Source: Sphingomonas sp.
Lineage (GTDB): Bacteria > Pseudomonadota > Alphaproteobacteria > Sphingomonadales > Sphingomonadaceae
Reading direction: 5' to 3'
DNA: 64,000 nucleotides
Assembly: GCF_017304635.1 (NCBI RefSeq)
Contig: NZ_JAFKMA010000002.1
Span: forward strand, 1 to 64,000
Shown: piece by piece, positions 1 to 64,000 of the stretch
How the letters are laid out: each line of letters begins with the position of its first letter
How positions within the stretch are numbered: position 1 is the first letter of the stretch
The notes under the pieces: generated by a model
Database searches by the model: none
Seen by the model: only the letters and a program-made list of their open reading frames with translations
What the model was told of the DNA's origin: nothing
Position numbers and translations under genes: made by a program

Positions 1-992
1 GCGAGGGACTTCACCTCCTGCGCGACCACTGCGAAACCGCGCCCGGCATCGCCCGCGCGCGCCGCCTCGATCGTCGCGTTGAGCGCCAGCAGGTTGGTCT
101 GCCCGGCAATGTCGCGGATCAGACCGAGGATACTCTCGATCGACTTGGCGTGATCGCTCAGCGCCTCCGACATGCCGACCGCGGCGCCGGCTTGCGAGCT
201 CGCGCGATTGGCGATCTCGGCCGCCGCCTCGACTTCGGTGCGGGCATCCTCGATCGCGCGGATCAGCCCGGCCGCCGTCTGCGCCGCCTCGCGCATCGCC
301 ACCGCCGACTGTTCCGCCGCCGCCGCCACTTCGCTCGTCTTGCCCAGCATCCCGCGGGCGGCGGTCGAGGTGCGCAGCGACTGGTCGCGCAGCTGGTTGC
401 TGTCGGCGCTGGTCGTCTCGACGACGCTGGCGATACCGTCGCGGAATTCGGCGGCGAGCGCCTCGCGCGCGGTCTGCGCGCTATGCTCGACATAGGTGTT
501 GTAGAGCGCGACGGTGATGTCGCCTTCCATCGCCGACAGCCGCAGCAGCGTGTCGATCATCACCGGCAACCGCGCGTCCTCGCGATCGACGTGGCGCATC
601 AGGCTGTCGAGCGCGGCGCGGTCGCTGGCGTTAATCATCGACAGCAACGCCTCGGGTTCGACCTTGCCGGCATAGGCGGCGGCGACCGACCGCGCGATCG
701 ATTCGACCCAGCCGCGCTCGGTCGTGGCAAGGAAACGCTGGCGCAGGAATTCGACGCCCAGGTCGATCATCTTCGCAGTTTCGTGCGGTTGCCAGGTGCG
801 GTCGTCGGAGAAGCAGCGCAGCCATTGCTTCCAATAGGCTTCGGAAATGGCGTGGATATCGGTCTCGATCACCGCCCAGACGTCGCGGCTGGCGCTGGCG
901 AGCGAGCCGTCGAAGTCGAAGATGCGCAGCCGTTCCGACAGCCGGACCTTGGCGGCCATCGCGTCGGCGGGGGGCAAATCACTGGGGGTCAA
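1..992 (-). CDS. Methyl-accepting chemotaxis protein, soluble, possibly globin-coupled (partial)
   Basis: Chemoreceptor that would signal to CheA/CheW; its C-terminus lies beyond the left window edge. The visible 330 codons have no membrane segment. The first ~170 residues are predicted helical and resemble the protoglobin-type sensor of globin-coupled receptors, but I could not assign the proximal haem histidine. An Ala-rich coiled coil follows, then the receptor hairpin tip ([14 protein letters not shown] near residue 300, then [11 protein letters not shown]). I chose the TTG at 992 because GGAG lies 9 nt upstream; an ATG at 959 is the alternative. No che genes are next to it. Receptor identity is firm, sensor type tentative. 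Confidence 0.85.
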
Positions 993-1126
993 GGCAAACA
1001 GCTCCGCTTTGGGTTCGCGTCCGGCGTACCGCGCGAGTGGTTAAAGCCGGGTTAGAACACGGGCATGACTTGCATCGCGAGGCGCGGGGGGTAAGAGGAC
1101 GCAGCCATTCCTGCAGGGGACTTTAC

Positions 1127-1558
1127 TTGGCCACCAAGCCGTCCAAGCCCGATCGTCCGATCTCGCCGCATCTCAGTCATTACAAATGGGGGCCGGCGAT
1201 GCTGGTCTCGATCCTGCACCGCGCGACCGGCGACGGCATGGCGACCGTCGGGTTCCTGCTGTTCACCGGCTGGCTGGCGGCGCTGGCGGGGGGCAAGGAA
1301 AGCTACGACTGGTACATGTCGTGGTTCACCGGGCCGGGCTGGAACGTGCTGGGCTACGTGCTCGGCGTCGGGCTGACCTTCGCGCTGTTCCAGCACATGA
1401 TGAGCGGCATCCGCCACCTGGTGCTCGACACCGGCGCCGGTTACGAGCTCAAGACCAACAAGCTGGGCGCGATGCTGACGATCGTCGCGTCGGTGGTGCT
1501 GACGGCGTTGTTCTGGGGCGTGCTGCTCCACGGCGTCCTCTTCCCGGGAGCGAAGTGA
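1127..1558 (+). CDS. sdhC: Succinate dehydrogenase cytochrome b556 subunit
   Basis: Membrane anchor and haem/quinone-binding subunit of complex II (succinate to fumarate, electrons to ubiquinone). The 143 residues show the family signature RPISPHL near residue 10, the S-x2-HRxTG motif at 28-35, three transmembrane helices, and His97 in the GIRHLVLD motif as probable haem ligand. The start is a TTG with AGGGGA six nt upstream; a longer upstream reading has no family similarity. The stop overlaps the sdhD ATG (ATGA), so the two are translationally coupled. Confidence 0.95.
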   Translation: MATKPSKPDRPISPHLSHYKWGPAMLVSILHRATGDGMATVGFLLFTGWLAALAGGKESYDWYMSWFTGPGWNVLGYVLGVGLTFALFQHMMSGIRHLVLDTGAGYELKTNKLGAMLTIVASVVLTALFWGVLLHGVLFPGAK

Positions 1559-1941
1559 TGGGCGACGGTACCGAACTCGGCCGCGTCCGCGGTCTGGGCA
1601 GCGCGCACGAGGGCGCGCATCACTGGTGGCGGCAGCGGATCACCGCGGGCTCCAACCTGTTCTTCCTCGCCTGGTTCATGATCTCGCTGACCCGGCTCGC
1701 CGGGTTCGACTACGATTCGGTCCATGCCTGGGTGAGTTCGGCCTGGGTCGCGGTGCCGCTGATCCTGCTGGTCATCTCGACCTGCTGGCACGCGCGGATG
1801 GGGCTGCAAGTGCTGATCGAGGATTATCAGGCCGACGAAGGCCGCGTCATCGCGCTGGTCGCGATGGAATATTTCCTCGGCGTTATCGCGGTGACCGCGA
1901 TCTTCTCGATCCTGAAGGCGGCGCTCGCGCCGGTGCTATAA
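1558..1941 (+). CDS. sdhD: Succinate dehydrogenase hydrophobic membrane anchor subunit
   Basis: Second membrane anchor of complex II. The 127 residues carry three hydrophobic helices (about 30-48, 58-78 and 97-122). The motif [14 protein letters not shown] at 77-90 is typical of SdhD, with His78 the likely haem b ligand. The ATG overlaps the sdhC stop and sdhA begins 2 nt after the stop, so sdhCDA form one tight operon. Confidence 0.95.
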
Positions 1942-1942
1942 G

Positions 1943-3745
1943 ATGAGCGACGCATATCAGATCATCGACCACACCTATGACGCGGTGGTCGTCGGCGCCG
2001 GCGGTTCGGGCCTGCGCGCCGTCATGGAATGCGCGCAGAACGGGCTGAAGACCGCCTGCATCACCAAGGTGTTCCCGACCCGCAGCCACACCGTCGCCGC
2101 GCAAGGCGGCATCGCCGCCAGTCTGGGCAATATGGGCCCGGACCACTGGACCTGGCACATGTACGATACCGTCAAGGGGTCGGACTGGCTCGGCGACCAG
2201 GACGCGATCGAATATATGGTGCGCGAGGCGCCGGCCGCGGTCTACGAGCTCGAACATGCCGGCGTGCCGTTCAGCCGGACCGAGGCGGGCAAGATCTACC
2301 AGCGGCCGTTCGGCGGCATGATGCAGAACATGGGCGAGGGACCGCCCGCGCAGCGCACTTGCGCCGCCGCCGACCGTACCGGCCACGCGATGCTCCACGC
2401 GCTCTACCAGCAGAGCCTGCGCTTCGACGCCGATTTCTACATCGAATATTTCGCGCTCGACCTCATCATGGAGGGCGGGGAGTGCAAGGGCGTCATCGCG
2501 CTCTGCATGGAGGACGGCAGCATCCATCGCTTCCGCAGCCACGCGACCGTGCTCGCGACGGGCGGCTACGGCCGCTGCTATTTCTCGGCGACCTCGGCGC
2601 ACACCTGCACCGGCGACGGCGGCGGGATGGTGCTGCGCGCCGGGCTCCCGCTTCAGGACATGGAGTTCGTTCAGTTCCACCCGACCGGCATCTACGGCGC
2701 CGGCGTGCTCATCACCGAGGGCGCGCGGGGCGAGGGCGGGTATCTGACCAATTCCGAGGGCGAGCGGTTCATGGAACGCTACGCCCCGTCCGCGAAGGAC
2801 TTGGCGTCGCGCGACGTCGTGTCCCGCTCAATGGCGGCGGAAATCCGCGAAGGCCGCGGCGTCGGCCCGAACAAGGACCATATCTACCTCCACCTCGACC
2901 ATATCGATCCGAAGGTGCTGCACGAGCGGCTGCCGGGGATCACCGAGACGGGCAAGATCTTCGCTGGCGTCGACCTGACGCGCCAGCCGCTGCCGGTCAC
3001 ACCGACAGTCCATTACAACATGGGCGGCATCCCGACCAATTATCACGGTGAGGTCGTCCACCTGAAGGACGGCGATCCCGACGCGGTGGTCCCTGGCCTG
3101 TTCGCGGTCGGCGAGGCGGCGTGCGTCAGCGTCCATGGCGCCAACCGGCTCGGTTCCAACTCGCTGATCGACCTGGTCGTGTTCGGCCGCGCGACCGGCA
3201 AGCGCATCGCCGACATCCTGAAGCCGAACACCAAGCACGGCGCGCCCGTGACCGCCGCCGACGACAAGGCGATCGCCCGGCTCGACCATTTCCGCAACGC
3301 GAAGGGCGCGAAGCCGACCGCCGAGATCCGCCTCGATATGCAGCGCACCATGCAGAAGCATTGCGCGGTGTTCCGTGACACGGCTTTGCTCGACGAGGGC
3401 GTCACGCACATGGACGCGGTGTACAAGTCGCTGGCGGATGTCGGCATCACCGACCGCTCGCTGATCTGGAACACCGACCTGATCGAGACGCTCGAGCTTG
3501 ACAATCTGCTGAGCCAGGCGGTGGTGACGATCCGGGGAGCGGCCAACCGCAAGGAAAGCCGCGGCGCGCACATGCACGAGGACTTCCCCGATCGCGACGA
3601 CGCCAACTGGATGAAGCACACCATCGCGACGTTCGAGGGCTGGGGCGGCAAGGGCGGCACGGTCGCGCTCGATTACCGCCCGGTCCACGACTACACGCTG
3701 ACCGACGACGTCGACTACATCAAGCCGAAGAAGAGGGTGTATTGA
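1943..3745 (+). CDS. sdhA: Succinate dehydrogenase flavoprotein subunit
   Basis: Catalytic FAD subunit of complex II, oxidising succinate. It is full length at 600 residues. Features: dinucleotide-binding GAGGSG at 18-23, the [10 protein letters not shown] segment at 47-56 whose His49 would carry the covalent FAD, a QFHPTGI active-site segment, and the usual C-terminus ending in KKRVY. Notably the iron-sulfur subunit sdhB does not follow: a toxin-antitoxin module on the opposite strand does. Confidence 0.97.
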
Positions 3746-3822
3746 GCTTGGCCGAGGCGATCAGCGTATGCTGACCGCCGCCCGCGGCCAAGCCCGGCCG
3801 GCGCGGCACCAGCCGCGACCGA

Positions 3823-3845
3823 CGGCATGGGCTTTGCCCATGCCG
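3823..3845. terminator. Hairpin between convergent sdhA and mazF
   Basis: Perfect inverted repeat with 10-bp arms (CGGCATGGGC and GCCCATGCCG) around a TTT loop, about 80 nt after the sdhA stop and touching the 3' end of the convergent toxin gene. It has no T-tract on either side, so it may act as an RNA 3'-end barrier rather than a classical intrinsic terminator. Confidence 0.5.
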
Positions 3846-4163
3846 CTACTCCGCGAACATCTCCTGCAAAATGCGAAGTACGTCGCGTATCGCTTCCGCA
3901 TCGAGTTCGCCCAGCAGCTTGCGGGCGCGCCGGCGATCGATCGCGCGGACTTGTTCCGGGATGATCCGACTATCCTTCCCCTGAAAGCGAATATCCACCC
4001 GATAGCGGGCAGGACGACTCCCACTGGTCAGCGGCGCGACGATGACCGTCGGGAGCCGCGCGTTGAGCTGATCCGGCGATACGATCAGGCACGGTCGAGT
4101 CTTCTGGATTTCGCGCCCGACCGTCGGATCGAGCGCACACAGCCAGATCTCGCCGCGCTTCAC
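3846..4163 (-). CDS. MazF/PemK-family toxin
   Basis: Probable endoribonuclease toxin of a type II toxin-antitoxin pair. The 105 residues show the MazF N-terminal pattern KRGEIWLCALDPTVG, then RPCLIVS (residues ~24-30) and the VIVAPLTS strand with the conserved Thr/Ser. I chose the GTG at 4163, whose GTGA overlaps the antitoxin stop; a TTG at 4166 in the same frame is possible. It is co-transcribed with the upstream antitoxin and convergent to sdhA. RNase activity is inferred from the family. Confidence 0.88.
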   Translation of the reverse strand: MKRGEIWLCALDPTVGREIQKTRPCLIVSPDQLNARLPTVIVAPLTSGSRPARYRVDIRFQGKDSRIIPEQVRAIDRRRARKLLGELDAEAIRDVLRILQEMFAE

Positions 4164-4417
4164 CAAGTCAGCTCGTCGTCGCCGTCGTTGCCGAAGCCGA
4201 GCCAGTCGCTTTCTTCTTCGGTCAGGCCGTGTGCCGCGACGCGTTCCGCATCCTCGGCCCAGCCCTCGCGAACCTTGCGCACCGGCGTCGCGATCAGCTT
4301 GCCGTCCTCCACCCTCAGATCCATCTGCGCGCCCGTCGTCACGCCGATCTCGCCGAGCAACGCCCGCGGCACGATCAGGCCAGTCGAATTTCCCATCTTG
4401 CGCAAGGCGGTTTGCAT
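4160..4417 (-). CDS. MazE/AbrB-type antitoxin
   Basis: DNA-binding antitoxin paired with the downstream MazF-like toxin. The 85 residues begin with the swapped-hairpin AbrB/MazE fold pattern (LRKMGNSTGLIVPRALL near residues 5-21), followed by an acidic C-terminus ending in GNDGDDELTW that would occupy the toxin. The ATG at 4417 is preceded by GGAGACAGCC; longer in-frame starts extend into the promoter region. A palindrome 13-28 nt upstream is a good autoregulatory operator candidate. Confidence 0.87.
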   Translation of the reverse strand: MQTALRKMGNSTGLIVPRALLGEIGVTTGAQMDLRVEDGKLIATPVRKVREGWAEDAERVAAHGLTEEESDWLGFGNDGDDELTW

Positions 4418-4429
4418 GGCTGTCTCCGT

Positions 4430-4445
4430 TGATACTGCCGTATCA
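4430..4445. promoter_or_regulatory. Candidate operator of the mazEF-like module
   Basis: Perfect inverted repeat TGATAC-TGCC-GTATCA, 13 nt upstream of the antitoxin ATG (minus strand). The position fits autorepression by the antitoxin. Protein binding is inferred. Confidence 0.5.
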
Positions 4446-4557
4446 GGTGTCAGTCGTAAGCACAATGTTATAACGTTGGCCGAGCGATGAGATAGTCGCC
4501 GCTTGACCTTTTGCGTCACTGCGCCACCACTCGTCCCACACTAACGGGGCAGCCACC

Positions 4558-5580
4558 ATGCGCAATCATTTCCTCGACCGCCTGACCGTCACCGCCACGG
4601 CGCTGTTGCTTGCGAGCGGGGTCGCGATCGCGGCGGCGAGCGGGCAGTCGGGCTATTCGGCGCCGCAGCACACGACCGGCTTTCCCGGACTGGTCGGCGG
4701 CGACAACCAGGCCGCGGTCGACGCGTCGCTCCAGGCCGGGCCGGAACTCGAGCGCGACCGCTCGCCGAAATGGCTGCTCGACGATCAGCGCAAGCTCGAC
4801 CGCGCGCTGGCGGCGCTCGGCCCGCAGAAGGCGGGGCAGGTCGATGCCTATGTCGTCGTGGTCGGGCTCGACAGCGACCCGATCTTCGGCCGCGAGGTGC
4901 GCGAGGCGGGGAAGGTGCTGAGCCGCCGCTACGGCGCGGTCGGGCATACGATCGTGCTCGCCGGGACCGACGGCAACGGACCGTCGACCCTGCCCAACGG
5001 CAGCCCGCGCAACCTGGCCGTCGCCCTCGCGCGCGTGGCCGAACTGATGGACAAGAAGCAGGACGTGCTGGTGCTCTACACCGCTGGGCATGGCGCGAAA
5101 GTCGGGCTGGCCTATCACGACGCCGACGACGGCTTCGGCATCATCCCGCCGGCGCGGATGGCGCGGATGTTCGACGAGCTCGGTATCCAGAACCGGCTGC
5201 TGATCCTGTCGGCGTGTTTCTCTGGCATCTTCGTGCCGACGCTGGCGAACGAGAATACGGCGCTGTTCACCGCCGCTTCGGCCGATCGCACCTCGTTCGG
5301 CTGCCAGTCGGACAAGGACTGGACGTTCTACGGCGACGCCATGATAAATCACGCGCTGCGCCAGCCCGTTCCGCTGGCGAAGGCCGGCGAGGATGCGCGC
5401 GCGCTGGTGGCGCAATGGGAAGGCATGGGCGCGAGCATGGGGATCATCCCGTCGCAGCCGCAGATCGCGATCGGCGCGAAGGTCGATACCTGGCTGAAGC
5501 CGCTGGAGGCGCGCATGCCGCATACCGCGACGCCGATGGTCGGCCGCCCGGCGATCACGATCTTCGACCAGGGGAAATAG
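4558..5580 (+). CDS. C13-family (legumain/caspase-like) cysteine peptidase, exported
   Basis: The 340 residues start with a signal peptide (hydrophobic ALLLASGVAIAAA, about 14-27), implying a periplasmic location. The caspase-type fold is indicated by two catalytic signatures: TAGHG with His178 after a hydrophobic strand (VLVLY), and LSACFSG with Cys220. The spacing and order fit clan CD peptidases; substrate unknown. It is monocistronic, with GGGGCAGCCACC before the ATG. Confidence 0.8.
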   Translation: MRNHFLDRLTVTATALLLASGVAIAAASGQSGYSAPQHTTGFPGLVGGDNQAAVDASLQAGPELERDRSPKWLLDDQRKLDRALAALGPQKAGQVDAYVVVVGLDSDPIFGREVREAGKVLSRRYGAVGHTIVLAGTDGNGPSTLPNGSPRNLAVALARVAELMDKKQDVLVLYTAGHGAKVGLAYHDADDGFGIIPPARMARMFDELGIQNRLLILSACFSGIFVPTLANENTALFTAASADRTSFGCQSDKDWTFYGDAMINHALRQPVPLAKAGEDARALVAQWEGMGASMGIIPSQPQIAIGAKVDTWLKPLEARMPHTATPMVGRPAITIFDQGK

Positions 5581-5769
5581 CGGCGGCGCGTCGTCCGTCG
5601 CCGCCCGGCGTCAACTTGCGCCGCCATATGATCCAACTTTGCCCGATCGCTTCGACGAAATACGCGCCGAATGCCGCCCGATGAACGTTTTGGCGGCGCA
5701 ACGGTTTAGCGTAACCTAAGTTACACATTCCGCGCGACCGGCGCGGCGATCCGGGAAGGGGGGCGAACG

Positions 5770-6954
5770 ATGGCGGTGCGCAAGACGACGGCAACGGCTT
5801 CCCCGCCGCCCCCGGCCAAGCCCGCCCGCCAGCCCGCGGCCGGCCCGTCCGCCGACGACAGCGGCACGCGCACCCGGCAATTGTGGCTGACGCTGGCGAT
5901 CGTCGCGCTGGCGGTGTGGATGGCGTGGGAGTTCCTGATCCCGATCGCCTGGGCGGCGGTGCTGGCGATGGCGGAATGGCCGCTCTACGCCCGCGCGGTG
6001 AAGCGGTTTCCGCGGCATGCGACGCTGATCGCATTGCTGTTCACGTTGGCGACCGCGTTGTTCGTGATCGGCCCGCTGTCGCTGGCGGCGGTGACGCTGG
6101 CGCAGGAGAGCCAGGGCGCGATCGACTGGTTCCAGGGGGTGCAGCAGCACGGCCTGCCTGCGCCCGCCTGGCTGCCGGGCATTCCGCTCGCCGGGGGCAA
6201 GATCGCGGCCTGGTGGCAGGAGCATCTGGCCGATCCGCGCGGCGCCGCCGCCATGCTGGGATCGGTCAGCACGGGATCGATCCTCGCCTGGATGCGATCG
6301 ATCGGCGGCGAGCTGGCGAAGGACACCAGCCTGTTCGCGATCACGCTTATCATCATGGCGACGATGCTGACGCAGGGGACGCAGATCGACGGGCAGGCGC
6401 GCGTCGTCGCGCGGCGGATGTTCGGCGCGTTCGGCGAGGATTTCCTGGCGCGCACGATCGGTGCGGTGCGCGGCACGGTCAACGGCACGGTGCTGGTGTC
6501 GGTGGCGGAGGGTGCCATCATCGGCGTCGGTTACTGGGTCGCCGGCGTGCCGCAGCCGTTGCTGTTCGCGACCTTCACGATCCTGTTCGCGCTGGTGCCG
6601 TTCGGTGCCTGGGCGGCGTTCGGGCTGGCGAGCGTGATCCTGCTGGTCCAGGGGCATGTCGTCGCGGGCGTCGCCCTGTTCGTGTTCGGCACGATCGTCA
6701 TGGCGATCGGCGACAATTTCGTGCAGCCGGCGGTGATCGGCAACGCGGTCGAGCTGCCGTTCCTGTTCGCGATGATCGGCGCGCTGGGCGGCCTGGCGGA
6801 ACTCGGGCTGGTCGGGCTGTTCGTCGGGCCGGTCATCATGGCCGCATTGCTGATCGTGACGCGCGAATGGCTGGGGCCGGAGACGGCGAGCGAGGAACCG
6901 AAGCGACGACGGCGCGGACCGGTGGTGATCCAGCGCAAGGGCCGCGCGGGTTAG
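5770..6954 (+). CDS. AI-2E family (PerM/YdiK-like) transporter
   Basis: Inner-membrane protein of 394 residues with about seven or eight hydrophobic segments and the family layout: two helices (37-72), a helical pair near 75-110, a large soluble loop, then helices from about 230 to 365 including GxxxLFAxFTxLFALVPFG-like and FxQPxxIG-like segments. The Pro/Lys-rich first 35 residues and the Arg-rich last 20 are cytoplasmic. The ATG is preceded by AAGGGGGG. Members export diverse small molecules or ions; substrate not predictable. Confidence 0.85.
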   Translation: MAVRKTTATASPPPPAKPARQPAAGPSADDSGTRTRQLWLTLAIVALAVWMAWEFLIPIAWAAVLAMAEWPLYARAVKRFPRHATLIALLFTLATALFVIGPLSLAAVTLAQESQGAIDWFQGVQQHGLPAPAWLPGIPLAGGKIAAWWQEHLADPRGAAAMLGSVSTGSILAWMRSIGGELAKDTSLFAITLIIMATMLTQGTQIDGQARVVARRMFGAFGEDFLARTIGAVRGTVNGTVLVSVAEGAIIGVGYWVAGVPQPLLFATFTILFALVPFGAWAAFGLASVILLVQGHVVAGVALFVFGTIVMAIGDNFVQPAVIGNAVELPFLFAMIGALGGLAELGLVGLFVGPVIMAALLIVTREWLGPETASEEPKRRRRGPVVIQRKGRAG

Positions 6955-7071
6955 CGGCGGGCGCTGGCAATGTAGGAAATGCCGTGCCAGGCTGGGCGAC
7001 GTAGCGCCGGTCCGGGCTAGCGGGCGCAGATCATCGCCGCCGCGTCACCTTCGCCAACTTCGGCGGCCGCG

Positions 7072-7110
7072 CCAACGAAAAGGAGCGCCCACCTTGGCGG
7101 TGGACGCCCC
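7072..7110 (-). terminator. Intrinsic terminator of the TonB-dependent receptor gene
   Basis: On the minus strand, just after the receptor stop codon, GCGTCCACC and GGTGGGCGC form a 9-bp stem (one G-T pair) around a 5-nt loop, followed by CTCCTTTTCG. Confidence 0.6.
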
Positions 7111-7132
7111 GTATTCCTCCCGGCGAAGAGTT

Positions 7133-10100
7133 TTAGAACTTGGCTTCGACGTTGAAGTTGAACGACCGGCCCCGCGGATCGGCCACGCGCGGCTCCCACG
7201 AACTGCCCGCACCCGAGTTCGAGTCGTAGGTGATCGCGAACGGCGGATCGGTGTTGAACAGGTTCCGAATGCCCATTGTGAACTTGTACCCCGGAATGCC
7301 GATGAAGCTCAGCGAGGCGTTGTAGACGATGTAGTTCGCCACGCGCGGGTTGTAATCCGGCCGCACCACCGTGCCGTTGGCGATCCCCGGCAACGCCTGG
7401 TTCTTGTACCCGTCGCGGAAGATCTGCGTCAGCGTCAGCGACCAGTCCTTGTTCGCGTAATTGACGAAGATGTCGTGCTTCCACTTGAGACCCAGGTCGC
7501 CGGTCAGCGTGAACACGCCGATCAGGCTGCCGCCATAGGGCGCGTTGGGCACCAGCTTCTCACGCTTCTTGAGCAGCAGCGTGCCGTCGAGCCCGGCGCT
7601 GAACGATCCGCCCAGTGCGTCGAACCCGCCGTGCGCCGAGAAGTCGATCCCCTGCGTCCGCCGCGCACCGGCATTGATGTAGGTGTCGTCGAGCGTCACG
7701 ATCGTTCCCGTCGAATCGCGGATGAAGCGATCCGGGAACAAGGCGGCGTTGCCGATCAGGTCCTTGAGCGCCAGGATCGTGATCGTATTGTCGACGTTAA
7801 TCATCCAGAAGTCGGCCGACGCGCTGAAGTGACGCGACGGCGTGAACACCACGCCCCCGGTGAACTGCTTCGAAGTTTCCGGCCCCAGCGTCGACTTGCC
7901 GCCGGTGTCGACGTTCGGCTGGATGATCGCGCAGTTCGGGTCGGTCGTGCTGACCTGCAGGCTGGGACACTTGATCGGATCGACCAGATCCTTGCCCTGG
8001 TATGGCGATTCGGTGACCCCGTTATAGATCTGGTTGAAGGTCGGTACGCGGAACCCGGTCGAATAGGACGCGCGGAACATCAGCCAATCGAACGGCTTGA
8101 ACTTGGCTGAGACCTTCGGGTTCTTGGTGGTGCCGAAGCCCGTGTAATCGTCGATGCGACCGGCCAGGTTGATTTCCAGGCTCGGCAGGATCGGGAACTG
8201 GATTTCGCCATAAGCCGCCTTCACCGTGCGGTTCTTCGGGGTCAGCGCGTTGACGTTGTCGAACGCCGCCAGGAAAATCGTCGGCTGCCCCGCGACCGCC
8301 GCGGGCGAGCCGTTGAAGCTGTAAGTCTCACGCCGATAGTCGACACCGACCGCCAGCTGGGCGTCGCCGCCCGGCAGCTTGAACAGCGGACCCGACACCG
8401 ACGCGTCGGCCTGACGTACTTCGTACTTGCCGCCGTACAGGACGACGCCCTTGGCAGAGACCGCCTGCAACCCGGCCAGCGCCGCGTCGCTCTGGGTGAG
8501 GCTGAACGGGTTGATGAGGCCGCTGTTGAGCAGGCCGATCAGGCCCGGCGCGCTGGCGCCGGGCGCGGTCGGCGCCAGCGTGTCGACGACATACGCCTTC
8601 GTCGTCGGGTCCTGCTTGGTACCCGAATAGTAATAGCCGTTGCCCAGCGTCGAATTCGCTTCCGACCGCGCATAGGACGCGCCGACATTATAGTTCCACG
8701 GACCGGTGATCGGCCCTTCCGCGCTCGCGGCGAGGCGGAAGGTCTTGGTGTTCGTCACATACTCACGCGTGCCGCACGCGACACAACGCCAGCGATAGGC
8801 GATCGGCTTGCCGTAATTTGCCGCGATCGACGGGAACAGCGCGACCAACTGATTGTAGACGGCATTGTAGGTCGGCGCGGTCAGCGAGTTGAGCGGATAG
8901 CCGACCTGACTCGTCGTGGTGTTGACTGACACCTGCGCGTTGGAGAAGCGCTTGGCCGACGTGGCGTCCGATCCCGTCACTTCCAGCGCGATCTGGTGGC
9001 GGCCCAGTTCGACGACGCCGCGACCGTAATAGGTCAGCGTTTCCAGCGGCTGCTGGATGACCGCCGCACGACCGGTATCCCACGCGCAGGCATAGCGCGC
9101 CGTCGGCGTCGCCCACAGCGCGTAATCATACGCCATGCCGCCATCCATCGTCTGGCAGCCGGCGCCGCCGGGCAGGTTGAGCAGGTTGATGCCACCGGTC
9201 GCGGTCGTCGTCGTGCCCGGGATCAACAGGCCGCTCAGCACGGTGGAACCGCTGGTCCCGCCCAGCAGCGTGCCCGACTGGTTCATGTAGCTGCCGGGAT
9301 TGGCGGGGAAGATCGTCGCGATCGGCGTGCCGCGAGTGTCGATCGACAGGCCGCGATTGGGCTGGTTGCCGTTAACGAAGGCCCGGTCGTAGCCGTTGAG
9401 CACCGTGTTCCAGCTCTTCGACACCGCGCCCATCACGTTCCAGTGCTGCGTCGCGAGGTCGCCGAAGCCGATCGTGCCCGACAGGCGATAGATCTCGCCG
9501 CCGCCCTGTTCGGTGACGTCGGTGAAGCCTTGCAGGTCGAGGCCCTTGAAATTCTTCTTGGTGATGAAGTTGATGACGCCGCCGATCGCGTCGGTGCCGT
9601 AGATCGCCGAGGCGCCGTCCTTGAGGATCTCGACGCGGTCGATTGCGGCGAACGGGATCTGGTTGACGTCGACCGCCGACCCCTGGAGCCCGTGCGCCGC
9701 GACGCGGCGGCCGTTGAGCAGGATCAGGGTCGCCGCCGAGCCCTGGCCGCGCAGGTTGGCGGCGCTGAGGCCGTTGGTGCCGCGCTGGGCGCCGGTCACG
9801 ACGTCCGAGTTCGACGCCAGATTGTCCGCCCCGTTGCCGTTGGCGGCGAGGAAGCTGATGAGCTGTTCCGGGCTGGAAATGCCGTTGCGCTGGATTTCCT
9901 GCGTCGTGATGATCTGGAGCGGCAGCGCGGAATTGTTCGGATCCTGCTTGATGCGCGATCCGGTGACGATGATCTCGCGGTCGCCATTCTTGTCCGACTT
10001 CGATTCGTCGGCGGCGATGTTCGCGCCGGTATCGGGCGTCGCCGCGCCGGTCGGCGTGGACGCCGGCGGGGTCGTCTGATCGCTGCCCGTGGTCTGGGCG

Positions 10101-10183
10101 TGCGCCAGGGTCGGTAGGGCGCACAGGGCGGCGAGGGCCGTCCCCGTCGCGAGCAGGTGGCGGAGCGAAGTCGAAGCGGTCAT
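7133..10183 (-). CDS. TonB-dependent outer-membrane receptor
   Basis: Outer-membrane active importer of 1016 residues: signal peptide ending AHAQ (~30), linker, plug domain from about residue 60 with IIVTGSRI, LILLNGRRV and RVEILKDGASAIYGTDAIGG, then a 22-strand barrel ending in a terminal Phe (NVEAKF). The ATG at 10183 has GGGGG 9 nt upstream. It is divergent from an AmpG-like permease and a YfeW-like hydrolase, suggesting a cell-wall-derived glycopeptide as ligand; this is inference from neighbours only. Confidence 0.92.
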   Translation of the reverse strand: MTASTSLRHLLATGTALAALCALPTLAHAQTTGSDQTTPPASTPTGAATPDTGANIAADESKSDKNGDREIIVTGSRIKQDPNNSALPLQIITTQEIQRNGISSPEQLISFLAANGNGADNLASNSDVVTGAQRGTNGLSAANLRGQGSAATLILLNGRRVAAHGLQGSAVDVNQIPFAAIDRVEILKDGASAIYGTDAIGGVINFITKKNFKGLDLQGFTDVTEQGGGEIYRLSGTIGFGDLATQHWNVMGAVSKSWNTVLNGYDRAFVNGNQPNRGLSIDTRGTPIATIFPANPGSYMNQSGTLLGGTSGSTVLSGLLIPGTTTTATGGINLLNLPGGAGCQTMDGGMAYDYALWATPTARYACAWDTGRAAVIQQPLETLTYYGRGVVELGRHQIALEVTGSDATSAKRFSNAQVSVNTTTSQVGYPLNSLTAPTYNAVYNQLVALFPSIAANYGKPIAYRWRCVACGTREYVTNTKTFRLAASAEGPITGPWNYNVGASYARSEANSTLGNGYYYSGTKQDPTTKAYVVDTLAPTAPGASAPGLIGLLNSGLINPFSLTQSDAALAGLQAVSAKGVVLYGGKYEVRQADASVSGPLFKLPGGDAQLAVGVDYRRETYSFNGSPAAVAGQPTIFLAAFDNVNALTPKNRTVKAAYGEIQFPILPSLEINLAGRIDDYTGFGTTKNPKVSAKFKPFDWLMFRASYSTGFRVPTFNQIYNGVTESPYQGKDLVDPIKCPSLQVSTTDPNCAIIQPNVDTGGKSTLGPETSKQFTGGVVFTPSRHFSASADFWMINVDNTITILALKDLIGNAALFPDRFIRDSTGTIVTLDDTYINAGARRTQGIDFSAHGGFDALGGSFSAGLDGTLLLKKREKLVPNAPYGGSLIGVFTLTGDLGLKWKHDIFVNYANKDWSLTLTQIFRDGYKNQALPGIANGTVVRPDYNPRVANYIVYNASLSFIGIPGYKFTMGIRNLFNTDPPFAITYDSNSGAGSSWEPRVADPRGRSFNFNVEAKF

Positions 10184-10319
10184 GTCTGCTATCCCCCAGG
10201 GGCGCCGTTCCCGCGGCACCCGATCGGGACATTTAGCAACAAAACTGTCGCTTATTGCCAGCCCTCTTTTGCGCCGGACGGGCCGCGGCCACGCATTTCG
10301 TAACCGGTTGCAGAAAATT

Positions 10320-10335
10320 GTTGCGTCGATGCAAC
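10320..10335. promoter_or_regulatory. Candidate operator in the receptor/permease divergent region
   Basis: Inverted repeat GTTGC-GTCGAT-GCAAC with the inner TCGA also symmetrical (one mismatched pair), 43 nt upstream of the permease ATG and 137 nt upstream of the divergent TonB receptor ATG. Size and symmetry suit a dimeric repressor; none is encoded nearby. Confidence 0.35.
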
Positions 10336-10377
10336 ACGCATATTGACGTCATTCGCGCAAGCGGGGAGCTTGGGCGG

Positions 10378-11946
10378 ATGGAGTTGGCCACCGACCCCGC
10401 CGCTATCGCGCCGCGTGCGCCGACGCCCGAACAGCTCGCCGCCGCGGCGGTGCCGCGCGACTGGCGGCGTTACGGCCTCTATCTGCTGCTCGGGTTTTCG
10501 GCCGGGCTGCCGTTCTACATGTTCAACGCCGTGCTGCTGCTGCGGCTGGCGAAGCACAATGTCGACATCGTCACGGTCGGCTATTTCGCCTGGGTCGCGT
10601 TGCTGCCGACGTTCAAGTTCGCCTGGGCGCCGTTGCTCGACCGCGTGAACGTGCCGGGGTTCGGGCGGTTCTTCGGCAAACGGCGCGGATGGATCATGCT
10701 CGCGCAGCTCGGCATCTTCGCGTCGATGGCGGGGATGGCGTTGACCGCGTCGGATGCCAGCCTGCCGCTGACCGCGCTGTTCGCGACGTTGCTCGCGTTC
10801 TGGACTACCACGCTGGAGATCGCCGCCGATGCCTGGCGGATCGAGATCGCGCCGACCGCCGCCGAACAGGGGCCGATCGTCGCCGCGAACCTGTGGGGCT
10901 ATCGCAGCGCCATGGCGGCATCGGGCGCGGCGGTCGCGATCGTTCCGCATTCGAGCTGGACGACCGCGTATCTGATCGTCGCGATCGTTTCGGTCATCGC
11001 CTTTCCGATCCTGGCGATGATGAAGCCCGATCCGTCGAGCGGCGGGGGACGTGCGACCGCGCTGGCGACGGGCACGTTGTTCAGCGCGGGCGTGCTGGTC
11101 GTGACAACGGTGGCGACGGCGGCGATCGGCTGGGTGCTGCTGGCGGCGGTCGCGTCGCTGGGGATGAGCGATCCCAAGGTCATGACCTACTGGGTGTGCG
11201 GTATAGCGCTGCTGCCGTTCGTGGCGCTGGGCATCGCGGTGCCGTGGCTGCAACGCCTGCCGCCCGATGCGCCGCTGCGGCGGTCCCCCTCGGTCGGGCC
11301 GTATGTCGACGTCGCGTGGCGCTATGGCCTGGTGATCGTGCCGATCCTGCTGTTCGTGTCGGTGTACCGGATGGGCGACGTGATGGCGCTGACGCTGTCG
11401 CACCCGCTGTTCAGTTCGCTCGGCTACGGGCTGGAGCAGATCGGGATCGCCGACGGCGTCGTGTTCATCGTGTCGAGCATGGCCGGCGTCGCGCTCGGCG
11501 GCTGGCTGGCGGCGAGGGCGCCGATGGGCTGGGCGCTCGCGATCGGCGCGGCGGTGTCGGCGATCAGCAACTGGGTGTTCGCCTGGCTCGCGCACCAGCA
11601 TCCGGGGGGCGCGACGCTGTTTTCGGTGTTCGGCATGGCGGTGACCAGCGGCGACATGAAGCTGTATGTCGCGATGGCGGTGGACCAGTTCGGACACGGC
11701 TTCGAAGGTGCGGTGTTCGTCGTCTACCTCTCGCTGCTGGTCAATCCGCGCTATCCGGCGGCGCAATATGCGTTGCTGTCGGGGCTGGCGTTCCTGTTGC
11801 CGCGGCTGCTCGCCGGTCTGTCGGGCACGTTCCAGAAGTCGATCGGCTATGATGGCTTCTTCGTCATGGCGGGGACGATGAGCCTGGCGGCGATCGTGTT
11901 CCTGCCGCTGATCCTGCGCGCGAAGCCGCGGGCGGACGACGCATGA
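10378..11946 (+). CDS. AmpG-like major facilitator permease
   Basis: Integral membrane transporter of 522 residues with about 12-14 helices. The N-terminal half resembles AmpG: LLGFSAGLPFYMFNAVL near residue 40, FKFAWAPLLDRV with the charged MFS loop, and KRRGWI. AmpG imports anhydro-muropeptides into the cytoplasm; here a broader peptide or sugar role cannot be excluded. The ATG at 10378 is preceded by GGGGAG at 9 nt. The stop overlaps the next gene (ATGA). Confidence 0.8.
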   Translation: MELATDPAAIAPRAPTPEQLAAAAVPRDWRRYGLYLLLGFSAGLPFYMFNAVLLLRLAKHNVDIVTVGYFAWVALLPTFKFAWAPLLDRVNVPGFGRFFGKRRGWIMLAQLGIFASMAGMALTASDASLPLTALFATLLAFWTTTLEIAADAWRIEIAPTAAEQGPIVAANLWGYRSAMAASGAAVAIVPHSSWTTAYLIVAIVSVIAFPILAMMKPDPSSGGGRATALATGTLFSAGVLVVTTVATAAIGWVLLAAVASLGMSDPKVMTYWVCGIALLPFVALGIAVPWLQRLPPDAPLRRSPSVGPYVDVAWRYGLVIVPILLFVSVYRMGDVMALTLSHPLFSSLGYGLEQIGIADGVVFIVSSMAGVALGGWLAARAPMGWALAIGAAVSAISNWVFAWLAHQHPGGATLFSVFGMAVTSGDMKLYVAMAVDQFGHGFEGAVFVVYLSLLVNPRYPAAQYALLSGLAFLLPRLLAGLSGTFQKSIGYDGFFVMAGTMSLAAIVFLPLILRAKPRADDA

Positions 11947-12953
11947 TCGACATCGACGCGGCCTTCGCGCCGGCGGCTGCGGCGGTGGCGGCGGGGGACG
12001 TGCCCGGCGCGACGCTGGGTATCGTGATGGCGAGCGGCGAGCGCGCGGTGCGGTTTGCCGGGCACGCCGCGCTGGTGCCGGAGGTGGAGGCGCTGACCGA
12101 GGACCACTGGTTCGACCTCGCTTCGGTGTCGAAGGTGATCGCGACGACGACGATGGTGCTGCGGCTGGCCGACGAGGGTTGGATCGATCTCGACCGGCCG
12201 CTGACCGACGCCTTGCCCGACTTGCGCCAGTATGACGTCACCAATGCCGCCGAGCGCAAGCTGACGTTCCGCGATTGCCTGGCGCATCGCACCTTCCTGC
12301 CGGCGGTCGAGCCGATCTACACCTATGGCGACGATCCACGGCGGTTGCGGGCGTTCATCCTGCAACGCGAATGGCGGCATGGCCCGCCGGTCTATTCGGA
12401 CATCAACTTCCTGCTGCTGGGTTTCGCGATCGAGCGGATCACAGGCCGGTCGCTGGCGGACTGGCCCCTGGGCGCGGGGCTGACCTACGGCCCGCCGCCC
12501 GGCCCGGCGGTGGCGACCGAGTTCTGCCACTGGCGCGAGCGCGTGCTGAAGGGCGAGGTGCATGACGAGAATTGCTCGGCGCTGGGCGGGGTCGCCGGAC
12601 ATGCCGGTCTGTTCGGGACGGTCGCGGGGGTGCTCGATTTCGCGCACGGACTATTCGCCGGCAGCGGGGCGACGGCGGGGATGCTGGCGAACATGCGGAC
12701 GCGCCAGTTCGAGCATCGCACCTGCGGCTGGGACGGCGCGCATCCCGGCTGGCCGGGGGGCAATGCGTGCTCGACCGACACGATCGGGCATACAGGCTTC
12801 ACCGGCACCGGACTGTGGGTCGATTTCGGGCGGGGCGTCGCCTGGACGTTGCTGACCAACCGCGTCCATCCCTCGCGGCACGATCCCAAGGCGGCGAGCA
12901 TCTTCAAGCTGCGGCCCGCGACGGGCGAAGCGGTGATCGCGGCGTTGAGTTAG
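11943..12953 (+). CDS. YfeW-like serine hydrolase (class C beta-lactamase/DD-peptidase fold)
   Basis: The 336 residues carry the three active-site motifs of the penicillin-binding family: SVSK (Ser~61-Lys~64), YSD (~151-153) and HTG (~283-285, in GHTGFTGTG). The HTGFTGT form is typical of E. coli YfeW (PBP4B), whose gene lies with murQP. No signal peptide is seen, so it is probably cytoplasmic. It is translationally coupled to the AmpG-like permease, so an amide-bond hydrolase acting on imported muropeptides is a reasonable hypothesis. Confidence 0.78.
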   Translation: MIDIDAAFAPAAAAVAAGDVPGATLGIVMASGERAVRFAGHAALVPEVEALTEDHWFDLASVSKVIATTTMVLRLADEGWIDLDRPLTDALPDLRQYDVTNAAERKLTFRDCLAHRTFLPAVEPIYTYGDDPRRLRAFILQREWRHGPPVYSDINFLLLGFAIERITGRSLADWPLGAGLTYGPPPGPAVATEFCHWRERVLKGEVHDENCSALGGVAGHAGLFGTVAGVLDFAHGLFAGSGATAGMLANMRTRQFEHRTCGWDGAHPGWPGGNACSTDTIGHTGFTGTGLWVDFGRGVAWTLLTNRVHPSRHDPKAASIFKLRPATGEAVIAALS

Positions 12954-12954
12954 A

Positions 12955-13034
12955 CGGTACCGGCCCGCTCCCCCACCCGACCGCCCAGACATTTTATCGT
13001 GTGGGCGGTCGGGTGGGGGAGCGGGCCGGTGCCG
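12955..13034. repeat. Long inverted repeat, family R1 copy A
   Basis: 80-bp element with ~32-bp arms (GGTACCGGCCCGCTCCC... and its complement ...GGGAGCGGGCCGGTGCC), a ~14-nt AT-richer loop and a single T-G wobble. It starts 1 nt after the stop of the YfeW-like gene and ends 6 nt before the convergent PhyH gene. The same sequence recurs at 22439, 27339, 48858 and 56340. Confidence 0.95.
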
Positions 13035-13040
13035 CGACGA

Positions 13041-13868
13041 TCAGACGTAATGCGGCTCGGGACGGTCGAACAACTGCTCGTAATGGACCAGCACCGGCCG
13101 GTTGCCGATCGGCACCGGCTGCCCGTCGCGGAAGGCCCATTCGCCGCGGTCGCAATCTTCCGCGCGGACATAGCCGTTGATGTAGAGACGGCGCAGGTGA
13201 TCCGATGAATTGAGCCCGGAGGCGTGGACCAGATACGGGTTCCACATCGCGATGTCGCCCGGCTCGAGCACCAGGTCGACCTGAGTCGCGGGATCGATCC
13301 CGGCGGCTTCCAGCGCCGCATCCTCGGGCGACTGGCCGAGCACTTCGGTCGAGACGTCGAGGTCGACCGGGCCGGCCGTGTGGCTGCCCGGAATGAAGCG
13401 CATGCCACCGGTCGCCGGGTTGTGCGGATCGATCGCCAGGCCCGTCTGAACGTACGAACTGCCCAGGTTGCGATAGGCGGCGTCGGGCTTGCGGAAGCGC
13501 GAATCCTGGTGCCAGGCGAAATCGCCGCGGCTGTTGGGCAGCTTCCAGTGCAACTGGTTGATGATCTGCTTGAGATTGTCGCCGATCAGGGGTTTCAGGA
13601 TCTCCACCCAGCGCGGATCGCGCCGCGTCTCGTCCATCACCGCATTGTGATAGGACGGCCATTGCGCCATCGGCACATGCGGGCGCCCGTCGGGGCCTGG
13701 CTGCACGTTGTAGAACAGGTTGCCGTGGCGATAGCTGCGCCCGTGCGCGACGCCCTCGGCATAAATCGCGTCCATCGCCGCGCCGATCCGGGCGACTTCG
13801 TTGGGTGAAAAGACGTTGCGGACAATGGCGTAGCCCTTGTCGTGATAGTCGCGGATATGATCGCTCAT
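13041..13868 (-). CDS. Phytanoyl-CoA dioxygenase (PhyH) family protein
   Basis: Fe(II)/2-oxoglutarate-dependent oxygenase of 275 residues. The iron-binding triad is visible: WHQDSR (HxD, residues ~119-121) and the distal His in YLVHASG, with a downstream Arg (RRLY) for 2-oxoglutarate. RFIPGSH is typical of the family. The ATG at 13868 lies 11 nt after the dacB stop, so the two are probably co-transcribed. Substrate unknown. Confidence 0.85.
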   Translation of the reverse strand: MSDHIRDYHDKGYAIVRNVFSPNEVARIGAAMDAIYAEGVAHGRSYRHGNLFYNVQPGPDGRPHVPMAQWPSYHNAVMDETRRDPRWVEILKPLIGDNLKQIINQLHWKLPNSRGDFAWHQDSRFRKPDAAYRNLGSSYVQTGLAIDPHNPATGGMRFIPGSHTAGPVDLDVSTEVLGQSPEDAALEAAGIDPATQVDLVLEPGDIAMWNPYLVHASGLNSSDHLRRLYINGYVRAEDCDRGEWAFRDGQPVPIGNRPVLVHYEQLFDRPEPHYV

Positions 13869-13879
13869 GAACCGGCGTT

Positions 13880-15319
13880 TTAGTTCGCTGCGGCGATCAA
13901 TACCAGCGCGGCGTCCATCGCTTTCGTCGCGCTGGCATCGGCCGGCATGTCGTTGGCGATGATCGAGAAGGTAAGCGCGCGTCCGCTCGCCGCCGTCATG
14001 TAGCCCGAGAGCGCGTTGGTCGCATTGATCGTGCCGGTCTTCGCAAACAGCTTGCGGTCGAGGATCGTGCCGGCGAACCGTCGCGCCAGCGTGCCGTCGA
14101 TCCCCCCAACCGGGAGCGTGTCGCGCCACGCCGTGCCCCACGGCTGAGTCGCGATCCAGCGCAGCAGCGTGACGACACCGCGCGGGCTGACGCGGTTGTA
14201 GGTCGACATGCCCGATCCATCGGAAAGGTCGAACGCGGTGCGCGGCACCCCGGCCTGCGCCAGCACGCGCCGCACCGCGACCTGTCCGTCGGCGATCGAC
14301 CCGCTGCCCGCGACCAGCGCGACACGGCGCAGGAACAGTTCGGCATGCAGGTTCTGGCTGACCTTGTTGGTGATCCGCACGTCGCCGGCGAGCGGGGGCG
14401 GGGTCAGCTTCGCGAGCACCGGCTCGGCGGGCGGGCGGGCCGGGGGAGCGGCACCGCGCACGGCGGGATCGTCGGCGGGCAGCAGCGGGCGGTGGCGCAC
14501 CGCGATCGCACCGGTCACCCGGACGCCGCGCGCGCGGAGCAACGCCGCCAGCCGCCACGCCGCATACCGCGCCGGATCGTCGATCCCGACGCGCAGCCGC
14601 TCCGGCCTGGCATCCACGCCGATCGTTCCGGTCAGCCGCAGTTCGTATGTATTCGGGGCGCGGTCGAAACCGACCGCACTTTTCGCGCCGGCCACCGTCA
14701 TCACGCGATTGTCGACGGTGTAGTAACCGGGCAGCGCGACCGTTGCCGGCGTTCCCGCCGCGCTCGGCATCACCGTCACCACCGCTTCGTTGTCGTCGAT
14801 CGTCAGCGCGGAGATGCCGGTGCCCGACCGCGTCGGGATGTTGTTCCAGCTCATCCCCGGGCTCCAGCGCTCGTCGGGGAACAAGGTGTCGTCGCCGATC
14901 ACGTCGTGCACCACGCGCGTCTTCGCCGCCACCGCGTCGGCCAGCGTGCCCAGGCAATCCGTTTTGCAGTCGTCGGCGCTCGACAGCCGGGCGTCGCCGT
15001 TGCCGACCAGCACCACGTCGCGCCCCTCCAGCCGCACCGCGGCACCGCCGGTCGCATCGGGGCCGGTCATGTCCGGCAACGTCGCCCAGGCCGTCGCGGT
15101 CGTGAAAATCTTGGTGTTCGACGCCGGCATGAAGCGGTTGTCGGGCGATATCGCGATGACCTCGCGCCCCTGATCGTCCACCACGTAGAGCCCGAACCGC
15201 GTCCCCGTGCCGGCCTGTACCAGCGCCGCCTCGACCCGTGTGCGCAGACCGGCATCCTGCGCCGCGACCGGCATCGCCAGCGCCAGGCTCACGATCAGCG
15301 AAAGTGCCCCTTTCAGCAT
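13880..15319 (-). CDS. dacB: D-alanyl-D-alanine carboxypeptidase/endopeptidase (PBP4)
   Basis: Periplasmic penicillin-binding protein 4 that trims or cleaves peptidoglycan peptides. The 479 residues show a signal peptide (LIVSLALAMPVAAQ), SxxK as SNTK near residue 75, SxN within GMSTYN, and KTG in FAKTGTINA, with the long insert typical of class C PBPs between SxxK and SxN. I use the ATG at 15319; an in-frame TTG at 15355 would add 12 residues and overlap the divergent gene. PhyH follows on the same strand. Confidence 0.9.
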   Translation of the reverse strand: MLKGALSLIVSLALAMPVAAQDAGLRTRVEAALVQAGTGTRFGLYVVDDQGREVIAISPDNRFMPASNTKIFTTATAWATLPDMTGPDATGGAAVRLEGRDVVLVGNGDARLSSADDCKTDCLGTLADAVAAKTRVVHDVIGDDTLFPDERWSPGMSWNNIPTRSGTGISALTIDDNEAVVTVMPSAAGTPATVALPGYYTVDNRVMTVAGAKSAVGFDRAPNTYELRLTGTIGVDARPERLRVGIDDPARYAAWRLAALLRARGVRVTGAIAVRHRPLLPADDPAVRGAAPPARPPAEPVLAKLTPPPLAGDVRITNKVSQNLHAELFLRRVALVAGSGSIADGQVAVRRVLAQAGVPRTAFDLSDGSGMSTYNRVSPRGVVTLLRWIATQPWGTAWRDTLPVGGIDGTLARRFAGTILDRKLFAKTGTINATNALSGYMTAASGRALTFSIIANDMPADASATKAMDAALVLIAAAN

Positions 15320-15372
15320 GAGGCGCGACGGTAAGGCTTGCGATGACGCGCGCAAGTCGGGAAAGTGGCGCC

Positions 15373-17220
15373 ATGTCCTGGCTCCGCCGTATCGCCACCC
15401 TGTGCGCCATCGTGCTCGGCATGTCCGCCGCCTCGGCCGAGCTGACTCGCGCCATCCTGATCCGCGGCGCGCGCGTGTTCGACGGGACGGGAGCGCCCGC
15501 CACGGTGGCGGACGTGCTGGTCGTCGGCGACAGGATCGCCGCGTTCGCGCCGCATCTCCACCGTCCGGTCGGCGCGCGCGTCATCGATGCGCGGGGCATG
15601 ACATTGCTGCCCGGCCTGCACGACCTCCACACGCACCTGCGCGCCCCGGCGTTCGACGCGCCCGACGATATCGGCAAGGCGTATGCCGAATATCTGCTCC
15701 ACGGCGTCACGACGGCGAACGACTATTCGCTGTCGGGCGAGATGCTCGCGCCCGTCCGCGCGCTGACCGCGCCGGGCGGGCTGGCGGCGCCGCACCTGGA
15801 GCTGGCGGTGCGGATCGGCGTGCCGGGCGGGCACGGGACCGAGTTCGGCTGGGGCGATTTCTTCACGCTGCAGGTCTCGACGCCCCGTTCGGCGCACAAT
15901 GCGATGCGCACCGCGCTGGCGTACAAGCCCGACGTCATCAAGGTGTTCGCCGATGGCTGGCGCTATGGCAGCGACCCCGATCTCAACAGCATCAATGTCG
16001 AGACGCTGAGCGCGATCGTCGCCGACGCGCACGCCGCCGGCATCCCGGTCATCACGCACACGGTGACGCTGAAACAGGCGAAGATCGCGGCGACCGCCGG
16101 CGTCGATGCGGTCGGCCACGGCGTCGGCGATGCGCCGGTCGACGACGAGCTGATCGGCCTGATGCGGCGCAACCACACCGCCTATATCGCGACGCTGACG
16201 GTGTACGAGCCACAGGAGGACCGCCAGTTCCTGCCCGGCGAATGGACGCGGCTGGCGCCGCCCGAACGCGCGCGTGAGGAAGCGCGGATGGCGAAGCCGC
16301 TCCGGCCGATCGAGGCGTATGATGCGAAGCGCTGGGCGATCATGCAGGGCAATATCCGCACGCTGCACGCCGCCGGTATCCCGATCGGGATCGGCACCGA
16401 TTCGGGCATCACCGGCACCTATCACGGCAGTTCGGCGATCCGCGAGATCCGGCTGCTCACGCAACTGGGCTTCACGCCGGCGCAGGCTTTGATCGCCGCG
16501 ACCGCGACCAGCGCCGCGATCATCCGCACCGACAAGGTGGAGGGCACGATTCGCCCCGGCATGCGCGCCGACCTGGTGCTCGTCGGCGGGAAGCCGGACG
16601 AGGACATCGCCGCGCTGTACGATGTGCGCCATGTCTGGGTAGCGGGGCAGGAGCAGGACTTGCCGGCTTTGCGCGCCCGCGTCGATGCGCCCGCGCCGAC
16701 CCCGATGCCGGCCGCGCGGATGCCGGGGCCGATCGATACCGGCGCGCGGAACGACGGCCGCACCGACCTCGACACGCTGCCGGTCGAAAGCACCGAGACG
16801 GGGACCGATCACAGCAACCTGATTTACGTCCGCCCGACCGATCCGCGCGCGGGCAAGAAGCTGATGATCGTCGCCAAGATGGGCGGGCGCGACCGGCCTT
16901 ATGCGCAATTGCTCGTGCCGCTGACGCGCGGCGGGATCACGCTGGCCGATGCGAGCGGCTTCGCCGGGATCGCGTTCGACGCGCGCGGGGCGGGCAGCTT
17001 CTCGCTGGCGCTCGACCAATACGGCCTCCAGCCCGACGACTGGCGCCACGCCGACTTCACCGCCGGCGATGCGGTGCAGGAAGTGCGCATCCCGTTCGCC
17101 GCGCTGACCGGCGACGCGCCGTTCGACGCGACGAAGCTGCGCTCGCTGCTGATCCGGCTGAAAGGCGATCCGGGTGCCAGCGCGTGGCTAGAGATCGGCA
17201 ATTTGCGTTTCTACAAGTAG
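15373..17220 (+). CDS. Secreted amidohydrolase with C-terminal CIA30/galactose-binding-like domain
   Basis: Metal-dependent hydrolase of 615 residues. A signal peptide (first ~23, ending SAASA) precedes an amidohydrolase domain: HDLHTHL (HxH metal site, ~residue 81), catalytic-site histidines in VITHTVTL and GHGVGDA, and Asp in GIGTDSGI. The last ~150 residues form a separate beta-rich module resembling the CIA30 or carbohydrate-binding fold, ending WLEIGNLRFYK. The ATG at 15373 was chosen because it begins the signal peptide; an ATG at 15343 is possible. Substrate unknown; imidazolonepropionase/prolidase-like enzymes are nearest in motif. Confidence 0.8.
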   Translation: MSWLRRIATLCAIVLGMSAASAELTRAILIRGARVFDGTGAPATVADVLVVGDRIAAFAPHLHRPVGARVIDARGMTLLPGLHDLHTHLRAPAFDAPDDIGKAYAEYLLHGVTTANDYSLSGEMLAPVRALTAPGGLAAPHLELAVRIGVPGGHGTEFGWGDFFTLQVSTPRSAHNAMRTALAYKPDVIKVFADGWRYGSDPDLNSINVETLSAIVADAHAAGIPVITHTVTLKQAKIAATAGVDAVGHGVGDAPVDDELIGLMRRNHTAYIATLTVYEPQEDRQFLPGEWTRLAPPERAREEARMAKPLRPIEAYDAKRWAIMQGNIRTLHAAGIPIGIGTDSGITGTYHGSSAIREIRLLTQLGFTPAQALIAATATSAAIIRTDKVEGTIRPGMRADLVLVGGKPDEDIAALYDVRHVWVAGQEQDLPALRARVDAPAPTPMPAARMPGPIDTGARNDGRTDLDTLPVESTETGTDHSNLIYVRPTDPRAGKKLMIVAKMGGRDRPYAQLLVPLTRGGITLADASGFAGIAFDARGAGSFSLALDQYGLQPDDWRHADFTAGDAVQEVRIPFAALTGDAPFDATKLRSLLIRLKGDPGASAWLEIGNLRFYK

Positions 17221-17229
17221 CGACAAGTC

Positions 17230-17255
17230 CCCGTCATTGCGCTCGCAATGACGGG
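17230..17255. terminator. Hairpin between convergent genes
   Basis: Perfect 11-bp stem CCCGTCATTGC / GCAATGACGGG with a GCTC loop, filling the gap between the amidohydrolase and the convergent symporter. The sequence is a compact form of the dispersed CGTCATTGCGAGCG repeat also seen at 60653. No T-tract, so termination is only probable. Confidence 0.5.
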
Positions 17256-18497
17256 CTAATCGGACGGCGCGGCGCGATAGATCGCCTCGTCCAGCGCTCC
17301 TTCGCGCGCGGCGACGGTCGTTGTCACCGCCAGGTTGGCACATGCGCTCGGCACCGTCCGCGTCATGTCGAGCAGGCGGTCGAACGGCAGCGCGAAGCCG
17401 ACCACCAGCGCGGTCTGCTCCGGCGTGACGCCGACCGCCGACAGCACCGCCGCCAGCATGAACAGCGACGCCGACGGCACCGGCGCCGTCCCGAACGCGG
17501 CCAGCGCGCCGGTCAGCAGCACCATGGCATACACCTGCGGCGTCAGCGGCACGCCGAACGCCTGCAACGCGAACATCGACAGCAGCCCGACATACATTGC
17601 GGTGCCGTCCTTGCCGATCGACGCACCGATCGGCAGCACCGTCGAATAGACCGGCTGGGCGACGCCGAGATTGTCGCCGGCGACTCGCATCGCCACCGGC
17701 AGCGTTGCCCCGCTCGACGCGGTCGAGAAGGCGACGAGCAACGGATCGACGATCCCGCGGAAGAACGGCCCGACCGGCAATCGCGCGACGAACCGGATCA
17801 GCAGGCTGTGCACGACGATCATCTGGATCAGCGAGCCCGCCACTACGGCGAGCGCCAGCCAGCCGACATGGACGAACACCGCCGCACCCTTTGCCGCCAC
17901 CGCGTTCCAGATCAGCGCCAGCACGCCGAACGGCGTCGCCTCCATCACGATCCCGACGACGCGGAGCAGCACCGCCGACAGCGATTGCAGCAGCGCGGCG
18001 AACGGCTTGCCGGGCTCGCCGGTCAGCACGACGCCGACCCCGAACAGGATCGCGACGAAGATCAGCGCGAGCATGTCGCCCTTCGCCAGCGCCTCGACGA
18101 TGTTGGTCGGCACGATCCCGACCAGCTGGTCGTAGGGCGTAACCGCGGGGCCGAGTGCGTGCGGCGCGGCGGTGCCGAGCGGGGCGCCGATGCCCGGGCG
18201 GACGACGCTCGCAACTAGCATGCCGACCGACACCGCGATCGCCGTTGTCGCGGCGAACAGGGCGATCGTGCGCACGCCGATCCCGCCCAGTTGCTTCGGA
18301 TCGGCCAGGCTGGTGATGCCGGCGGCGATGGTGACGAGCACGATCGGCGCGACCAGCATGCGGATTGCCCGGACGAACAGGTCGCCGACGAACTGCACAT
18401 ACGGCGCACCCTGCGGCCAGACGAGCGCCAGCACGACGCCCAGCACCAGCGCACCGACGACGCGCTGCCACAGCGGGATCGCAAACCAGGCTCTCAC
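17256..18497 (-). CDS. Dicarboxylate/amino acid:cation symporter (DAACS family)
   Basis: Inner-membrane secondary transporter of 413 residues with the glutamate-transporter (GltP/DctA) layout: six N-terminal helices, then the serine-rich reentrant loop (STASSGATLP, ~272-281) and a second hairpin with PIGASIGKDGTAMY replacing the usual NMDGT. The change from N-M-D-G-T to G-K-D-G-T-A suggests a different substrate or coupling ion. Its ATG overlaps the stop of the D-aminoacylase-like gene, so D-amino acids or D-glutamate are plausible substrates (inference). Confidence 0.87.
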   Translation of the reverse strand: MRAWFAIPLWQRVVGALVLGVVLALVWPQGAPYVQFVGDLFVRAIRMLVAPIVLVTIAAGITSLADPKQLGGIGVRTIALFAATTAIAVSVGMLVASVVRPGIGAPLGTAAPHALGPAVTPYDQLVGIVPTNIVEALAKGDMLALIFVAILFGVGVVLTGEPGKPFAALLQSLSAVLLRVVGIVMEATPFGVLALIWNAVAAKGAAVFVHVGWLALAVVAGSLIQMIVVHSLLIRFVARLPVGPFFRGIVDPLLVAFSTASSGATLPVAMRVAGDNLGVAQPVYSTVLPIGASIGKDGTAMYVGLLSMFALQAFGVPLTPQVYAMVLLTGALAAFGTAPVPSASLFMLAAVLSAVGVTPEQTALVVGFALPFDRLLDMTRTVPSACANLAVTTTVAAREGALDEAIYRAAPSD

Positions 18498-20062
18498 TTG
18501 GGGCAGGTGCCGGGCATCGGCGTGTGCGGCAGCGCGCGGCCGGCGGCGCGGCCGGTCGGCGTGCCGTCGTCGACCGCGACCTGGCCGTTGACGATCACCG
18601 TGCGCACGCCGACCGCGGGCAGGGTCGGCTGCTCATAGGTCGCGCGCGCGGCGTAGGTCTTCGGGTCGAACACGGTGACGTCGGCGAAGGCGCCCGGCTT
18701 GAGGACGCCGCGTCCGGTCAGGCCGAACCATCTGGCGGTGACGCTCGACGATCGCTCGATGAACTCGCGCAGGGTGATGACGTGATCCGCCACGACGTAC
18801 TTGGCATATTTGCGCGCGAACGTGCCCCAGACGCGCGGGTGGCCGGTCGAGGCGTCGCTGTCGGTCATCACCCAGGGCTGGCGCATGAAGGCGGCGATGT
18901 CGGCCTCGCTCTGGTTGAACGACACGGTCGCGGGATCCTGCACGCGAATGACGGCGATCGCCGCGCTGATCGGGTCGGTCTTCATCGCGGTCGCGATCTG
19001 GCTGAGATAGCGGCCGTGCCATTGCCCCTCGGTCACCAGCAATGTGGCCGCGCCGCCGCGCTTGCGCATGTTCTCGGTCACGTCGGCGCGCAGCCGTGCG
19101 GTCAGGCCGGCATCGTCGAACCGCTTGAGCAAAGCGGGGCGCCCGCCGTCCTGCGCCCAGCGCGGGACCAGCGAGGCGACCAGGCTCGTGCCGCTCGCCG
19201 ACCAGGGATATTGGCTGGCGGTGATGTTGATGCCGGCCGCGCGCGCCGCGTCGATCCGCGCGATCACCTCCGGCGCCTTGCCCTGGACGTCGACGCCCAG
19301 CGCCTTGATATGGCTGATGTGGATCGGCATGCCGGTCGCTCGGCCGATCGCGATCGCCTCGTCGATCGCCGCCAGCAGCCCGATCGTGTAGGACGATTCG
19401 TCGCGGATGTGGCTGTCGTAATAGCCGCCGCGCTTGGCCGCCTCCGCCGACAGCGCGATTACCTCGTCGGTCTTCGAAAAGCTCTGCGGCGCGTAGAACA
19501 AGCCGGTCGAGAAGCCGATCGCGCCCTCGCACATGCCCTTGGCGACCAGCGCCTTCTCGCGCGCCAGTTCGTCCGGCGTCGGCGCGCGATCGGCACCGCC
19601 GATCACTTTCTCGCGGATCGTGCCGAAGCCGACATAGGTCGCGAAGTTGATCCCGACCGGCCGCGCCTTGGGGGTCGCCAGCACGCCGGCGATATCGGTC
19701 GAGCCGCCGCCGTCGTTACCGATGAACGCGGTCGTCACGCCCTGTAGCAGGAACGCCGGGATCAGCCGCGTCTTGGGGTCGGGCGAGGCGAGCCAGTCGC
19801 CGGCATGGGTATGCGGATCGATGAAGCCCGGCGCGACGATCATGCCGCGCGCGTCAATCGTCCGCGCCGCCGCGATCGTCAGATGCGGCCCGACCGCGAC
19901 GATCCGGTCGCCGCGGATCGCGACGTCGCCGGTGAAGGGCGCCGCCTCCCCGGTGTAGACGGTGCCCCCGGTCAGCAGGAGGTCGACGCGGCCCGGCGCG
20001 GGCGCCGCGCCGAGCGAACAGCCGGCGAGCACAATGGCCGCGAGCGCGATGCGAAGCTTCAT
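18494..20062 (-). CDS. N-acyl-D-amino-acid deacylase (D-aminoacylase) lipoprotein
   Basis: Amidohydrolase-superfamily enzyme of 522 residues. The N-terminus is a lipoprotein signal (LAAIVLAGC, acylated Cys ~16). The body follows D-aminoacylase: GFIDPHTHAGDW (HxH), EGAIGFSTGLFYAP, HIRDE, HISHIKALG and the late HPRVWGTFARK segment. It would release free D-amino acids from N-acylated forms. The ATG at 20062 starts the signal peptide and has GAAGGA upstream. The downstream symporter overlaps by ATGA. Confidence 0.88.
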   Translation of the reverse strand: MKLRIALAAIVLAGCSLGAAPAPGRVDLLLTGGTVYTGEAAPFTGDVAIRGDRIVAVGPHLTIAAARTIDARGMIVAPGFIDPHTHAGDWLASPDPKTRLIPAFLLQGVTTAFIGNDGGGSTDIAGVLATPKARPVGINFATYVGFGTIREKVIGGADRAPTPDELAREKALVAKGMCEGAIGFSTGLFYAPQSFSKTDEVIALSAEAAKRGGYYDSHIRDESSYTIGLLAAIDEAIAIGRATGMPIHISHIKALGVDVQGKAPEVIARIDAARAAGINITASQYPWSASGTSLVASLVPRWAQDGGRPALLKRFDDAGLTARLRADVTENMRKRGGAATLLVTEGQWHGRYLSQIATAMKTDPISAAIAVIRVQDPATVSFNQSEADIAAFMRQPWVMTDSDASTGHPRVWGTFARKYAKYVVADHVITLREFIERSSSVTARWFGLTGRGVLKPGAFADVTVFDPKTYAARATYEQPTLPAVGVRTVIVNGQVAVDDGTPTGRAAGRALPHTPMPGTCPK

Positions 20063-20094
20063 GGCGGCGATCCTTCGCTCTGCGCCGGCCGCCG

Positions 20095-21255
20095 TCAAGG
20101 CCGTGCGAGCGCTTCCTCGGTCGCGGTCTGCGCCGAATGGCCGCCCTTCACCGCCGGCACGTCGGTCGCGAAATAGGCGATGCCGGTGCCGCGCTCGGGG
20201 TCGATCCACAGGCCGGACTTCAATCCATAGGCGTCGCCGACATGCCCGAACCGCCGCCGTCCGTCGCCGGCCACGTCGTCATGGCAGGTCGCGTTGGGCG
20301 TCGCGGTCAGGAACATGCCGAGCCCATAGCTGCATACCCAGCCGTCGCCGACATCGCCGTTATGCCCGTCATAGACGAACAGCGGTGTCTCCATTGCCGT
20401 CACCGACGCGCGGCTGAGGATGCGTCGTCCGTCGATCGTCCCGCCGTTCAGCAGCATCCGCCCGATCCGCGCGAGGTCGCGGGCCGACACATGCAGCCCG
20501 CTTTGCGGTGCGAAGGTCGCGCCGTTGGCGCCCGCTTGCCAGCGCGACAGGTCGCAGCTGCCGTCGCGCGCTGGCGTGACGGGGCAGGTGGGCCGCTTGC
20601 CGTGATTGTTGTCGCGCACCGGTTGCCCCGCGCGGTACAGCACCACGCCGCGCGCGATCGTCGCATCGTCGCACGTGTCCCATTGATAGCAGGCGCGCAA
20701 GCCGAGCGGCCGGATCACCAGCCGGTCCATCAGCCGGTCGAACCGCTCGCCGGTCGCGCGCTCCATGACGGCGGCAACGACGGGGAAGTTGAAGTTGGTG
20801 TAGCGGAAATAGGTGCCCGGCGCGTGCTCGGCATCCCATGCCTTGGAATCGGCCAGCACACTGCGCATGTCGGCATCGAGCGGCAGGACGTAATCGACCC
20901 GATCGGTCAGGCTCGATCGGTGCGACAGCAGGTCGCGCAGCGTGATCGGCACGGTGGGAAAGGCAAGATTGCGGAACGTGTAGCCGAGATAACGCGACAC
21001 GTCGGCGTCGAGGTCGAGCGTGCCCCGTTCGACCAGCCGCATCACTCCGATCGTCGTCACCAGCTTGGAGATGGAGGCGATCCGGACCGGATCGTCCGGG
21101 GTGACGCCGCGATCGACCGCGGCGTCGGCGAACCCTTCCGCGCTGGCCGACGTCTCGCCGTGGCTGTTGAACGTCACGCGCACTTGCGCGGCGGATTGCG
21201 GGTCGGGCGCGACCTGCGCGGCCGTGGCGAGGAACAGGAAGGCGAGGGGCAGCAT
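20095..21255 (-). CDS. Exported serine hydrolase, beta-lactamase/DD-peptidase family
   Basis: The 386 residues begin with a short signal-like hydrophobic stretch ([12 protein letters not shown]). Active-site motifs are SISK (~61-64), YTN in FRYTNFNF (~152-154) and HVG in FGHVGDAYG (~332) at the KTG position. Cysteine pairs ([19 protein letters not shown]) suggest disulfides and support export. It ends 33 nt upstream of the D-aminoacylase gene on the same strand, so the three genes look like one operon. It could be an esterase or D-peptidase; no ligand can be inferred. Confidence 0.82.
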
Positions 21256-21273
21256 CGCGGCAGGCTAGCCCAA

Positions 21274-21357
21274 GCCGTGCTCCTGCGGAAGCAGGAGCCC
21301 AGGGCGGCGAGCGACTCGCTCGTGACCCTGGATTCCTGCTTTCGCAGGAATACGAAC
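21274..21357. repeat. Dispersed hairpin repeat (CAGGAATCCAGGG type)
   Basis: Imperfect inverted repeat: GTGCTCCTGCGGAAGCAGGAGCCCAGGG and the reverse complement of CCCTGGATTCCTGCTTTCGCAGGAATACG, each arm itself a small hairpin closed by a GGAA or TTTC tetraloop. It lies between the serine hydrolase start (21255) and the motB end; related in design to the element at 35097. Confidence 0.7.
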
Positions 21358-21447
21358 TTCAAGAAACTATTGCCGAACATCGCGAAGGCCGTGCCGGCCG
21401 GGCAATCCGCGGCAGGCTAAGCAACCCGCCCCAGGACGAAAGCGCAC

Positions 21448-22413
21448 TTAGGGTGCCGTGTGCGCTCCACCGACGCCGGGGATCATCGGCTTGATCGACA
21501 TCCGGCCCTGGCCGTCCGAAAACGATCCGGCCCGCCACAACAGGGTGATCGAGACGCGGCGGTTGCGCGGGTCGGCCGGGTCGTTCTCGATCATCGGCTC
21601 GCGGTCGGCGACGCCCTCGATCCGCCAGAAGCGCTGTTCGGGGGTGCCGCCCGACGCCAGCCGGCGGCGCGTCGCCTCGGCCCGGCCCGACGACAGCATC
21701 CAGTTGTTCATGGCATTGGGATCGCCATAGCCCAGGCTGTCGGTGTGTCCGCGGATCATGATCGGATTGTCGGTGTTGGCGATGGTCTGCGCGATCAGCC
21801 CGATCAGCTTGTCGGCCTCCGGCACCAGTTGCGTCGTGCCCAGCGCGAACATCGAATAATCGGCGTCGTCGACCAGATCGATGCGCAGGCCCTGATCGGT
21901 CTGGACGAAGCGGACATGGCTGGCCAGCTTGTTCAGCGGGGCCGCCTGCATCGCCGCCATCAGCCGGCGCTTCATCGCGTCGAAATTCTTGGCGTCCTGC
22001 ATCGCGATCTCGCGGTTCTTCATCGAACCCTTCTCGCCGCTGCCGACCTGTGCGCCGCCGGTCGCGCCCATCGGGATGGTCAGCGACTTGGTGCCGGTCT
22101 GCTGCGCGCGGTGCGGGTAATTGTCCTTGTCGGTGATCGACGACCCGCCCAGCAGCCCGTTCGACCCGGCCGAATTCTCCTTCAGCTTGACCAGCGTCGG
22201 GGTGAAATAGTCGGCGATGCCCTTGCGCTGCTTCTCGGTCGTCGCGCCGAGGATCCAGAGCAGCAGGAAGAACGCCATCATCGCCGTCACGAAGTCGGCA
22301 TAGGCGACCTTCCAGGCGCCGCCATGATGGCCGCCATGCCCCTCGATATAGATCTTCTTGACGATGACCTTCGGGGGTTGGTTGTTGCCGTGAGGGGCGC
22401 GCGCCGCGGCCAT
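21448..22413 (-). CDS. motB: Flagellar motor stator protein MotB
   Basis: Peptidoglycan-anchored stator subunit of 321 residues. A basic N-terminus is followed by the single helix with the proton-carrying Asp in YADFVTAMMAFFLLLWIL (~39-56). The C-terminal OmpA/MotB domain contains IMIRGHTDSLGYG and NNWMLSSGRAEATRR (~230-255), the peptidoglycan-binding signature. The ATG at 22413 has AGGAGC upstream. It follows motA on the same strand, separated by repeat copy B. Confidence 0.95.
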   Translation of the reverse strand: MAAARAPHGNNQPPKVIVKKIYIEGHGGHHGGAWKVAYADFVTAMMAFFLLLWILGATTEKQRKGIADYFTPTLVKLKENSAGSNGLLGGSSITDKDNYPHRAQQTGTKSLTIPMGATGGAQVGSGEKGSMKNREIAMQDAKNFDAMKRRLMAAMQAAPLNKLASHVRFVQTDQGLRIDLVDDADYSMFALGTTQLVPEADKLIGLIAQTIANTDNPIMIRGHTDSLGYGDPNAMNNWMLSSGRAEATRRRLASGGTPEQRFWRIEGVADREPMIENDPADPRNRRVSITLLWRAGSFSDGQGRMSIKPMIPGVGGAHTAP

Positions 22414-22438
22414 TTACGCGGCTCCTGACGGAGCCGAA

Positions 22439-22519
22439 CGGCACCGGCCCGCTCCCCCGCCCGACCGCCCAATCAGGGTACGATCGTGGGCGGTCGGGCG
22501 GGGGAGCGGGCCGGTGCCG
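22439..22519. repeat. Long inverted repeat, family R1 copy B (motA-motB gap)
   Basis: 81-bp palindromic element whose arms read CGGCACCGGCCCGCTCCCCC... Relative to copies A, C and E both arms carry the compensatory change CCACCC to CCGCCC and GGGTGG to GGGCGG. It lies 25 nt upstream of the motB start and so would form a strong stem in a motA-motB transcript. Confidence 0.95.
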
Positions 22520-22544
22520 GTCATCGGCGAGAGCCGATCAAATA

Positions 22545-23408
22545 TCACCGCCCGCGCAGCCCGTCGAACACCTCGGCGAAACCGGGCTGGTTGGCGTGGG
22601 CGATGCCGGAGCGGGCCGCCTCGATCACCAGCGGCTGCGGGTGGCCGTGCAGGCTCGCGATGATGATCTGCTTGACGACGTGGTAGATCGCGGCGTCGGC
22701 GTCGATCACCTGCTTCAGGCGCGTCGCGAGCGGGCCGACCATGCCGTAGGCGAGCAGCACGCCCATGAACGTGCCGACCAGCGCCGATCCGATCATCCCG
22801 CCCAGGATCGACGGCGGCTTGTCGATCGAGCCCATCGTCTTCACGACGCCGAGCACGGCGGCGACGATGCCGAGCGCGGGCAGCGCATCCGCGAGACCCT
22901 GCAACGTGCCCTGCGGTCCTTCGACGTCGTGGTGGTGCGTCTTGATCGCGTTATCCATCACTTCCTCGACCGCATGCACGTCGAGCGTGCCCGACGACAC
23001 CACGACCAAGCGCAGCGTGTCGGCGATCAGGTTGGTGAGGGTGTGGTCGGCGAGCAGCCGCGGATATTCGGCGAAGACGGCCGACGATTTCGGGTCCTCG
23101 ACATGCGGTTCGAGCGCGATCGGCCCTTCCATCCGCAGCATCTTCATTAACTTCGAGACGAGGAAGATGACGTCGAGATAGTCCTGCTTCTTGTACTTCG
23201 GACCCTTCAGCACCATGGCGACACCGCCGCCCAGCGCCTTCAGTTCCTTGCCCGAATTGCCGATGATGAGCGCACCCGCGGCGGCACCGCCGATGATAAT
23301 CATCTCGTGCGGGATCGCCTCCATGACGGGGCCGAGCGCGCCGCCGGTGAAGACGAAGCCGCCGAATACCATGCCGAGCAGAACAACGAGGCCGATCGCC
23401 GGAAACAT
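22545..23408 (-). CDS. motA: Flagellar motor stator protein MotA
   Basis: Four-helix stator subunit, 287 residues. Helix 1-2 pair at ~1-60 (FPAIGLVVLLGMVFGG, MIIIGGAAAGALIIG), a cytoplasmic loop with the charged region around 85-100 (FLVSKLMKMLRMEGPIALEPHVE) that contacts FliG, and helices 3-4 with the conserved PALGIVAAVLGVVKTMG and GTFMGVLLAYGMVGPLA. The ATG at 23408 has GGGGGA about 12 nt upstream. It is separated from flgL by a hairpin. Confidence 0.95.
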   Translation of the reverse strand: MFPAIGLVVLLGMVFGGFVFTGGALGPVMEAIPHEMIIIGGAAAGALIIGNSGKELKALGGGVAMVLKGPKYKKQDYLDVIFLVSKLMKMLRMEGPIALEPHVEDPKSSAVFAEYPRLLADHTLTNLIADTLRLVVVSSGTLDVHAVEEVMDNAIKTHHHDVEGPQGTLQGLADALPALGIVAAVLGVVKTMGSIDKPPSILGGMIGSALVGTFMGVLLAYGMVGPLATRLKQVIDADAAIYHVVKQIIIASLHGHPQPLVIEAARSGIAHANQPGFAEVFDGLRGR

Positions 23409-23502
23409 GAAGCTGAAAGGTCCCCCTGGATCGACCGCGAAATTGCTTGCCGTCGAATGGTTAGCGCAGGATCGTAGCCAAGCCGTTAACCGTCACGGCC
23501 AC

Positions 23503-23520
23503 GGCGCGAATTTTCGCGCC
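23503..23520. terminator. Hairpin between flgL and motA
   Basis: Perfect stem GGCGCGAA / TTCGCGCC with a TT loop, 11 nt beyond the flgL stop. The following T-run (GTGTTTTTATTT) lies on the plus-strand side, so on the minus strand that carries the genes it is a hairpin without T-tract. Confidence 0.4.
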
Positions 23521-23531
23521 GCGCGGTGTTT

Positions 23532-24425
23532 TTATTTGAGGTAGTCGAACAGCGACAGGCTGGCGAGCTTGGTGAAGCTCGCCTGCGTCGCGGACAGGAT
23601 CGTCATCGTCTTCTGCAGGTCGGTGACGGTCTGGGGGATATCGGTATCCTCGATGTCCTTGCGCGTCGCCTCGCGGTCGACCGCGACGTCCTGCATCCGC
23701 TGCGATTCGATATCGACGCGTTGCGCCCGCGCGCCGAGGGCACCCTGCACGCCGGCCACCTGATCGTTCGATGCGGTGAGCTGGTCGCCGACGCTGCCGG
23801 CGAGCGAGGACACGTCCCCGGTGCCGCGCAACGCCTGCGCCAGTCCGGTGATGCTCGACAGGATGTCGTTGCCGTTCGCATCGACGAACAGCCGCGAGGC
23901 GGCTTCGCCCGGGACGGCGGACGAGCTCGCACCGATCGGCACCGCGGTCGGGCCGCTGGTCGCATAGCTGATGCCGCCGCCGGGGTTGATCGTGACCGCG
24001 GGTGAATCGCCGCTCGCGAAGATCGACGCGCCGCGCGAATCCTTGGCGTTGGCCAGCGTCGCGATGTTCTGGACGATCGCGTCGAGCTGGCCGGCGATCA
24101 CCGTGCGATCGCTCGCCGACAACGTGCCGCCGTTCGCCTTGACCGCCAGTTCCTTGGCGCTCTGGATCTCGTCGGTGATCGACTTCAGCGCGGTGTCGGC
24201 CTGGTCCAGCGCCGACGAAACGATCGTGATATTGCCCGAATAGGCCGCGTCGTTGCTCGCTTCGCGCGTTAATCCCTGCAAACGGCGATACCCGACCGCG
24301 TCGTCGGACGGATCGTTGATCCGCTTGCCGGTCGAAATCTGCGTCTGCAACTTGTCCGCCGTCGCGGTGAGCGACTGCATGTTGCGCTGGTTGGTCGCGT
24401 AGAACTGGCTGGTGCTGATCTGCAT
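23532..24425 (-). CDS. flgL: Flagellar hook-filament junction protein FlgL (HAP3)
   Basis: 297 residues. Flagellin-like N-terminus (residues 1-60, ISTSQFYATNQRNMQSL then LQTQISTGKRINDPSDD) and C-terminal heptads (TVTDLQKTMTILSATQASFTKL) frame a variable middle. It joins hook to filament after FlgK. The ATG at 24425 is 3 nt from the flgK stop, so it is co-translated with flgK. Last gene of the flgIJKL group. Confidence 0.95.
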   Translation of the reverse strand: MQISTSQFYATNQRNMQSLTATADKLQTQISTGKRINDPSDDAVGYRRLQGLTREASNDAAYSGNITIVSSALDQADTALKSITDEIQSAKELAVKANGGTLSASDRTVIAGQLDAIVQNIATLANAKDSRGASIFASGDSPAVTINPGGGISYATSGPTAVPIGASSSAVPGEAASRLFVDANGNDILSSITGLAQALRGTGDVSSLAGSVGDQLTASNDQVAGVQGALGARAQRVDIESQRMQDVAVDREATRKDIEDTDIPQTVTDLQKTMTILSATQASFTKLASLSLFDYLK

Positions 24426-24430
24426 GTCCG

Positions 24431-25780
24431 TCACCGGATATCGAGGATCGTCTGGATCGTGTCGCGCGCGACCTGGATCACGTGGCTGGTCGCGGCATAG
24501 GCTTGCTGGAAGCGCATCAGGTCGACCGCTTCGGTGTCGAGATCGACGCCGGACAGCGAATCGCGTGCGGTGACGGCGTTGCTGTGGATCGTGGTCTGCG
24601 CATCCGCCACCGACTTGCGCTGGGCAAGCGCGGAGGCATTGACCGTGGTCATGTCGACCACCGCATTCTCGTAATTGCCGCTGGTGCGCAGCGCCGCGAA
24701 ACTGGCGAGGTTGCTGTTGTCGCGCTGGCCGCCGCCGACCGCCGCCGCGGCAATCCCGCGCGGGTCGGTCATCACGGTCGAGACCTGGGCGGTACCCGCG
24801 CTGGTGTCGATCGCGAAGATCGCCGAACCGCTGTTGTTGTCGAGGTCGCGGCCCTGCGCCTGCGCGCCGTTCATGTCGCTGACGAACTGCTGGGCGATGC
24901 CCTGCAACTGGTTGCGCGCGTCGGCGATGCGTTGCGCCCCGTCGGCGATCCCGGCGAGCGCGCCGCCGACCGGCGTCATCGCATGCTGGTCCGCACCGCT
25001 CAGGACGTTGAAGGCGATCGTGCCGGAACTGTTGCGCGCATAGCCGACCGTCGCGGCGAAATTGCCGTCGACCAGCTTGGGTCCACCGCTGCCCCCGGCC
25101 TGGACGCTGGCGCGCCCGGCCTGGTCGTAGGTGACCGAGATATCGGTCACCGCGCTGATCTGTTCGAGCACCTGATCGCGCTGATCGAGCAACGCCGCCT
25201 TGCCGGCGCTGCCGTCGGGCGTGCGGCCGATGCCCTGGTTGATCTTCGCCAGCGTGTCGGTCAGCGAATTGAGGCTGGTAACCGTATCCCTGGTCATCGA
25301 ATCGACGTCGGCCGAAACCTGGTCGAGCGACGTGCCGGTCTGCGTAAACGCATCGGCGACGCCGCCGGCTGCCTCGAGCATCGTCGCGCGCGCCGCGGTC
25401 GAGGTCGGATCGCCCGCCAGCGTGGTCGACGCGGTGAAGAAGCTCGACAGCCGCGTGCCCAGCGCCGATCCGCCGAGCGAGCTGTTGATCCGGTCGAGCC
25501 ACGTCACGCTCGCCGACGTCTTGGCGAGGTCGGAGCCCGACGACAGCACCGCGGCCTGCTTGAACATGTCGCCCGCACGGCTGACGCCGATGACCGCGGC
25601 GCCTTCGCCGCTGCCGGTCGATTGCGAACTGACCGCGCCGATCGACGCGACTTCCTTGATGTTGGTCGTGCGGCGCGAATAGCCCGCGCTGCCCGCGTTC
25701 GCGATGTTCTCCGACACGGTGTTGAGCGCGAGCTGGTACGCCCTGAGGCCGCTCGCGCCGATCGCCAGCATGTCGCTCAT
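24431..25780 (-). CDS. flgK: Flagellar hook-associated protein FlgK (HAP1)
   Basis: 449 residues. The N-terminal rod/hook signature (AIGASGLRAYQLALNTVSENIANAGSAGYSRR, about 7-38) and the C-terminal helix VDLMRFQQAYAATSHVIQVA identify it. Length is shorter than the ~550 of enteric FlgK, the loss being in the middle surface domains. The start overlaps the flgJ stop (ATGA). Confidence 0.95.
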   Translation of the reverse strand: MSDMLAIGASGLRAYQLALNTVSENIANAGSAGYSRRTTNIKEVASIGAVSSQSTGSGEGAAVIGVSRAGDMFKQAAVLSSGSDLAKTSASVTWLDRINSSLGGSALGTRLSSFFTASTTLAGDPTSTAARATMLEAAGGVADAFTQTGTSLDQVSADVDSMTRDTVTSLNSLTDTLAKINQGIGRTPDGSAGKAALLDQRDQVLEQISAVTDISVTYDQAGRASVQAGGSGGPKLVDGNFAATVGYARNSSGTIAFNVLSGADQHAMTPVGGALAGIADGAQRIADARNQLQGIAQQFVSDMNGAQAQGRDLDNNSGSAIFAIDTSAGTAQVSTVMTDPRGIAAAAVGGGQRDNSNLASFAALRTSGNYENAVVDMTTVNASALAQRKSVADAQTTIHSNAVTARDSLSGVDLDTEAVDLMRFQQAYAATSHVIQVARDTIQTILDIR

Positions 25781-26154
25781 GATGTGGCGCTCCCGCTAGC
25801 GGCCGGGGTCGCGGCGGTCGGGTTGCCTGACGTCTGCAGGCCCTTTTGCGACTTCGCCAGGAAATCGGTCATCGCCTTGCCGATTCCGATCGGCTGGTGC
25901 TCCGCCATGCTCTGCGCGACGCGCTGGTCCTGCATGTCGCGGAACGTGTTCGAATTCTTCTGGTCGAACAGGCTGTCCTCGTCGGTGGTCAGCTTGGCCT
26001 GCCGCATCGACTTCATCATCATGCCGATGAACACCGCCTCGAACTTCTCCCCCGCCTTCTTGAGGTTGGTGGAGGAGCCGAGGCGGCTGGTGTCGCGCGC
26101 GATGCCGGCGGTCGGCGACGCGGCTGGCGATGGGGTGGCGGGAATGTCCGTCAT
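25777..26154 (-). CDS. flgJ: Rod-binding protein FlgJ, N-terminal domain only
   Basis: 125 residues covering only the rod-capping domain (LKKAGEKFEAVFIGMMMKSMRQA near 31-52, then the DxKNSNTFRDMQDQRVAQSMA segment). The C-terminal glucosaminidase of enteric FlgJ is absent; the lytic transglycosylase at 35271 probably supplies the wall-cutting activity, as in other alphaproteobacteria. Coupled by ATGA overlaps to flgI upstream and flgK downstream. Confidence 0.93.
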   Translation of the reverse strand: MTDIPATPSPAASPTAGIARDTSRLGSSTNLKKAGEKFEAVFIGMMMKSMRQAKLTTDEDSLFDQKNSNTFRDMQDQRVAQSMAEHQPIGIGKAMTDFLAKSQKGLQTSGNPTAATPAASGSATS

Positions 26155-27245
26155 AGGATGATGAGCTCCGCCTTCAGCGCGCCGGCTTCCTTCAGCGCTT
26201 CCAGGATTGCGACCAGGTCGCTGGGGCTGGCGCCGATCGCGTTCACCGCCTTGACGATGTCGGCGAGCTTCGGGCCGGGCGCGAACACGAACATCGGCCG
26301 CTTCTCCTCGTCGACTGCGACGCCCGATTTCTGCTCGGTGGCGGTGGTGCCGTTGGAGAACGGGCCGGGCTGGACGACGGTCTGCTTCTCGTCGATCCGG
26401 ACGGTCAGCTTGCCGTGGGTGATCGCGGCGGGACCGACGCGGACGGTCGAGTTGATGACGACGGTGCCGGTGCGGGCGTTGACAATGACGCGCGCCGGCG
26501 GCTCGGCCGACACGACGTCGAGATTTTCGACCTGGCTCATGATCGTCGCGCGCGCATCGGCACCGGCGGGTGCGTTGATGCGGATCGACACGCCGTCGAC
26601 CGCTTCGGCGACGCCCGAGCCGAACCGGCGATTGACCGCGCTCGCCACGTTCTGCGCCGTGGTGAAGTCCGACCGCGCGAGGTTGAAGGTGAGGGCGGGC
26701 GAGCTTTCGAAGCCGGTCGCGACGGTCCGCTCGACGGTCGCCCCTTCGGGGATGCGCCCGGTCGAGGGGACGTTGACCACCACCTGGCTGCCGTCCTTGC
26801 CCTCGATGCCGAGGCCGCCGACCGCCAGGTTGCCCTGCGCCATCGCGTAGATCTGGCCGTCGGCACCCATCAGCGGAGTCAGGATCAGCGCACCGCCGCG
26901 CAAGGACTTGGCCTTGCCCATCGAGGCGACGGTGATGTCGATCCGCTGGCCCGGCTTGGCGAACGGCGGCAGTTCGGCGGTAATCATCACCACCGCGGCG
27001 TTCTTCAGGCCTGGATTGACCCCGGCCGGCAGCTGCAATCCGAAGCGGCTGGCGACCGCCTTCACCGACTGCATGGTATATTCGAGGTTGTCGTCGCCCG
27101 TGCCCGCCAGCCCGACGACGATGCCGTAGCCGGTCAGCTGGTTGGTGCGGATGCCCTGGAACGCGCCCAGGTCCTTGATCCGGTCGGCTTGCGCCGGGAC
27201 CGCGATCAGGCAGGCGAGGAGGACAAGGAACGAGCGCAACACCAT
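26151..27245 (-). CDS. flgI: Flagellar P-ring protein FlgI
   Basis: Periplasmic P-ring subunit of 364 residues with a cleavable signal (LVLLACLIAVPAQA) and the family core: RIKDLGAFQGIRTNQLTGYGIVVGLAGTGD beginning ~22, KNAAVVMITAELP, GQRIDITVASMGKAKSLRGG and the C-terminal PSDLVAILEALKEAGALKAELIIL end. Needs FlgA (33884) as chaperone. It is separated from flgH by ~200 nt holding repeat copy C, so it may have its own promoter. Confidence 0.96.
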   Translation of the reverse strand: MVLRSFLVLLACLIAVPAQADRIKDLGAFQGIRTNQLTGYGIVVGLAGTGDDNLEYTMQSVKAVASRFGLQLPAGVNPGLKNAAVVMITAELPPFAKPGQRIDITVASMGKAKSLRGGALILTPLMGADGQIYAMAQGNLAVGGLGIEGKDGSQVVVNVPSTGRIPEGATVERTVATGFESSPALTFNLARSDFTTAQNVASAVNRRFGSGVAEAVDGVSIRINAPAGADARATIMSQVENLDVVSAEPPARVIVNARTGTVVINSTVRVGPAAITHGKLTVRIDEKQTVVQPGPFSNGTTATEQKSGVAVDEEKRPMFVFAPGPKLADIVKAVNAIGASPSDLVAILEALKEAGALKAELIIL

Positions 27246-27338
27246 GACATGCCTTTCAACGGCCGTTAGCGCCGTTGCTTTGCCCCAAAGGAAGTTAAGA
27301 CCGTGCTAACCATGGACTCTATGTTCGCTTCGCGATGG

Positions 27339-27418
27339 CGGCACCGGCCCGCTCCCCCACCCGACCGCCCATAGAATACGATGTCTGGGCGGTCGGGTGG
27401 GGGAGCGGGCCGGTGCCG
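27339..27418. repeat. Long inverted repeat, family R1 copy C (flgH-flgI gap)
   Basis: 80-bp element with arms CGGCACCGGCCCGCTCCCCC and complement, loop TAGAATACGATGTC, perfectly complementary over ~32 bp. It occupies most of the flgH-flgI gap. Its loop is nearly identical to that of copy D, making these two the closest pair. Confidence 0.95.
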
Positions 27419-27421
27419 CCC

Positions 27422-27440
27422 GTTTCAGCTATGCTGAAAC
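27422..27440. terminator. Hairpin downstream of flgH
   Basis: Perfect stem GTTTCAGC / GCTGAAAC with a 3-nt loop, 6 nt beyond the flgH stop and directly abutting repeat copy C. The two hairpins in tandem could end or stabilise the flgB-flgH transcript. No T-tract. Confidence 0.45.
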
Positions 27441-27446
27441 CAACCA

Positions 27447-28127
27447 TCAGAACGGCGAGATCACGGAGAAGAACCGGCTGAGCCAGCCCTGGCGGCTGGC
27501 GCGGGCGACGTCGCCCTTGCCGGTGTAGGAAATCTTGGCGTCGGCGACGCGGGTCGACGGCACGCGATTGTCGGCGGTGATGTCGGCGGTGCGGACGATG
27601 CCCTTGATCTGGACGAACTCGTCGCCGCGATTGAGCGTGACGCGCTTCTGCCCCTGCACCAGCATCGTGCCGTTGGGATAGACCGCGACCACCGTGACCG
27701 AGACTTCGCCGGTCAGCGAGTTGGACTGGTCGGCGGTGCCCTTGCCGTTGAAGTTGCGGTTCCCGCTCATGCCGAGGTCGGTCGGCTTGATCGCCGAGAG
27801 GAGACCGGTCGAGGGCGGGGTGAGGCCGAACGCGCCCCCCGAATCGAGCTTGGACGACGCCGACTTCGACGCGCTGGTATTCTCGACCAGCACGATCGTC
27901 AGCGGATCGCCGATCCGATGCGCGCGCGTGCCCTCGTACAGCGCGGCATAGCCGTCCTGCGGCTGGAAGATGCTGCCGTTCGCCGGTGGCGGCGGGGGCG
28001 CGGGCGGGGGCGGCGCGGCCGAATAATCCTCGGGCGGCTTCTTCTTGCCGAAGATGCCGGCGCCGGCGGGCGCGGCGCTGGCGACGATGACGGCCGCGGC
28101 GGTCGCGGTGAGGACGATCTTGCGCAT
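27447..28127 (-). CDS. flgH: Flagellar L-ring protein FlgH (no lipobox)
   Basis: Outer-membrane L-ring subunit of 226 residues. Family core: SIFQPQDGYAALYEGTRAHRIGDPLTIVLVENTSASKSA (about 50-90), then NFNGKGTADQSNSLTGEVSVTVV and a TVLxQG-like strand, ending SVISPF. Most FlgH are lipoproteins; this one has a signal peptide (VIVASAAPAGAG) with no cysteine anywhere near the cleavage site, and a Pro-rich stretch after it. The ATG shares one nt with the flgG stop. Confidence 0.94.
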   Translation of the reverse strand: MRKIVLTATAAAVIVASAAPAGAGIFGKKKPPEDYSAAPPPPAPPPPPANGSIFQPQDGYAALYEGTRAHRIGDPLTIVLVENTSASKSASSKLDSGGAFGLTPPSTGLLSAIKPTDLGMSGNRNFNGKGTADQSNSLTGEVSVTVVAVYPNGTMLVQGQKRVTLNRGDEFVQIKGIVRTADITADNRVPSTRVADAKISYTGKGDVARASRQGWLSRFFSVISPF

Positions 28128-28915
28128 CACAGGTTCTGGTTCACATATTTGAGCATGTCGTCGGTCGACGAGATCATCTTCGAATTGACCTCGTACGCGC
28201 GCTGGCATTCGATCATGTCGACCAGTTCCTCGACGACGTTGACGTTCGACGCCTCCAGCATGCCTTGGCGGATCTGGCCGTGTCCGGCTTCGCCCGGCGT
28301 TCCGACGCTCGCCGCGCCGCTGGCGGCGGTTTCGAGCAGGTAGTTGTCGCCCTTCGACTGCAGCCCGCCGGGGTTGGGGAAGGTCGCGACCTGCAACTGG
28401 CCGAGCACGCTCGGCTCGGTCTGGCCGGCGACCGTCGCCGAGACGGTGCCGTCGGTGCCGATCGTGATCTGCGTCGCACCTTCGGGCACGGTGATGCCCG
28501 GCATCACCTGATAGCCTTCGCTGGTGATGAGCTGCCCCTCGGGCGAGCGCGAGAAATTGCCGGCGCGGGTATAGCCGGTCTGGCCGCCGGGCATCTGCAC
28601 CTGGAAATAGCCGTCGCCGTCGATCGCGAGGTCGAGACTGTTGCCGGTGGTCTGCATCGATCCCTGCGTATCCATCCGCGCGGTGCCCTGGATACGGACG
28701 CCGGTGCCCAGGTTCAGGCCGGTCGCATATTTGCTCTCGCTCGACGACTGCGCGCCGGCGGCGGTGACCGTCTGGTACGACAGGGTCGCGAACGACGCCC
28801 GGTCCTTCTTGAACGCGGTCGTGTTGACGTTCGCCAGGTTGTTCGAGATCACCCGCATCCGCATGTCCTGGGCGTCGAGCCCGGTGCGGGCGATGTGCAT
28901 CGCGGCGCTGCTCAT
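28127..28915 (-). CDS. flgG: Flagellar distal rod protein FlgG
   Basis: 262 residues, the standard length. N-terminal rod motif (ARTGLDAQDMRMRVISNNLANVNTTAFKKDRASF, ~9-42), GNSLDLAIDGDGYFQV, TRAGNFSRSPEGQL and the C-terminal ASNVNVVEELVDMIECQRAYEVNSK helix. GAGGAG precedes the ATG. It links the proximal rod to the hook. Confidence 0.97.
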   Translation of the reverse strand: MSSAAMHIARTGLDAQDMRMRVISNNLANVNTTAFKKDRASFATLSYQTVTAAGAQSSSESKYATGLNLGTGVRIQGTARMDTQGSMQTTGNSLDLAIDGDGYFQVQMPGGQTGYTRAGNFSRSPEGQLITSEGYQVMPGITVPEGATQITIGTDGTVSATVAGQTEPSVLGQLQVATFPNPGGLQSKGDNYLLETAASGAASVGTPGEAGHGQIRQGMLEASNVNVVEELVDMIECQRAYEVNSKMISSTDDMLKYVNQNL

Positions 28916-28926
28916 AGTCTAGCTCC

Positions 28927-29673
28927 TCAGCTCGGCATGCGCATGACGGATGCGCCGCTTTCGTCCATGTCCTTGGTGGACTTCATCAGATTGGCCTGCA
29001 CTTCGTAGGCGCGCTGGTTTTCCATCATGTCGACCAGCGCCTGCGTCATGTTGACGTTCGATTGTTCGAGCATCCCGCTCTCGCACGTCGCATCCTCGTC
29101 GGTCGGCAGGGCGCCGCCGCCCTTGACGCGGACCAGGTTGTCGAGGCCCTTGACCGTCTGCGACCCCTTGGGGCTGGCGAACTTGATGCGGTCGATCACC
29201 TGCGGGTTCTTGGCGTCGCCGCCGGCCGGGATGATCGACAGCGTGCCGTCGGAGGCGATTGAGATCGACGCGGCGGGCGGCACGGTGATGGGTGCCCCCC
29301 CGGACCCCATCACCGGGAAACCGTCGCCGGTTTCCAGTACGCCGCTCGCCGAGACGTTGAGATCGCCGCGGCGGGTATAGGCTTCGCTGCCGTCCGCGGC
29401 CTGGACCGCCATCCATTGGTCGCCGGGAATGGCGATGTCGAGGTTGCGCCCGGTCGAGATGATCGTGCCGGCGGAGCGGTCGAAATCCTTGACCTGCTCC
29501 GACGTCGGCTGGCGGCTGTCGAAGCCGTCGCCCTTCAGCATCAGCGCGTCGAAATCGACCTTCTCGGCGCGAAAGCCGATGGTCGACGCGTTCGCCATGT
29601 TGTTGGCGATCGCGGCCTGCGCGCCCATCCGGGCCTTCAGGCCCGACGCGGCGGTGTAGATCAGCTTGTCCAT
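28927..29673 (-). CDS. flgF: Flagellar proximal rod protein FlgF
   Basis: 248 residues. It shows the rod-family ends (AASGLKARMGAQAAIANNMANASTIGF, ~8-34; SNVNMTQALVDMMENQRAYEVQANLMK at the C-terminus) and the GRNLDIAIPGDQWMAV and TRRGDLNVSASG middle strands. GGGGGG precedes the ATG by 10 nt. 11 nt separate it from flgG. Confidence 0.95.
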   Translation of the reverse strand: MDKLIYTAASGLKARMGAQAAIANNMANASTIGFRAEKVDFDALMLKGDGFDSRQPTSEQVKDFDRSAGTIISTGRNLDIAIPGDQWMAVQAADGSEAYTRRGDLNVSASGVLETGDGFPVMGSGGAPITVPPAASISIASDGTLSIIPAGGDAKNPQVIDRIKFASPKGSQTVKGLDNLVRVKGGGALPTDEDATCESGMLEQSNVNMTQALVDMMENQRAYEVQANLMKSTKDMDESGASVMRMPS

Positions 29674-29699
29674 TCAGGCGGTCCCCCCTTCGGCCGTCA

Positions 29700-30968
29700 T
29701 CAGGTGCGCAGGTTGAAGATCGTCTCGGAGATCTGGCTGGCGGTATCGAGCGCCTTGGCATTCGCCTGGAAGTTGCGCTGTGCCGCGATCAGGTTGACCA
29801 GCTCCTCGGTGATGTCGACGTTCGAACGCTCGATCGTCGAGGACATCAGGTTGCCGAACCCGTCCGCGCCGGCCGAACCGAGCTGCGGCGCGCCCGACAG
29901 GCCGGTCGCCGCCCAGGTCGAATCGCCGAGCTGGCGCAGGCCGGCCGGGTCGGTGAACTTGGCCAGCACCACCTTGCCCAGCGTCTGGATGTCGCCGTTC
30001 GAGAAGCTCGCCTTGACCATGCCGTCGTCGCCGACCGTCACGCCCTCGAGCTGGCCGATCGCCGCGCCGTCCTGCGTACGCGACGAGATGTTGAACGGCT
30101 GGGCAAGCTGCGTGGTGGTCGTGCCGAAGGTGAAGGTGGCCGACTGCGCGGCGCTGGCGCCCGCCGGGGTGAACGGGTCGAACGTCGTCGCCGTGGTCGG
30201 CGCGGTCATCTGGCCGTCCGAGTTGAACGTCAGCGAGATATTGTCGCTGCCGCCCGAGGTCAGCTTGGTGTCACCGACATAGTTGTAGACTTGCCAGGTG
30301 CTGTTCACGCCCGGCCCCGACGACGCCGCGGTGCGCTTGAAATAGGTCGTCAGCGTCTGCGGGTTGCCGCTGGCGTCGTAGATCGTCGTCGAGGTCGAGT
30401 TGTTGTAGCTCGTCGGGTCGAAGCGATCGAACGTCGCGGTGGTCGGAACCGTCGCGGTCGAGGCCAAGTTGGCGGTCATCGCGACCGCGCCGGTCGGCTT
30501 GGCGACGCCGCTGGTCGCCGGCAGTTGCAGGCTCTTGGTCTGGTCGATGCCGGTCGCGACGACGGCGCCCGACCCGTCGACCGGATAGACCTGGAGGAAG
30601 TTGCCGTCGGCGTCGGTGACGTAGCGGTCCTGATTGACCGAGAAGCCGCCGTTACGCGTGAAGTTGACCTTCGCGCCGTCGACCGACGGTTTGATCGCGA
30701 AGAAACCGTCGCCCGAGATCGCGAGGTCGAGGCTCGACGACGACTGGATCAGGTTGCCCTGGCTGAACTGCTGGCGGTTGGCCTTCACAACCGTGCCCGA
30801 CCCGACCATCTGCGTCGGCGACACGCTGACGCTCGACGCGATCACGTCGGCGAAGTCGGTGCGGCTCTTCTTGAAGCCGTTGGTGCCGACGTTGGCGAGG
30901 TTGTGCGAGATCGTGTTCATCTCGGTCTGCGAGGCCTGGAGGCCGGAAAGCGAGGTGTAGAAGGACAT
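29700..30968 (-). CDS. flgE: Flagellar hook protein FlgE
   Basis: Hook subunit of 422 residues. N-terminal SGLQASQTEMNTISHNLANVGTNGFKKSRTDF (~8-39), SSSLDLAISGDGFFAI, FTRNGGFSVNQDRYV, a large Ser/Thr-rich surface domain, and C-terminal ERSNVDITEELVNLIAAQRNFQANAKALDTASQI. GGAG lies upstream of the ATG. FlgD, its assembly cap, is encoded just before it. Confidence 0.97.
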   Translation of the reverse strand: MSFYTSLSGLQASQTEMNTISHNLANVGTNGFKKSRTDFADVIASSVSVSPTQMVGSGTVVKANRQQFSQGNLIQSSSSLDLAISGDGFFAIKPSVDGAKVNFTRNGGFSVNQDRYVTDADGNFLQVYPVDGSGAVVATGIDQTKSLQLPATSGVAKPTGAVAMTANLASTATVPTTATFDRFDPTSYNNSTSTTIYDASGNPQTLTTYFKRTAASSGPGVNSTWQVYNYVGDTKLTSGGSDNISLTFNSDGQMTAPTTATTFDPFTPAGASAAQSATFTFGTTTTQLAQPFNISSRTQDGAAIGQLEGVTVGDDGMVKASFSNGDIQTLGKVVLAKFTDPAGLRQLGDSTWAATGLSGAPQLGSAGADGFGNLMSSTIERSNVDITEELVNLIAAQRNFQANAKALDTASQISETIFNLRT

Positions 30969-30995
30969 GGTCGTTTACTCCGGGGTGAGAGAGGG

Positions 30996-31688
30996 TCAGC
31001 CGATCTGGCGAACGGCGGAAACGTCGATGGTGCCGAGTCCGGCGACGCTGAGTGTCGGCGAGCCGGACGAGGGATTGGAAACGGCCGTGACCGGTGCCCA
31101 GACCAGGCTGCGGTTGGAGACGGCCTTGCCGCTCGCGTCGGCGGCGGTGACCGACACCTTGAACGGGCCGGATCCGGCGGCGGTGCCGGCGTCGGTGGTG
31201 CCGTCCCAGTCGTAGGTCGCAGTGCCCTTGGCCTGCTTGCCGAGGTTGAGCGTCTTCAGCGTCTGGCCGTTGCCGTCCGAGATGGTCACGGTGACGTTGC
31301 TGGCGTCGCTGTCGAGCTCGACCGCGCCGGCGATCCCGCCGGTGGTGCGGCCATAGGCGGTGTTCCCCTCGGTCAGCACGTTCTTGCCGACATAGGACAT
31401 CGCATCGGTGGTCGAGGTGCCGGTCAGCTTCGCGGCGATCGACTTCAGCGTCGTCGACATGTCGGTGATGCCCTGCAACGACGAGAATTGGGCCATCTGG
31501 GCGACCATCTGCGTGTTATCGACCGGGTTGAACGGATCCTGGTTCTGCAACTGCGCCGTCATCAGCTTCAGGAAGTCGGCCTGGCCCAGCGTCTGGTTGG
31601 ACGAGGATGCCGGCGCGACGGTCGGCGTCGTGCTGCCGGTGCGGCCGATGCCGAGGTTGGCGAGCGTGGTGTCGAAGGCAGAGGTCAT
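30996..31688 (-). CDS. flgD: Hook-capping protein FlgD
   Basis: Hook assembly scaffold of 230 residues. The N-terminal signature LGQADFLKLMTAQLQNQDPFNPVDNTQMVAQMAQFSSLQGI (starting ~33) is diagnostic; the C-terminal half is the Ig-like domain with VTISDGNGQTLKTL and TYDWDGTTDAG. Its SD is formed by the flgC stop region (GGGAAGTAAGCC). Cytoplasmic until exported; absent from the finished hook. Confidence 0.96.
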   Translation of the reverse strand: MTSAFDTTLANLGIGRTGSTTPTVAPASSSNQTLGQADFLKLMTAQLQNQDPFNPVDNTQMVAQMAQFSSLQGITDMSTTLKSIAAKLTGTSTTDAMSYVGKNVLTEGNTAYGRTTGGIAGAVELDSDASNVTVTISDGNGQTLKTLNLGKQAKGTATYDWDGTTDAGTAAGSGPFKVSVTAADASGKAVSNRSLVWAPVTAVSNPSSGSPTLSVAGLGTIDVSAVRQIG

Positions 31689-31691
31689 GGC

Positions 31692-32102
31692 TTACTTCCC
31701 GAGCTTGAGCGTGTCGGAGATGAGGGATTTCGCGGTCTGCATGACCTCGACGTTGTTCTGGTACCCGCGCGCGGTCTCCATCATGTCGACCAGTTCTCGC
31801 GTTTCATCGACGTTCGATTCCCAGACGTTGCCGTCCTTGTCGGCCATCGGATTGGTCGGGTCGTAGCGCTTGGTCGGGTCGTTGCCGGCGGTGACGACGT
31901 TCTCGACGTCGACCGTCGCCATGCCGGACGCCTGGTCGTAGCTGGTGCGGAACACCGGCTTGATCGTGCGATAGGCGGTGGCGACGGAGTTGGAGACCGA
32001 CCCCGCATTGGCGAGGTTGGAGGCGGTCGTGTTCATCCGCACGAGCTGCGCGGACATCGCGCGACCCGATACTTGGAAGATGCTGAGCGGTCCGTTGGGC
32101 AT
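31692..32102 (-). CDS. flgC: Proximal rod protein FlgC
   Basis: 136 residues, full family length. N-terminal QVSGRAMSAQLVRMNTTASNLANAGSVSN (~9-37) and C-terminal NVDETRELVDMMETARGYQNNVEVMQTAK. The ATG is 3 nt after the flgB stop, with GGGGGAATAAGCC as SD. Confidence 0.96.
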   Translation of the reverse strand: MPNGPLSIFQVSGRAMSAQLVRMNTTASNLANAGSVSNSVATAYRTIKPVFRTSYDQASGMATVDVENVVTAGNDPTKRYDPTNPMADKDGNVWESNVDETRELVDMMETARGYQNNVEVMQTAKSLISDTLKLGK

Positions 32103-32105
32103 GGC

Positions 32106-32456
32106 TTATTCCCCCCGCAATGCGCGCGTGACTTGGTTGATGCGCCCGTTCAGGAACGCGAGCGTCGTCTGGTACTGGACCGCATTCTCCGCGAACGCGG
32201 TCTGTTCGGTCGACAGGTCGACGGTGTTGCCGTCGAGGCTCGGCTGCAGCGGTACGCGATAGAGCGTCGCGGCGCTGGTCGCGCCGTCGGCACCCATGCC
32301 GCCGTCGATCGATGCCAGCGCCTGGTGGAAATCGATGTCGCGCGCCTTGAACCCCGGGGTCGAGGAATTGGCGATGTTGGACGCCAGGATACCCATGCGC
32401 TGCCCGCGCACTTCCAGCGCCGCGCCGTGTATCCCGAACAGACTGTCGTCGGCCAT
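32106..32456 (-). CDS. flgB: Proximal rod protein FlgB
   Basis: First gene of the minus-strand flgBCDEFGH operon. 116 residues: IHGAALEVRGQRMGILASNIANSSTPGFKARDIDFHQAL (~9-47) is the rod-protein motif, followed by a short core and the C-terminal TTLAFLNGRINQVTRALRG. A sigma-54 promoter starts 37 nt upstream of the ATG. Confidence 0.96.
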   Translation of the reverse strand: MADDSLFGIHGAALEVRGQRMGILASNIANSSTPGFKARDIDFHQALASIDGGMGADGATSAATLYRVPLQPSLDGNTVDLSTEQTAFAENAVQYQTTLAFLNGRINQVTRALRGE

Positions 32457-32492
32457 GTGCCGTCCTCGCGTTAAATCCTGCGCGAGAGATCA

Positions 32493-32507
32493 GCAAAGGT
32501 CGTGCCA
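32493..32507 (-). promoter_or_regulatory. Sigma-54 (-24/-12) promoter of the flgB operon
   Basis: Minus strand TGGCACG-ACCT-TTGC, an exact match to the TGGCACG-N4-TTGC consensus with the GG and GC pairs 10 nt apart. Predicted start ~32481, 25 nt before the flgB ATG. Needs RpoN and an activator such as the one encoded at 42468. Confidence 0.88.
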
Positions 32508-32528
32508 AGTGCCGTTCGGAGGCGATTT

Positions 32529-32588
32529 TGCCGGGTCCGGCAGGGCAAAGCGGCAAAGGCTTGCCGGTCGGCGGCAATCGGTTTGCCG
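32529..32588. promoter_or_regulatory. Enhancer-like array between divergent flagellar promoters
   Basis: A perfect TGCCGG-GT-CCGGCA palindrome (32529-32542) is followed by four half-sites of alternating orientation: CGGCAA at 32551, TTGCCG at 32561, CGGCAA at 32572 and TTGCCG at 32583. Their 10-11 nt spacing puts them on one face of the helix. The array is ~50-110 nt from the predicted flgB start, a normal distance for activator binding, and resembles Caulobacter ftr sites bound by FlbD (from memory of that system). Confidence 0.65.
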
Positions 32589-32602
32589 GTTTCCGCCACG
32601 TC

Positions 32603-32688
32603 CGTCGCCCCCGGCGGAGGCTGGGGCCGCCAGGTTGGAAAGCATTTCCGTCGTTACTCAGCGGCCCCGGCCTCCACCGGGGGCGACG
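32603..32688. repeat. Long hairpin repeat (GTCGCCCCCGG type)
   Basis: Inverted repeat with 28-bp arms (32603-32630 and 32661-32688) starting CGTCGCCCCCGG, one C-A mismatch and one T-G wobble, loop of 30 nt. It lies between the enhancer array and the plus-strand sigma-54 promoter. Similar GC-rich pairs are common intergenic repeats in sphingomonads as far as I recall. Confidence 0.75.
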
Positions 32689-32699
32689 GGGGAAGCAAT

Positions 32700-32715
32700 T
32701 GGCCCGCCCCTTGCA
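32700..32715 (+). promoter_or_regulatory. Sigma-54 promoter of the MotA-like/flgA operon
   Basis: TGGCCCG-CCCC-TTGCA, one mismatch from consensus and exact 10-nt GG/GC spacing. The predicted start (~32726) falls at the first codon of the MotA-like gene, implying a leaderless or nearly leaderless mRNA. Confidence 0.75.
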
Positions 32716-32727
32716 GAACCCTCGCGC

Positions 32728-33387
32728 ATGATGACGCCTGACGCGCTTACCCCGTTCGTCGATCCTGCCGCGATCGCCATCGTCGCCGGCGGCACCGTGC
32801 TCGCCGCGCTGCTGCGCACGCCGCTCAGGGATTTCGGTCGCGCCATCGCCGCGCTCGCCACGCTGCCGCGTCGCGGGTTCGAGGCGACGCCGCTGGTCGA
32901 TCAGGCGGCGGCGCTCAACCGGATCGCCCGGCGGCACGGCGTCCATACGCTCGACCGGTCGGTGATCGCCGATCCCGACGTCGCCGCCGCCATCGCCGCC
33001 GCCGTCGACGGCGCCAGCCCCGCTGAGGTCACCTGCCTGCTCGACGAGCGCCGCCGCGCCCGCATCCTGCGCCACGCCGCCGCTGCCGACATGTGGGCGG
33101 GCATGGCCGAGGTCGCGCCGGCGATGGGCATGGTCGGGACGCTGATCGGGCTGGTCAAGATGTTCACCGCGATGACGGACCCCGCCGCGATCGGCGGCGG
33201 CATGGCGGTCGCGTTGCTGGCGACGCTCTATGGCGCGCTGATCGCGAACCTGATCGCGATGCCGATCGCGGTCCGCCTGCGCCGTCGCGCGCGCATTGAG
33301 GCGGAGGAGCGCGCGCGCCTGGTCGCGCCGCTCGCCGCGCTCGCCGAACAGGGCCGGCCGCGCAATCCGGTCGCGGTGGCGGCATGA
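32728..33387 (+). CDS. Reduced MotA-like (MotA/TolQ/ExbB family) protein
   Basis: 219 residues, shorter than MotA. Three hydrophobic helices are seen: PAAIAIVAGGTVLAALL (~13-29, matching MotA helix 2), APAMGMVGTLIGLVKMF (~130-146, helix 3) and AVALLATLYGALIANLIAMPIAV (~155-177, helix 4). MotA helix 1 is missing. The PAxGMVGTLIGLVKM and GxAxALLATLYGAL motifs are good MotA signatures. ATG ATG at 32728/32731, no SD. Overlaps the MotB-like gene (ATGA). Probably an alternative or auxiliary stator half. Confidence 0.8.
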   Translation: MMTPDALTPFVDPAAIAIVAGGTVLAALLRTPLRDFGRAIAALATLPRRGFEATPLVDQAAALNRIARRHGVHTLDRSVIADPDVAAAIAAAVDGASPAEVTCLLDERRRARILRHAAAADMWAGMAEVAPAMGMVGTLIGLVKMFTAMTDPAAIGGGMAVALLATLYGALIANLIAMPIAVRLRRRARIEAEERARLVAPLAALAEQGRPRNPVAVAA

Positions 33388-33887
33388 CCGATCCGCTCGA
33401 TCCGCCGCCGGCCAGGCCGCTCTGGCTATGGACGCTCGCCGATCTGGCGCTGCTGCTGGTCGGGTTCTTCGTCCTGATCCAGGCGACCGATCGCCGTGCA
33501 TTGGCAAAGGGCTTGCGTGAGGGGTTCGGCGGCGTGGTCGAGACGCCGGCGCCGATCCCGGTCGCGTCCGTCGTCGTCGCCAGTCCCCCCGGATCCGCGA
33601 CGCTGAACGATCCGGCACAATTGACGAGCTTCGCCGCGAGCGCCCTGCGCGATCCGCGCGTGTCGCTGCGCATCGTCGGCAGCGCGGCGGCGGCGGGCGA
33701 CGTCGATCCTGCCACCGGCAGCGCGGCCTTGCTCGCGAGCGACCGTGCGCGCGCCGCCGCCGCCTACCTCATCGCGCACGGCACGCCCGCCGGTCGCATC
33801 GCCATCGCCGCACCCGGCACCGGGCGCAGCGGCGTGCTCGTCACCCTCAGCTTCACCGGCGATCCCGCCCAGGAGAAACAGAAATGA
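33384..33887 (+). CDS. Reduced MotB-like/OmpA-like protein
   Basis: 167 residues. A short N-terminus leads to one helix, LWTLADLALLLVGFFVLIQA (~15-34), with an Asp (in LADL) at the position of the MotB proton-binding Asp. The C-terminal half keeps OmpA-like features: RVSLRIVGSA and LLASDRARAAAAYLIAHGTPAGRI, though shorter than usual. It is translationally coupled to the MotA-like gene before and flgA after. A minimal stator partner is the best reading; a non-motor proton-channel role is possible. Confidence 0.72.
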   Translation: MTDPLDPPPARPLWLWTLADLALLLVGFFVLIQATDRRALAKGLREGFGGVVETPAPIPVASVVVASPPGSATLNDPAQLTSFAASALRDPRVSLRIVGSAAAAGDVDPATGSAALLASDRARAAAAYLIAHGTPAGRIAIAAPGTGRSGVLVTLSFTGDPAQEKQK

Positions 33888-34423
33888 TCCGCGCTCTTGC
33901 CGTCGTGCCCGCGTTGCTGCTGGCCGGCCCTGCGCTCGCACAGAGTTTCCAGAGCACGGCGTTGCTCGACAAGGCCGTCGCCGGCTTCACCGGCCAGCCG
34001 ATCGGCAGCGACGGCGGCGCGCGCACTGCGGTCGATACGCGGCTGAAGCTCGCCGCCTGCCCGATGGTCGCGCTGAACTGGCGCACCCCGGCGCACGATG
34101 CCGTGGTGGTCAATTGCCCAGACCCGAGCTGGCGGATCTTCGTGCCCGTGCGCATCACCGCGCCGGTGCCGACCCCGGCGGGCCCGCTGCCCGCTTCTCC
34201 CACCGCCGTCGCCGCTCCGCCCAAGGGACCACCGGTCATCAAGCGCGGCGACCCGGTCAGCCTGACCGCCGGCACCGCCGGCTTCTCGGTCACGCGCGAC
34301 GGCATCGCCGCCAGCGACGCGGCGGCCGGCGCGCGCGTGCTGGTCAAGGTCGAGGACAACAAGCCGCCGGTCCAGGCGATCGCGGTCGAGCCCGGCAAGG
34401 CCGTGATTCCGGGCGGCGAATAA
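33884..34423 (+). CDS. flgA: P-ring assembly chaperone FlgA
   Basis: Periplasmic chaperone for FlgI, 179 residues. Signal peptide (VVPALLLAGPALAQ), then a divergent N-terminal half (LKLAACPM with the conserved Cys) and the SAF-like C-terminal domain: VIKRGDPVSLTAGTAGFSVTRDGIAASDAAAGARVLVKV and a final VEPGKAVIPG. The start overlaps the MotB-like stop (ATGA). Confidence 0.88.
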   Translation: MIRALAVVPALLLAGPALAQSFQSTALLDKAVAGFTGQPIGSDGGARTAVDTRLKLAACPMVALNWRTPAHDAVVVNCPDPSWRIFVPVRITAPVPTPAGPLPASPTAVAAPPKGPPVIKRGDPVSLTAGTAGFSVTRDGIAASDAAAGARVLVKVEDNKPPVQAIAVEPGKAVIPGGE

Positions 34424-34430
34424 TTTCTTC

Positions 34431-34457
34431 TAAACATATCCGGCAGGCGGTCGTTCG
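34431..34457 (+). promoter_or_regulatory. Candidate sigma-28 promoter of flgM
   Basis: TAAA at 34431, 15-nt spacer, GTCGTTCG at 34450, compared with the FliA pattern TAAA-N15-GCCGATAA. Predicted start about 25 nt before the flgM ATG. Fits the usual late expression of flgM; sequence support is moderate. Confidence 0.4.
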
Positions 34458-34488
34458 ATGATGCGAGGACAGTTCCACAAGGTGGCAA

Positions 34489-34788
34489 ATGGTCGATCCG
34501 ATCGCATTCAAGGGCTCGACGCCCCCGCGCCAGGTCGCTCCGGTCGCAGCCGCGCCGGTCGCATCGAACGTCGCGTCCGTCGCCGCCGAACCGCAGCCGC
34601 AACAGGCCCAGGCGACCGCGGCCGGCCAGTTGGCCGCCGATCTGTCGGCACGCCCGCCGGTCGATACGGATCGGATCGAACGCATCAAGCGAGCGATCGA
34701 GGACGGCACGTTCCCGATCCTGCCGGCGACCATCGCCGACAGCATGCTCGCCCTCAAGTACGATTGGTTGTCGCGTGACAAGGCGTGA
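34489..34788 (+). CDS. flgM: Anti-sigma-28 factor FlgM
   Basis: 99 residues, mostly disordered Ala/Pro-rich N-terminal half, then the conserved FliA-binding C-terminus DTDRIERIKRAIEDGTFPILPATIADSML (~59-87). It would hold FliA inactive until hook completion and secretion. AAGGTGG precedes the ATG. Its target FliA is encoded at 38281. Confidence 0.92.
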   Translation: MVDPIAFKGSTPPRQVAPVAAAPVASNVASVAAEPQPQQAQATAAGQLAADLSARPPVDTDRIERIKRAIEDGTFPILPATIADSMLALKYDWLSRDKA

Positions 34789-35089
34789 AGGGCTGATCCG
34801 CGTGATCGACGCGCTGCATGTCGAGATCGCGGCGATGAAAGCGAACGACGTTGCCGCGCTCGACCGTGCGACGCAGGCCAAGCTGATCGCGATCGACGCG
34901 CTGGCGACGATCGAGGGCGGCGCGCTCGAGCCCGACGTCCGCGAACTCGCCGAGGAAGCGCAGCGGCTGAACGACACCGCGCGCATCTACGTGAACCTGC
35001 TGGCGGCAAACGTCCGCCGCCGCCTGCAAATGCTTGCCGGTGATGCCGGCGGCTACCGCTCGAACGGCCGCGTCGCGGCTTACGCCTGA
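34775..35089 (+). CDS. flgN: FlgN-like flagellar export chaperone
   Basis: 104 residues, almost all helix (IRVIDALHVEIAAMKANDVAALDRATQAKLIAIDALATIE...), ending in a short unstructured tail. Position directly after flgM is that of flgN in other genomes; the sequence itself is weakly conserved. The GTG at 34775 overlaps flgM by 14 nt; a GTG at 34802 with AAGGG upstream is an alternative start. FlgN escorts FlgK and FlgL to the export gate. Confidence 0.75.
   Translation: MTRREGLIRVIDALHVEIAAMKANDVAALDRATQAKLIAIDALATIEGGALEPDVRELAEEAQRLNDTARIYVNLLAANVRRRLQMLAGDAGGYRSNGRVAAYA
35024..35039. promoter_or_regulatory. Activator-type dyad inside flgN, upstream of the sltF-like gene
   Basis: CTGCAA-ATGC-TTGCCG, one mismatch from a perfect CGGCAA-N4-TTGCCG dyad, about 180 nt upstream of the sigma-54 promoter at 35216; a further CGGCAA half-site is at 35004. 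Confidence 0.45.
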
Positions 35090-35096
35090 CCATCGA

Positions 35097-35204
35097 CGTC
35101 ATCCCCGCGAAAGCGGGGACCCATCTCGTATCCTCTCTTCAGTCGGGCCGGTAGCAATCGTTTCCGGTCATGGGAGATGGGTTCCCGCTTTCGCGGGAAT
35201 GACG
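35097..35204. repeat. Dispersed hairpin repeat (CGTCATCCCCGCGAAAGCGGGGACCCATC type)
   Basis: Two inverted arms (35097-35127 and 35174-35204). Each is itself a hairpin: CCCCGC-GAAA-GCGGGG and CCCGC-TTTC-GCGGG, followed by ACCCATCTC or preceded by its complement. A common bacterial intergenic repeat type. It ends 12 nt before the sigma-54 promoter. Confidence 0.75.
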
Positions 35205-35215
35205 AGATGGGAAAC

Positions 35216-35231
35216 TGGCACGCCTTTTGCT
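35216..35231 (+). promoter_or_regulatory. Sigma-54 promoter of the transglycosylase-flhA-fliA operon
   Basis: TGGCACG-CCTT-TTGCT, exact consensus and spacing. Predicted start ~35242, 29 nt before the ATG at 35271. Confidence 0.88.
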
Positions 35232-35270
35232 GAGTGAGCCTCGAAGAAGGGGCAATTCAGCAAGGGGCCG

Positions 35271-36206
35271 ATGGGCGTCGAGGCGATTTCAGGGTCTGGT
35301 GGTGTCCGTACGGCGATCGCGAGCGCGAGCCGGGCGACGGGCATCGACTTCGACTATCTGCTCGGCCAGGCGCAGTTGGAAAGCGGGCTGAACCCGACCG
35401 CACGCGCCGGCACCTCGTCGGCCGCCGGGCTCTACCAGTTCATCGACCAGTCGTGGCTGGGCATCATCAAGCAGCATGGCAGCCAGTACGGGCTCGGCTG
35501 GGCGTCGGACGCGATCACGCGGTCGGGCAATCGCTGGGTCGTGAACGATCCGGCGATGAAGAGCGCGATCCTCAACCTGCGCAGCAATCCCGACGTGTCG
35601 GCGACGATGGCCGCGCAATATGCGTCCGACAACAAGGGCGCGCTGGAGAATGCGCTGGGCCGCAGCGCGACCGGTACCGATCTCTACATGGCGCATTTCC
35701 TGGGGCTGGGCGGAGCACGCTCGTTCCTGCGCACGATGCAGTCGAACCCGGGAGTCAGCGGGGCGGCGATGTTCCCGGCGGCGGCGCGCGCCAACCGCTC
35801 GATCTTCTACGACGCCGGCGGGAATGCCCGCAGCCTCGGCGACATCTACCAGCGCTTCGCCGCCAAGCTCGACAAGGGCGCGGCGAGCGTCGGCGCGACC
35901 GGCCTTGCGTCGGATACGCTCAGCGGCGCGGGCGCGATGCCCGGTCGCGGCGGCGATTTCGAGACCGCGCGCGCGAACTTCGCGCAGCTCGCGTCGCTCG
36001 GCACGGTCGACGGCGCGACCGTCATCACCGGCAGCGGCGACAATGCGTCGAGCGCGCAAAGCTGGGCGCGCGCCGCGCTTGCGCGGGCCGGCGTCAACAC
36101 CGGCACGGCGGCGACGCCGGACAATGTCAATTCGGTCAATCTGCTGCGCCCGACGCCTGACACGGCGCGGCTGGCGTACATGATGCTCGCGACGATGGGG
36201 GCCTGA
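35271..36206 (+). CDS. Flagellum-associated lytic transglycosylase
   Basis: 311 residues. The first ~170 contain a lysozyme-like SLT fold: FDYLLGQAQLESGLNPTARAGTSSAAGLYQFIDQSWL, where Glu in QLESGL (~41) is the catalytic acid and GLYQF the second motif. No signal peptide, so export via the flagellar apparatus or FlgJ contact is likely, as for SltF of Rhodobacter. The C-terminal ~110 residues are low-complexity, possibly for FlgJ binding. It leads the flhA-fliA operon. Confidence 0.87.
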   Translation: MGVEAISGSGGVRTAIASASRATGIDFDYLLGQAQLESGLNPTARAGTSSAAGLYQFIDQSWLGIIKQHGSQYGLGWASDAITRSGNRWVVNDPAMKSAILNLRSNPDVSATMAAQYASDNKGALENALGRSATGTDLYMAHFLGLGGARSFLRTMQSNPGVSGAAMFPAAARANRSIFYDAGGNARSLGDIYQRFAAKLDKGAASVGATGLASDTLSGAGAMPGRGGDFETARANFAQLASLGTVDGATVITGSGDNASSAQSWARAALARAGVNTGTAATPDNVNSVNLLRPTPDTARLAYMMLATMGA

Positions 36207-36211
36207 GCTAC

Positions 36212-38284
36212 GTGAACTTCCTCAATCGCCTCTCCGGCGGACGCGCTCGCAACGCCGCGCTGCCGATCGCCATCCTGCTGCTGGTCTGCGTGATGGTGGT
36301 ACCGATCCCGGCGCCGCTGCTCGACATCTTCTTCGTCGGCAACATCGCGATCAGCCTGGCGGTGCTGATGGTCGCGCTGAACGCGCAGAAGCCGCTCGAT
36401 TTCTCGGCCTTCCCGACCGTCCTATTGTTCGCTACCCTGTTTCGGCTCGGCCTCAACGTCGCCTCGACCCGCGTCGTGCTGGTGCACGGGCATGAGGGGG
36501 AGAGTGCGGCGGGCCACGTCATCGAGGCATTCGGCACCTTCCTGATCGGCGGCGATTACGTCGTCGGCATCTTCGTCTTCGCGATCCTGGTCATCATCAA
36601 CCTGATCGTCGTGACCAAGGGCGCGGGCCGCGTGTCCGAAGTGTCGGCGCGCTTCACCCTCGACGCGCTGCCCGGCAAGCAGATGGCGATCGACGCCGAT
36701 CTCAATGCCGGCCTCATCACGCCCGAGGAAGCCAAGGCGCGCCGCGTCGAAGTCTCGACCGAAGCCGATTTCTACGGATCGATGGACGGTTCGTCCAAGT
36801 TCGTGAAGGGCGACGCCGTCGCCGCGATGCTGATCCTGTTCGCCAATATCATCGGCGGACTGATCCTGGGGCCGGTCAGCCACGGCATGTCGCTCGGCGA
36901 TGCCGCGCACAACTACATCCTGCTCGCGATCGGCGACGCGCTGGTCGCGCAGCTGCCCAGCCTGATGCTGTCGATCGCCGCCGCCGCGATCGTCACGCGC
37001 GTCACCTCCAGCCACGACCTCGCCGGCCAGATCGGCAGCCAGTTCGGCTCGGCGCGGACCTGGACGCCGGTCGCGGTCATCCTCGGCCTGCTCGGCGTGT
37101 TGCCGGGGATGCCGCACCTCGTGCTGCTGTCGGCCGCGAGCATCGCCGGGTTCACCGCGTGGAAGCTCAATCAGATCGCCAAGCGTCCGCCGCCGCCCGC
37201 GCCCGCCGCGCCGGCGCCCGATCTCTCGAAGATCGGCTGGGACGAAGTGTCCGACGGCATGCAGATCAACCTCGACATCGGCTACGGCCTGGTGCCGCTG
37301 GTCGACGAGCGTCGCGGCGCTCCGCTGATGGGCCGCATCACCGGGGTCCGCCGCCAGTTGTCGAAGGAACTCGGCTTCGTCGTGCCGCAGGTGCGGGTGC
37401 GCGACGACATCAACCTCGCGCCCTACATCTATCGCATCCTGGTCGGCGGCGTGGTCGTCGGCGAGGATCAGGCGTCGGCCGACGAGATGCTGGCGCTCGA
37501 CACCGGCCAGGGCTTCGGCGAGCTGCGCGGCAAGACGACCAAGGATCCGACCTTCGGCCTGCCCGCGACGTGGATCGCGCCGGGCGACGCCGATGCCGCG
37601 ACCGGGCAGGGCTATCTGGTGGTCGACGCCGGCACCGTGATGGCGACGCACCTGAACCACCAGCTCGGCTCGAACGCCGCCGACCTGCTCGGCGCGGACG
37701 AGGTGCAGGCGCTGCTCGATGGCCTCAAGGAAAAGAGCCCGCAGCTGGTCGCCGCGCTGACGCCTTCGCCGCTGCCGCTGACGACGCTGACGCAAGTGCT
37801 GAAGGGTCTTCTGGCCGAGGGCATTCCGCTCAAGGAGTTCCGCCGCATCGCCTCGGCCATCGCGGTCGCCGCGCAACGCACGGTCGATGCCGAGGAAATC
37901 ATCGAGGCGATCCGCCCCGATCTCGGCGGGCTCATCATCCAGAAACTGTGCGGCGTGCACGAGCCGCTGCGCGTGATGACGCTGGAAGGGCAACTCGAAG
38001 GCTTGCTCGGCCAGGCCGTCCGTGGCGATCCGTCGCGGCGCCACACGATCGAGCCCGATCTCGGCCGTCGCATCGTCGATGCGTTGCAGAGCGCCGCGCA
38101 GCCGCTGGTCGCCGATGCCAAGCCGTTCGCGCTGGTCGTCCAGCCCTCGATCCGGCTCGCGATCCGCAAGCTCGTCAAGACCTGCCTGCCCGACACGCCG
38201 GTCATGTCGTTCTTCGAAGTGCCCGAGGAAAAGGCGGTCGAAGTCGTCGCCGTCATCGGCGCCCCGCCGGCGCTCGCAGCATGA
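36212..38284 (+). CDS. flhA: Flagellar export gate protein FlhA
   Basis: 690 residues. Eight N-terminal transmembrane helices (to ~310) with the FHIPEP-type signature around 140-165 (RVSEVSARFTLDALPGKQMAIDADLNAGLI), then the cytoplasmic domain binding chaperones and FliI/J (ITGVRRQLSKELGFVVPQVRVRDDINL). GTG start at 36212, 5 nt after the previous stop. The stop overlaps fliA (ATGA). Inner-membrane component of the type III export apparatus. Confidence 0.97.
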   Translation: MNFLNRLSGGRARNAALPIAILLLVCVMVVPIPAPLLDIFFVGNIAISLAVLMVALNAQKPLDFSAFPTVLLFATLFRLGLNVASTRVVLVHGHEGESAAGHVIEAFGTFLIGGDYVVGIFVFAILVIINLIVVTKGAGRVSEVSARFTLDALPGKQMAIDADLNAGLITPEEAKARRVEVSTEADFYGSMDGSSKFVKGDAVAAMLILFANIIGGLILGPVSHGMSLGDAAHNYILLAIGDALVAQLPSLMLSIAAAAIVTRVTSSHDLAGQIGSQFGSARTWTPVAVILGLLGVLPGMPHLVLLSAASIAGFTAWKLNQIAKRPPPPAPAAPAPDLSKIGWDEVSDGMQINLDIGYGLVPLVDERRGAPLMGRITGVRRQLSKELGFVVPQVRVRDDINLAPYIYRILVGGVVVGEDQASADEMLALDTGQGFGELRGKTTKDPTFGLPATWIAPGDADAATGQGYLVVDAGTVMATHLNHQLGSNAADLLGADEVQALLDGLKEKSPQLVAALTPSPLPLTTLTQVLKGLLAEGIPLKEFRRIASAIAVAAQRTVDAEEIIEAIRPDLGGLIIQKLCGVHEPLRVMTLEGQLEGLLGQAVRGDPSRRHTIEPDLGRRIVDALQSAAQPLVADAKPFALVVQPSIRLAIRKLVKTCLPDTPVMSFFEVPEEKAVEVVAVIGAPPALAA

Positions 38285-39024
38285 GCGAGGAACCGATGCC
38301 CGGCGCGTTCGCCAACGCCCAGCCGCTCACCTATGGCCGCGCCCCGGCGCGCGACGTCGATGCGCTGGTCCGCAAACACGCCCCGCTCGTCCGCCGTATC
38401 GCCTGGCACGTCCATGGCAGCGTGTCGGGGGCGTGCGAGGTCGAGGATCTCGTCCAGACCGGGCTCGTCGCCCTGGTCGAGGCGATCCACGGCTTCGAGG
38501 ATCGTGGGGCAGTCACTTTCGAACAATATCTCGCGACGCGGCTGCGCGGTGCGATGATCGACCAGTTGCGTCGCCAGGCGACGCTGACCCGCGGGGCGAT
38601 GCGCCGCCGCAAGCACTATCAGGAGACCGTCGCGATGCTCACCGTCGGCCGCGTGCCCCCCAGCGATGCGGCGATCGCCGCACATCTGGGCGTCAGCATC
38701 GAGAAGATGCGCGCCGACTATGCGAGCGCGGAGGCCGTCCGCTTCGACAGCCTGGACGAGGTCTATACCGACGAGGGCGCGTGGTTCATGTCGGACGATC
38801 CCGACGCGTTCCAACAGCTGGCGGAAAGCGACCTGCGCGACACGTTGGTCGCAGCGATCGCGGGGCTGCCCGAGCGCGAGGCGCAGGTGGTGCAGCTTTA
38901 TTATGTCGAGGAACTGAACCTCGAGGAGATCGGGCTGGTACTCGGCGTCGGCTCGGCGCGAGTCTGCCAGATCAAGGCGTCGGCGCACGCGCGGCTGAAG
39001 AAAGCGCTCGCCAACCGCATCTGA
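38281..39024 (+). CDS. fliA: RNA polymerase sigma factor FliA (sigma-28)
   Basis: 247 residues. Region 2: LVRKHAPLVRRIAWHVHG, VEDLVQTGLVALVEAIHGFEDR, FEQYLATRLRGAMIDQLRRQ. Region 3 includes PPSDAAIAAHLGVSIEKM. Region 4: LPEREAQVVQLYYVEELNLEEIGLVLGVGSARVCQIKASAHARLK. Drives late flagellar genes and is held by FlgM. It is translationally coupled to flhA. Few alphaproteobacteria outside sphingomonads carry FliA. Confidence 0.95.
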   Translation: MSEEPMPGAFANAQPLTYGRAPARDVDALVRKHAPLVRRIAWHVHGSVSGACEVEDLVQTGLVALVEAIHGFEDRGAVTFEQYLATRLRGAMIDQLRRQATLTRGAMRRRKHYQETVAMLTVGRVPPSDAAIAAHLGVSIEKMRADYASAEAVRFDSLDEVYTDEGAWFMSDDPDAFQQLAESDLRDTLVAAIAGLPEREAQVVQLYYVEELNLEEIGLVLGVGSARVCQIKASAHARLKKALANRI

Positions 39025-39057
39025 CGCGGACGGTGCGGCGGGCGAATATCGCGCGCC

Positions 39058-39405
39058 TCATCCGTCGTGCACCACGCGACTGTCCGGCGGCGCTTCGCCG
39101 CGGTCGCGCAGGCCGTAGTCGCGCAACACGTGCGCGACGCGGAGCCGATAGTCGGCGAAGACGCCATGTCGCCCCGCCGCCTGCGCGCGCCGATGCTCGG
39201 CCGTGGTGCGCCACGCCCGCACCGCCGCCTCGTCGCGGAAGAAGCTCAGCGACAGCAGCTTGCCCGGCGTGGCCAGGCTCTCGAACCGCTCGACCGAGAC
39301 GAACCCGTCGATCGCGGCAAGCTCGTCCTTCAACGCGGCGGCGATGTCGAGATAGGCGTCGCGCCGCCCCGCGGCCGGCTCGACCTCGAAGATGACCGCG
39401 ATCAT
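39058..39405 (-). CDS. Antibiotic biosynthesis monooxygenase (ABM)-like protein
   Basis: 115 residues with the dimeric ferredoxin-like ABM pattern: IAVIFEVEPAAGRRDAYLDIAAAL, GFVSVERFESLATPGKLLSLSFFRDEAAVRAWR and HRRAQAAGRHGVFADYRLRVAHV. Family members degrade haem or oxidise quinones and small aromatics; here function is unknown. The ATG at 39405 overlaps the NIPSNAP-like stop. Confidence 0.8.
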   Translation of the reverse strand: MIAVIFEVEPAAGRRDAYLDIAAALKDELAAIDGFVSVERFESLATPGKLLSLSFFRDEAAVRAWRTTAEHRRAQAAGRHGVFADYRLRVAHVLRDYGLRDRGEAPPDSRVVHDG

Positions 39406-39707
39406 CGATCGACCCGCGTCACGAACAGCCGGTCTTCGCGCCGAATGAAGCGCTCCGTCTGCGCGAATTCGAAGTTGCGGCGTGCGATCGGGTCGGCCTT
39501 CAACCGCGCGCGATAGGCTTCGTACGCGGCCAGGTCCGCGATGTCGTAGATGCCGTAGGCGGTCGTCGCCGACCCTTCGTGCGGCGCGAAATAGCCGATC
39601 AGGTCGGCGCCGGCCGCCGGGATCGCCTCGCCCCACGCCCGCGCATAATCGACGAAGGCGTCGCGTCCCCACGGTTCGATGTCGTAGGTGATGATGCAGG
39701 TAATCAT
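39402..39707 (-). CDS. NIPSNAP-family protein
   Basis: 101 residues, alpha-beta ferredoxin-like: ITCIITYDIEPWGRDAFVDYARAWGEAIPAAGADLIGYFAP, with GSATTAYGIYDIADLAAYEAYRARLKADP and RREDRLFVTRV. Role unknown; often small stress-linked or quinone-related proteins. First gene of a two-gene operon divergent from the ArsR-type regulator, which probably controls it. Confidence 0.8.
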   Translation of the reverse strand: MITCIITYDIEPWGRDAFVDYARAWGEAIPAAGADLIGYFAPHEGSATTAYGIYDIADLAAYEAYRARLKADPIARRNFEFAQTERFIRREDRLFVTRVDR

Positions 39708-39717
39708 TCGGCCTTCT

Positions 39718-39765
39718 CCAAAGTGTTGTCGCGGTTTAGCCGTTTTCGCGACCGCGATGCTTTGG
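39718..39765. promoter_or_regulatory. Dyad in the NIPSNAP/ArsR divergent region
   Basis: Outer arms CCAAAG / CTTTGG and inner GTCGCG / CGCGAC plus CGCGG / CCGCG give an imperfect dyad of 48 bp. It sits between the two start codons (39707 minus, 39779 plus), where an ArsR-type repressor would bind both promoters. Confidence 0.5.
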
Positions 39766-39778
39766 TAAGCGTCGAACC

Positions 39779-40438
39779 ATGCGGGACGGACCGAACATCG
39801 CGGAGATCGCGTCGCTGATCGGCGATCCGGCGCGCGCCAACATACTGACCGCGTTGATGGACGGGCGCGCGCTGACGGTCAGCGAGCTCGCGACCGTCGC
39901 CGGCGTGACGCTGCCGACCGCGAGCGGGCACCTGTCGCGGATGGAGGCGGCGGGATTGCTCGCCGCCGAGAAGCAGGGGCGCCACCGGTATCTGCGGCTG
40001 TCGGGCGGCGATGTCGCCGCGGCGATCGAGGCGCTGATGGAGCTGGCCCAGCGGACCGGCGCGACGCGGGTGCGGACCGGGCCGCGCGATCCGGCCCTGC
40101 GCGAGGCGCGGGTGTGTTACGATCATCTCGCCGGCGAACGCGCCGTCGCGCTGGCGCAGCGGCTGGAGCGTGGCGGACTGTTGGCGGAGGGCATGCTGAC
40201 CGATGCCGGGCGCGCCTGGCTCGCCGCGCGAGGGTTCGCCAAGGGGGACGGGCGGCGGCCGTTCTGCCGGCTGTGCCTCGACTGGAGCGAGCGGCGCCAT
40301 CATCTCGGCGGCGCGCTGGGGGCGGCGATCCTGGACCATGCGCTCGGCGAGGGGTGGGCGCGGCGCGGGGCGGGCAGGGTGATCGCTTTCTCGCCGACCG
40401 GCGCTCGCGCGTTCGATCGCTTGTTCGAGCTCGGTTGA
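39779..40438 (+). CDS. ArsR-type winged-helix transcriptional regulator
   Basis: 219 residues. N-terminal winged helix: IAEIASLIGDPARANILTALMDGRALTVSELATVAGVTLPTASGHLSRMEAAGLLAAEKQGRHRYLRL (~7-74). The longer C-terminal part (GDGRRPFCRLCLDWSERRHHLGGALGAAIL) has Cys-x2-Cys and His-rich segments that could bind metal or act as a redox sensor. It is divergent from the NIPSNAP/ABM genes. Confidence 0.88.
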   Translation: MRDGPNIAEIASLIGDPARANILTALMDGRALTVSELATVAGVTLPTASGHLSRMEAAGLLAAEKQGRHRYLRLSGGDVAAAIEALMELAQRTGATRVRTGPRDPALREARVCYDHLAGERAVALAQRLERGGLLAEGMLTDAGRAWLAARGFAKGDGRRPFCRLCLDWSERRHHLGGALGAAILDHALGEGWARRGAGRVIAFSPTGARAFDRLFELG

Positions 40439-40583
40439 ATGAAGGGGGCCGCGGCGATCGTGCGGGCGTCGGTCTGCTCCAAATCGACACGCGATTTAAC
40501 CTTAAGTCGGCGTTTACACCCAGACTAACCCATTTTAGGTAGCCGGCGACGCGCGATCCCGCGGGTCTACAGGGGACATCTTC

Positions 40584-41204
40584 ATGAAACTGACTGCACC
40601 GCTTGTCGCGGCTTGCTTTGCCATGGGCGCGTTGGCGACGCCGGCTTCGGCTTCCACCATCGTCAACACGGGTGCCGGCCCGAACGTGAATGGCGGCTAT
40701 GTCGTGAGTTCCGGTCAGTGGCTGGGCGGCAAGTTCCAGGTCGGTGCGGCAACCACGATCACCGACGTGCTCGGCTGGATCACCTCCTTCTCGGGGAGCT
40801 ATACCGCCTCAATCTACAGCGACAGCAACGGCTTGCCGAACGCATCGCTTTATTCGGCCAATTTCACGCCGTCGAACACGTCGCAGCCTGCTTGGTACGG
40901 CGTGTCCGGCCAGGCGTGGAACGTCGCCGCGGGGACGTATTGGGCCGTGTTCTCGGCGGGCACCGGCAACGGCGCGATGCCGATCGGCGTTGCGAACCCG
41001 TTGTCGGCCTATGCCGGCTGGCATTCGGGGCAGGGCTTCTACGATGCCGGCAACCTGAACATCGGGTTCCAGATCCTGGGCGATGCGACGGTCGCGGCCG
41101 TGCCCGAGCCGGCGATCTGGGCGATGATGATGCTCGGCTTCGGCGCGATGGGCTATACCCTGCGCCGTCGCGCGAAGGTGACGACGCGCGTCCGCTTCGC
41201 CTGA
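40584..41204 (+). CDS. PEP-CTERM sorting-domain exported protein
   Basis: 206 residues. Signal peptide ending SAS (~24), a beta-rich middle resembling an extracellular adhesin or jelly-roll, and the C-terminal tail VPEPAIWAMMMLGFGAMG followed by basic RRRAK: the PEP-CTERM signal recognised by exosortase. GGGGAC lies 8 nt before the ATG. Likely surface or matrix protein; no exosortase is in the window. Confidence 0.88.
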   Translation: MKLTAPLVAACFAMGALATPASASTIVNTGAGPNVNGGYVVSSGQWLGGKFQVGAATTITDVLGWITSFSGSYTASIYSDSNGLPNASLYSANFTPSNTSQPAWYGVSGQAWNVAAGTYWAVFSAGTGNGAMPIGVANPLSAYAGWHSGQGFYDAGNLNIGFQILGDATVAAVPEPAIWAMMMLGFGAMGYTLRRRAKVTTRVRFA

Positions 41205-41246
41205 GACCTCGCCGGCCCGTCGCCGGGCCGGTGATGCGATGACAAG

Positions 41247-41280
41247 AAAACCCCGGCGGTCTCGCGACCACCGGGGTTTT
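41247..41280. terminator. Bidirectional terminator between PEP-CTERM gene and flagellin
   Basis: Stem AAAACCCCGG / CCGGGGTTTT with inner GGT/ACC pairs, followed by TTTT on both strands. Serves the plus-strand PEP-CTERM gene and the minus-strand flagellin gene. Confidence 0.85.
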
Positions 41281-41352
41281 CCTTTGTCGGCCCCGGCACC
41301 CCGTTTGAAGGGGGGCAGGATGCCGGAGCCGTACCCTCCGGCTACGCCAGTA

Positions 41353-42177
41353 TTACTGGAGCAGCTTGAGAACGGTCTGGGCGCTCTGGTTGGCCTGTGC
41401 CAGCATCGCGGTCGACGCCTGGGCCAGGATCTGTGCCTTCGCCAGGTTGGTCGATTCCGCCGAGAAGTCGGCGTCCTGGATGCGGCTCTGCGCGTCGCTC
41501 AGGTTGGTCACGTTGGTCGTCAGGTTGTTCACCACCGACTGGAGCTGGTTCTGCGCGGCACCGAAGGCGGCGCGCGAGCTGTTCAGCGTGGTCAGCGCGG
41601 TGTCGATCGTGCCCAGCGCCGTGGTGGCGTTGGTCGCACTGTCGACCGCCGTGCTGGCGATGCCCAGCGTGGTCGTGGTCATCGACGCGAACGAGACCGA
41701 CACGGTGTCGCTCGACGACGCGCCCGCCTGGATCGTGACCGAACCCGACGTGCCGGCGCTGCCGTCGAACAGGCCGACGCCGTTGAACTTGGTGTTCGAC
41801 AGGATGCTGCCGATCTGCGTCTTCAGCGCGGTGACTTCCGCGTTCATGTTGGTGCGGTCGGCGGTGGCATAGGTGCCCGAAGCCGACTGCGTCGCCAGCT
41901 CGCGGATACGCTGCAGCATATTGCCGACTTCGCCCAGCGCGCCGTCGGCGGTCTGCGCCATCGACATGCCGTCATTGGCGTTGCGGATCGCCTGGTTCAT
42001 CGAACGGATTTGCGCGCCCATCGACGAAGCGATGGCGAGGCCGGCCGCGTCGTCCTTGGCCGAGTTGATGCGCTTGCCGGTCGACAGGCGTTCCATCGCC
42101 TGGTTCAGCGACACCTGCGCCGAGGCCGACGCAGCACCGGCGCGCAGGGCGCCGACATTGGTACCGATTACAGTCAT
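41353..42177 (-). CDS. fliC: Flagellin
   Basis: Filament subunit of 274 residues. N-terminal D0/D1: NQAMERLSTGKRINSAKDDAAGLAIASSM (~25-53), IRNANDGMSMAQTADGALGEVGNMLQRIRELA. C-terminal D1/D0: SRIQDADFSAESTNLAKAQILAQASTAMLAQANQSAQTVLKLLQ. The variable domain is short. GGAG precedes the ATG. Monocistronic with a strong terminator. Late (FliA) control is suggested by an upstream candidate promoter. Confidence 0.97.
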   Translation of the reverse strand: MTVIGTNVGALRAGAASASAQVSLNQAMERLSTGKRINSAKDDAAGLAIASSMGAQIRSMNQAIRNANDGMSMAQTADGALGEVGNMLQRIRELATQSASGTYATADRTNMNAEVTALKTQIGSILSNTKFNGVGLFDGSAGTSGSVTIQAGASSSDTVSVSFASMTTTTLGIASTAVDSATNATTALGTIDTALTTLNSSRAAFGAAQNQLQSVVNNLTTNVTNLSDAQSRIQDADFSAESTNLAKAQILAQASTAMLAQANQSAQTVLKLLQ

Positions 42178-42253
42178 TGGTCGTCTCCATCTGGTCCGAC
42201 GTCCCCGCTGCCCCCCGTCGGGGAACCGAGCCGTCACAGGGGAGAACGACCGC

Positions 42254-42280
42254 CCGCCGGCAGGATTAAGTATTTTTTTG
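42254..42280 (-). promoter_or_regulatory. Candidate sigma-28 promoter of flagellin
   Basis: Minus strand CAAA, 15-nt AT-rich spacer, GCCGGCGG (against TAAA-N15-GCCGATAA), about 75 nt upstream of the flagellin ATG. The AT-rich spacer is unusual in this region and supports a promoter; the -10 extension is poor. Confidence 0.4.
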
Positions 42281-42391
42281 ACGCCCCGCGAAATCCGTTC
42301 GGCCGGGCGGCAAAGCCTCGCCTGCCGACGCCGCTCCCATGATCCGGGCCCGCGCGCGTACGCGTAGGGGCGTCCCGACGGCGGTAAGAAT

Positions 42392-42407
42392 TTGCCGGAA
42401 GCGGCAA
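42392..42407. promoter_or_regulatory. Dyad TTGCCG-N4-CGGCAA upstream of the sigma-54 activator
   Basis: Perfect inverted repeat TTGCCG-GAAG-CGGCAA in the flagellin/activator divergent region, 60 nt before the activator ATG. Same half-sites as the flgB enhancer array, so autoregulation by the activator is likely. Confidence 0.5.
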
Positions 42408-42467
42408 CGTGCTTAACCGGTCGTTTACCGTCTTTGCCGCATTCAGGCCCCCGTGAAGGGGGAATAC

Positions 42468-43745
42468 ATGCGTTCGATCCATCCGTCGGCTTCCGTCATC
42501 CGGCAGAAATACGCGCTGGTCTCGTCGCTGCGTGCGCAGGGCCTGGGCGTTGCCGAGGACGGCACGCGCCCGACCGCGAGCGACACGTTCGTCGTGATGG
42601 ACGGCGAGACCGCGCCGATCGCCGCGCGCACGCTGGTGCTGGCCGATGAGGGTCGCGGCTTCACGCGGGGCAGCGATCATGCGCCGGCCCGGCTCGCCTT
42701 CAGCGGTGCCGACAGCGCGATCGGCAACGCCTTCGCCTATGCCCATGTCGCCGGCCCCGACGCCGCGACCGCCGCCGATCCGGAAAGCCTGGCGCTGTTC
42801 GCGCTGGCCGAGCGGGTCGCGGGCGCCGACATCACTGTGCTCGTCAACGGCCCGACCGGTACCGGCAAGGAAGTGCTGGCGCGCACGATCCACCGCGCCT
42901 CCCCGCGGGCCGACAAGCCGTTCATCGCGATCAACTGCGCCGCGCTGCCCGAAACCATGCTAGAGGCGATGCTGTTCGGCCACCAGAAGGGGTCGTTCAC
43001 CGGCGCCAGCGGGTCGGGCGAGGGCTTCTTCCGCGCGGCCGAGGGCGGCACCCTGCTGCTCGACGAGATCGCCGAGATGCCGCTCAGCCTCCAGGCCAAG
43101 CTGCTCCGTGTGTTGCAGGAGCGCGAGGTGATCCCGATCGGCGCCACGCAAGCGGTGCCGGTCGACGTCCGCATCGTCGCCTGCGCCAATCGCGATCTGG
43201 CCGAGGAAGTCGCCGCCGGCCGCTTTCGCGCCGACCTCTATTACCGTCTGTCGGTTTTCCCGCTGACGACGCGTCCGTTGGCCGAACGTCCGCTCGACGT
43301 GCCCGCGCTCGCGGCGGCGATGATCCTGCGCCATGCCGGCACGCGCGCCACGGTGCCGTGGCCCGATGCGAGCGCGATCGACGTGCTGATGGCGCACGAC
43401 TGGCCGGGCAATGTCCGCGAGCTGGAGAACGTGATACAGCGCGCGATGCTGTTCGCCGCCGGCGACACGATCTCCGCGAGTCACATCGTGTTCGATCGCC
43501 GTCCCGCGCCGCAGGCCGATGCCGTCCCGGCGCGCACCGCGGTGAATGCGAACGGCGACACGCTGGCAAACGTCGTCCAGCTCAGTGAATTCCAGGCGAT
43601 CCGCGAGACGCTGGCCGCATGCGGCGGCAGCCGGATCGAAACCGCCCGGCGGCTCGGCATTTCGGAGCGCACGCTCCGCTATCGCCTGGCGCGGGCGCGC
43701 GAACAGGGTGAGGACATCACCCGCAGCACGAGGATGTCGGCATGA
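42468..43745 (+). CDS. Sigma-54-dependent flagellar transcriptional activator without receiver domain
   Basis: 425 residues. No response-regulator domain: the first ~120 residues match nothing I recognise. AAA+ domain: Walker A GPTGTGKE (~130-137), GHQKGSFTGA (sigma-54 contact loop, Ser in place of the usual first Ala), GGTLLLDEIAEMP (Walker B), WPGNVRELENV. C-terminal Fis-type helix-turn-helix (SRIETARRLGISERTLRYRLARA). Located before fliE and overlapping it, so it is the FlbD/FlrC/FleR-type master activator. The ATG at 42468 has AGGGGGA upstream. Confidence 0.9.
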   Translation: MRSIHPSASVIRQKYALVSSLRAQGLGVAEDGTRPTASDTFVVMDGETAPIAARTLVLADEGRGFTRGSDHAPARLAFSGADSAIGNAFAYAHVAGPDAATAADPESLALFALAERVAGADITVLVNGPTGTGKEVLARTIHRASPRADKPFIAINCAALPETMLEAMLFGHQKGSFTGASGSGEGFFRAAEGGTLLLDEIAEMPLSLQAKLLRVLQEREVIPIGATQAVPVDVRIVACANRDLAEEVAAGRFRADLYYRLSVFPLTTRPLAERPLDVPALAAAMILRHAGTRATVPWPDASAIDVLMAHDWPGNVRELENVIQRAMLFAAGDTISASHIVFDRRPAPQADAVPARTAVNANGDTLANVVQLSEFQAIRETLAACGGSRIETARRLGISERTLRYRLARAREQGEDITRSTRMSA

Positions 43746-44113
43746 GCGGCATTGGGGGAGTGACCGGCGCGATGAGCGTCGATCGGGTGATGGCGTTGCG
43801 TGCGCAGATCCTCGAACGCAACCAGGCGCTGGCCCGGGCCAACGCCGCGGGCGCGGCGGCGGCGCCGGCATCGACCGGGGCCGCGAGCGGGCCGGCGAGC
43901 TTCGCCGACTCGCTGTCGAGCGCGCTACGCGACGTCAACGCCAGCCAGAACCAGGCCAACGACCTGTCCGCGTCGTACGAACGCGGCGAGACGATCGACA
44001 TCGCCAAGGTGATGCTCGCGCGGCAACAAGCGTCGGTCAGCTTCGAGGCGACGCTGCAAGTCAGGAACAAACTGTTGTCCGCCTACAAGGACATCATGAG
44101 CATGCCGGTGTAA
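43742..44113 (+). CDS. fliE: Flagellar hook-basal body junction protein FliE
   Basis: 123 residues linking MS ring to rod. The conserved C-terminal half: FADSLSSALRDVNASQNQANDLSASYERGETIDIAKVMLARQQASVSFEATLQVRNKLLSAYKDIMSMPV. Starts by ATGA overlap with the activator gene and lies 6 nt before fliF. Confidence 0.94.
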   Translation: MSGIGGVTGAMSVDRVMALRAQILERNQALARANAAGAAAAPASTGAASGPASFADSLSSALRDVNASQNQANDLSASYERGETIDIAKVMLARQQASVSFEATLQVRNKLLSAYKDIMSMPV

Positions 44114-44119
44114 TCGACC

Positions 44120-45796
44120 ATGGCCACACAACTCACTCCGATGCCCATCGAGGGCGAAGGCTTCGCCAACCCGGTGAAGCAGCTGGGCGGCCTGCTGGGC
44201 CAGCCCGCGGTCAAGCGCAGCCTGCCGATGATCCTGATGGTGGGATTGATCGCCAGCGCCGCGCTGGCGTGGTTCATGCTGTCGACGCCGACGCAGAAGA
44301 CGCTGTTCTCGGGGTTGCCCGACAGCGACAAGGCGGCGGTCATCAACGCGTTGAAGACGGGCGGGATCACCGGTCGGCTCGACGAGGCGACCGATGCCGT
44401 GACGGTCAACGAGGGCGATTATTCGAAGGCGCGGATGCTGCTGGCGGCACAGGGCCTGCCGAAGTCGGCGCCGGCCGGCTATGCGATCCTCGACAACATG
44501 CCGATGGGCACCAGCCGCGCGGTCGAGGGCGAACGCCTGCGCCAAGCGCGCGAGACCGAGCTGGCGCGTTCGATCGAGGATATCGACGCGGTCGCCGAAG
44601 CGCGCGTGCACTTGGCCGTGCCGGAAAACACCGTGTTCGTCCGCGACAATGCCGCGCCGTCGGCCAGCGTCGTGCTGAAGCTGCAGGGCGGCCGCTCGCT
44701 CTCCGACGCGCAGGTCGGGTCGATCGTCAACCTCGTCGCCTCGTCGGTGCCGGGGATGAAGCCGGAGAACGTCACGATCGTCGACCAGGCGGGCGCCTTG
44801 CTGTCCAAGCCGGACGGCGCCGGCAGCGCGAACGACGCGCGCGTGCGCTTTCAGACCCAGGTCGAGCAGAAGTATCGCGACCAGTTGACCACGTTGCTGA
44901 CCCCGCTGGTCGGCGCGGGCAACTTCACCGCGCAGGTGTCGGCCGACGTCAATCTCGACGATGTCAGCTCGACGCGCGAAAGCTACGACAAATCGGGCAG
45001 CCTGCGCGCCGAACAGGGCGCATGGACCGGCAAGGACGGCACGACCGGGGCGCCCGGCGGCATTCCCGGTGCGCTGTCGAACATTCCGCCGGGACCGACC
45101 ACGGTGACGCAACCCAACGCGCAACCGACACCCGGTGCGACCCCGGCTCCCGGTGCCACGCCGACCCCGGCCGCGACGCCGACCGTGCCCGACACTGCCA
45201 AGACGCAGGACAGCTATGCCCGCGCCTACGACCTCGGTCGCGAAGTGTCGGTGACGCGCAACGCGCCCGGCGGGCTCAAGCGGCTGTCGGTGGCGGTGGT
45301 GCTGCGCGACGTCGACGGGTCGAAGCCGCGCACCCCGGCCGAGATCCAGCAGCTGACGCAATTAGTGACCTCTGCGGTCGGTGCGGACACGACGCGCGGC
45401 GATCAGGTGACCGTCATCAGCCGGCGTTTCGCGGCTGGCACGAGCGCCGACGCCGGCCCCAAATTCTACGAAAGCAGCTGGTTCTCGATGGTGGTGCGCA
45501 ACGTGACGGCGGTGGTCATCGCGCTGCTGGTGCTGATCCTGGGCGTCCGTCCGCTGTCGAAGGTGCTGCTGAAGAAGCGCGACGAGGCCGCACGCGGCGG
45601 TCGCGATCTGGCGGCGCTCGGCATCGGTGCGCCGATGGGGTCGGCCGGCGCCATCTCCGCACCGGTCAGGCTCGACGCGCTCGAAAGCGGCAACAATCTC
45701 GACGACCGGCTCGGCAACGTCCGGGGCTTCACCCGGGACAACCCGGCACGCGCCGCCCTGGCGGTCCGTGACATGATAAAGGCGGACGCACGCTGA
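44120..45796 (+). CDS. fliF: Flagellar MS-ring protein FliF
   Basis: 558 residues with two transmembrane helices (~39-59 and ~460-480). Ring-building motifs: LFSGLPDSDKAAVINALKTGGI, YSKARMLLAAQGLPKS, ETELARSIEDIDAVAEARVHLAVPENTVFVRDNAAPSASVVLKL, then ENVTIVDQAGALLS. The C-terminus (DNPARAALAVRDMI) binds FliG. A Pro/Thr-rich low-complexity stretch (~320-355) lies in the beta-collar region. Overlaps fliG by 1 nt. Confidence 0.97.
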   Translation: MATQLTPMPIEGEGFANPVKQLGGLLGQPAVKRSLPMILMVGLIASAALAWFMLSTPTQKTLFSGLPDSDKAAVINALKTGGITGRLDEATDAVTVNEGDYSKARMLLAAQGLPKSAPAGYAILDNMPMGTSRAVEGERLRQARETELARSIEDIDAVAEARVHLAVPENTVFVRDNAAPSASVVLKLQGGRSLSDAQVGSIVNLVASSVPGMKPENVTIVDQAGALLSKPDGAGSANDARVRFQTQVEQKYRDQLTTLLTPLVGAGNFTAQVSADVNLDDVSSTRESYDKSGSLRAEQGAWTGKDGTTGAPGGIPGALSNIPPGPTTVTQPNAQPTPGATPAPGATPTPAATPTVPDTAKTQDSYARAYDLGREVSVTRNAPGGLKRLSVAVVLRDVDGSKPRTPAEIQQLTQLVTSAVGADTTRGDQVTVISRRFAAGTSADAGPKFYESSWFSMVVRNVTAVVIALLVLILGVRPLSKVLLKKRDEAARGGRDLAALGIGAPMGSAGAISAPVRLDALESGNNLDDRLGNVRGFTRDNPARAALAVRDMIKADAR

Positions 45797-46803
45797 TGAA
45801 CGCTCCGATGCGCAGCTACACCGGCGTCGAACGCGCCGCGGTGCTGATGATGCTGGTCGGCGAGGAGGAGGCGGCCGCCATCCTCCAGAAGCTCGACCCC
45901 GAAGAGGTGCGCCAGCTCGGCAAGGCGATGTTCGCCGTGGCCGAGGTCGGCGAGGACCAGGTCGGCGACGTGCTCGACGATTTCGTCGGACGCGCACGCG
46001 ACCGCAACTCGATCGGGTTCGACCCCAAGCCGATTATCGAGAACGTGATGAACCGCGCGCTCGGCCAGGAAAAGGCCGACAGCGTGCTCGCGCGGATCAC
46101 CCCGCCCGAAGCTGCGTGCCAGATCGACCTGCTCGACTGGATGGAAGCCGGCGAGATCGCGACGATGATCGAGAAGGAGCATCCGCAGATCGCGGCGGTG
46201 GTGATCGCCAACCTCGATCCCGCGATCGCGGGTCAGGTGCTCGAACTGCTGCCGGAGACGATCCAGCCGGACATCCTCCACCGCGTCGCGCGGCTCGGGC
46301 CGATCACGCCGGAGGCGGTCGAGACGCTGCGCACGATGCTCGCCAATCGCACGGGCCACGCCGGCAAGTCGGCCGGCGTCACGCTGGGCGGCACGCGCGA
46401 GGCGGCGAAGATCCTGTCGGGCGCGCGCAAGACGACCGAACAGCGCGTCATGCCCAAGCTGTTCAAGATGGACCGCGACGTCGCGAAGGCGATCGAGGAA
46501 GCGTTGTTCGTGTTCGAGAATCTGCTCGACATGGACGACAAGAATCTCGGCACGCTGATCCGCAACATCGACAGCGACGTGCTGACGCGCGCGCTGAAGG
46601 GGGTCGACGAGAGCATCCGGTCGCGCTTCCTGGGTTGCATGTCGGCGCGCGCCGCCGACGGCATCCGCGACGAGATGGAAGCGCGCGGGCCGATGAAGCT
46701 CAGCGAAGTGCTCGAAGCGCAGAAGATCATCATCCAGCAGGCGCGCGCGCTGGCGAAGGACGGCACGATCATGATGGGCGCGGGCGACGACGATTATGTC
46801 TGA
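45796..46803 (+). CDS. fliG: Flagellar motor switch protein FliG
   Basis: Rotor torque protein of 335 residues. N-terminal GVERAAVLMMLVGEEEAAAILQKLDPEEV, the middle EHPQ motif (EKEHPQIAAVVIANLDP, ~119-135) and the C-terminal torque helix with charged residues (LTRALKGVDESIRSRFLGCMSARAADGIRDEMEARGPMKLSEVLEAQ). It contacts MotA and FliM. Overlaps fliH by 8 nt. Confidence 0.97.
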   Translation: MNAPMRSYTGVERAAVLMMLVGEEEAAAILQKLDPEEVRQLGKAMFAVAEVGEDQVGDVLDDFVGRARDRNSIGFDPKPIIENVMNRALGQEKADSVLARITPPEAACQIDLLDWMEAGEIATMIEKEHPQIAAVVIANLDPAIAGQVLELLPETIQPDILHRVARLGPITPEAVETLRTMLANRTGHAGKSAGVTLGGTREAAKILSGARKTTEQRVMPKLFKMDRDVAKAIEEALFVFENLLDMDDKNLGTLIRNIDSDVLTRALKGVDESIRSRFLGCMSARAADGIRDEMEARGPMKLSEVLEAQKIIIQQARALAKDGTIMMGAGDDDYV

Positions 46804-47515
46804 TCCCGCACCGACCGGGTTCGTCGCCGGGTTCGCCGGCCGCCGCGATGCCGCCGGCGCCGCTTTGCGTCAGGCCTATGCCACGAAGGGCGTGGCGTTC
46901 GCGCCGCGATCGATCACGCCGACGCCCCCGGGCGAGCCGGTGCAGCCGCGCCATTTCTCGCCCGCCGATCCGGACGCGAACCCGACCGGCGGCTGGGACC
47001 CGTTCGATAGCGACCAGCCGACGACGAGCTTCGTCGATCCGGTCACGACCGCGCGGGCGCAAGGATATGAGGAAGGGCTCGCCGCCGCGATCGCCAATGG
47101 CGGCCGGCTGGCCGAGCGCGACCAGGCGTTGCTCCAGGAACTGCGCGCCGCGATCGCCGACGACAGCCGGATCGATCGCGAGCGGCTGGCCGGGCGGTTA
47201 CGCGGGGCGGTGATGACGCTGGTGACGCGGCTGGTCGGGGAACAGGGGATCGACGCGGAGTTGCTCAACCGCCGCGTCGCGAATGCCGCGAAGCTGATCG
47301 GGGACGATGCGGAGTCGGCGCTGTTGCGGCTCAATCCCGACGATGTGGCACTGGTCGATGGCTGCCTGCCCGCCAATGTGTTCGCGGCCGGCGACCCGCA
47401 TGTCGCGCGTGGGCATTTCGTGCTCGAATCGGCGGCGACGATCGTCGAGGACGGACCCGATCTGTGGCTGGAGCAGATCGCCCAGGCGATCGATCGCGCC
47501 GGATTGCCCGGGTAA
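46796..47515 (+). CDS. fliH: Flagellar export ATPase regulator FliH
   Basis: 239 residues: unstructured N-terminal ~80, an Ala/Glu-rich helical middle and a C-terminal domain (LRGAVMTLVTRLVGEQGIDAELLNRRVANAAKLIGDDAESALLRLNPDDVALV, HFVLESAATIVEDGPDLWLEQIAQAID). It is weakly conserved, but the position between fliG and fliI is diagnostic. It restrains FliI. Its stop shares one nt with fliI. Confidence 0.88.
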   Translation: MSDPAPTGFVAGFAGRRDAAGAALRQAYATKGVAFAPRSITPTPPGEPVQPRHFSPADPDANPTGGWDPFDSDQPTTSFVDPVTTARAQGYEEGLAAAIANGGRLAERDQALLQELRAAIADDSRIDRERLAGRLRGAVMTLVTRLVGEQGIDAELLNRRVANAAKLIGDDAESALLRLNPDDVALVDGCLPANVFAAGDPHVARGHFVLESAATIVEDGPDLWLEQIAQAIDRAGLPG

Positions 47516-48846
47516 TGCTGAACCGTTTCGCCGAGGAATATCTCGACACGCTCGGCCTGCCCGATTTCGTGCCGAGCCCGAAGATTTCCGGCCGGCTCGC
47601 CTCGTTCGACGGACTGCTGATGGAGGCGGTCGGGCTCAACCTGCCGGTCGGCACGGTGTGCCAGGTCGGTGCCGCCAACGGCGCGCGGGTCGAGGCCGAG
47701 GTGATCGGCTTCCGCAACGGCCGCACGCTGCTCATGAACCTGGGCGGTCCCGCCGCACTCCTCCCGCAATCGGCGGTCCGCCCGATCGGCGCTCCCGGCG
47801 CGGCCGAGGTCGGCAGCGCGCTGCTCGGCCGGGTGGTCGACGGCGCGGGCAAGCCGATCGACGGGCTCGGCCCGATCCGCGGCGCCAGGCATTGGCCGCT
47901 CGGCGGCAAGTTGCAGGGCCCGCTCGATCGCGGCCGCGTGCGCGAGCCGATGGACGTCGGCGTGCGCGCGATCAACGGCCTGCTGACGATCGGTCAGGGC
48001 CAGCGCGTCGGGATCATGGCGGGCTCCGGCGTCGGCAAGTCGGTGCTGCTCGGCATGATCGTCCGCGCGGCGCAAGCCGATGTGATCGTCATCGGCCTGA
48101 TCGGCGAACGCAGCCGCGAAGTCGCGGACTTCCTGGAAACCAAGGTCGCCGGTGAGGCGCGGGCGCGCTCGGTCGTGGTCGCGGTCCCCGCCAACCATTC
48201 GCCGGTCCTGCGCATCCGCGGCGCGTTGCGCGCGACCGCGATCGCCGAGGGGTTCCGGGCGGAGGGCAAGAAGGTCCTGCTCATCATGGATTCGCTGACC
48301 CGCGTCGCGCATGCCGGCCGCGAGATCGGGCTGGCGCTGGGCGAGCCGGCCTCGGCGCGCGGCTATCCGCCGTCGGCCATCGCGATGCTGCCCAACCTGA
48401 TCGAGCGCGCCGGCACCGACGTGACGTCAGGCGGGTCGATCACCGCGATCTACACCGTGCTCGCCGATGGCGACGACGGCAACGACCCTGTCGTCGACAG
48501 CGCGCGATCGATTCTCGACGGGCATATCGTCCTGTCGCGGCAACTGGCCGAACGCGGCGTGTACCCCGCGATCGATCTCGGCCCTTCGGTCAGCCGCGTG
48601 ATGACCGACATCGTGCCCGCGTCCCACGTCGCCGCCGCGCGCGTGCTGCGTCGGCACCTCGCGACGTATGAGGAGAATCGCGACCTGGTGCTGATGGGCG
48701 CCTATCGCGGCGGGGCCGATCCGGAGATCGACGCCGCGATCGCCTGCCACCCCGCCGTCATGGAATATATCCGCCAGGACGCCGACAGCGTGGTGTCGAT
48801 GGACGACGCCGTCGCCGAATTGATCGGCGTGTTCGGCGATGCGTAG
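47515..48846 (+). CDS. fliI: Flagellar export ATPase FliI
   Basis: 443 residues, F1-ATPase-like. Walker A GSGVGKS (~170-176), IGLIGERSREVADFLE, Walker B VLLIMDSLTRVAHAGREI, PPSAIAMLPNLIERAG and SILDGHIVLSRQLAERGVYPAIDL. The ATG overlaps the fliH stop; longer in-frame starts lie inside fliH. Last gene before repeat copy D. Confidence 0.97.
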   Translation: MLNRFAEEYLDTLGLPDFVPSPKISGRLASFDGLLMEAVGLNLPVGTVCQVGAANGARVEAEVIGFRNGRTLLMNLGGPAALLPQSAVRPIGAPGAAEVGSALLGRVVDGAGKPIDGLGPIRGARHWPLGGKLQGPLDRGRVREPMDVGVRAINGLLTIGQGQRVGIMAGSGVGKSVLLGMIVRAAQADVIVIGLIGERSREVADFLETKVAGEARARSVVVAVPANHSPVLRIRGALRATAIAEGFRAEGKKVLLIMDSLTRVAHAGREIGLALGEPASARGYPPSAIAMLPNLIERAGTDVTSGGSITAIYTVLADGDDGNDPVVDSARSILDGHIVLSRQLAERGVYPAIDLGPSVSRVMTDIVPASHVAAARVLRRHLATYEENRDLVLMGAYRGGADPEIDAAIACHPAVMEYIRQDADSVVSMDDAVAELIGVFGDA

Positions 48847-48857
48847 TTTACTGGTTA

Positions 48858-48937
48858 CGGTACCGGCCCACTCCCCCGCCCGACCGCCCATAGGGTACGA
48901 TGTCTGGGCGGTCGGGCGGGGGAGCGGGCCGGTACCG
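48858..48937. repeat. Long inverted repeat, family R1 copy D (fliI-fliJ gap)
   Basis: 80-bp element, arms CGGTACCGGCCCACTCCCCC and complement with one A-C mismatch, loop TAGGGTACGATGTC. It carries the CCGCCC/GGGCGG covariant form like copy B. It fills the fliI-fliJ gap, leaving no clear SD for fliJ. Confidence 0.95.
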
Positions 48938-48947
48938 CTGAACGTCC

Positions 48948-49367
48948 ATGCATAAACAGAAACAGCTCGACCGCCTGTTGCGCGTCCGCACGTTGCAGCT
49001 CGGCATGGTGCAAGCCGCCGAAGCACGGGCGGCGGATCGGCATGCGAGCGAGGCCGACCTCGCGCATCGCATTTCCAAGCTCGCCGAGAATGTCGCACCG
49101 GCGCCGGCCGAGGGCAGCGGTTTCTTGCTCGTCGCGGCGGCGCATTTCCGCGCGCGGCTCCAGCAATCGGCGGAAATGGCGTCAGCGCGGCTGCGCGATG
49201 CCGAACTGGCGGCCGAACGTGCCGCCGAAGCCACGCGCGAGGCGCGCCGCGACCAGAGCGCGATCGAGAAGTTGAAGGCGCGCGCCGACGCCGATGCGGC
49301 GCTCAAGGCGATCCGCGAACTCGAAACCGCGCCAGCGGTGCGCAAGGTTCGGCACGATCCTTGCTGA
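48948..49367 (+). CDS. fliJ: Flagellar export protein FliJ
   Basis: 139 residues, almost entirely coiled coil: KQKQLDRLLRVRTLQLGMVQAAEARAADRHASEADL and later RLRDAELAAERAAEATREARRDQSAIEKLKARADADAALKAIREL. FliJ acts as the gamma-like stalk of FliI and recycles chaperones. Identification rests on composition and position. No good SD before the ATG. Confidence 0.82.
   Translation: MHKQKQLDRLLRVRTLQLGMVQAAEARAADRHASEADLAHRISKLAENVAPAPAEGSGFLLVAAAHFRARLQQSAEMASARLRDAELAAERAAEATREARRDQSAIEKLKARADADAALKAIRELETAPAVRKVRHDPC
49350..49365 (+). promoter_or_regulatory. Sigma-54 promoter of the fliKLMNOPQR-flhB operon
   Basis: CGGCACG-ATCC-TTGCT, one mismatch from TGGCACG-N4-TTGC, exact spacing. It lies over the last codons of fliJ; predicted start ~49376, 36 nt before the fliK ATG. 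Confidence 0.82.
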
Positions 49368-49411
49368 AGCGCTGAAGCGGGGCAGTGCACAGCCCCGATA
49401 CAGGGGTTTCG

Positions 49412-50830
49412 ATGCCAGCCATTGCCAGTTCCATCGGTCCAACCGCCTTGCCCACGGGCACCGCCGCGCCCCCGGGCGCCGCGCCCGGCACACCCAGTCT
49501 CGCCGCGTTCGTCGAGCTGATGGCGGGGCAGGGAACGCCGCCGCCGGCCAAGGGCGCGACGGCCGCGTCTGGGCGGCAAAGCGATGCCGATCCCGGCAAG
49601 CCCTTGCCGGACGGCGACGACAAACAACCCGATCCCGCGCTCGCCTGGATGTTCGCCGCGCCCGGCGTGGCCGCCCCGCTGCCGGTGACGGTCGGCGCGG
49701 TCGGCGGCGCCGCGTCGCGGTTGGTCGTCGACATCACCGCGCTGACGGCCGCGCCCGGTCTGCCGATGAGCGGGCCGCCGACGGACGACCACGCGACGAC
49801 CGAGGGATCGGGCCCACCGGTCCCCGTGGCCTCGCCGCAGACCGCTTCGCCTGTCGCATTGCCCCTCCTGGACGCGGCCGACGCGCCGCCGGCGATCCTG
49901 GTGGCGACGCCGGTGCCCACTGGCGCGCCGGTCAATGCCAGATTCTTGCTGACCGCGCTGGCCGCCGCCGTGGCCAAAGCCGTTCCGACGTCGACCGGTA
50001 CCGACCCGGCTCCGACCGTGCCGCTCGCGATGACGCAGACGAGCCCGCCGAGCCCGCTCGTCCCGCCCACCACCCCGACCGCTCCGGCGCCGATCATCAC
50101 GGCCGATGTATCGGCGACGATCCCGGCCACCGACAGCACATCGGTCGCTGGTCTGCAAGCGGCCGCACCAGCGATGTCGATCCGTCCCAACCAACCGCCA
50201 TCGCCGTCGCTTCGTCCACCGGTCCAGATACCGGCAACGCCGCATCCCGCAGGAGCGACGGCCGCCATCCAGCCGGCGCTGTTCGCGCTGGCCGGCATCG
50301 GCGAACGCAATGCGAGCGATCATGACGATCGCCCGACCACGGGAGGCACCGTCGATCCGCTCGCCCAGCTCCAGACCCCGGCCTCGCTTGCCGTCGCGCC
50401 GACCGGCGATGCCCAGCGCCAACAGCTCGACATGGGCCAGCGCGATTGGCCGCAGAAGATGATCGAGCATATCGAGACGCTGCGCGACAATGCGAACGCC
50501 ACCGACACCTCGATCCGGCTCAAGCCCGAGGCGCTGGGCCGCGTCGACGTCGCGCTCAAGACGCATGACGACGGCGCGATCAGCGTCCGCTTCGCCGCCG
50601 AGCAGCCGGCGACGCGCACGATGCTCGCCGACGCCGCGCCGCAACTCGCGCAGGCCGCCGAGGCGCGCGGCATCCGGCTGAGCGGGACCAGCGTCGACCT
50701 GACCGGATCGGGCCAGGGCGACCAGCGCGCGCGGCCCGAGGTCGAGCGCCGCCAGCCGACCACCAATCACCTCGCCACGCCGTCGCGCGGCGACGACACC
50801 GACGCCGTCACCGACGGCCGCATCGCTTGA
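49412..50830 (+). CDS. fliK: Flagellar hook-length control protein FliK
   Basis: 472 residues. Long Pro/Ala/Thr-rich N-terminal ruler region (to ~330), then the conserved C-terminal switch domain: TSIRLKPEALGRVDVALKTHDDGAISVRFAAEQPATRTMLADAAPQLAQAAEARGIRLSGTSVDL. The ATG at 49412 has AGGGG six nt upstream; a GTG at 49385 in frame is less likely. A perfect activator-type dyad lies inside the gene at 49594. Confidence 0.9.
   Translation: MPAIASSIGPTALPTGTAAPPGAAPGTPSLAAFVELMAGQGTPPPAKGATAASGRQSDADPGKPLPDGDDKQPDPALAWMFAAPGVAAPLPVTVGAVGGAASRLVVDITALTAAPGLPMSGPPTDDHATTEGSGPPVPVASPQTASPVALPLLDAADAPPAILVATPVPTGAPVNARFLLTALAAAVAKAVPTSTGTDPAPTVPLAMTQTSPPSPLVPPTTPTAPAPIITADVSATIPATDSTSVAGLQAAAPAMSIRPNQPPSPSLRPPVQIPATPHPAGATAAIQPALFALAGIGERNASDHDDRPTTGGTVDPLAQLQTPASLAVAPTGDAQRQQLDMGQRDWPQKMIEHIETLRDNANATDTSIRLKPEALGRVDVALKTHDDGAISVRFAAEQPATRTMLADAAPQLAQAAEARGIRLSGTSVDLTGSGQGDQRARPEVERRQPTTNHLATPSRGDDTDAVTDGRIA
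49594..49609. promoter_or_regulatory. Activator-type dyad inside fliK
   Basis: CGGCAA-GCCC-TTGCCG, a perfect 16-bp dyad ~220 nt downstream of the predicted fliK start, with a further CGGCAA half-site at 49574. Sigma-54 enhancers can act from downstream; otherwise this is coding coincidence (Gly-Lys-Pro-Leu-Pro). Confidence 0.4.
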
Positions 50831-50842
50831 AGGGGACGATAG

Positions 50843-51436
50843 ATGAGTGACGACAAGACCGCGGAGGCCGCGCCCAAGAAGAAGGGCAAGGGCAAGATGA
50901 TCGTGATGCTGCTGGTGCTGGTGCTCGCGGCCGGTGGCGGGGGCGCGGCGTTCGCGCTCGGCCTGTTCGGCGGCAAGAAGGCCGGGGCGGCCGAGGTCGA
51001 GGGCCCCAAGCTCGTCCCGAAGGACGAGCAGAAGCGCGGCGGCGAGGGCGACGGCAAGGGCGGCGAGGGCGCGGCGAAGGGCGGTACCAAACCACCGTCG
51101 GGTTCGGGCGGCGACAAATACGCCTCCAACTATTACGCGCTCGACAAGGATTTCACCTCGAACCTGCGCGACAGCGTCCACTACGTCCAGGTCGGGATCG
51201 CGGTGTCGACCCCGTACGACGATTCGGTGATCGAGAACGTCAAGACCAACGAGATCGCGGTGCGCTCCGCGGTGCTGCTGGCGCTCGGCGATGCGACCGA
51301 GGACGAGGTCTTCACCAGCGACGGCAAGCAGAAACTGGCCGCCCGGCTGACCGCCGCGATCAACGCGACGTTGAAGCAAAAGGAAGGTTTCGGGGGGATC
51401 AGTAACGTTTACTTTACCAATTTCGTTGTTCAGTGA
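50843..51436 (+). CDS. fliL: Flagellar basal body-associated protein FliL
   Basis: 197 residues. A Lys-rich cytoplasmic N-terminus, one helix (MIVMLLVLVLAAGGGGAAFALGLF, ~20-43), a charged Gly/Lys-rich periplasmic linker, then the FliL domain (YYALDKDFTSNLRDSVHYVQVGIAVSTPYDDSVIENVKTNEIAVRSAVLLALG). It supports stator function. AAGGGGA precedes the ATG. Confidence 0.93.
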   Translation: MSDDKTAEAAPKKKGKGKMIVMLLVLVLAAGGGGAAFALGLFGGKKAGAAEVEGPKLVPKDEQKRGGEGDGKGGEGAAKGGTKPPSGSGGDKYASNYYALDKDFTSNLRDSVHYVQVGIAVSTPYDDSVIENVKTNEIAVRSAVLLALGDATEDEVFTSDGKQKLAARLTAAINATLKQKEGFGGISNVYFTNFVVQ

Positions 51437-51439
51437 GGC

Positions 51440-52393
51440 ATGGTTAACGCCTCGCATACCATGTCCCCCGAGGACGCGGACACCGACCGTCGCGAACGGC
51501 CGCGGGCGACCGCGCGTCACGCGGCGGCGCTGGGTGGCGTCAACCTCAATCCGTTCGGCGATCTTCATACGTTGCAGCATCTGTCGGCGCGGCTCGCGCG
51601 GAGCTTGCGCGGCGTGTTCGAGCCGTTGTTGCGGCACGAGGTGCGGACCTGGGCCGAACCGCTCAGCGTCCAGCGCTTCGTCGATTATCGCAGCGAGCGG
51701 TCCGACGGGCTGACCGCCTGGGTTCCGCTGGCGATGACGCCGGGGAGCGGGCAGGCGCTGGTCGTGATCGACGGCAAGTTCACGCTCGAGCTGCTCGACC
51801 TGTTCTTCGGCGGCACGGGAGCCGCGCCGCACGACATGCCGGCCGAGTTTTCACCCGCCGGCGAAGCGATGCTCGGGCGGCTGAGCATGATGCTGACCGG
51901 TCCGCTGACCGCGGCGTGGGAGCCGGTCGCGCACATCCATTTCGCGCCCGGCCGCGTCGATGCCAATGCGGCGACGGTGCCGAGCATCGACGGTGAGGAC
52001 CCGATGGTCGTCACGCGCTTCGGCATCGCCAAGGGCAATCAAAAGCCGGCCTTCATCGACATCGTCTATCCGGTGCAATCGCTCAAGCCCTACGCGCCCA
52101 GCCTGACCGGCAAGGTGCTCGGCGCCGCACCCGACCCGGCATGGCGCAACGGCCTGACGCGCGCGATGATGACCGTGACCTTCCCGGTCCGCTCGGTCCT
52201 GGCCGAGCCGGTCATCAGCCTCGCCAAGCTGATGGAGTTGAAGGAAGGCGACGTGATCCCGATCACCGTCGCCGCCGATGTGCCGGTCATGGTCGCCAAG
52301 GGCCAGCTCGGTCTCGGCACCGTCGGCACCTCGAACGGTCGCGCCGCGATCAAACTCAACACGCTTTCATTCAACGCAGAGGATCTCGCATGA
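51440..52393 (+). CDS. fliM: Flagellar motor switch protein FliM
   Basis: C-ring subunit of 317 residues. Middle domain: HLSARLARSLRGVFEPLLRHEVRTWAEPLSVQRF and ALVVIDGKFTLELLDLFFGG; the GGxG motif follows as GGTG. C-terminal surface-presentation domain: ISLAKLMELKEGDVIPI and GLGTVGTSNGRAAIKL. The N-terminal CheY-P binding peptide (LSQxEIDxLL) is not present; only a degenerate MSPEDAD is seen. Overlaps fliN by ATGA. Confidence 0.93.
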   Translation: MVNASHTMSPEDADTDRRERPRATARHAAALGGVNLNPFGDLHTLQHLSARLARSLRGVFEPLLRHEVRTWAEPLSVQRFVDYRSERSDGLTAWVPLAMTPGSGQALVVIDGKFTLELLDLFFGGTGAAPHDMPAEFSPAGEAMLGRLSMMLTGPLTAAWEPVAHIHFAPGRVDANAATVPSIDGEDPMVVTRFGIAKGNQKPAFIDIVYPVQSLKPYAPSLTGKVLGAAPDPAWRNGLTRAMMTVTFPVRSVLAEPVISLAKLMELKEGDVIPITVAADVPVMVAKGQLGLGTVGTSNGRAAIKLNTLSFNAEDLA

Positions 52394-52680
52394 GCGACAT
52401 GTCGGGGAATTTCCCGGTCGATGCCGGCATGGCGGCCAATTTCCGGTTGCTGCAGGACGTCGACGTCAAGCTGACGGTGGAGATCGGCCAGACCCGATTG
52501 ACGCTGCGCGAACTGCTCGCGCTCGGCGAAAGCTCGGTGATCGAGCTCGACCGTGCGGCCAACGAACTGCTCGACGTTTTCGTCAACGGCACGCTGATCG
52601 GCCGCGGTGAAGTCGTCACGGTGGGCGAGCGCTTCGGCGTGCGCCTGACCGAACTGGTGAGCCCGGAAAAGCGCGGCTGA
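52390..52680 (+). CDS. fliN: Flagellar motor switch protein FliN
   Basis: 96 residues of the SpoA fold: LLQDVDVKLTVEIGQTRLTLRELLALGESSVIELDRAANELLDVFVNGTLIGRGEVVTVGERFGVRLTELV (~20-90), virtually the whole of canonical FliN C-terminal domain. Coupled by overlaps to fliM and fliO. Confidence 0.97.
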   Translation: MSDMSGNFPVDAGMAANFRLLQDVDVKLTVEIGQTRLTLRELLALGESSVIELDRAANELLDVFVNGTLIGRGEVVTVGERFGVRLTELVSPEKRG

Positions 52681-52943
52681 TGCTCTGGTCGTATATCCTG
52701 AAGCTGGTCGTCCTGCTCCCGCTCGTCTGCGGGCTGATGATCGGCTGCCTCTATCTCTGGCGCCGGCTCGAGGGTCGCATGACCAAGCAGCAGGCGACCC
52801 GCGCCATCAAGGTGCAGGAAACGATGATGCTGTCGCCGGGCCTGCGCCTCGCCGTGATCGAGTTCGAGGGGCGCAAGCTGCTCGTGTCGGTCGGCAAGGG
52901 CGGGGTGACGCTGGTAGATCGCGCCGAGGACAGTTTCCGGTGA
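52680..52943 (+). CDS. fliO: Flagellar export gate assembly protein FliO
   Basis: 87 residues: one N-terminal helix (YILKLVVLLPLVCGLMIGCLYLW) and a small beta domain (IKVQETMMLSPGLRLAVIEFEGRKLLVSVGKGGVTLVD) of the FliO family. Helps assemble FliP. Start TGATG with fliN; stop overlaps fliP (GTGA). Confidence 0.88.
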   Translation: MLWSYILKLVVLLPLVCGLMIGCLYLWRRLEGRMTKQQATRAIKVQETMMLSPGLRLAVIEFEGRKLLVSVGKGGVTLVDRAEDSFR

Positions 52944-53863
52944 TCCACGTCCGTCGTCTGGATACGGCCGGCCCGTCGCTGTTCCGCGCGCCGACAAAGG
53001 CCGCGAAGGTGTCGCGGTTCGCCAAACTTATCCTGGCAGTGCTGGCGATTGTCGCGTTGTTTGCGGTCGCCGCGCCGGCCTTCGCGCAGGCCGCACCGGC
53101 CGCGCCGGCGAAGCCCGCCGTCCAGGCGCCAGCCGTGCCGTCGGGGCCCGGCGTCGGCGATGCGGTCGATCGCGCGCTGGGGCAACTCGGCGGGCCGGGC
53201 GCTGCCGCCGCCACCAACGGGGCCGCGAAGGCGCCGCTGTCGCTAAGCCTGCAAGTGCTCATCATCATGGGCCTGCTGACGATCCTGCCGGGTCTGCTGC
53301 TCATGATGACCAGCTTCACGCGGATCATTATCGTGCTGTCGCTGCTGCGCCAGGCGCTGGGCCTGCAACAGACGCCGCCGAACCAGGTGCTGATCGGGCT
53401 GTCGCTGTTCCTGTCGCTGTTCGTGATGGCGCCGACGATCAACCAGATCAATACGCAGGCGATCCAGCCCTACGCCGCGGGCCAGATCCAGGGCACCGAG
53501 CTCATCAGCCGCGCGGGCGCGCCGCTCCACGACTTCATGACCAAGCAGACGCGGGTGAAGGACCTGACGATGTTCGCGCAGATGGCGAAGTCGGGCCCGT
53601 ATGCGAAGCCGGCCGACGTCCCCTATTCGGTGCTGTTGCCAGCGTTCATCACCAGCGAGCTGAAGACCGCGTTCCAGATCGGCTTCCTGATCTTCCTGCC
53701 GTTCATCGTCATCGACCTGGTGGTCGCGACCGTGCTGATGAGTCTGGGCATGATGATGATGTCGCCGACGATCATCTCGATGCCGTTCAAGCTGCTGCTG
53801 TTCGTGCTGGTCGACGGCTGGGCGATGATGATGGGCAGCCTGGCGGGGAGTTTCGCGACATGA
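52940..53863 (+). CDS. fliP: Flagellar export gate protein FliP
   Basis: 307 residues. GTG start coupled to fliO. After ~30 residues comes a signal-like helix (LILAVLAIVALFAVAAPAFA, ~31-50), an Ala/Pro linker (~51-95), and the FliP core: LQVLIIMGLLTILPGLLLMMTSFTRIIIVLSLLRQALGLQQTPPNQVLIGLSLFLSLFVMAP and DLVVATVLMSLGMMMMSPTIISMPFKLLLFVLVDGW. Length is above the usual ~245 because of the N-terminal extension. Confidence 0.96.
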   Translation: MIHVRRLDTAGPSLFRAPTKAAKVSRFAKLILAVLAIVALFAVAAPAFAQAAPAAPAKPAVQAPAVPSGPGVGDAVDRALGQLGGPGAAAATNGAAKAPLSLSLQVLIIMGLLTILPGLLLMMTSFTRIIIVLSLLRQALGLQQTPPNQVLIGLSLFLSLFVMAPTINQINTQAIQPYAAGQIQGTELISRAGAPLHDFMTKQTRVKDLTMFAQMAKSGPYAKPADVPYSVLLPAFITSELKTAFQIGFLIFLPFIVIDLVVATVLMSLGMMMMSPTIISMPFKLLLFVLVDGWAMMMGSLAGSFAT

Positions 53864-53988
53864 CGCCCGCCGCGCCGCCGCTCGCGCCGAACCCGTTTCG
53901 CGCGCCCGTCCGCCCGTTGCGGCCGACGCTTCCGACCTGGTGGCTGACCGCGCCGCCGTCTCCCCGTCCCGACTATCGGATCAACTGA
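53860..53988 (+). CDS. Small proline-rich ORF between fliP and fliQ (42 aa)
   Basis: ATG overlaps the fliP stop (ATGA) and the stop lies 3 nt before fliQ, so it fits the coupled operon exactly. 13 of 42 residues are Pro, with Arg and a central TWWLT; no membrane helix. Too short to classify. It may be a genuine small protein or a coupling leader for fliQ. No family recognised. Confidence 0.5.
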   Translation: MTPAAPPLAPNPFRAPVRPLRPTLPTWWLTAPPSPRPDYRIN

Positions 53989-53991
53989 GCG

Positions 53992-54261
53992 ATGGATGCC
54001 GATTATTTCCTCGGGATCGCCGACCAGACATTGTGGGTGCTGGCGCTCGCCGCCGCGCCGGTGCTGATCCCCGCGCTGCTCGCCGGGCTGATCCTCGGCA
54101 TGATCCAGGCGGCGACGTCGATCAACGAGCAGACGCTGACCTTCGTCCCCAAGCTGGTGGTCGTCGGCATCGCGCTGGTGATCTTCGGCGGGATGATGAT
54201 GGGCCTGCTGAGCGATTTCATGATCGACATCTTCGGCCGCATTCCGGATCTGGTGAAGTGA
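53992..54261 (+). CDS. fliQ: Flagellar export gate protein FliQ
   Basis: 89 residues with two helices: TLWVLALAAAPVLIPALLAGLILGMIQAATSINEQTLTFVPKLVVVGIALVIFGGMMMGLLSDFM. This covers the FliQ signature (GLxxxxxQAxTxINEQTLxFxPK). Forms the export pore with FliP and FliR. Confidence 0.97.
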   Translation: MDADYFLGIADQTLWVLALAAAPVLIPALLAGLILGMIQAATSINEQTLTFVPKLVVVGIALVIFGGMMMGLLSDFMIDIFGRIPDLVK

Positions 54262-54266
54262 CCAGT

Positions 54267-54395
54267 TTCCCTCTCCCGACGGGAGAGGGAAGGGGCCCGC
54301 GCGCGTCAGCGCGTGGGAAGGGTGAGGGTGACCATCACCCGATCACCCTCACTCTCCCGCGCCTTTGGCGCTCCTTCTCTCTCCCGATGGGAGAG
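54267..54395. repeat. Composite hairpin repeat between fliQ and fliR
   Basis: Three stems: TTCCCTCTCCC-GAC-GGGAGAGGGAA (54267-54291), GTGAGGGTGA/TCACCCTCAC with an 11-nt loop (54322-54352), and CTCTCCC-GAT-GGGAGAG (54379-54395). The right arm of the last stem supplies the fliR SD (GGGAG). A known type of intergenic repeat; here it separates two operon genes by 139 nt. Confidence 0.85.
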
Positions 54396-54400
54396 GGACA

Positions 54401-55174
54401 GTGTTAGGCTTCGGCCTCGCCGTCGAGCCGCAGCTCTGGGCGCTCCTGTTCGTGATGGTGCGGATCGGGGCGGCGTTTGTCGCGGCGCCGGTGTTCGGCG
54501 CGGTGTCGGTGCCGCTGCCGGTGCGGATCGCGCTGTCGGGGGGGATCGGCGTGCTGGTGCTCGCGGTCCACCCGGTGACGCCGCCGAGCGCGGTGTTCGG
54601 GCTCACGACGATCCTGAGCGTCGCCGCCGAAGCGCTGATCGGCCTCGCGATCGGTTTCATCCTCCAGATCGCGTTCGCCGCCCCCGCGGTCGCCAGCGAA
54701 GTGATCGGCACGTCGATGGGGATCGGCTTCGCGTCGGCGATCGACCCGCTCAACGGCCGCTCCAGCCCGGCGCTCGGCCAGTTCCTGTCGGTGCTGATGA
54801 CGTTGCTGTTCCTGTCGGTGAACGGACACCTGGTGCTCGTCGAGATGCTGGTGCGCAGCTACACCGTGCTGCCGCCCGCCGGGACGTGGCTCGCGGCGGA
54901 TCGGCTCAAGGACATCGCGTTCTTCGGCGGCTACACCTTCGCCGCCGGACTGCTGCTCGCGCTGCCGGTCGGGTTCCTGCTGCTGTGCCTCAACCTGATC
55001 GTCGGCATGATCTCGCGCGCCGCGCCCAGCCTGAACTTGTTCGCGATCGGCCTGCCCGCCAGCCTGGCGGTCGGCACCGTCGCGCTCGCGCTCGCGATGC
55101 CGGCGATGGGCGACTATATGCTCGTCATCGTCCAGCAGGGTCTCGACGCCGCGCAACGCCTGGTCTTCGGATAG
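54401..55174 (+). CDS. fliR: Flagellar export gate protein FliR
   Basis: 257 residues, six or so helices: LWALLFVMVRIGAAFVAAPVFGAVSVPLPVRIALSGGIGVLV, LIGLAIGFILQIAFAAPAVASEVIGTSMGIGFASAIDPLNG and the terminal LFAIGLPASLAVGTVALALAMP. GTG start at 54401, with GGGAG 7 nt upstream lying inside the repeat stem; an in-frame TTG at 54365 is unlikely. Confidence 0.95.
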   Translation: MLGFGLAVEPQLWALLFVMVRIGAAFVAAPVFGAVSVPLPVRIALSGGIGVLVLAVHPVTPPSAVFGLTTILSVAAEALIGLAIGFILQIAFAAPAVASEVIGTSMGIGFASAIDPLNGRSSPALGQFLSVLMTLLFLSVNGHLVLVEMLVRSYTVLPPAGTWLAADRLKDIAFFGGYTFAAGLLLALPVGFLLLCLNLIVGMISRAAPSLNLFAIGLPASLAVGTVALALAMPAMGDYMLVIVQQGLDAAQRLVFG

Positions 55175-55180
55175 ACGCCG

Positions 55181-56308
55181 ATGGCCGAGTATGAGGGCGA
55201 CAAGACAGAACTCCCGACAGCCAAGCGTCGGAAGGACGCGATCGAGCAGGGCGACATCCTCAAGTCGCGCGATTTCGCGACGGCGCTGATGGTGCTGGCC
55301 GGGTGCGGCTGGCTCGCGCTGTTCGGACAATCGGTCGTGCGCGGGTGCGGGGCGATCATGACCGCGAGCCTGCGCTTCGGGCGCGGCGATATCGAGGATT
55401 GGGCGCCGCTGAAGCCGCTCGCGCAGGCGGGGCTGACGCTGGCGCCGGCGATGGGCACGCTGCTGGCGATGGCGGTGGTGGTCGCGATCTTCAGCCAGGC
55501 CGGGCTCGGCGCGGTGCATTTCAACGGCAAGCTGCTCCAGCCCAAATTCTCGCGGATCAACCCGGCGAGCGGGATCAAGCGCATCTTCGGCCCCAGTGGC
55601 TGGATCGAGCTCGGCAAGTCGCTGCTCAAGGTGATCCTGCTTGGCGGGATCGGCGTATGGCTGCTGTGGCGGACGGCGCGGCCGACGATCGCGCTGGCGT
55701 CCGCCGCCGACGTGTCGGGCGCGGTCGGCGAAGTATCGGGGACATTCATCGCGATCCTGTTCACGATGGCCGGCGGCCTCGTCGTCATCGCCGGCATCGA
55801 CCTGCCGATCCAGATCGTCCGCCTGCTGTCGAAGCTGCGCATGACCAAGCAGGAAGTGAAGGACGAGCACAAGGAAAGCGAAGGCTCGCCCGAGGCCAAG
55901 CAGCACGTCCGCCAGCGCCAGCGCGAGATGAGCCGCAAGAGCGTGCGCAAGGCGGTGGCGTCGGCGCACGTCGTGCTGACCAACCCGACGCACTTCTCGG
56001 TCGCGTTGCGCTACGACAGCGGCACCGACGCCGCGCCGGTGGTGGTGGCGAAGGGGCGCGGCGTCACCGCGCTCGCGATCCGCGACGTGGCGGGCGAGGC
56101 CGACGTGCCGATCCTCGAATATCCGGCGCTGGCCCGCGCGGTCTATTACACCAGCCGCGAGGGGCAGGAGGTGCGCGACGACCTCTACGCCGCGATCGCG
56201 ACCGTGCTGGCGTTCGTCTTCGGCCTCAACCGCCGCGCCGGCGCGATGCAGCCGGCGGTCGAGGTCCCGACCACCGCGCGCTTCGACGAAAACGGCGTGA
56301 AGCAGTAG
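55181..56308 (+). CDS. flhB: Flagellar export switch protein FlhB
   Basis: 375 residues. Four helices, then a cytoplasmic domain with the autocleavage motif NPTH (VVLTNPTHFSVALRYDSG, ~267-284). N-terminal DKTELPTAKRRKDAIEQGDILKSRDF is typical. Works with FliK to switch from hook to filament export. Starts 6 nt after fliR. Confidence 0.97.
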   Translation: MAEYEGDKTELPTAKRRKDAIEQGDILKSRDFATALMVLAGCGWLALFGQSVVRGCGAIMTASLRFGRGDIEDWAPLKPLAQAGLTLAPAMGTLLAMAVVVAIFSQAGLGAVHFNGKLLQPKFSRINPASGIKRIFGPSGWIELGKSLLKVILLGGIGVWLLWRTARPTIALASAADVSGAVGEVSGTFIAILFTMAGGLVVIAGIDLPIQIVRLLSKLRMTKQEVKDEHKESEGSPEAKQHVRQRQREMSRKSVRKAVASAHVVLTNPTHFSVALRYDSGTDAAPVVVAKGRGVTALAIRDVAGEADVPILEYPALARAVYYTSREGQEVRDDLYAAIATVLAFVFGLNRRAGAMQPAVEVPTTARFDENGVKQ

Positions 56309-56339
56309 TTTTTTGGCGTTTCAGCGCGGCTCAAACGTG

Positions 56340-56422
56340 GCGGTGCCGGCCCGCTCCCCCACCCGACCGTCCACTAGGATAAACTGATTGGGTGGTCGGG
56401 TGGGGGAGCGGGCCGGCACCGC
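56340..56422. repeat. Long inverted repeat, family R1 copy E (flhB-fliD gap)
   Basis: 83-bp element, arms GCGGTGCCGGCCCGCTCCCCC and complement; two adjacent G-T/T-G wobbles in the arm near the loop (GACCGTCC against GGGTGGTC), loop CTAGGATAAACTGAT. It separates the export operon from fliD-fliS. Confidence 0.93.
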
Positions 56423-56444
56423 GACAAAAACAGCTCAAAAGTCC

Positions 56445-56471
56445 TAAATTCTTGAGCGTTTCGGCCGTTCT
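56445..56471 (+). promoter_or_regulatory. Candidate sigma-28 promoter of fliD
   Basis: TAAA at 56445, exact 15-nt spacer, GCCG at 56464 (GCCGTTCT against GCCGATAA). Predicted start ~56478, 22 nt before the fliD GTG. Best sigma-28 match in the window and consistent with late expression of the filament cap. Confidence 0.5.
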
Positions 56472-56499
56472 GTGAGGCGACGCGCGCGGAGACATTGAC

Positions 56500-57972
56500 G
56501 TGACCACGACCACCAGCACGAGCAACACGACGGCATCGGCGGCCCAGGCGCTGTTCACCTCGCTGTCGAGCGGATCGGGGGTCGATACCGGATCGCTGGT
56601 GACGGCGCTGGTCAACGCGCAGTTCGCGACCAAGACCGATACGCTCAAGACGCAGTCCGACGCGATCACCGCGCAGATTTCCGGCGCTTCCACGCTGATG
56701 AGCACCGTCAGCCAGTTCGCCAGCGCGCTCAAGACGCTGACCACGGGCGGTACGTTGCAGAGCCAGCCGGTATCGTCGAACACCTCGACGCTGACCGCGA
56801 CCGCGCTGTCGGGGGCGAAGCTCTACGGTCTGTCGTCGTCGGTGACGGTCAGCCAGCTCGCGTCGGGCCAGGCCGCGCGCACGACGGCGCCGATCGCAAG
56901 CCGCAGCACGGTGCTGGGCAGCGGGACGCTGACGCTGACGCTGGGCACCGCGACCTACAGTTCGGACAAGACGACGATGACCGGGTTCACGCCCGGCAGC
57001 GCGACGCCGGTCGCGATCACGATCCCGTCGGGTTCGGGCAGCCTCGACGACATCGCGACGGCGATCAACGGCGCCAATGCCGGCGTCACCGCGTCGGTGG
57101 TGACCGATTCCGACGGCACCGCCTATCTGTCGATGAAGGGTGCGAGCGGGACCAGCCAGGCTTTCACGCTGCAAGCGACCGACGATCCCTCCGGCAACCT
57201 CGCGCAATTGAACGTGGGGGTCGGCGCGACCGGCACCAGCCTGACCTCGGGCGCGCAGAATGCCCGGCTGACGGTCGACGGCGTCACGGTCGAACGCGCG
57301 TCGAACAGCATCAGCGACCTCATCAACGGCGTGAAGCTGCAACTGAACGCGGTCAGCACGACCCCGGTGTCGCTGACTAGCACGACCCAGACCGACGCGT
57401 TGAAGGGCGCGGTGTCGGACTTCGTCGACACCTACAACCAGGTGCTGAAGACGCTGAACGATCAGCTCGATCCCAAGACCGGGCCGCTGAAGAACGACGC
57501 GGCGGCGCAGTCGCTGGCGCGATCGTTGCGCGGGCTGACGACCACGACGCTGCTCGGCAGCGTCGCCGCCGGCACGCCGACCACGCTCGGCGAGATCGGC
57601 GTGACGACCAATCGCGACGGTACGCTGTCGGTCGACGACACGGCGCTCGCCCGCGCGATGGCCAACAATCCGGACGCGGTCGAGGCGATGTTCTCGTATT
57701 CGACCGCGAGCACCGACGGCTTGACCGCGGCGCTCAATTCGCTGTCGCTCAACACGTCGAGCACCTTGTTCGGGCTGGGCGCCTCGACGACGCGCTACAA
57801 CGCACTCGCCGCGACGGTCAGCCAGGAGCAGGACGACCTGACGACGCAGTCGAGCGCGATGACCGACCGGCTGACGCAGCAATTCGCCAGCATGAACGCG
57901 AAGGTCGCCGCCTACAAGTCGACCCAGTCGTTCCTGACCAACCAGATCGCCGCCTGGAACAAGAGCGGCTGA
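56500..57972 (+). CDS. fliD: Flagellar filament cap protein FliD (HAP2)
   Basis: 490 residues. N-terminal D0: SLSSGSGVDTGSLVTALVNAQFATKTDTLKTQSDAITAQISGASTLMSTVSQFASALKTL; C-terminal RLTQQFASMNAKVAAYKSTQSFLTNQIAAWNKS. Ser/Thr-rich middle. GTG start at 56500, GGAG 8 nt upstream. Followed by fliS after 1 nt. Confidence 0.95.
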   Translation: MTTTTSTSNTTASAAQALFTSLSSGSGVDTGSLVTALVNAQFATKTDTLKTQSDAITAQISGASTLMSTVSQFASALKTLTTGGTLQSQPVSSNTSTLTATALSGAKLYGLSSSVTVSQLASGQAARTTAPIASRSTVLGSGTLTLTLGTATYSSDKTTMTGFTPGSATPVAITIPSGSGSLDDIATAINGANAGVTASVVTDSDGTAYLSMKGASGTSQAFTLQATDDPSGNLAQLNVGVGATGTSLTSGAQNARLTVDGVTVERASNSISDLINGVKLQLNAVSTTPVSLTSTTQTDALKGAVSDFVDTYNQVLKTLNDQLDPKTGPLKNDAAAQSLARSLRGLTTTTLLGSVAAGTPTTLGEIGVTTNRDGTLSVDDTALARAMANNPDAVEAMFSYSTASTDGLTAALNSLSLNTSSTLFGLGASTTRYNALAATVSQEQDDLTTQSSAMTDRLTQQFASMNAKVAAYKSTQSFLTNQIAAWNKSG

Positions 57973-57973
57973 C

Positions 57974-58378
57974 ATGCCTGCCTACGCGACCGCGCTGAGT
58001 GCGGACCCCTATGCGACCTATCGCCAGATCGACCTGGTCGGCCGCACCGCGGAGGCCGACGGCGCCGCTTTGGTGCAGTTGCTCTACGAGGAGCTCGTCC
58101 GCGCGCTCAACGTCGCCGCGCTGGCGACCGAGCGGCGCGACTTCGCGCTGAAGAGCGAGAAGGTGACGCGCGCGACCGCGATCCTGTTCGCGCTCGAATC
58201 GGGGCTCGACTTCGACAGCGGCGGCGACGTGTCGCAGACGCTGGCGCGGCTCTACAGCGGTGCGCGCAAGACGATCATCGACGCCAGTATCGGCCAGGAC
58301 GCGCGCCCGTTCCGCGAGGTTGCCGGCAATGTCGGCGAGATCGCCGCCGCCTGGGCGCAGGCGCGCGGGCGGGCCTAA
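57974..58378 (+). CDS. fliS: Flagellin chaperone FliS
   Basis: 134 residues, four-helix bundle: TYRQIDLVGRTAEADGAALVQLLYEELVRALNVAALATERRDFALKSEKVTRATAILFALESGLDFDSGG. It binds the flagellin C-terminus before export. Position after fliD is diagnostic. FliS replaces the FlaF/FlbT pair typical of other alphaproteobacteria, which is not seen here. Its last 4 nt overlap the convergent CorA gene. Confidence 0.93.
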   Translation: MPAYATALSADPYATYRQIDLVGRTAEADGAALVQLLYEELVRALNVAALATERRDFALKSEKVTRATAILFALESGLDFDSGGDVSQTLARLYSGARKTIIDASIGQDARPFREVAGNVGEIAAAWAQARGRA

Positions 58379-59331
58379 CTCCGCAACCAGTGCCGGCGGA
58401 CGAAATAGGTCGTCACGCCGACCGCGGTCAGCACGCAGATCCCGACGATCGCATCGAACGCCCACGGCTGGTCGGCGAGCCACAGCCCCTTGACGTTCAT
58501 GCCGTACAGTCCGGTCAGGAAGGTCAGCGGCAGGAAGATCATCGCGACGATCGAGATGATGAGCCCCCGCTGGTCGATCTGTTCGGCGCGCAGGTCGGTC
58601 AGCGCTTCGTGCATCAGCGCCGACCGCTCGCGGATGCTTTCCAGTTCTTCGGCCATCCGCGCGGCGCGGTCGGCGGCGGCGGACAGGTGCAGGCGGTCGT
58701 CGTCACCCAGCCAGTCGACCGGCAGCGTCGCCAGCTTCTCCAGCGCGGTGCGCTGCGGGCTGAGGAACCGGCGATAGCCGATCGACTGCGCACGCACCCG
58801 CGTGACGGTGCGGCGCAGTTCGAACACGCGGTCGGCGTCGAGCTTGGTCTCGCATTCGTCGAGGTCGTCGCCCAGGTCGGCGACATCCGGGTCGAGATCG
58901 GCGGTGATCGCCGTCGCGAATTCGGTGATGAGGTCGCCGGGGTCGCGCACCTTGCCGTCCGCCACGCTCCGTTCGACCGTGTCGATCGCGACCAGTTTCT
59001 TGCGCGTGACCGAAATGACGCGGCCGTCGAACGCCCAGATGCGGACCGAGGCGAGGGGGTCGGACGAGGTCAGCACGTCCTCCGACCGCCCGCGCAGGTT
59101 GAGCAGGGCGCCGTCGCCGAACTGTTCGCAGCGCGGCCGCGTCTCGTTCGCGGTCAGCGCGTCGACCAGATACTGGTCGAGCTTCGCGCGTTCGGTCAGC
59201 CACGCCTGCGCGCGCTCGTTGTTGGTCGACAGATGGACCCAGACGAATCCGGCATCGACCTCCAGCGCGTCCTTGATGTCGCGCTTGGTCGCCTTGCCTG
59301 ACCCGCTGACGTGATAAGCGAAGCCGCTCAT
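58375..59331 (-). CDS. CorA/ZntB-family divalent cation transporter
   Basis: 318 residues. A soluble funnel (1-255) and two terminal helices with the GMN signature (FLTGLYGMNVKGL, ~277-289) and a short C-terminus (VRRHWLRS). The N-terminal WVHLSTNNERAQAWL and the AFDGRVISVTRKKL segments are ZntB-like; ion specificity (Zn or Mg) cannot be told. Ends overlap fliS; no SD is obvious before the ATG. Confidence 0.88.
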   Translation of the reverse strand: MSGFAYHVSGSGKATKRDIKDALEVDAGFVWVHLSTNNERAQAWLTERAKLDQYLVDALTANETRPRCEQFGDGALLNLRGRSEDVLTSSDPLASVRIWAFDGRVISVTRKKLVAIDTVERSVADGKVRDPGDLITEFATAITADLDPDVADLGDDLDECETKLDADRVFELRRTVTRVRAQSIGYRRFLSPQRTALEKLATLPVDWLGDDDRLHLSAAADRAARMAEELESIRERSALMHEALTDLRAEQIDQRGLIISIVAMIFLPLTFLTGLYGMNVKGLWLADQPWAFDAIVGICVLTAVGVTTYFVRRHWLRS

Positions 59332-59367
59332 GCCCGCATCAACCGGCGCGCGCCGCGATTCGATCCG

Positions 59368-60633
59368 TCACGCCTGCAGCCATTCGGGCACTCGCTCCTC
59401 GGCCATGATCTGGGCGGCGGGGATGCGGTCGGCGACGATCGCGTAGCGGTCGCCGTCGACCATGACTTCGGGGACCAGCGCGCGGCTGTTGTAGGTCGAT
59501 GCCATCGTCGCGCCGTACGCGCCGGCGGTGCGGAAGATCGCCAGGTCGCCCTCGCCGACGCGATCGATCTCGCGCGCCTTGGCGAAGGTGTCGCCGCTTT
59601 CGCACACCGGACCGGCGATGTTGGCGACGAACCGCTCACCGGTCGGGCGAACCGCCGCGAAATCGTGCCATGCGTCGTAGAGCGCGGGGCGGGCGAGGTC
59701 GTTCATCGCCGCATCGACGATCACCCATGGATTGGCCGGCGACGGCTTCACCCAGATCACTCGCGTCAGCAGCACGCCGGCATTGCCCGCGATCAGCCGC
59801 CCGGGCTCGAACATCAGCGTGACGTCCCAGTCGCGCGTGACGCGTGCGACCATCGCGCCGTAATCGGCCGGGGTCGGCGGCACGTCGCCGGCCTTGTACG
59901 CGATGCCGAGCCCGCCGCCGAGATCGACATGGCTGACCGTATGTCCCGCCCCGCGCAGTTCGGCGACCAAGGCTCCCAGCCGCTGGTAGGCAGCTTCGAG
60001 CGGCGCCAGGCTCAGCAGTTGGCTGCCGATATGCGCGGCGATCCCGCGCAGGTTCAGGCCCGGCAATTGCGCCAGCCGCGCATAGATCGCCGGCGCATCG
60101 CCGATCGCGACGCCGAACTTGTTCTCCGCCTTGCCGGTCGAGATCTTGGCGTGGGTGCCGGCATCGACGTCGGGATTGACGCGCAACACGCATGGCGCGC
60201 GCTGGCCGCGCGCCGCGGCGATCTCCGACAGCGCGACGCCTTCGGCTTCCAGCTCCAGGTTGAACTGGCCGATCCCGCGGTCGAGGCCCTGGGTCAGTTC
60301 CACGCGGGTCTTGCCGACGCCCGAAAACACCACGTCCTTCGCCGCCATCCCCGCCGCCAGCGCGCGCTCCAGCTCGCCGCCCGACACGACGTCGGCGCCA
60401 TAGCCGGCATTGGCCATCACGCGCAGCACCGCGAGGTTGGGGTTGGCCTTGATCGCATAGGCAAGGTGGATCGGCCCGCAATCCTTCAGGCCGTCGCGGA
60501 ACGCCGCCGCCTGCCGCTCGAACCCGGCGCGCGAATAGACGTAGACCGGCGTGCCGACCTCGGCCGCGATCCGCGACAGCGGGACGTGCTCGGCGTGCAA
60601 CTCGCCGTCGATCAGGCGGAAATCTTCGAACAT
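59368..60633 (-). CDS. lysA: Diaminopimelate decarboxylase
   Basis: PLP enzyme making L-lysine from meso-diaminopimelate, 421 residues. Family segments: TPVYVYSRAGFERQ, HLAYAIKANPNLAVL (Lys ~60 binds PLP), FNLELEAEG, HIGSQL, HVDLGGGLGIAY, FEPGRLIAGNAG and GPVCESGDTFAK with the catalytic Cys. The ATG at 60633 was chosen over TTG 60645. Confidence 0.97.
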   Translation of the reverse strand: MFEDFRLIDGELHAEHVPLSRIAAEVGTPVYVYSRAGFERQAAAFRDGLKDCGPIHLAYAIKANPNLAVLRVMANAGYGADVVSGGELERALAAGMAAKDVVFSGVGKTRVELTQGLDRGIGQFNLELEAEGVALSEIAAARGQRAPCVLRVNPDVDAGTHAKISTGKAENKFGVAIGDAPAIYARLAQLPGLNLRGIAAHIGSQLLSLAPLEAAYQRLGALVAELRGAGHTVSHVDLGGGLGIAYKAGDVPPTPADYGAMVARVTRDWDVTLMFEPGRLIAGNAGVLLTRVIWVKPSPANPWVIVDAAMNDLARPALYDAWHDFAAVRPTGERFVANIAGPVCESGDTFAKAREIDRVGEGDLAIFRTAGAYGATMASTYNSRALVPEVMVDGDRYAIVADRIPAAQIMAEERVPEWLQA

Positions 60634-60652
60634 GGTCAAACTCAAATTTTAT

Positions 60653-60690
60653 CCGTCATTGCGAGCGCAGCGAAGCAATCCAGGGGCCGC
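60653..60690. repeat. Dispersed CGTCATTGCGAGCG repeat
   Basis: CCGTCATTGCGAGCGCAGCG followed by AAGCAATCCAGGGG: a stem ATTGC/GCAAT around a GC-rich loop. A widespread bacterial repeat (from memory), related to the hairpin at 17230. Lies between the small lipoprotein and lysA. Confidence 0.7.
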
Positions 60691-60720
60691 GTGTGACGGG
60701 GTCAGGTGGACAGGTGACCT

Positions 60721-60960
60721 TCAGCGCGAGGGCGGCAGGTCGAATTCGTTGCCCTGCCGTACTTCGGAACTGGTCAAGACGTCGTCGCTGCGCTGCGGCC
60801 GCGCCTGGCTGGAGGCGGTGAGCAACTGGGTCGGCGTCGGCGTCGCGGTCGCACCGTACGGAGCGGGAGGCAGCGCCCGTCCGGCGACCGGCTGCAAATC
60901 GCGCGCGGCACCGCAGCCCGACAAAGCGGCGAGGGCGAGGACAAGGACGATCCGTTTCAC
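60721..60960 (-). CDS. Small lipoprotein between argH and lysA
   Basis: 79 residues with a lipoprotein signal ([12 protein letters not shown], acylated Cys ~16) and a short Pro/Thr/Ser-rich mature part ending FDLPPSR. Position between argH and lysA matches the small YifL/LptM-like lipoproteins of proteobacteria, but the conserved GLKGPLYFP-like segment is not seen, so the assignment is by synteny. GTG start overlapping the argH stop (GTGA). Confidence 0.8.
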
Positions 60961-62432
60961 TTCATTTCCTCCGCCCGCGCCGCTTTCGCGGCCGTGCTAT
61001 CGTTTTCGCGTGCCGCTTTCGCGGCCGCGCTTTCGCTGTCGCGTGCCGCTTTCGCGGCCGCGATCGCCTCCCGCACCCGCACCGGTGCTGTGCCGCCCAG
61101 GCTGGTGCGGCTGGCGACCGAGGCATCGACGCTCAACACGCCATAGACGCGTTCGTCGATCCGGTCATCGATTCGCTTCAGCGTTTCGATCGGCAGCGCG
61201 TCGAGCGCGACGCCGGCCTCCTCCGCCGCCTTCACCGCACGACCAGTGACGTGATGCGCCTCGCGGAACGGCAGCCCGGCCTCCCGTACCAGCCAGTCGG
61301 CAAGGTCGGTCGCCGTCGCGAAGCCGCTCTCCGCCAGCGCGCGCATCCGGTCGATGCGGAACGTCGCGCTCGCGACCATCCCGGTCATCGCCGCGACCGA
61401 CAGCGCGAGCAGATCGTGTGCCTCGAACACCGGCGGCTTGTCGTCCTGCATGTCCTTCGAATAAGCGAGCGGCAGGCCCTTCATCGTTACCGACAGTGCG
61501 GTCATGCAGCCCAGGATGCGCCCGGCATGCCCGCGCACCAGCTCGGCCGCGTCGGGGTTGCGCTTCTGCGGCATGATCGAGCTGCCGGTCGACCATTGGT
61601 CGGACAGCGACACGAACCCGAACGGCTGCGACGCCCAGATCACGAACTCCTCGGCGAGGCGGCTCAGGTGCAGCGCGCACTGCGTCGCCGCCATCAGGTA
61701 ATCGAGCGCGAAGTCGCGATCGCTGACCGAATCGAGGCTATTGCTGGTCGGCCCGTCGAACCCAAGCGCGGCGGCGGTCGCCTCGCGGTCGAGCGGGAAG
61801 CTGGTCCCGGCCAGCGCCGCGCTGCCCAGCGGGCACCGGTTCATCCGCGCCCGCGCGTCGGCGAAGCGGCTGCGGTCGCGCGCGATCATGTCGTGATAGG
61901 CCATCAGGTGATGGCCGAGCGTGACCGGCTGCGCCGACTGGAGATGGGTGAAGCCGGGCATTACCGCCTCGGCCTGTTCGTCGGCGCGCGCGATCAGCGC
62001 ATCCTGCAACTCGCCCAGCGCCGCGCCGACCTGATCGATCGCATCGCGCACCCACAGCCGGAAATCGGTCGCGACCTGGTCGTTGCGCGACCGCGCCGTG
62101 TGCAGCCGCCCGGCGACCGGCCCGACCTTTTCGGCCAACCGCGCTTCGGTCAGCATGTGGATATCCTCGAGCGCGAGATCGTCGGGCACGCCGTCGCGCG
62201 CATAGTCGGCCGCCACCGCGTCGAGCCCCTCGGCGATCGTGCGGGCATCGGCGGCGCCGACGATGCCCTGCACCTCCAGCATCGCGACATGCGCCTTCGA
62301 TCCGGCGATATCCTGGCGCCACATTCGCTTGTCGAACGGGATCGAGGCATTTATCTCGCGCATCACCGCGGCCGGTCCCTCGGCGAACCGTCCCCCCCAC
62401 ATCGCGTTCGAGGTATCCGTGCGATCGCTCAC
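60957..62432 (-). CDS. argH: Argininosuccinate lyase
   Basis: Last step of arginine synthesis, 491 residues with the GTG at 62432 (AGGG upstream) or 481 with ATG 62402. Core: [41 protein letters not shown], and the signature [11 protein letters not shown]. The C-terminus carries an unusual tail of three 11-residue repeats (AAKAARxxxS). The start overlaps the divergent TlpA-like gene. Confidence 0.96.
60979..61059. repeat. 33-bp tandem repeats at the 3' end of argH
   Basis: GCCGCTTTCGCGGCC occurs at 60979, 61012 and 61045, a strict 33-bp period encoding three copies of an 11-residue unit in the argH C-terminal tail. Confidence 0.85.
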
Positions 62433-63054
62433 TTTAGCCCTGCTGCCCACCCTGGTCCTGATCGCCGGCTGCGATAGGCAATCGACCGTCAACGAGCAAG
62501 CGAACGCGAGCGAACGCCTGAGCGCGACGGCCGATAATGCCGGCGCCCCGGTCGATGCCGACGTCAACGCGGTGAGTCCCGACGAGGCGACCGCCGCGCC
62601 GACGACGCCGGAGGCGGCGGGCAAGATCGACCGCAGCCACCAAGGCGCCGCCGCCCCGACCGCCGCGTTCGAGATGCCCGGCGGCGGTGCGCTGACGCTC
62701 GGCGCATTCGCGCAGCGGCCGTTCCTGCTCAACGTCTGGGCGACGTGGTGCGGCCCGTGCAAGATCGAGATGCCGTCGCTCGACGCGATCGCCGGCGGCG
62801 GCAACCTGGCCGTCGTCGCCGTCAGCCAGGATCTGGACGGCGCCAAGGCGGTCCAGCCGTTCTTCGCGCAGATGCACCTGAAAGCCCTGAAGCCCTACAC
62901 CGACCCCAAGAACGCGCTCGGCCAGGCACTCGGCAACCCCAGCCTGCCGACGACGATCCTCTACGACGCGAAAGGCCGTGAGGTCTGGCGCAAGACCGGG
63001 GGCATGGACTGGGCGACGCCGGAAGCGAAGGCATTGCTGGCGGAGGCGAAGTAG
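62419..63054 (+). CDS. TlpA-like thiol:disulfide lipoprotein
   Basis: 211 residues. Lipoprotein signal [11 protein letters not shown] (Cys ~18), an acidic Ala/Thr-rich linker (to ~80), then a thioredoxin domain with redox site [18 protein letters not shown] (WCGPCK ~113-118), [19 protein letters not shown]. The GTG at 62419 has GAGG five nt upstream; the ORF overlaps the 5' end of divergent argH by 14 nt. A periplasmic reductant; TlpA beside argH/lysA is common in alphaproteobacteria. Confidence 0.93.
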
Positions 63055-63315
63055 GGCGAGGACATTCGCGTATTACGGTTGGCGCTCGAGCTTCCGTTGC
63101 ACGCGAGCGAACGCGCTATTTTTGTTCTGGAGCAGCCGGCGGAAATGTAGCACGCGAGGTGCAGGCGAACTTGCTGGCGATTCGCATGGCGGAACCCCGT
63201 CCTGACGTCGAAATTATCACCTGATGTAAGTATCGACGCCCCCAAATCGCTTCCCCGACGGAAACTCCGCGACCAATCTGCGTTAAGGTCCGGCTCAACG
63301 GCGAGGGGACGGCTT
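63055..63315. other. Intergenic region between tlpA-like gene and the SDR
   Basis: 261 bp with no credible gene, hairpin repeat or known promoter element. Confidence 0.5.
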
Positions 63316-64000
63316 ATGCGTTGCGTGGTGGTGACCGGGGCCGAGTCCGGAATCGGTGCGGCGTGTGCTGCGGCCTTCGGCGGCTGTGGCGATCGCGTCG
63401 CGGTCCTGTACTTCAACGATGCCCAGGCAGCGCAAGCCAGCGTCGCGGCGGTCGAGCAGGCGGGCGGCCAGGGCATCGCGGTGCAATGCAATGTCGGCGA
63501 CGAGGCGTCGGTCGCCGCGGCGTTCGACACGGTCGAGCGCCAATGGGGTCCCGCATCGGTGCTGGTCAATTCGGCCGGGCTCAACATGACCGGCGTGAAG
63601 GTGCGCGACATGCCGCTCGCGCAGTGGCAGCGGTTGCTCGACACCGACCTGACCGGCGCCTTCCTTACGTCCCGCCGGTTCCTGACCAGCCGAGCAGCCG
63701 ACGTGCCCGCGTCGATCGTCCACATCTCTTCGATCCACGCTTATGCGGTGCGCGCCGGTGGCGCCGATTACTGCGCGGCAAAGGGCGGCCTGTCGAACCT
63801 GGTCGAGACGCTGGCGATCGAGGAGGCGGCGAACGGCGTCCGCGTCAACGCGGTCGAGCCCGGCATGATCCTGACCCCGATGAACGCCCGGGCCGAAAGC
63901 GACGCCGCCTACCGCAAGACGCTGACCGACAACATCCCGATGGGCCGCGCCGGCGATGCGACGGAGGTGGCGGCGCTGGTCCGCTGGCTGTCGTCGAGCG
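63316..64000 (+). CDS. Short-chain dehydrogenase/reductase (partial)
   Basis: NAD(P)-dependent oxidoreductase truncated by the right window edge; 228 codons visible. Rossmann motif TGAESGIG (~7-14), NSAG (~90-93), catalytic Ser in IVHISSIHAY and YCAAK (Tyr~152, Lys~156), then RVNAVEPGMILTPM. Starts at ATG 63316 with GAGGGGA upstream. Fits the SDR family; substrate not inferable. Confidence 0.93.
   Translation, partial: MRCVVVTGAESGIGAACAAAFGGCGDRVAVLYFNDAQAAQASVAAVEQAGGQGIAVQCNVGDEASVAAAFDTVERQWGPASVLVNSAGLNMTGVKVRDMPLAQWQRLLDTDLTGAFLTSRRFLTSRAADVPASIVHISSIHAYAVRAGGADYCAAKGGLSNLVETLAIEEAANGVRVNAVEPGMILTPMNARAESDAAYRKTLTDNIPMGRAGDATEVAALVRWLSSS

Follow-up and report, generated by a model that had tools for sequence, protein, structure and literature searches.

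What does a second, stripped-down pair of stator-like genes do in the flagellar operon of a bacterium that also encodes a full-size stator? The question is raised by a stretch of 64,000 nucleotides from Sphingomonas sp. (assembly GCF_017304635.1, contig NZ_JAFKMA010000002.1, positions 1 to 64,000), referred to throughout as the window. A preliminary description of the window, made from the letters alone, placed such a pair at 32728-33887, and read it as an auxiliary stator, a regulator of ring assembly, or a proton channel of another kind. The two products are designated MotA' and MotB' here, and together the mini pair.

The locus

The coordinates given for the mini pair proved right, and the arrangement recurs across the family. 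The genes motA' and motB' overlap by 4 bp, as do motB' and flgA, all on the + strand (Table 1). The full-size motA/motB genes reported at 21448-23408 hold up as well: they lie 10 kb from the mini pair in a Sphingomonas-like flagellar locus, with MotA1 scoring 335 bits against its profile (cut-off 303.8) and MotB scoring 69.5 bits for MotB_plug and 49.2 bits for OmpA, each above cut-off. The window's genome contains four PF01618 genes, namely MotA', MotA1, TolQ (246 bits, above cut-off), and one further ExbB/TolQ-type protein.

Table 1. Positions of the mini pair, its neighbours, and other flagellar features in the window.
Feature	Position	Strand	Remarks
motA'	32728-33387	+	219 aa; PomA/MotA-type A subunit; retains TM2-4 and the cytoplasmic domain but not TM1
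motB'	33384-33887	+	167 aa mini B subunit; Asp20 in its single TM helix; plug-like segment; OmpA-like domain eroded
Asp20 codon of MotB'	33441-33443	+	Asp in 110/110 aligned family members
flgA, short form	33884-34423	+	179 aa; SAF domain not matched at E<=1
flgB, divergent neighbour of motA'	32106-32456	-	same arrangement in 110/113 loci
MotA1, full-size, main stator A subunit	22545-23408	-	profile match over cut-off
MotB, full-size, main stator B subunit	21448-22413	-	MotB_plug and OmpA matches over cut-off
sigma54-type motif	32700-32715	+	12 bases from motif end to motA' start codon
sigma54-type motif	32492-32507	-	in front of divergent flgB
sigma54-type motif	35216-35231		further match
fliG	45796-46803	+	equivalents of E. 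coli R281 and D288 kept; D289 is E
rod-cap-sized gene	25777-26154		product just 125 aa, matching the rod-cap part in size; we take it to be FlgJ
lytic-transglycosylase-like gene	35271-36206		separate gene, before flhA
small secreted-looking protein	40584-41204		in the flagellar cluster, adjoins flagellin; C-terminal tail presumably PEP-CTERM-like

MotA' and its missing helix

MotA' matches the Pfam family MotA_ExbB (PF01618) at 83 bits, and the Pfam profile scan gave no match in it to MotA_N (PF20560). The NCBIfam PomA model aligns to it from model position 20 of 254, and a profile of seven MotA' sequences aligns to solved PomA over residues 20-233; TM1 alone is thus missing, in agreement with the earlier claim that the MotA-like protein lacks helix 1 and keeps helices 2-4. 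The gene starts just before TM2. A missed upstream start was considered and ruled out, given that TM1 was not found in any of the 112 readable MotA' loci (112/112), 60 upstream codons included. N-terminal lengths rest on script-chosen start codons. In two loci (L050 and L051) there is a hydrophobic stretch abutting TM2, which is not a separate helix.

Membership of the ExbB/TolQ group was also rejected, as MotA' scores just 16.1 bits for ExbB (cut-off 206.2) and 14.4 bits for TolQ (cut-off 221). Against the profile models, MotA' scores 142 bits for PomA, 37 for MotA1, and 16 for ExbB; among the distinct PDB chain sequences listed for the profile of seven MotA' sequences at E<=10, 10 of 11 are PomA/MotA and none is ExbB or TolQ. 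A phylogeny, suggested in the preliminary description as a check, places MotA' in a single clade (support 100/99) apart from MotA1 and ExbB/TolQ; the tree holds 56 of 111 MotA' rows, sampled as every second row plus the window, and its row named own_ExbB is the genome's TolQ. Profiles, PDB matches, and tree all set MotA' within the PomA/MotA superfamily and apart from ExbB/TolQ. Judged by sequence, the ancestry of MotA'B' is that of a flagellar stator.

Outside the family, 48 relatives were fetched, 20 of them out of 70 hits in the order and 28 out of 132 hits in the class, and every one has TM1. Since MotA' forms one clade, TM1 would most simply have been lost once in the MotA' lineage. The full-length PomA-type MotA of sister families is retrieved by the same profile and carries TM1 in 20/20 loci fetched. 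In seven sister-family loci (L143, L145, L146, L148, L152, L155, and L160), this motA lies before flhA, its neighbours being what we take to be fliN-like and flbD-like genes; a motB-like gene does not directly adjoin it there.

Ion path and selection

Asp20 of MotB' is conserved in 110/110 rows, while P131, T138, G169, and P179 of MotA' are invariant in 111/111 rows and T166 is T or S in all 111 (111/111). These residue counts leave out two rows of MotA', namely L021, which lies at a contig end, and L024, whose frame is broken; L042 is without MotB' (contig end). The signature of an ion-driven A5B2 motor, an Asp in the B helix with conserved Pro/Thr in the final two helices of A, is therefore present, and a retained ion path in MotA'B' is supported by these predicted channel residues. 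In the frame-broken row (from genome G276), MotA' is split across two reading frames and is likely a broken copy; that genome has two MotA1 matches.

The mini pair is evolving under purifying selection: among five close relatives, pairwise dN/dS is 0.15-0.28 for motA' and 0.19-0.44 for motB', with 0.17-0.47 for flgA. Because it recurs across a bacterial family and is under purifying selection, the arrangement is beyond chance. Distances in MotA' and MotB' covary across 57 loci (partial r 0.46, with flgB, flgC, and the transglycosylase as background). Covariation with FlgA was not seen in the 57 loci, the partial r being 0.04 for MotA' and -0.10 for MotB'.

Wall anchor and rotor face

For MotB', the preliminary description reported 167 residues, an Asp in the helix, and OmpA-like features. 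Length and Asp stand, but the OmpA-like part is degraded: it matches OmpA at 28.3 bits (cut-off 27.2) over profile positions 4-81 of 98, its C-terminal part is lost, and the Asp of the GHTD motif is gone, with R121 kept and the Asp retained in several relatives. The plug-like segment aligns to PomB, and the MotB_plug match is 17.2 bits in the window, under the cut-off of 24, and 37.4 bits in one relative. In another subclade, no Pfam match at E<=10 was found for MotB' in the two members scanned (2/2). Wall anchoring by MotB' is accordingly predicted to be reduced.

The cytoplasmic region of MotA' aligns to PomA without large gaps. At the FliG-facing position of PomA R88 (E. coli MotA R90), 34 of the 111 MotA' rows have a basic residue (28 R, 6 K), compared with all 24 full-length relatives (23 R, 1 K) and all 28 class loci (27 R, 1 K; read by eye); the rows are related and these counts are hence not independent. 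An acidic residue (D or E) occupies the other contact position (PomA E96/E. coli E98) in 95/111. The window's own MotA' retains both FliG contacts (R68, R69, and D76), and the window's FliG has the partner residues R281 and D288, with E for D289. One MotA' subclade, with membership taken from the tree or by nearest identity, has W143 in 57/57 and R97 in 55/57 (PomA numbering). As such subclade-specific residues are conserved, the cytoplasmic domain of MotA' is not simply degenerating. Rotor contact of MotA' is nonetheless predicted to be reduced.

Occurrence across the family

A profile search of 298 same-family genomes gave a match in 136. From these, 110 loci were fetched, of which 107 are of the mini type, the window included; the other three are TM1-bearing PomA-type (G007 and G052) and MotA1 (G210). 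Among the 26 matches outside this fetched set, G056 is apparently PomA-type, judged by position. The pair is also carried by six named relatives (five labelled Sphingomonas and one unclassified proteobacterial MAG), with flgA next in 6/6; together with the 107 mini-type genomes, these make up the set of 113 MotA' loci. A search of plasmids returned 19 records, the top two of which, when read out, were full-length pairs.

FlhA is found in 135/136 and MotA1 in 133/136 of the genomes with a match, the 136 including at least three non-mini matches. The three without MotA1 are the fragmented assemblies G143 and G263, and G036. The mini pair as sole main stator was rejected as an explanation, these being the only cases without MotA1 and G036 having no match to flagellin. 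In the near-complete genome of G036 (loci L090 and L167), rod-type genes are still present alongside FlhA and the mini pair, but neither flagellin nor MotA1 gave a match, and its PF01618 genes number just three. Its flagellum may be decaying, or may be reused for something else.

Conversely, FlhA and MotA1 are present with no pair match in 55/298 genomes. The first genome screen capped scoring at 10 candidates per genome, so such absences are no proof in themselves. MotA' was absent in 20/20 loci fetched from those 55, with flgA, flgB, and flgC together in only 15. Flagellin is present in 16/16 pair-less genomes tested, and, given also the 55 genomes with FlhA and MotA1, the mini pair is dispensable for flagellation. 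One pair-less genome, G012, nests among pair-bearing rows in a tree of flagellar genes (nearest fork with SH-aLRT 95), and so looks like a case of loss. Co-occurrence with MotA1 and the existence of flagellated pair-less relatives mean that the pair is accessory, and the auxiliary status proposed for it is in this sense upheld.

The flgA neighbourhood and regulation

Coupling to flgA, the remaining earlier claim, is borne out for gene order but not for co-evolution with FlgA, as the covariation values above indicate. The flgA gene is next on the same strand in 111/113 MotA' loci, the remaining two being contig ends. In nine loci with a long stretch from motA' to the end of flgA, a shared third gene was not seen (ORFs by eye). 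The ChapFlgA match of the window's FlgA is restricted to profile positions 63-120 of 122. With start codons chosen by script, FlgA is <=192 aa in 108/108 pair loci measured and in 11/16 pair-less loci; short FlgA was thus discarded as an exclusive marker of the pair. The FlgA of pair-less locus L138 is, by comparison with the short FlgA of the window, 241 aa.

FlgT and FlgP are stator-scaffold ring proteins. In four pair-less genomes (G085, locus L128; G201, L138; G242, L139; and G017, L122), an LPP20-family (FlgP-like) gene and flgT stand beside a long flgA, with flgB on the other side in three. A single-sequence search found no relatives of FlgT or LPP20 in the 113 pair loci. The slot between flgB and flgA seems to be exchangeable, taking different motor accessory modules.

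The window contains four sigma54-type matches against 0.64 expected; three are given in Table 1 and the fourth is inside motA'. The motif precedes motA' in 15/110 loci, all from the window's subclade, compared with 0/220 control windows; in most of the family, the exact motif is missing before motA'.

Comparison with known systems

The closest known system is PomAB (Vibrio; TGI4-type), the best profile and PDB match of MotA'. Between MotA' and the PomA of V. parahaemolyticus, identity is 33%; PomB likewise has an Asp-bearing TM helix, and the plug-like segment of MotB' aligns to it. In contrast to PomAB, the mini pair has no TM1, a B subunit of 167 rather than 315 aa, an often replaced FliG-facing Arg, an eroded OmpA part, and a place with flgA and a second full stator nearby. 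With MotA1/MotB (TGI5-type, E. coli-like), it has superfamily and flagellar locus in common; MotA', however, shares 19% identity with the window's MotA1 and lies in a separate clade. ExbBD/TolQR share with the mini pair an A subunit of three helices and a B subunit of similar size (E. coli ExbD, 141 aa), a resemblance in workings only, whereas the sequence ancestry of MotA' is PomA/MotA and the genome encodes its own TolQ. In the dual-stator systems of B. subtilis and Aeromonas, both pairs are full-size stators, whereas in the window's organism one is stripped. These systems (MotAB/MotPS and PomAB/PomA2B2, respectively) similarly have two A/B pairs per flagellum.

PMC12505986 holds flagellar stators (FIT) to be structurally uniform and defines them by four diagnostic traits: a square fold of four helices in A, an interface for torque generation that has four or more helices in A, a plug and linker following the B helix, and, in B, an expanded OmpA-type domain that binds peptidoglycan. 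Of these four, the mini pair lacks two, namely the square fold, since TM1 is absent in 112/112 readable loci, and the expanded OmpA-type domain, as MotB' is 167 aa in total. The strings 'Sphingomon', 'flgA', and 'TM1' are absent from the main text of PMC12505986. No description of the mini pair appeared among the matches listed in the open-access literature, which is a weak negative.

Possible roles of the mini pair

The reading we favour, tentatively and at somewhat less than an even chance, is that MotA'B' may be a reduced derivative of PomAB, driven by ions and serving the primary motor as an accessory, stator-like unit, with MotA1/MotB as the main torque generator. It is the most economical reading because it accommodates stator ancestry, an intact ion path, reduced contact with rotor and wall, occurrence with flagellar genes, and coexistence with MotA1. 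Such a unit would presumably comprise five A subunits around two B subunits. Ion flow via the Asp20/Pro131/Thr166/Pro179 path would turn MotA' around MotB', the cytoplasmic domain of MotA' may touch the C-ring weakly or in some states only, and the short periplasmic part of MotB' might dock near the membrane (P-ring, MS-ring, or MotAB) and not far out on peptidoglycan. The unit could tune or supplement torque, or help to install or keep stators. Purifying selection, the covariation of MotA' with MotB', the contacts retained by the window's MotA' and FliG, and the flgT and FlgP-like genes next to flgA in four pair-less genomes speak for this reading; the often non-basic FliG-facing position, the MotB' proteins lacking any Pfam match, the lost GHTD Asp, and the flagellated pair-less genomes count against it.

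The same reductions can be read differently. A stator ancestor may have been reshaped to a three-helix A subunit and a TolR-sized B subunit, so that the ion gradient drives periplasmic work in the manner of Tol/Exb, for example P-ring (FlgI) assembly with FlgA, or tasks on peptidoglycan around the rod. This is possible, if rather unlikely. The constant neighbourhood of flgA, the resemblance in build to ExbBD/TolQR, the non-basic residue at the FliG-facing Arg position in 77/111 MotA', the eroded anchor of MotB', and the bias towards short FlgA in pair loci all speak for it; yet neither subunit co-evolves with FlgA, short FlgA also occurs where the pair is missing, the ancestry of MotA' is not ExbB/TolQ, and among the window's neighbouring genes no TonB/TolA-like partner is apparent. 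That a lineage of stators has gone back to a three-helix build like that of ExbB/TolQ, giving a flagellum-dedicated, Tol-like energiser of basal-body building or maintenance and not of torque, is likewise unlikely. MotA1 alongside the pair in nearly every genome with a match, the reduced anchor, and the altered rotor face would suit a non-rotating regulator, that is, a docking competitor or gate occupying stator sites or limiting MotAB recruitment, but the invariance of the ion-path residues in 110-111 sequences points to ion flow and makes this improbable. Decay to a relic is very improbable: the one frame-broken copy, the apparent loss in G012, and the persistence of the pair in G036 with neither a flagellin nor a MotA1 match are in its favour, but dN/dS of 0.15-0.44, invariant channel residues, and retention over many genera argue against it. 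Set against the three readings first offered, profiles, alignment, residues, and tree support descent from a stator and retention of the ion path.

Significance

The mini pair breaks two diagnostic stator traits yet sits among flagellar genes in 107 examined genomes of one family. It can serve as a natural experiment on which stator parts ion flow, rotor contact, and anchoring require, and it gives experiments a way into the evolutionary route that links stators of four helices with Exb/Tol motors of three.
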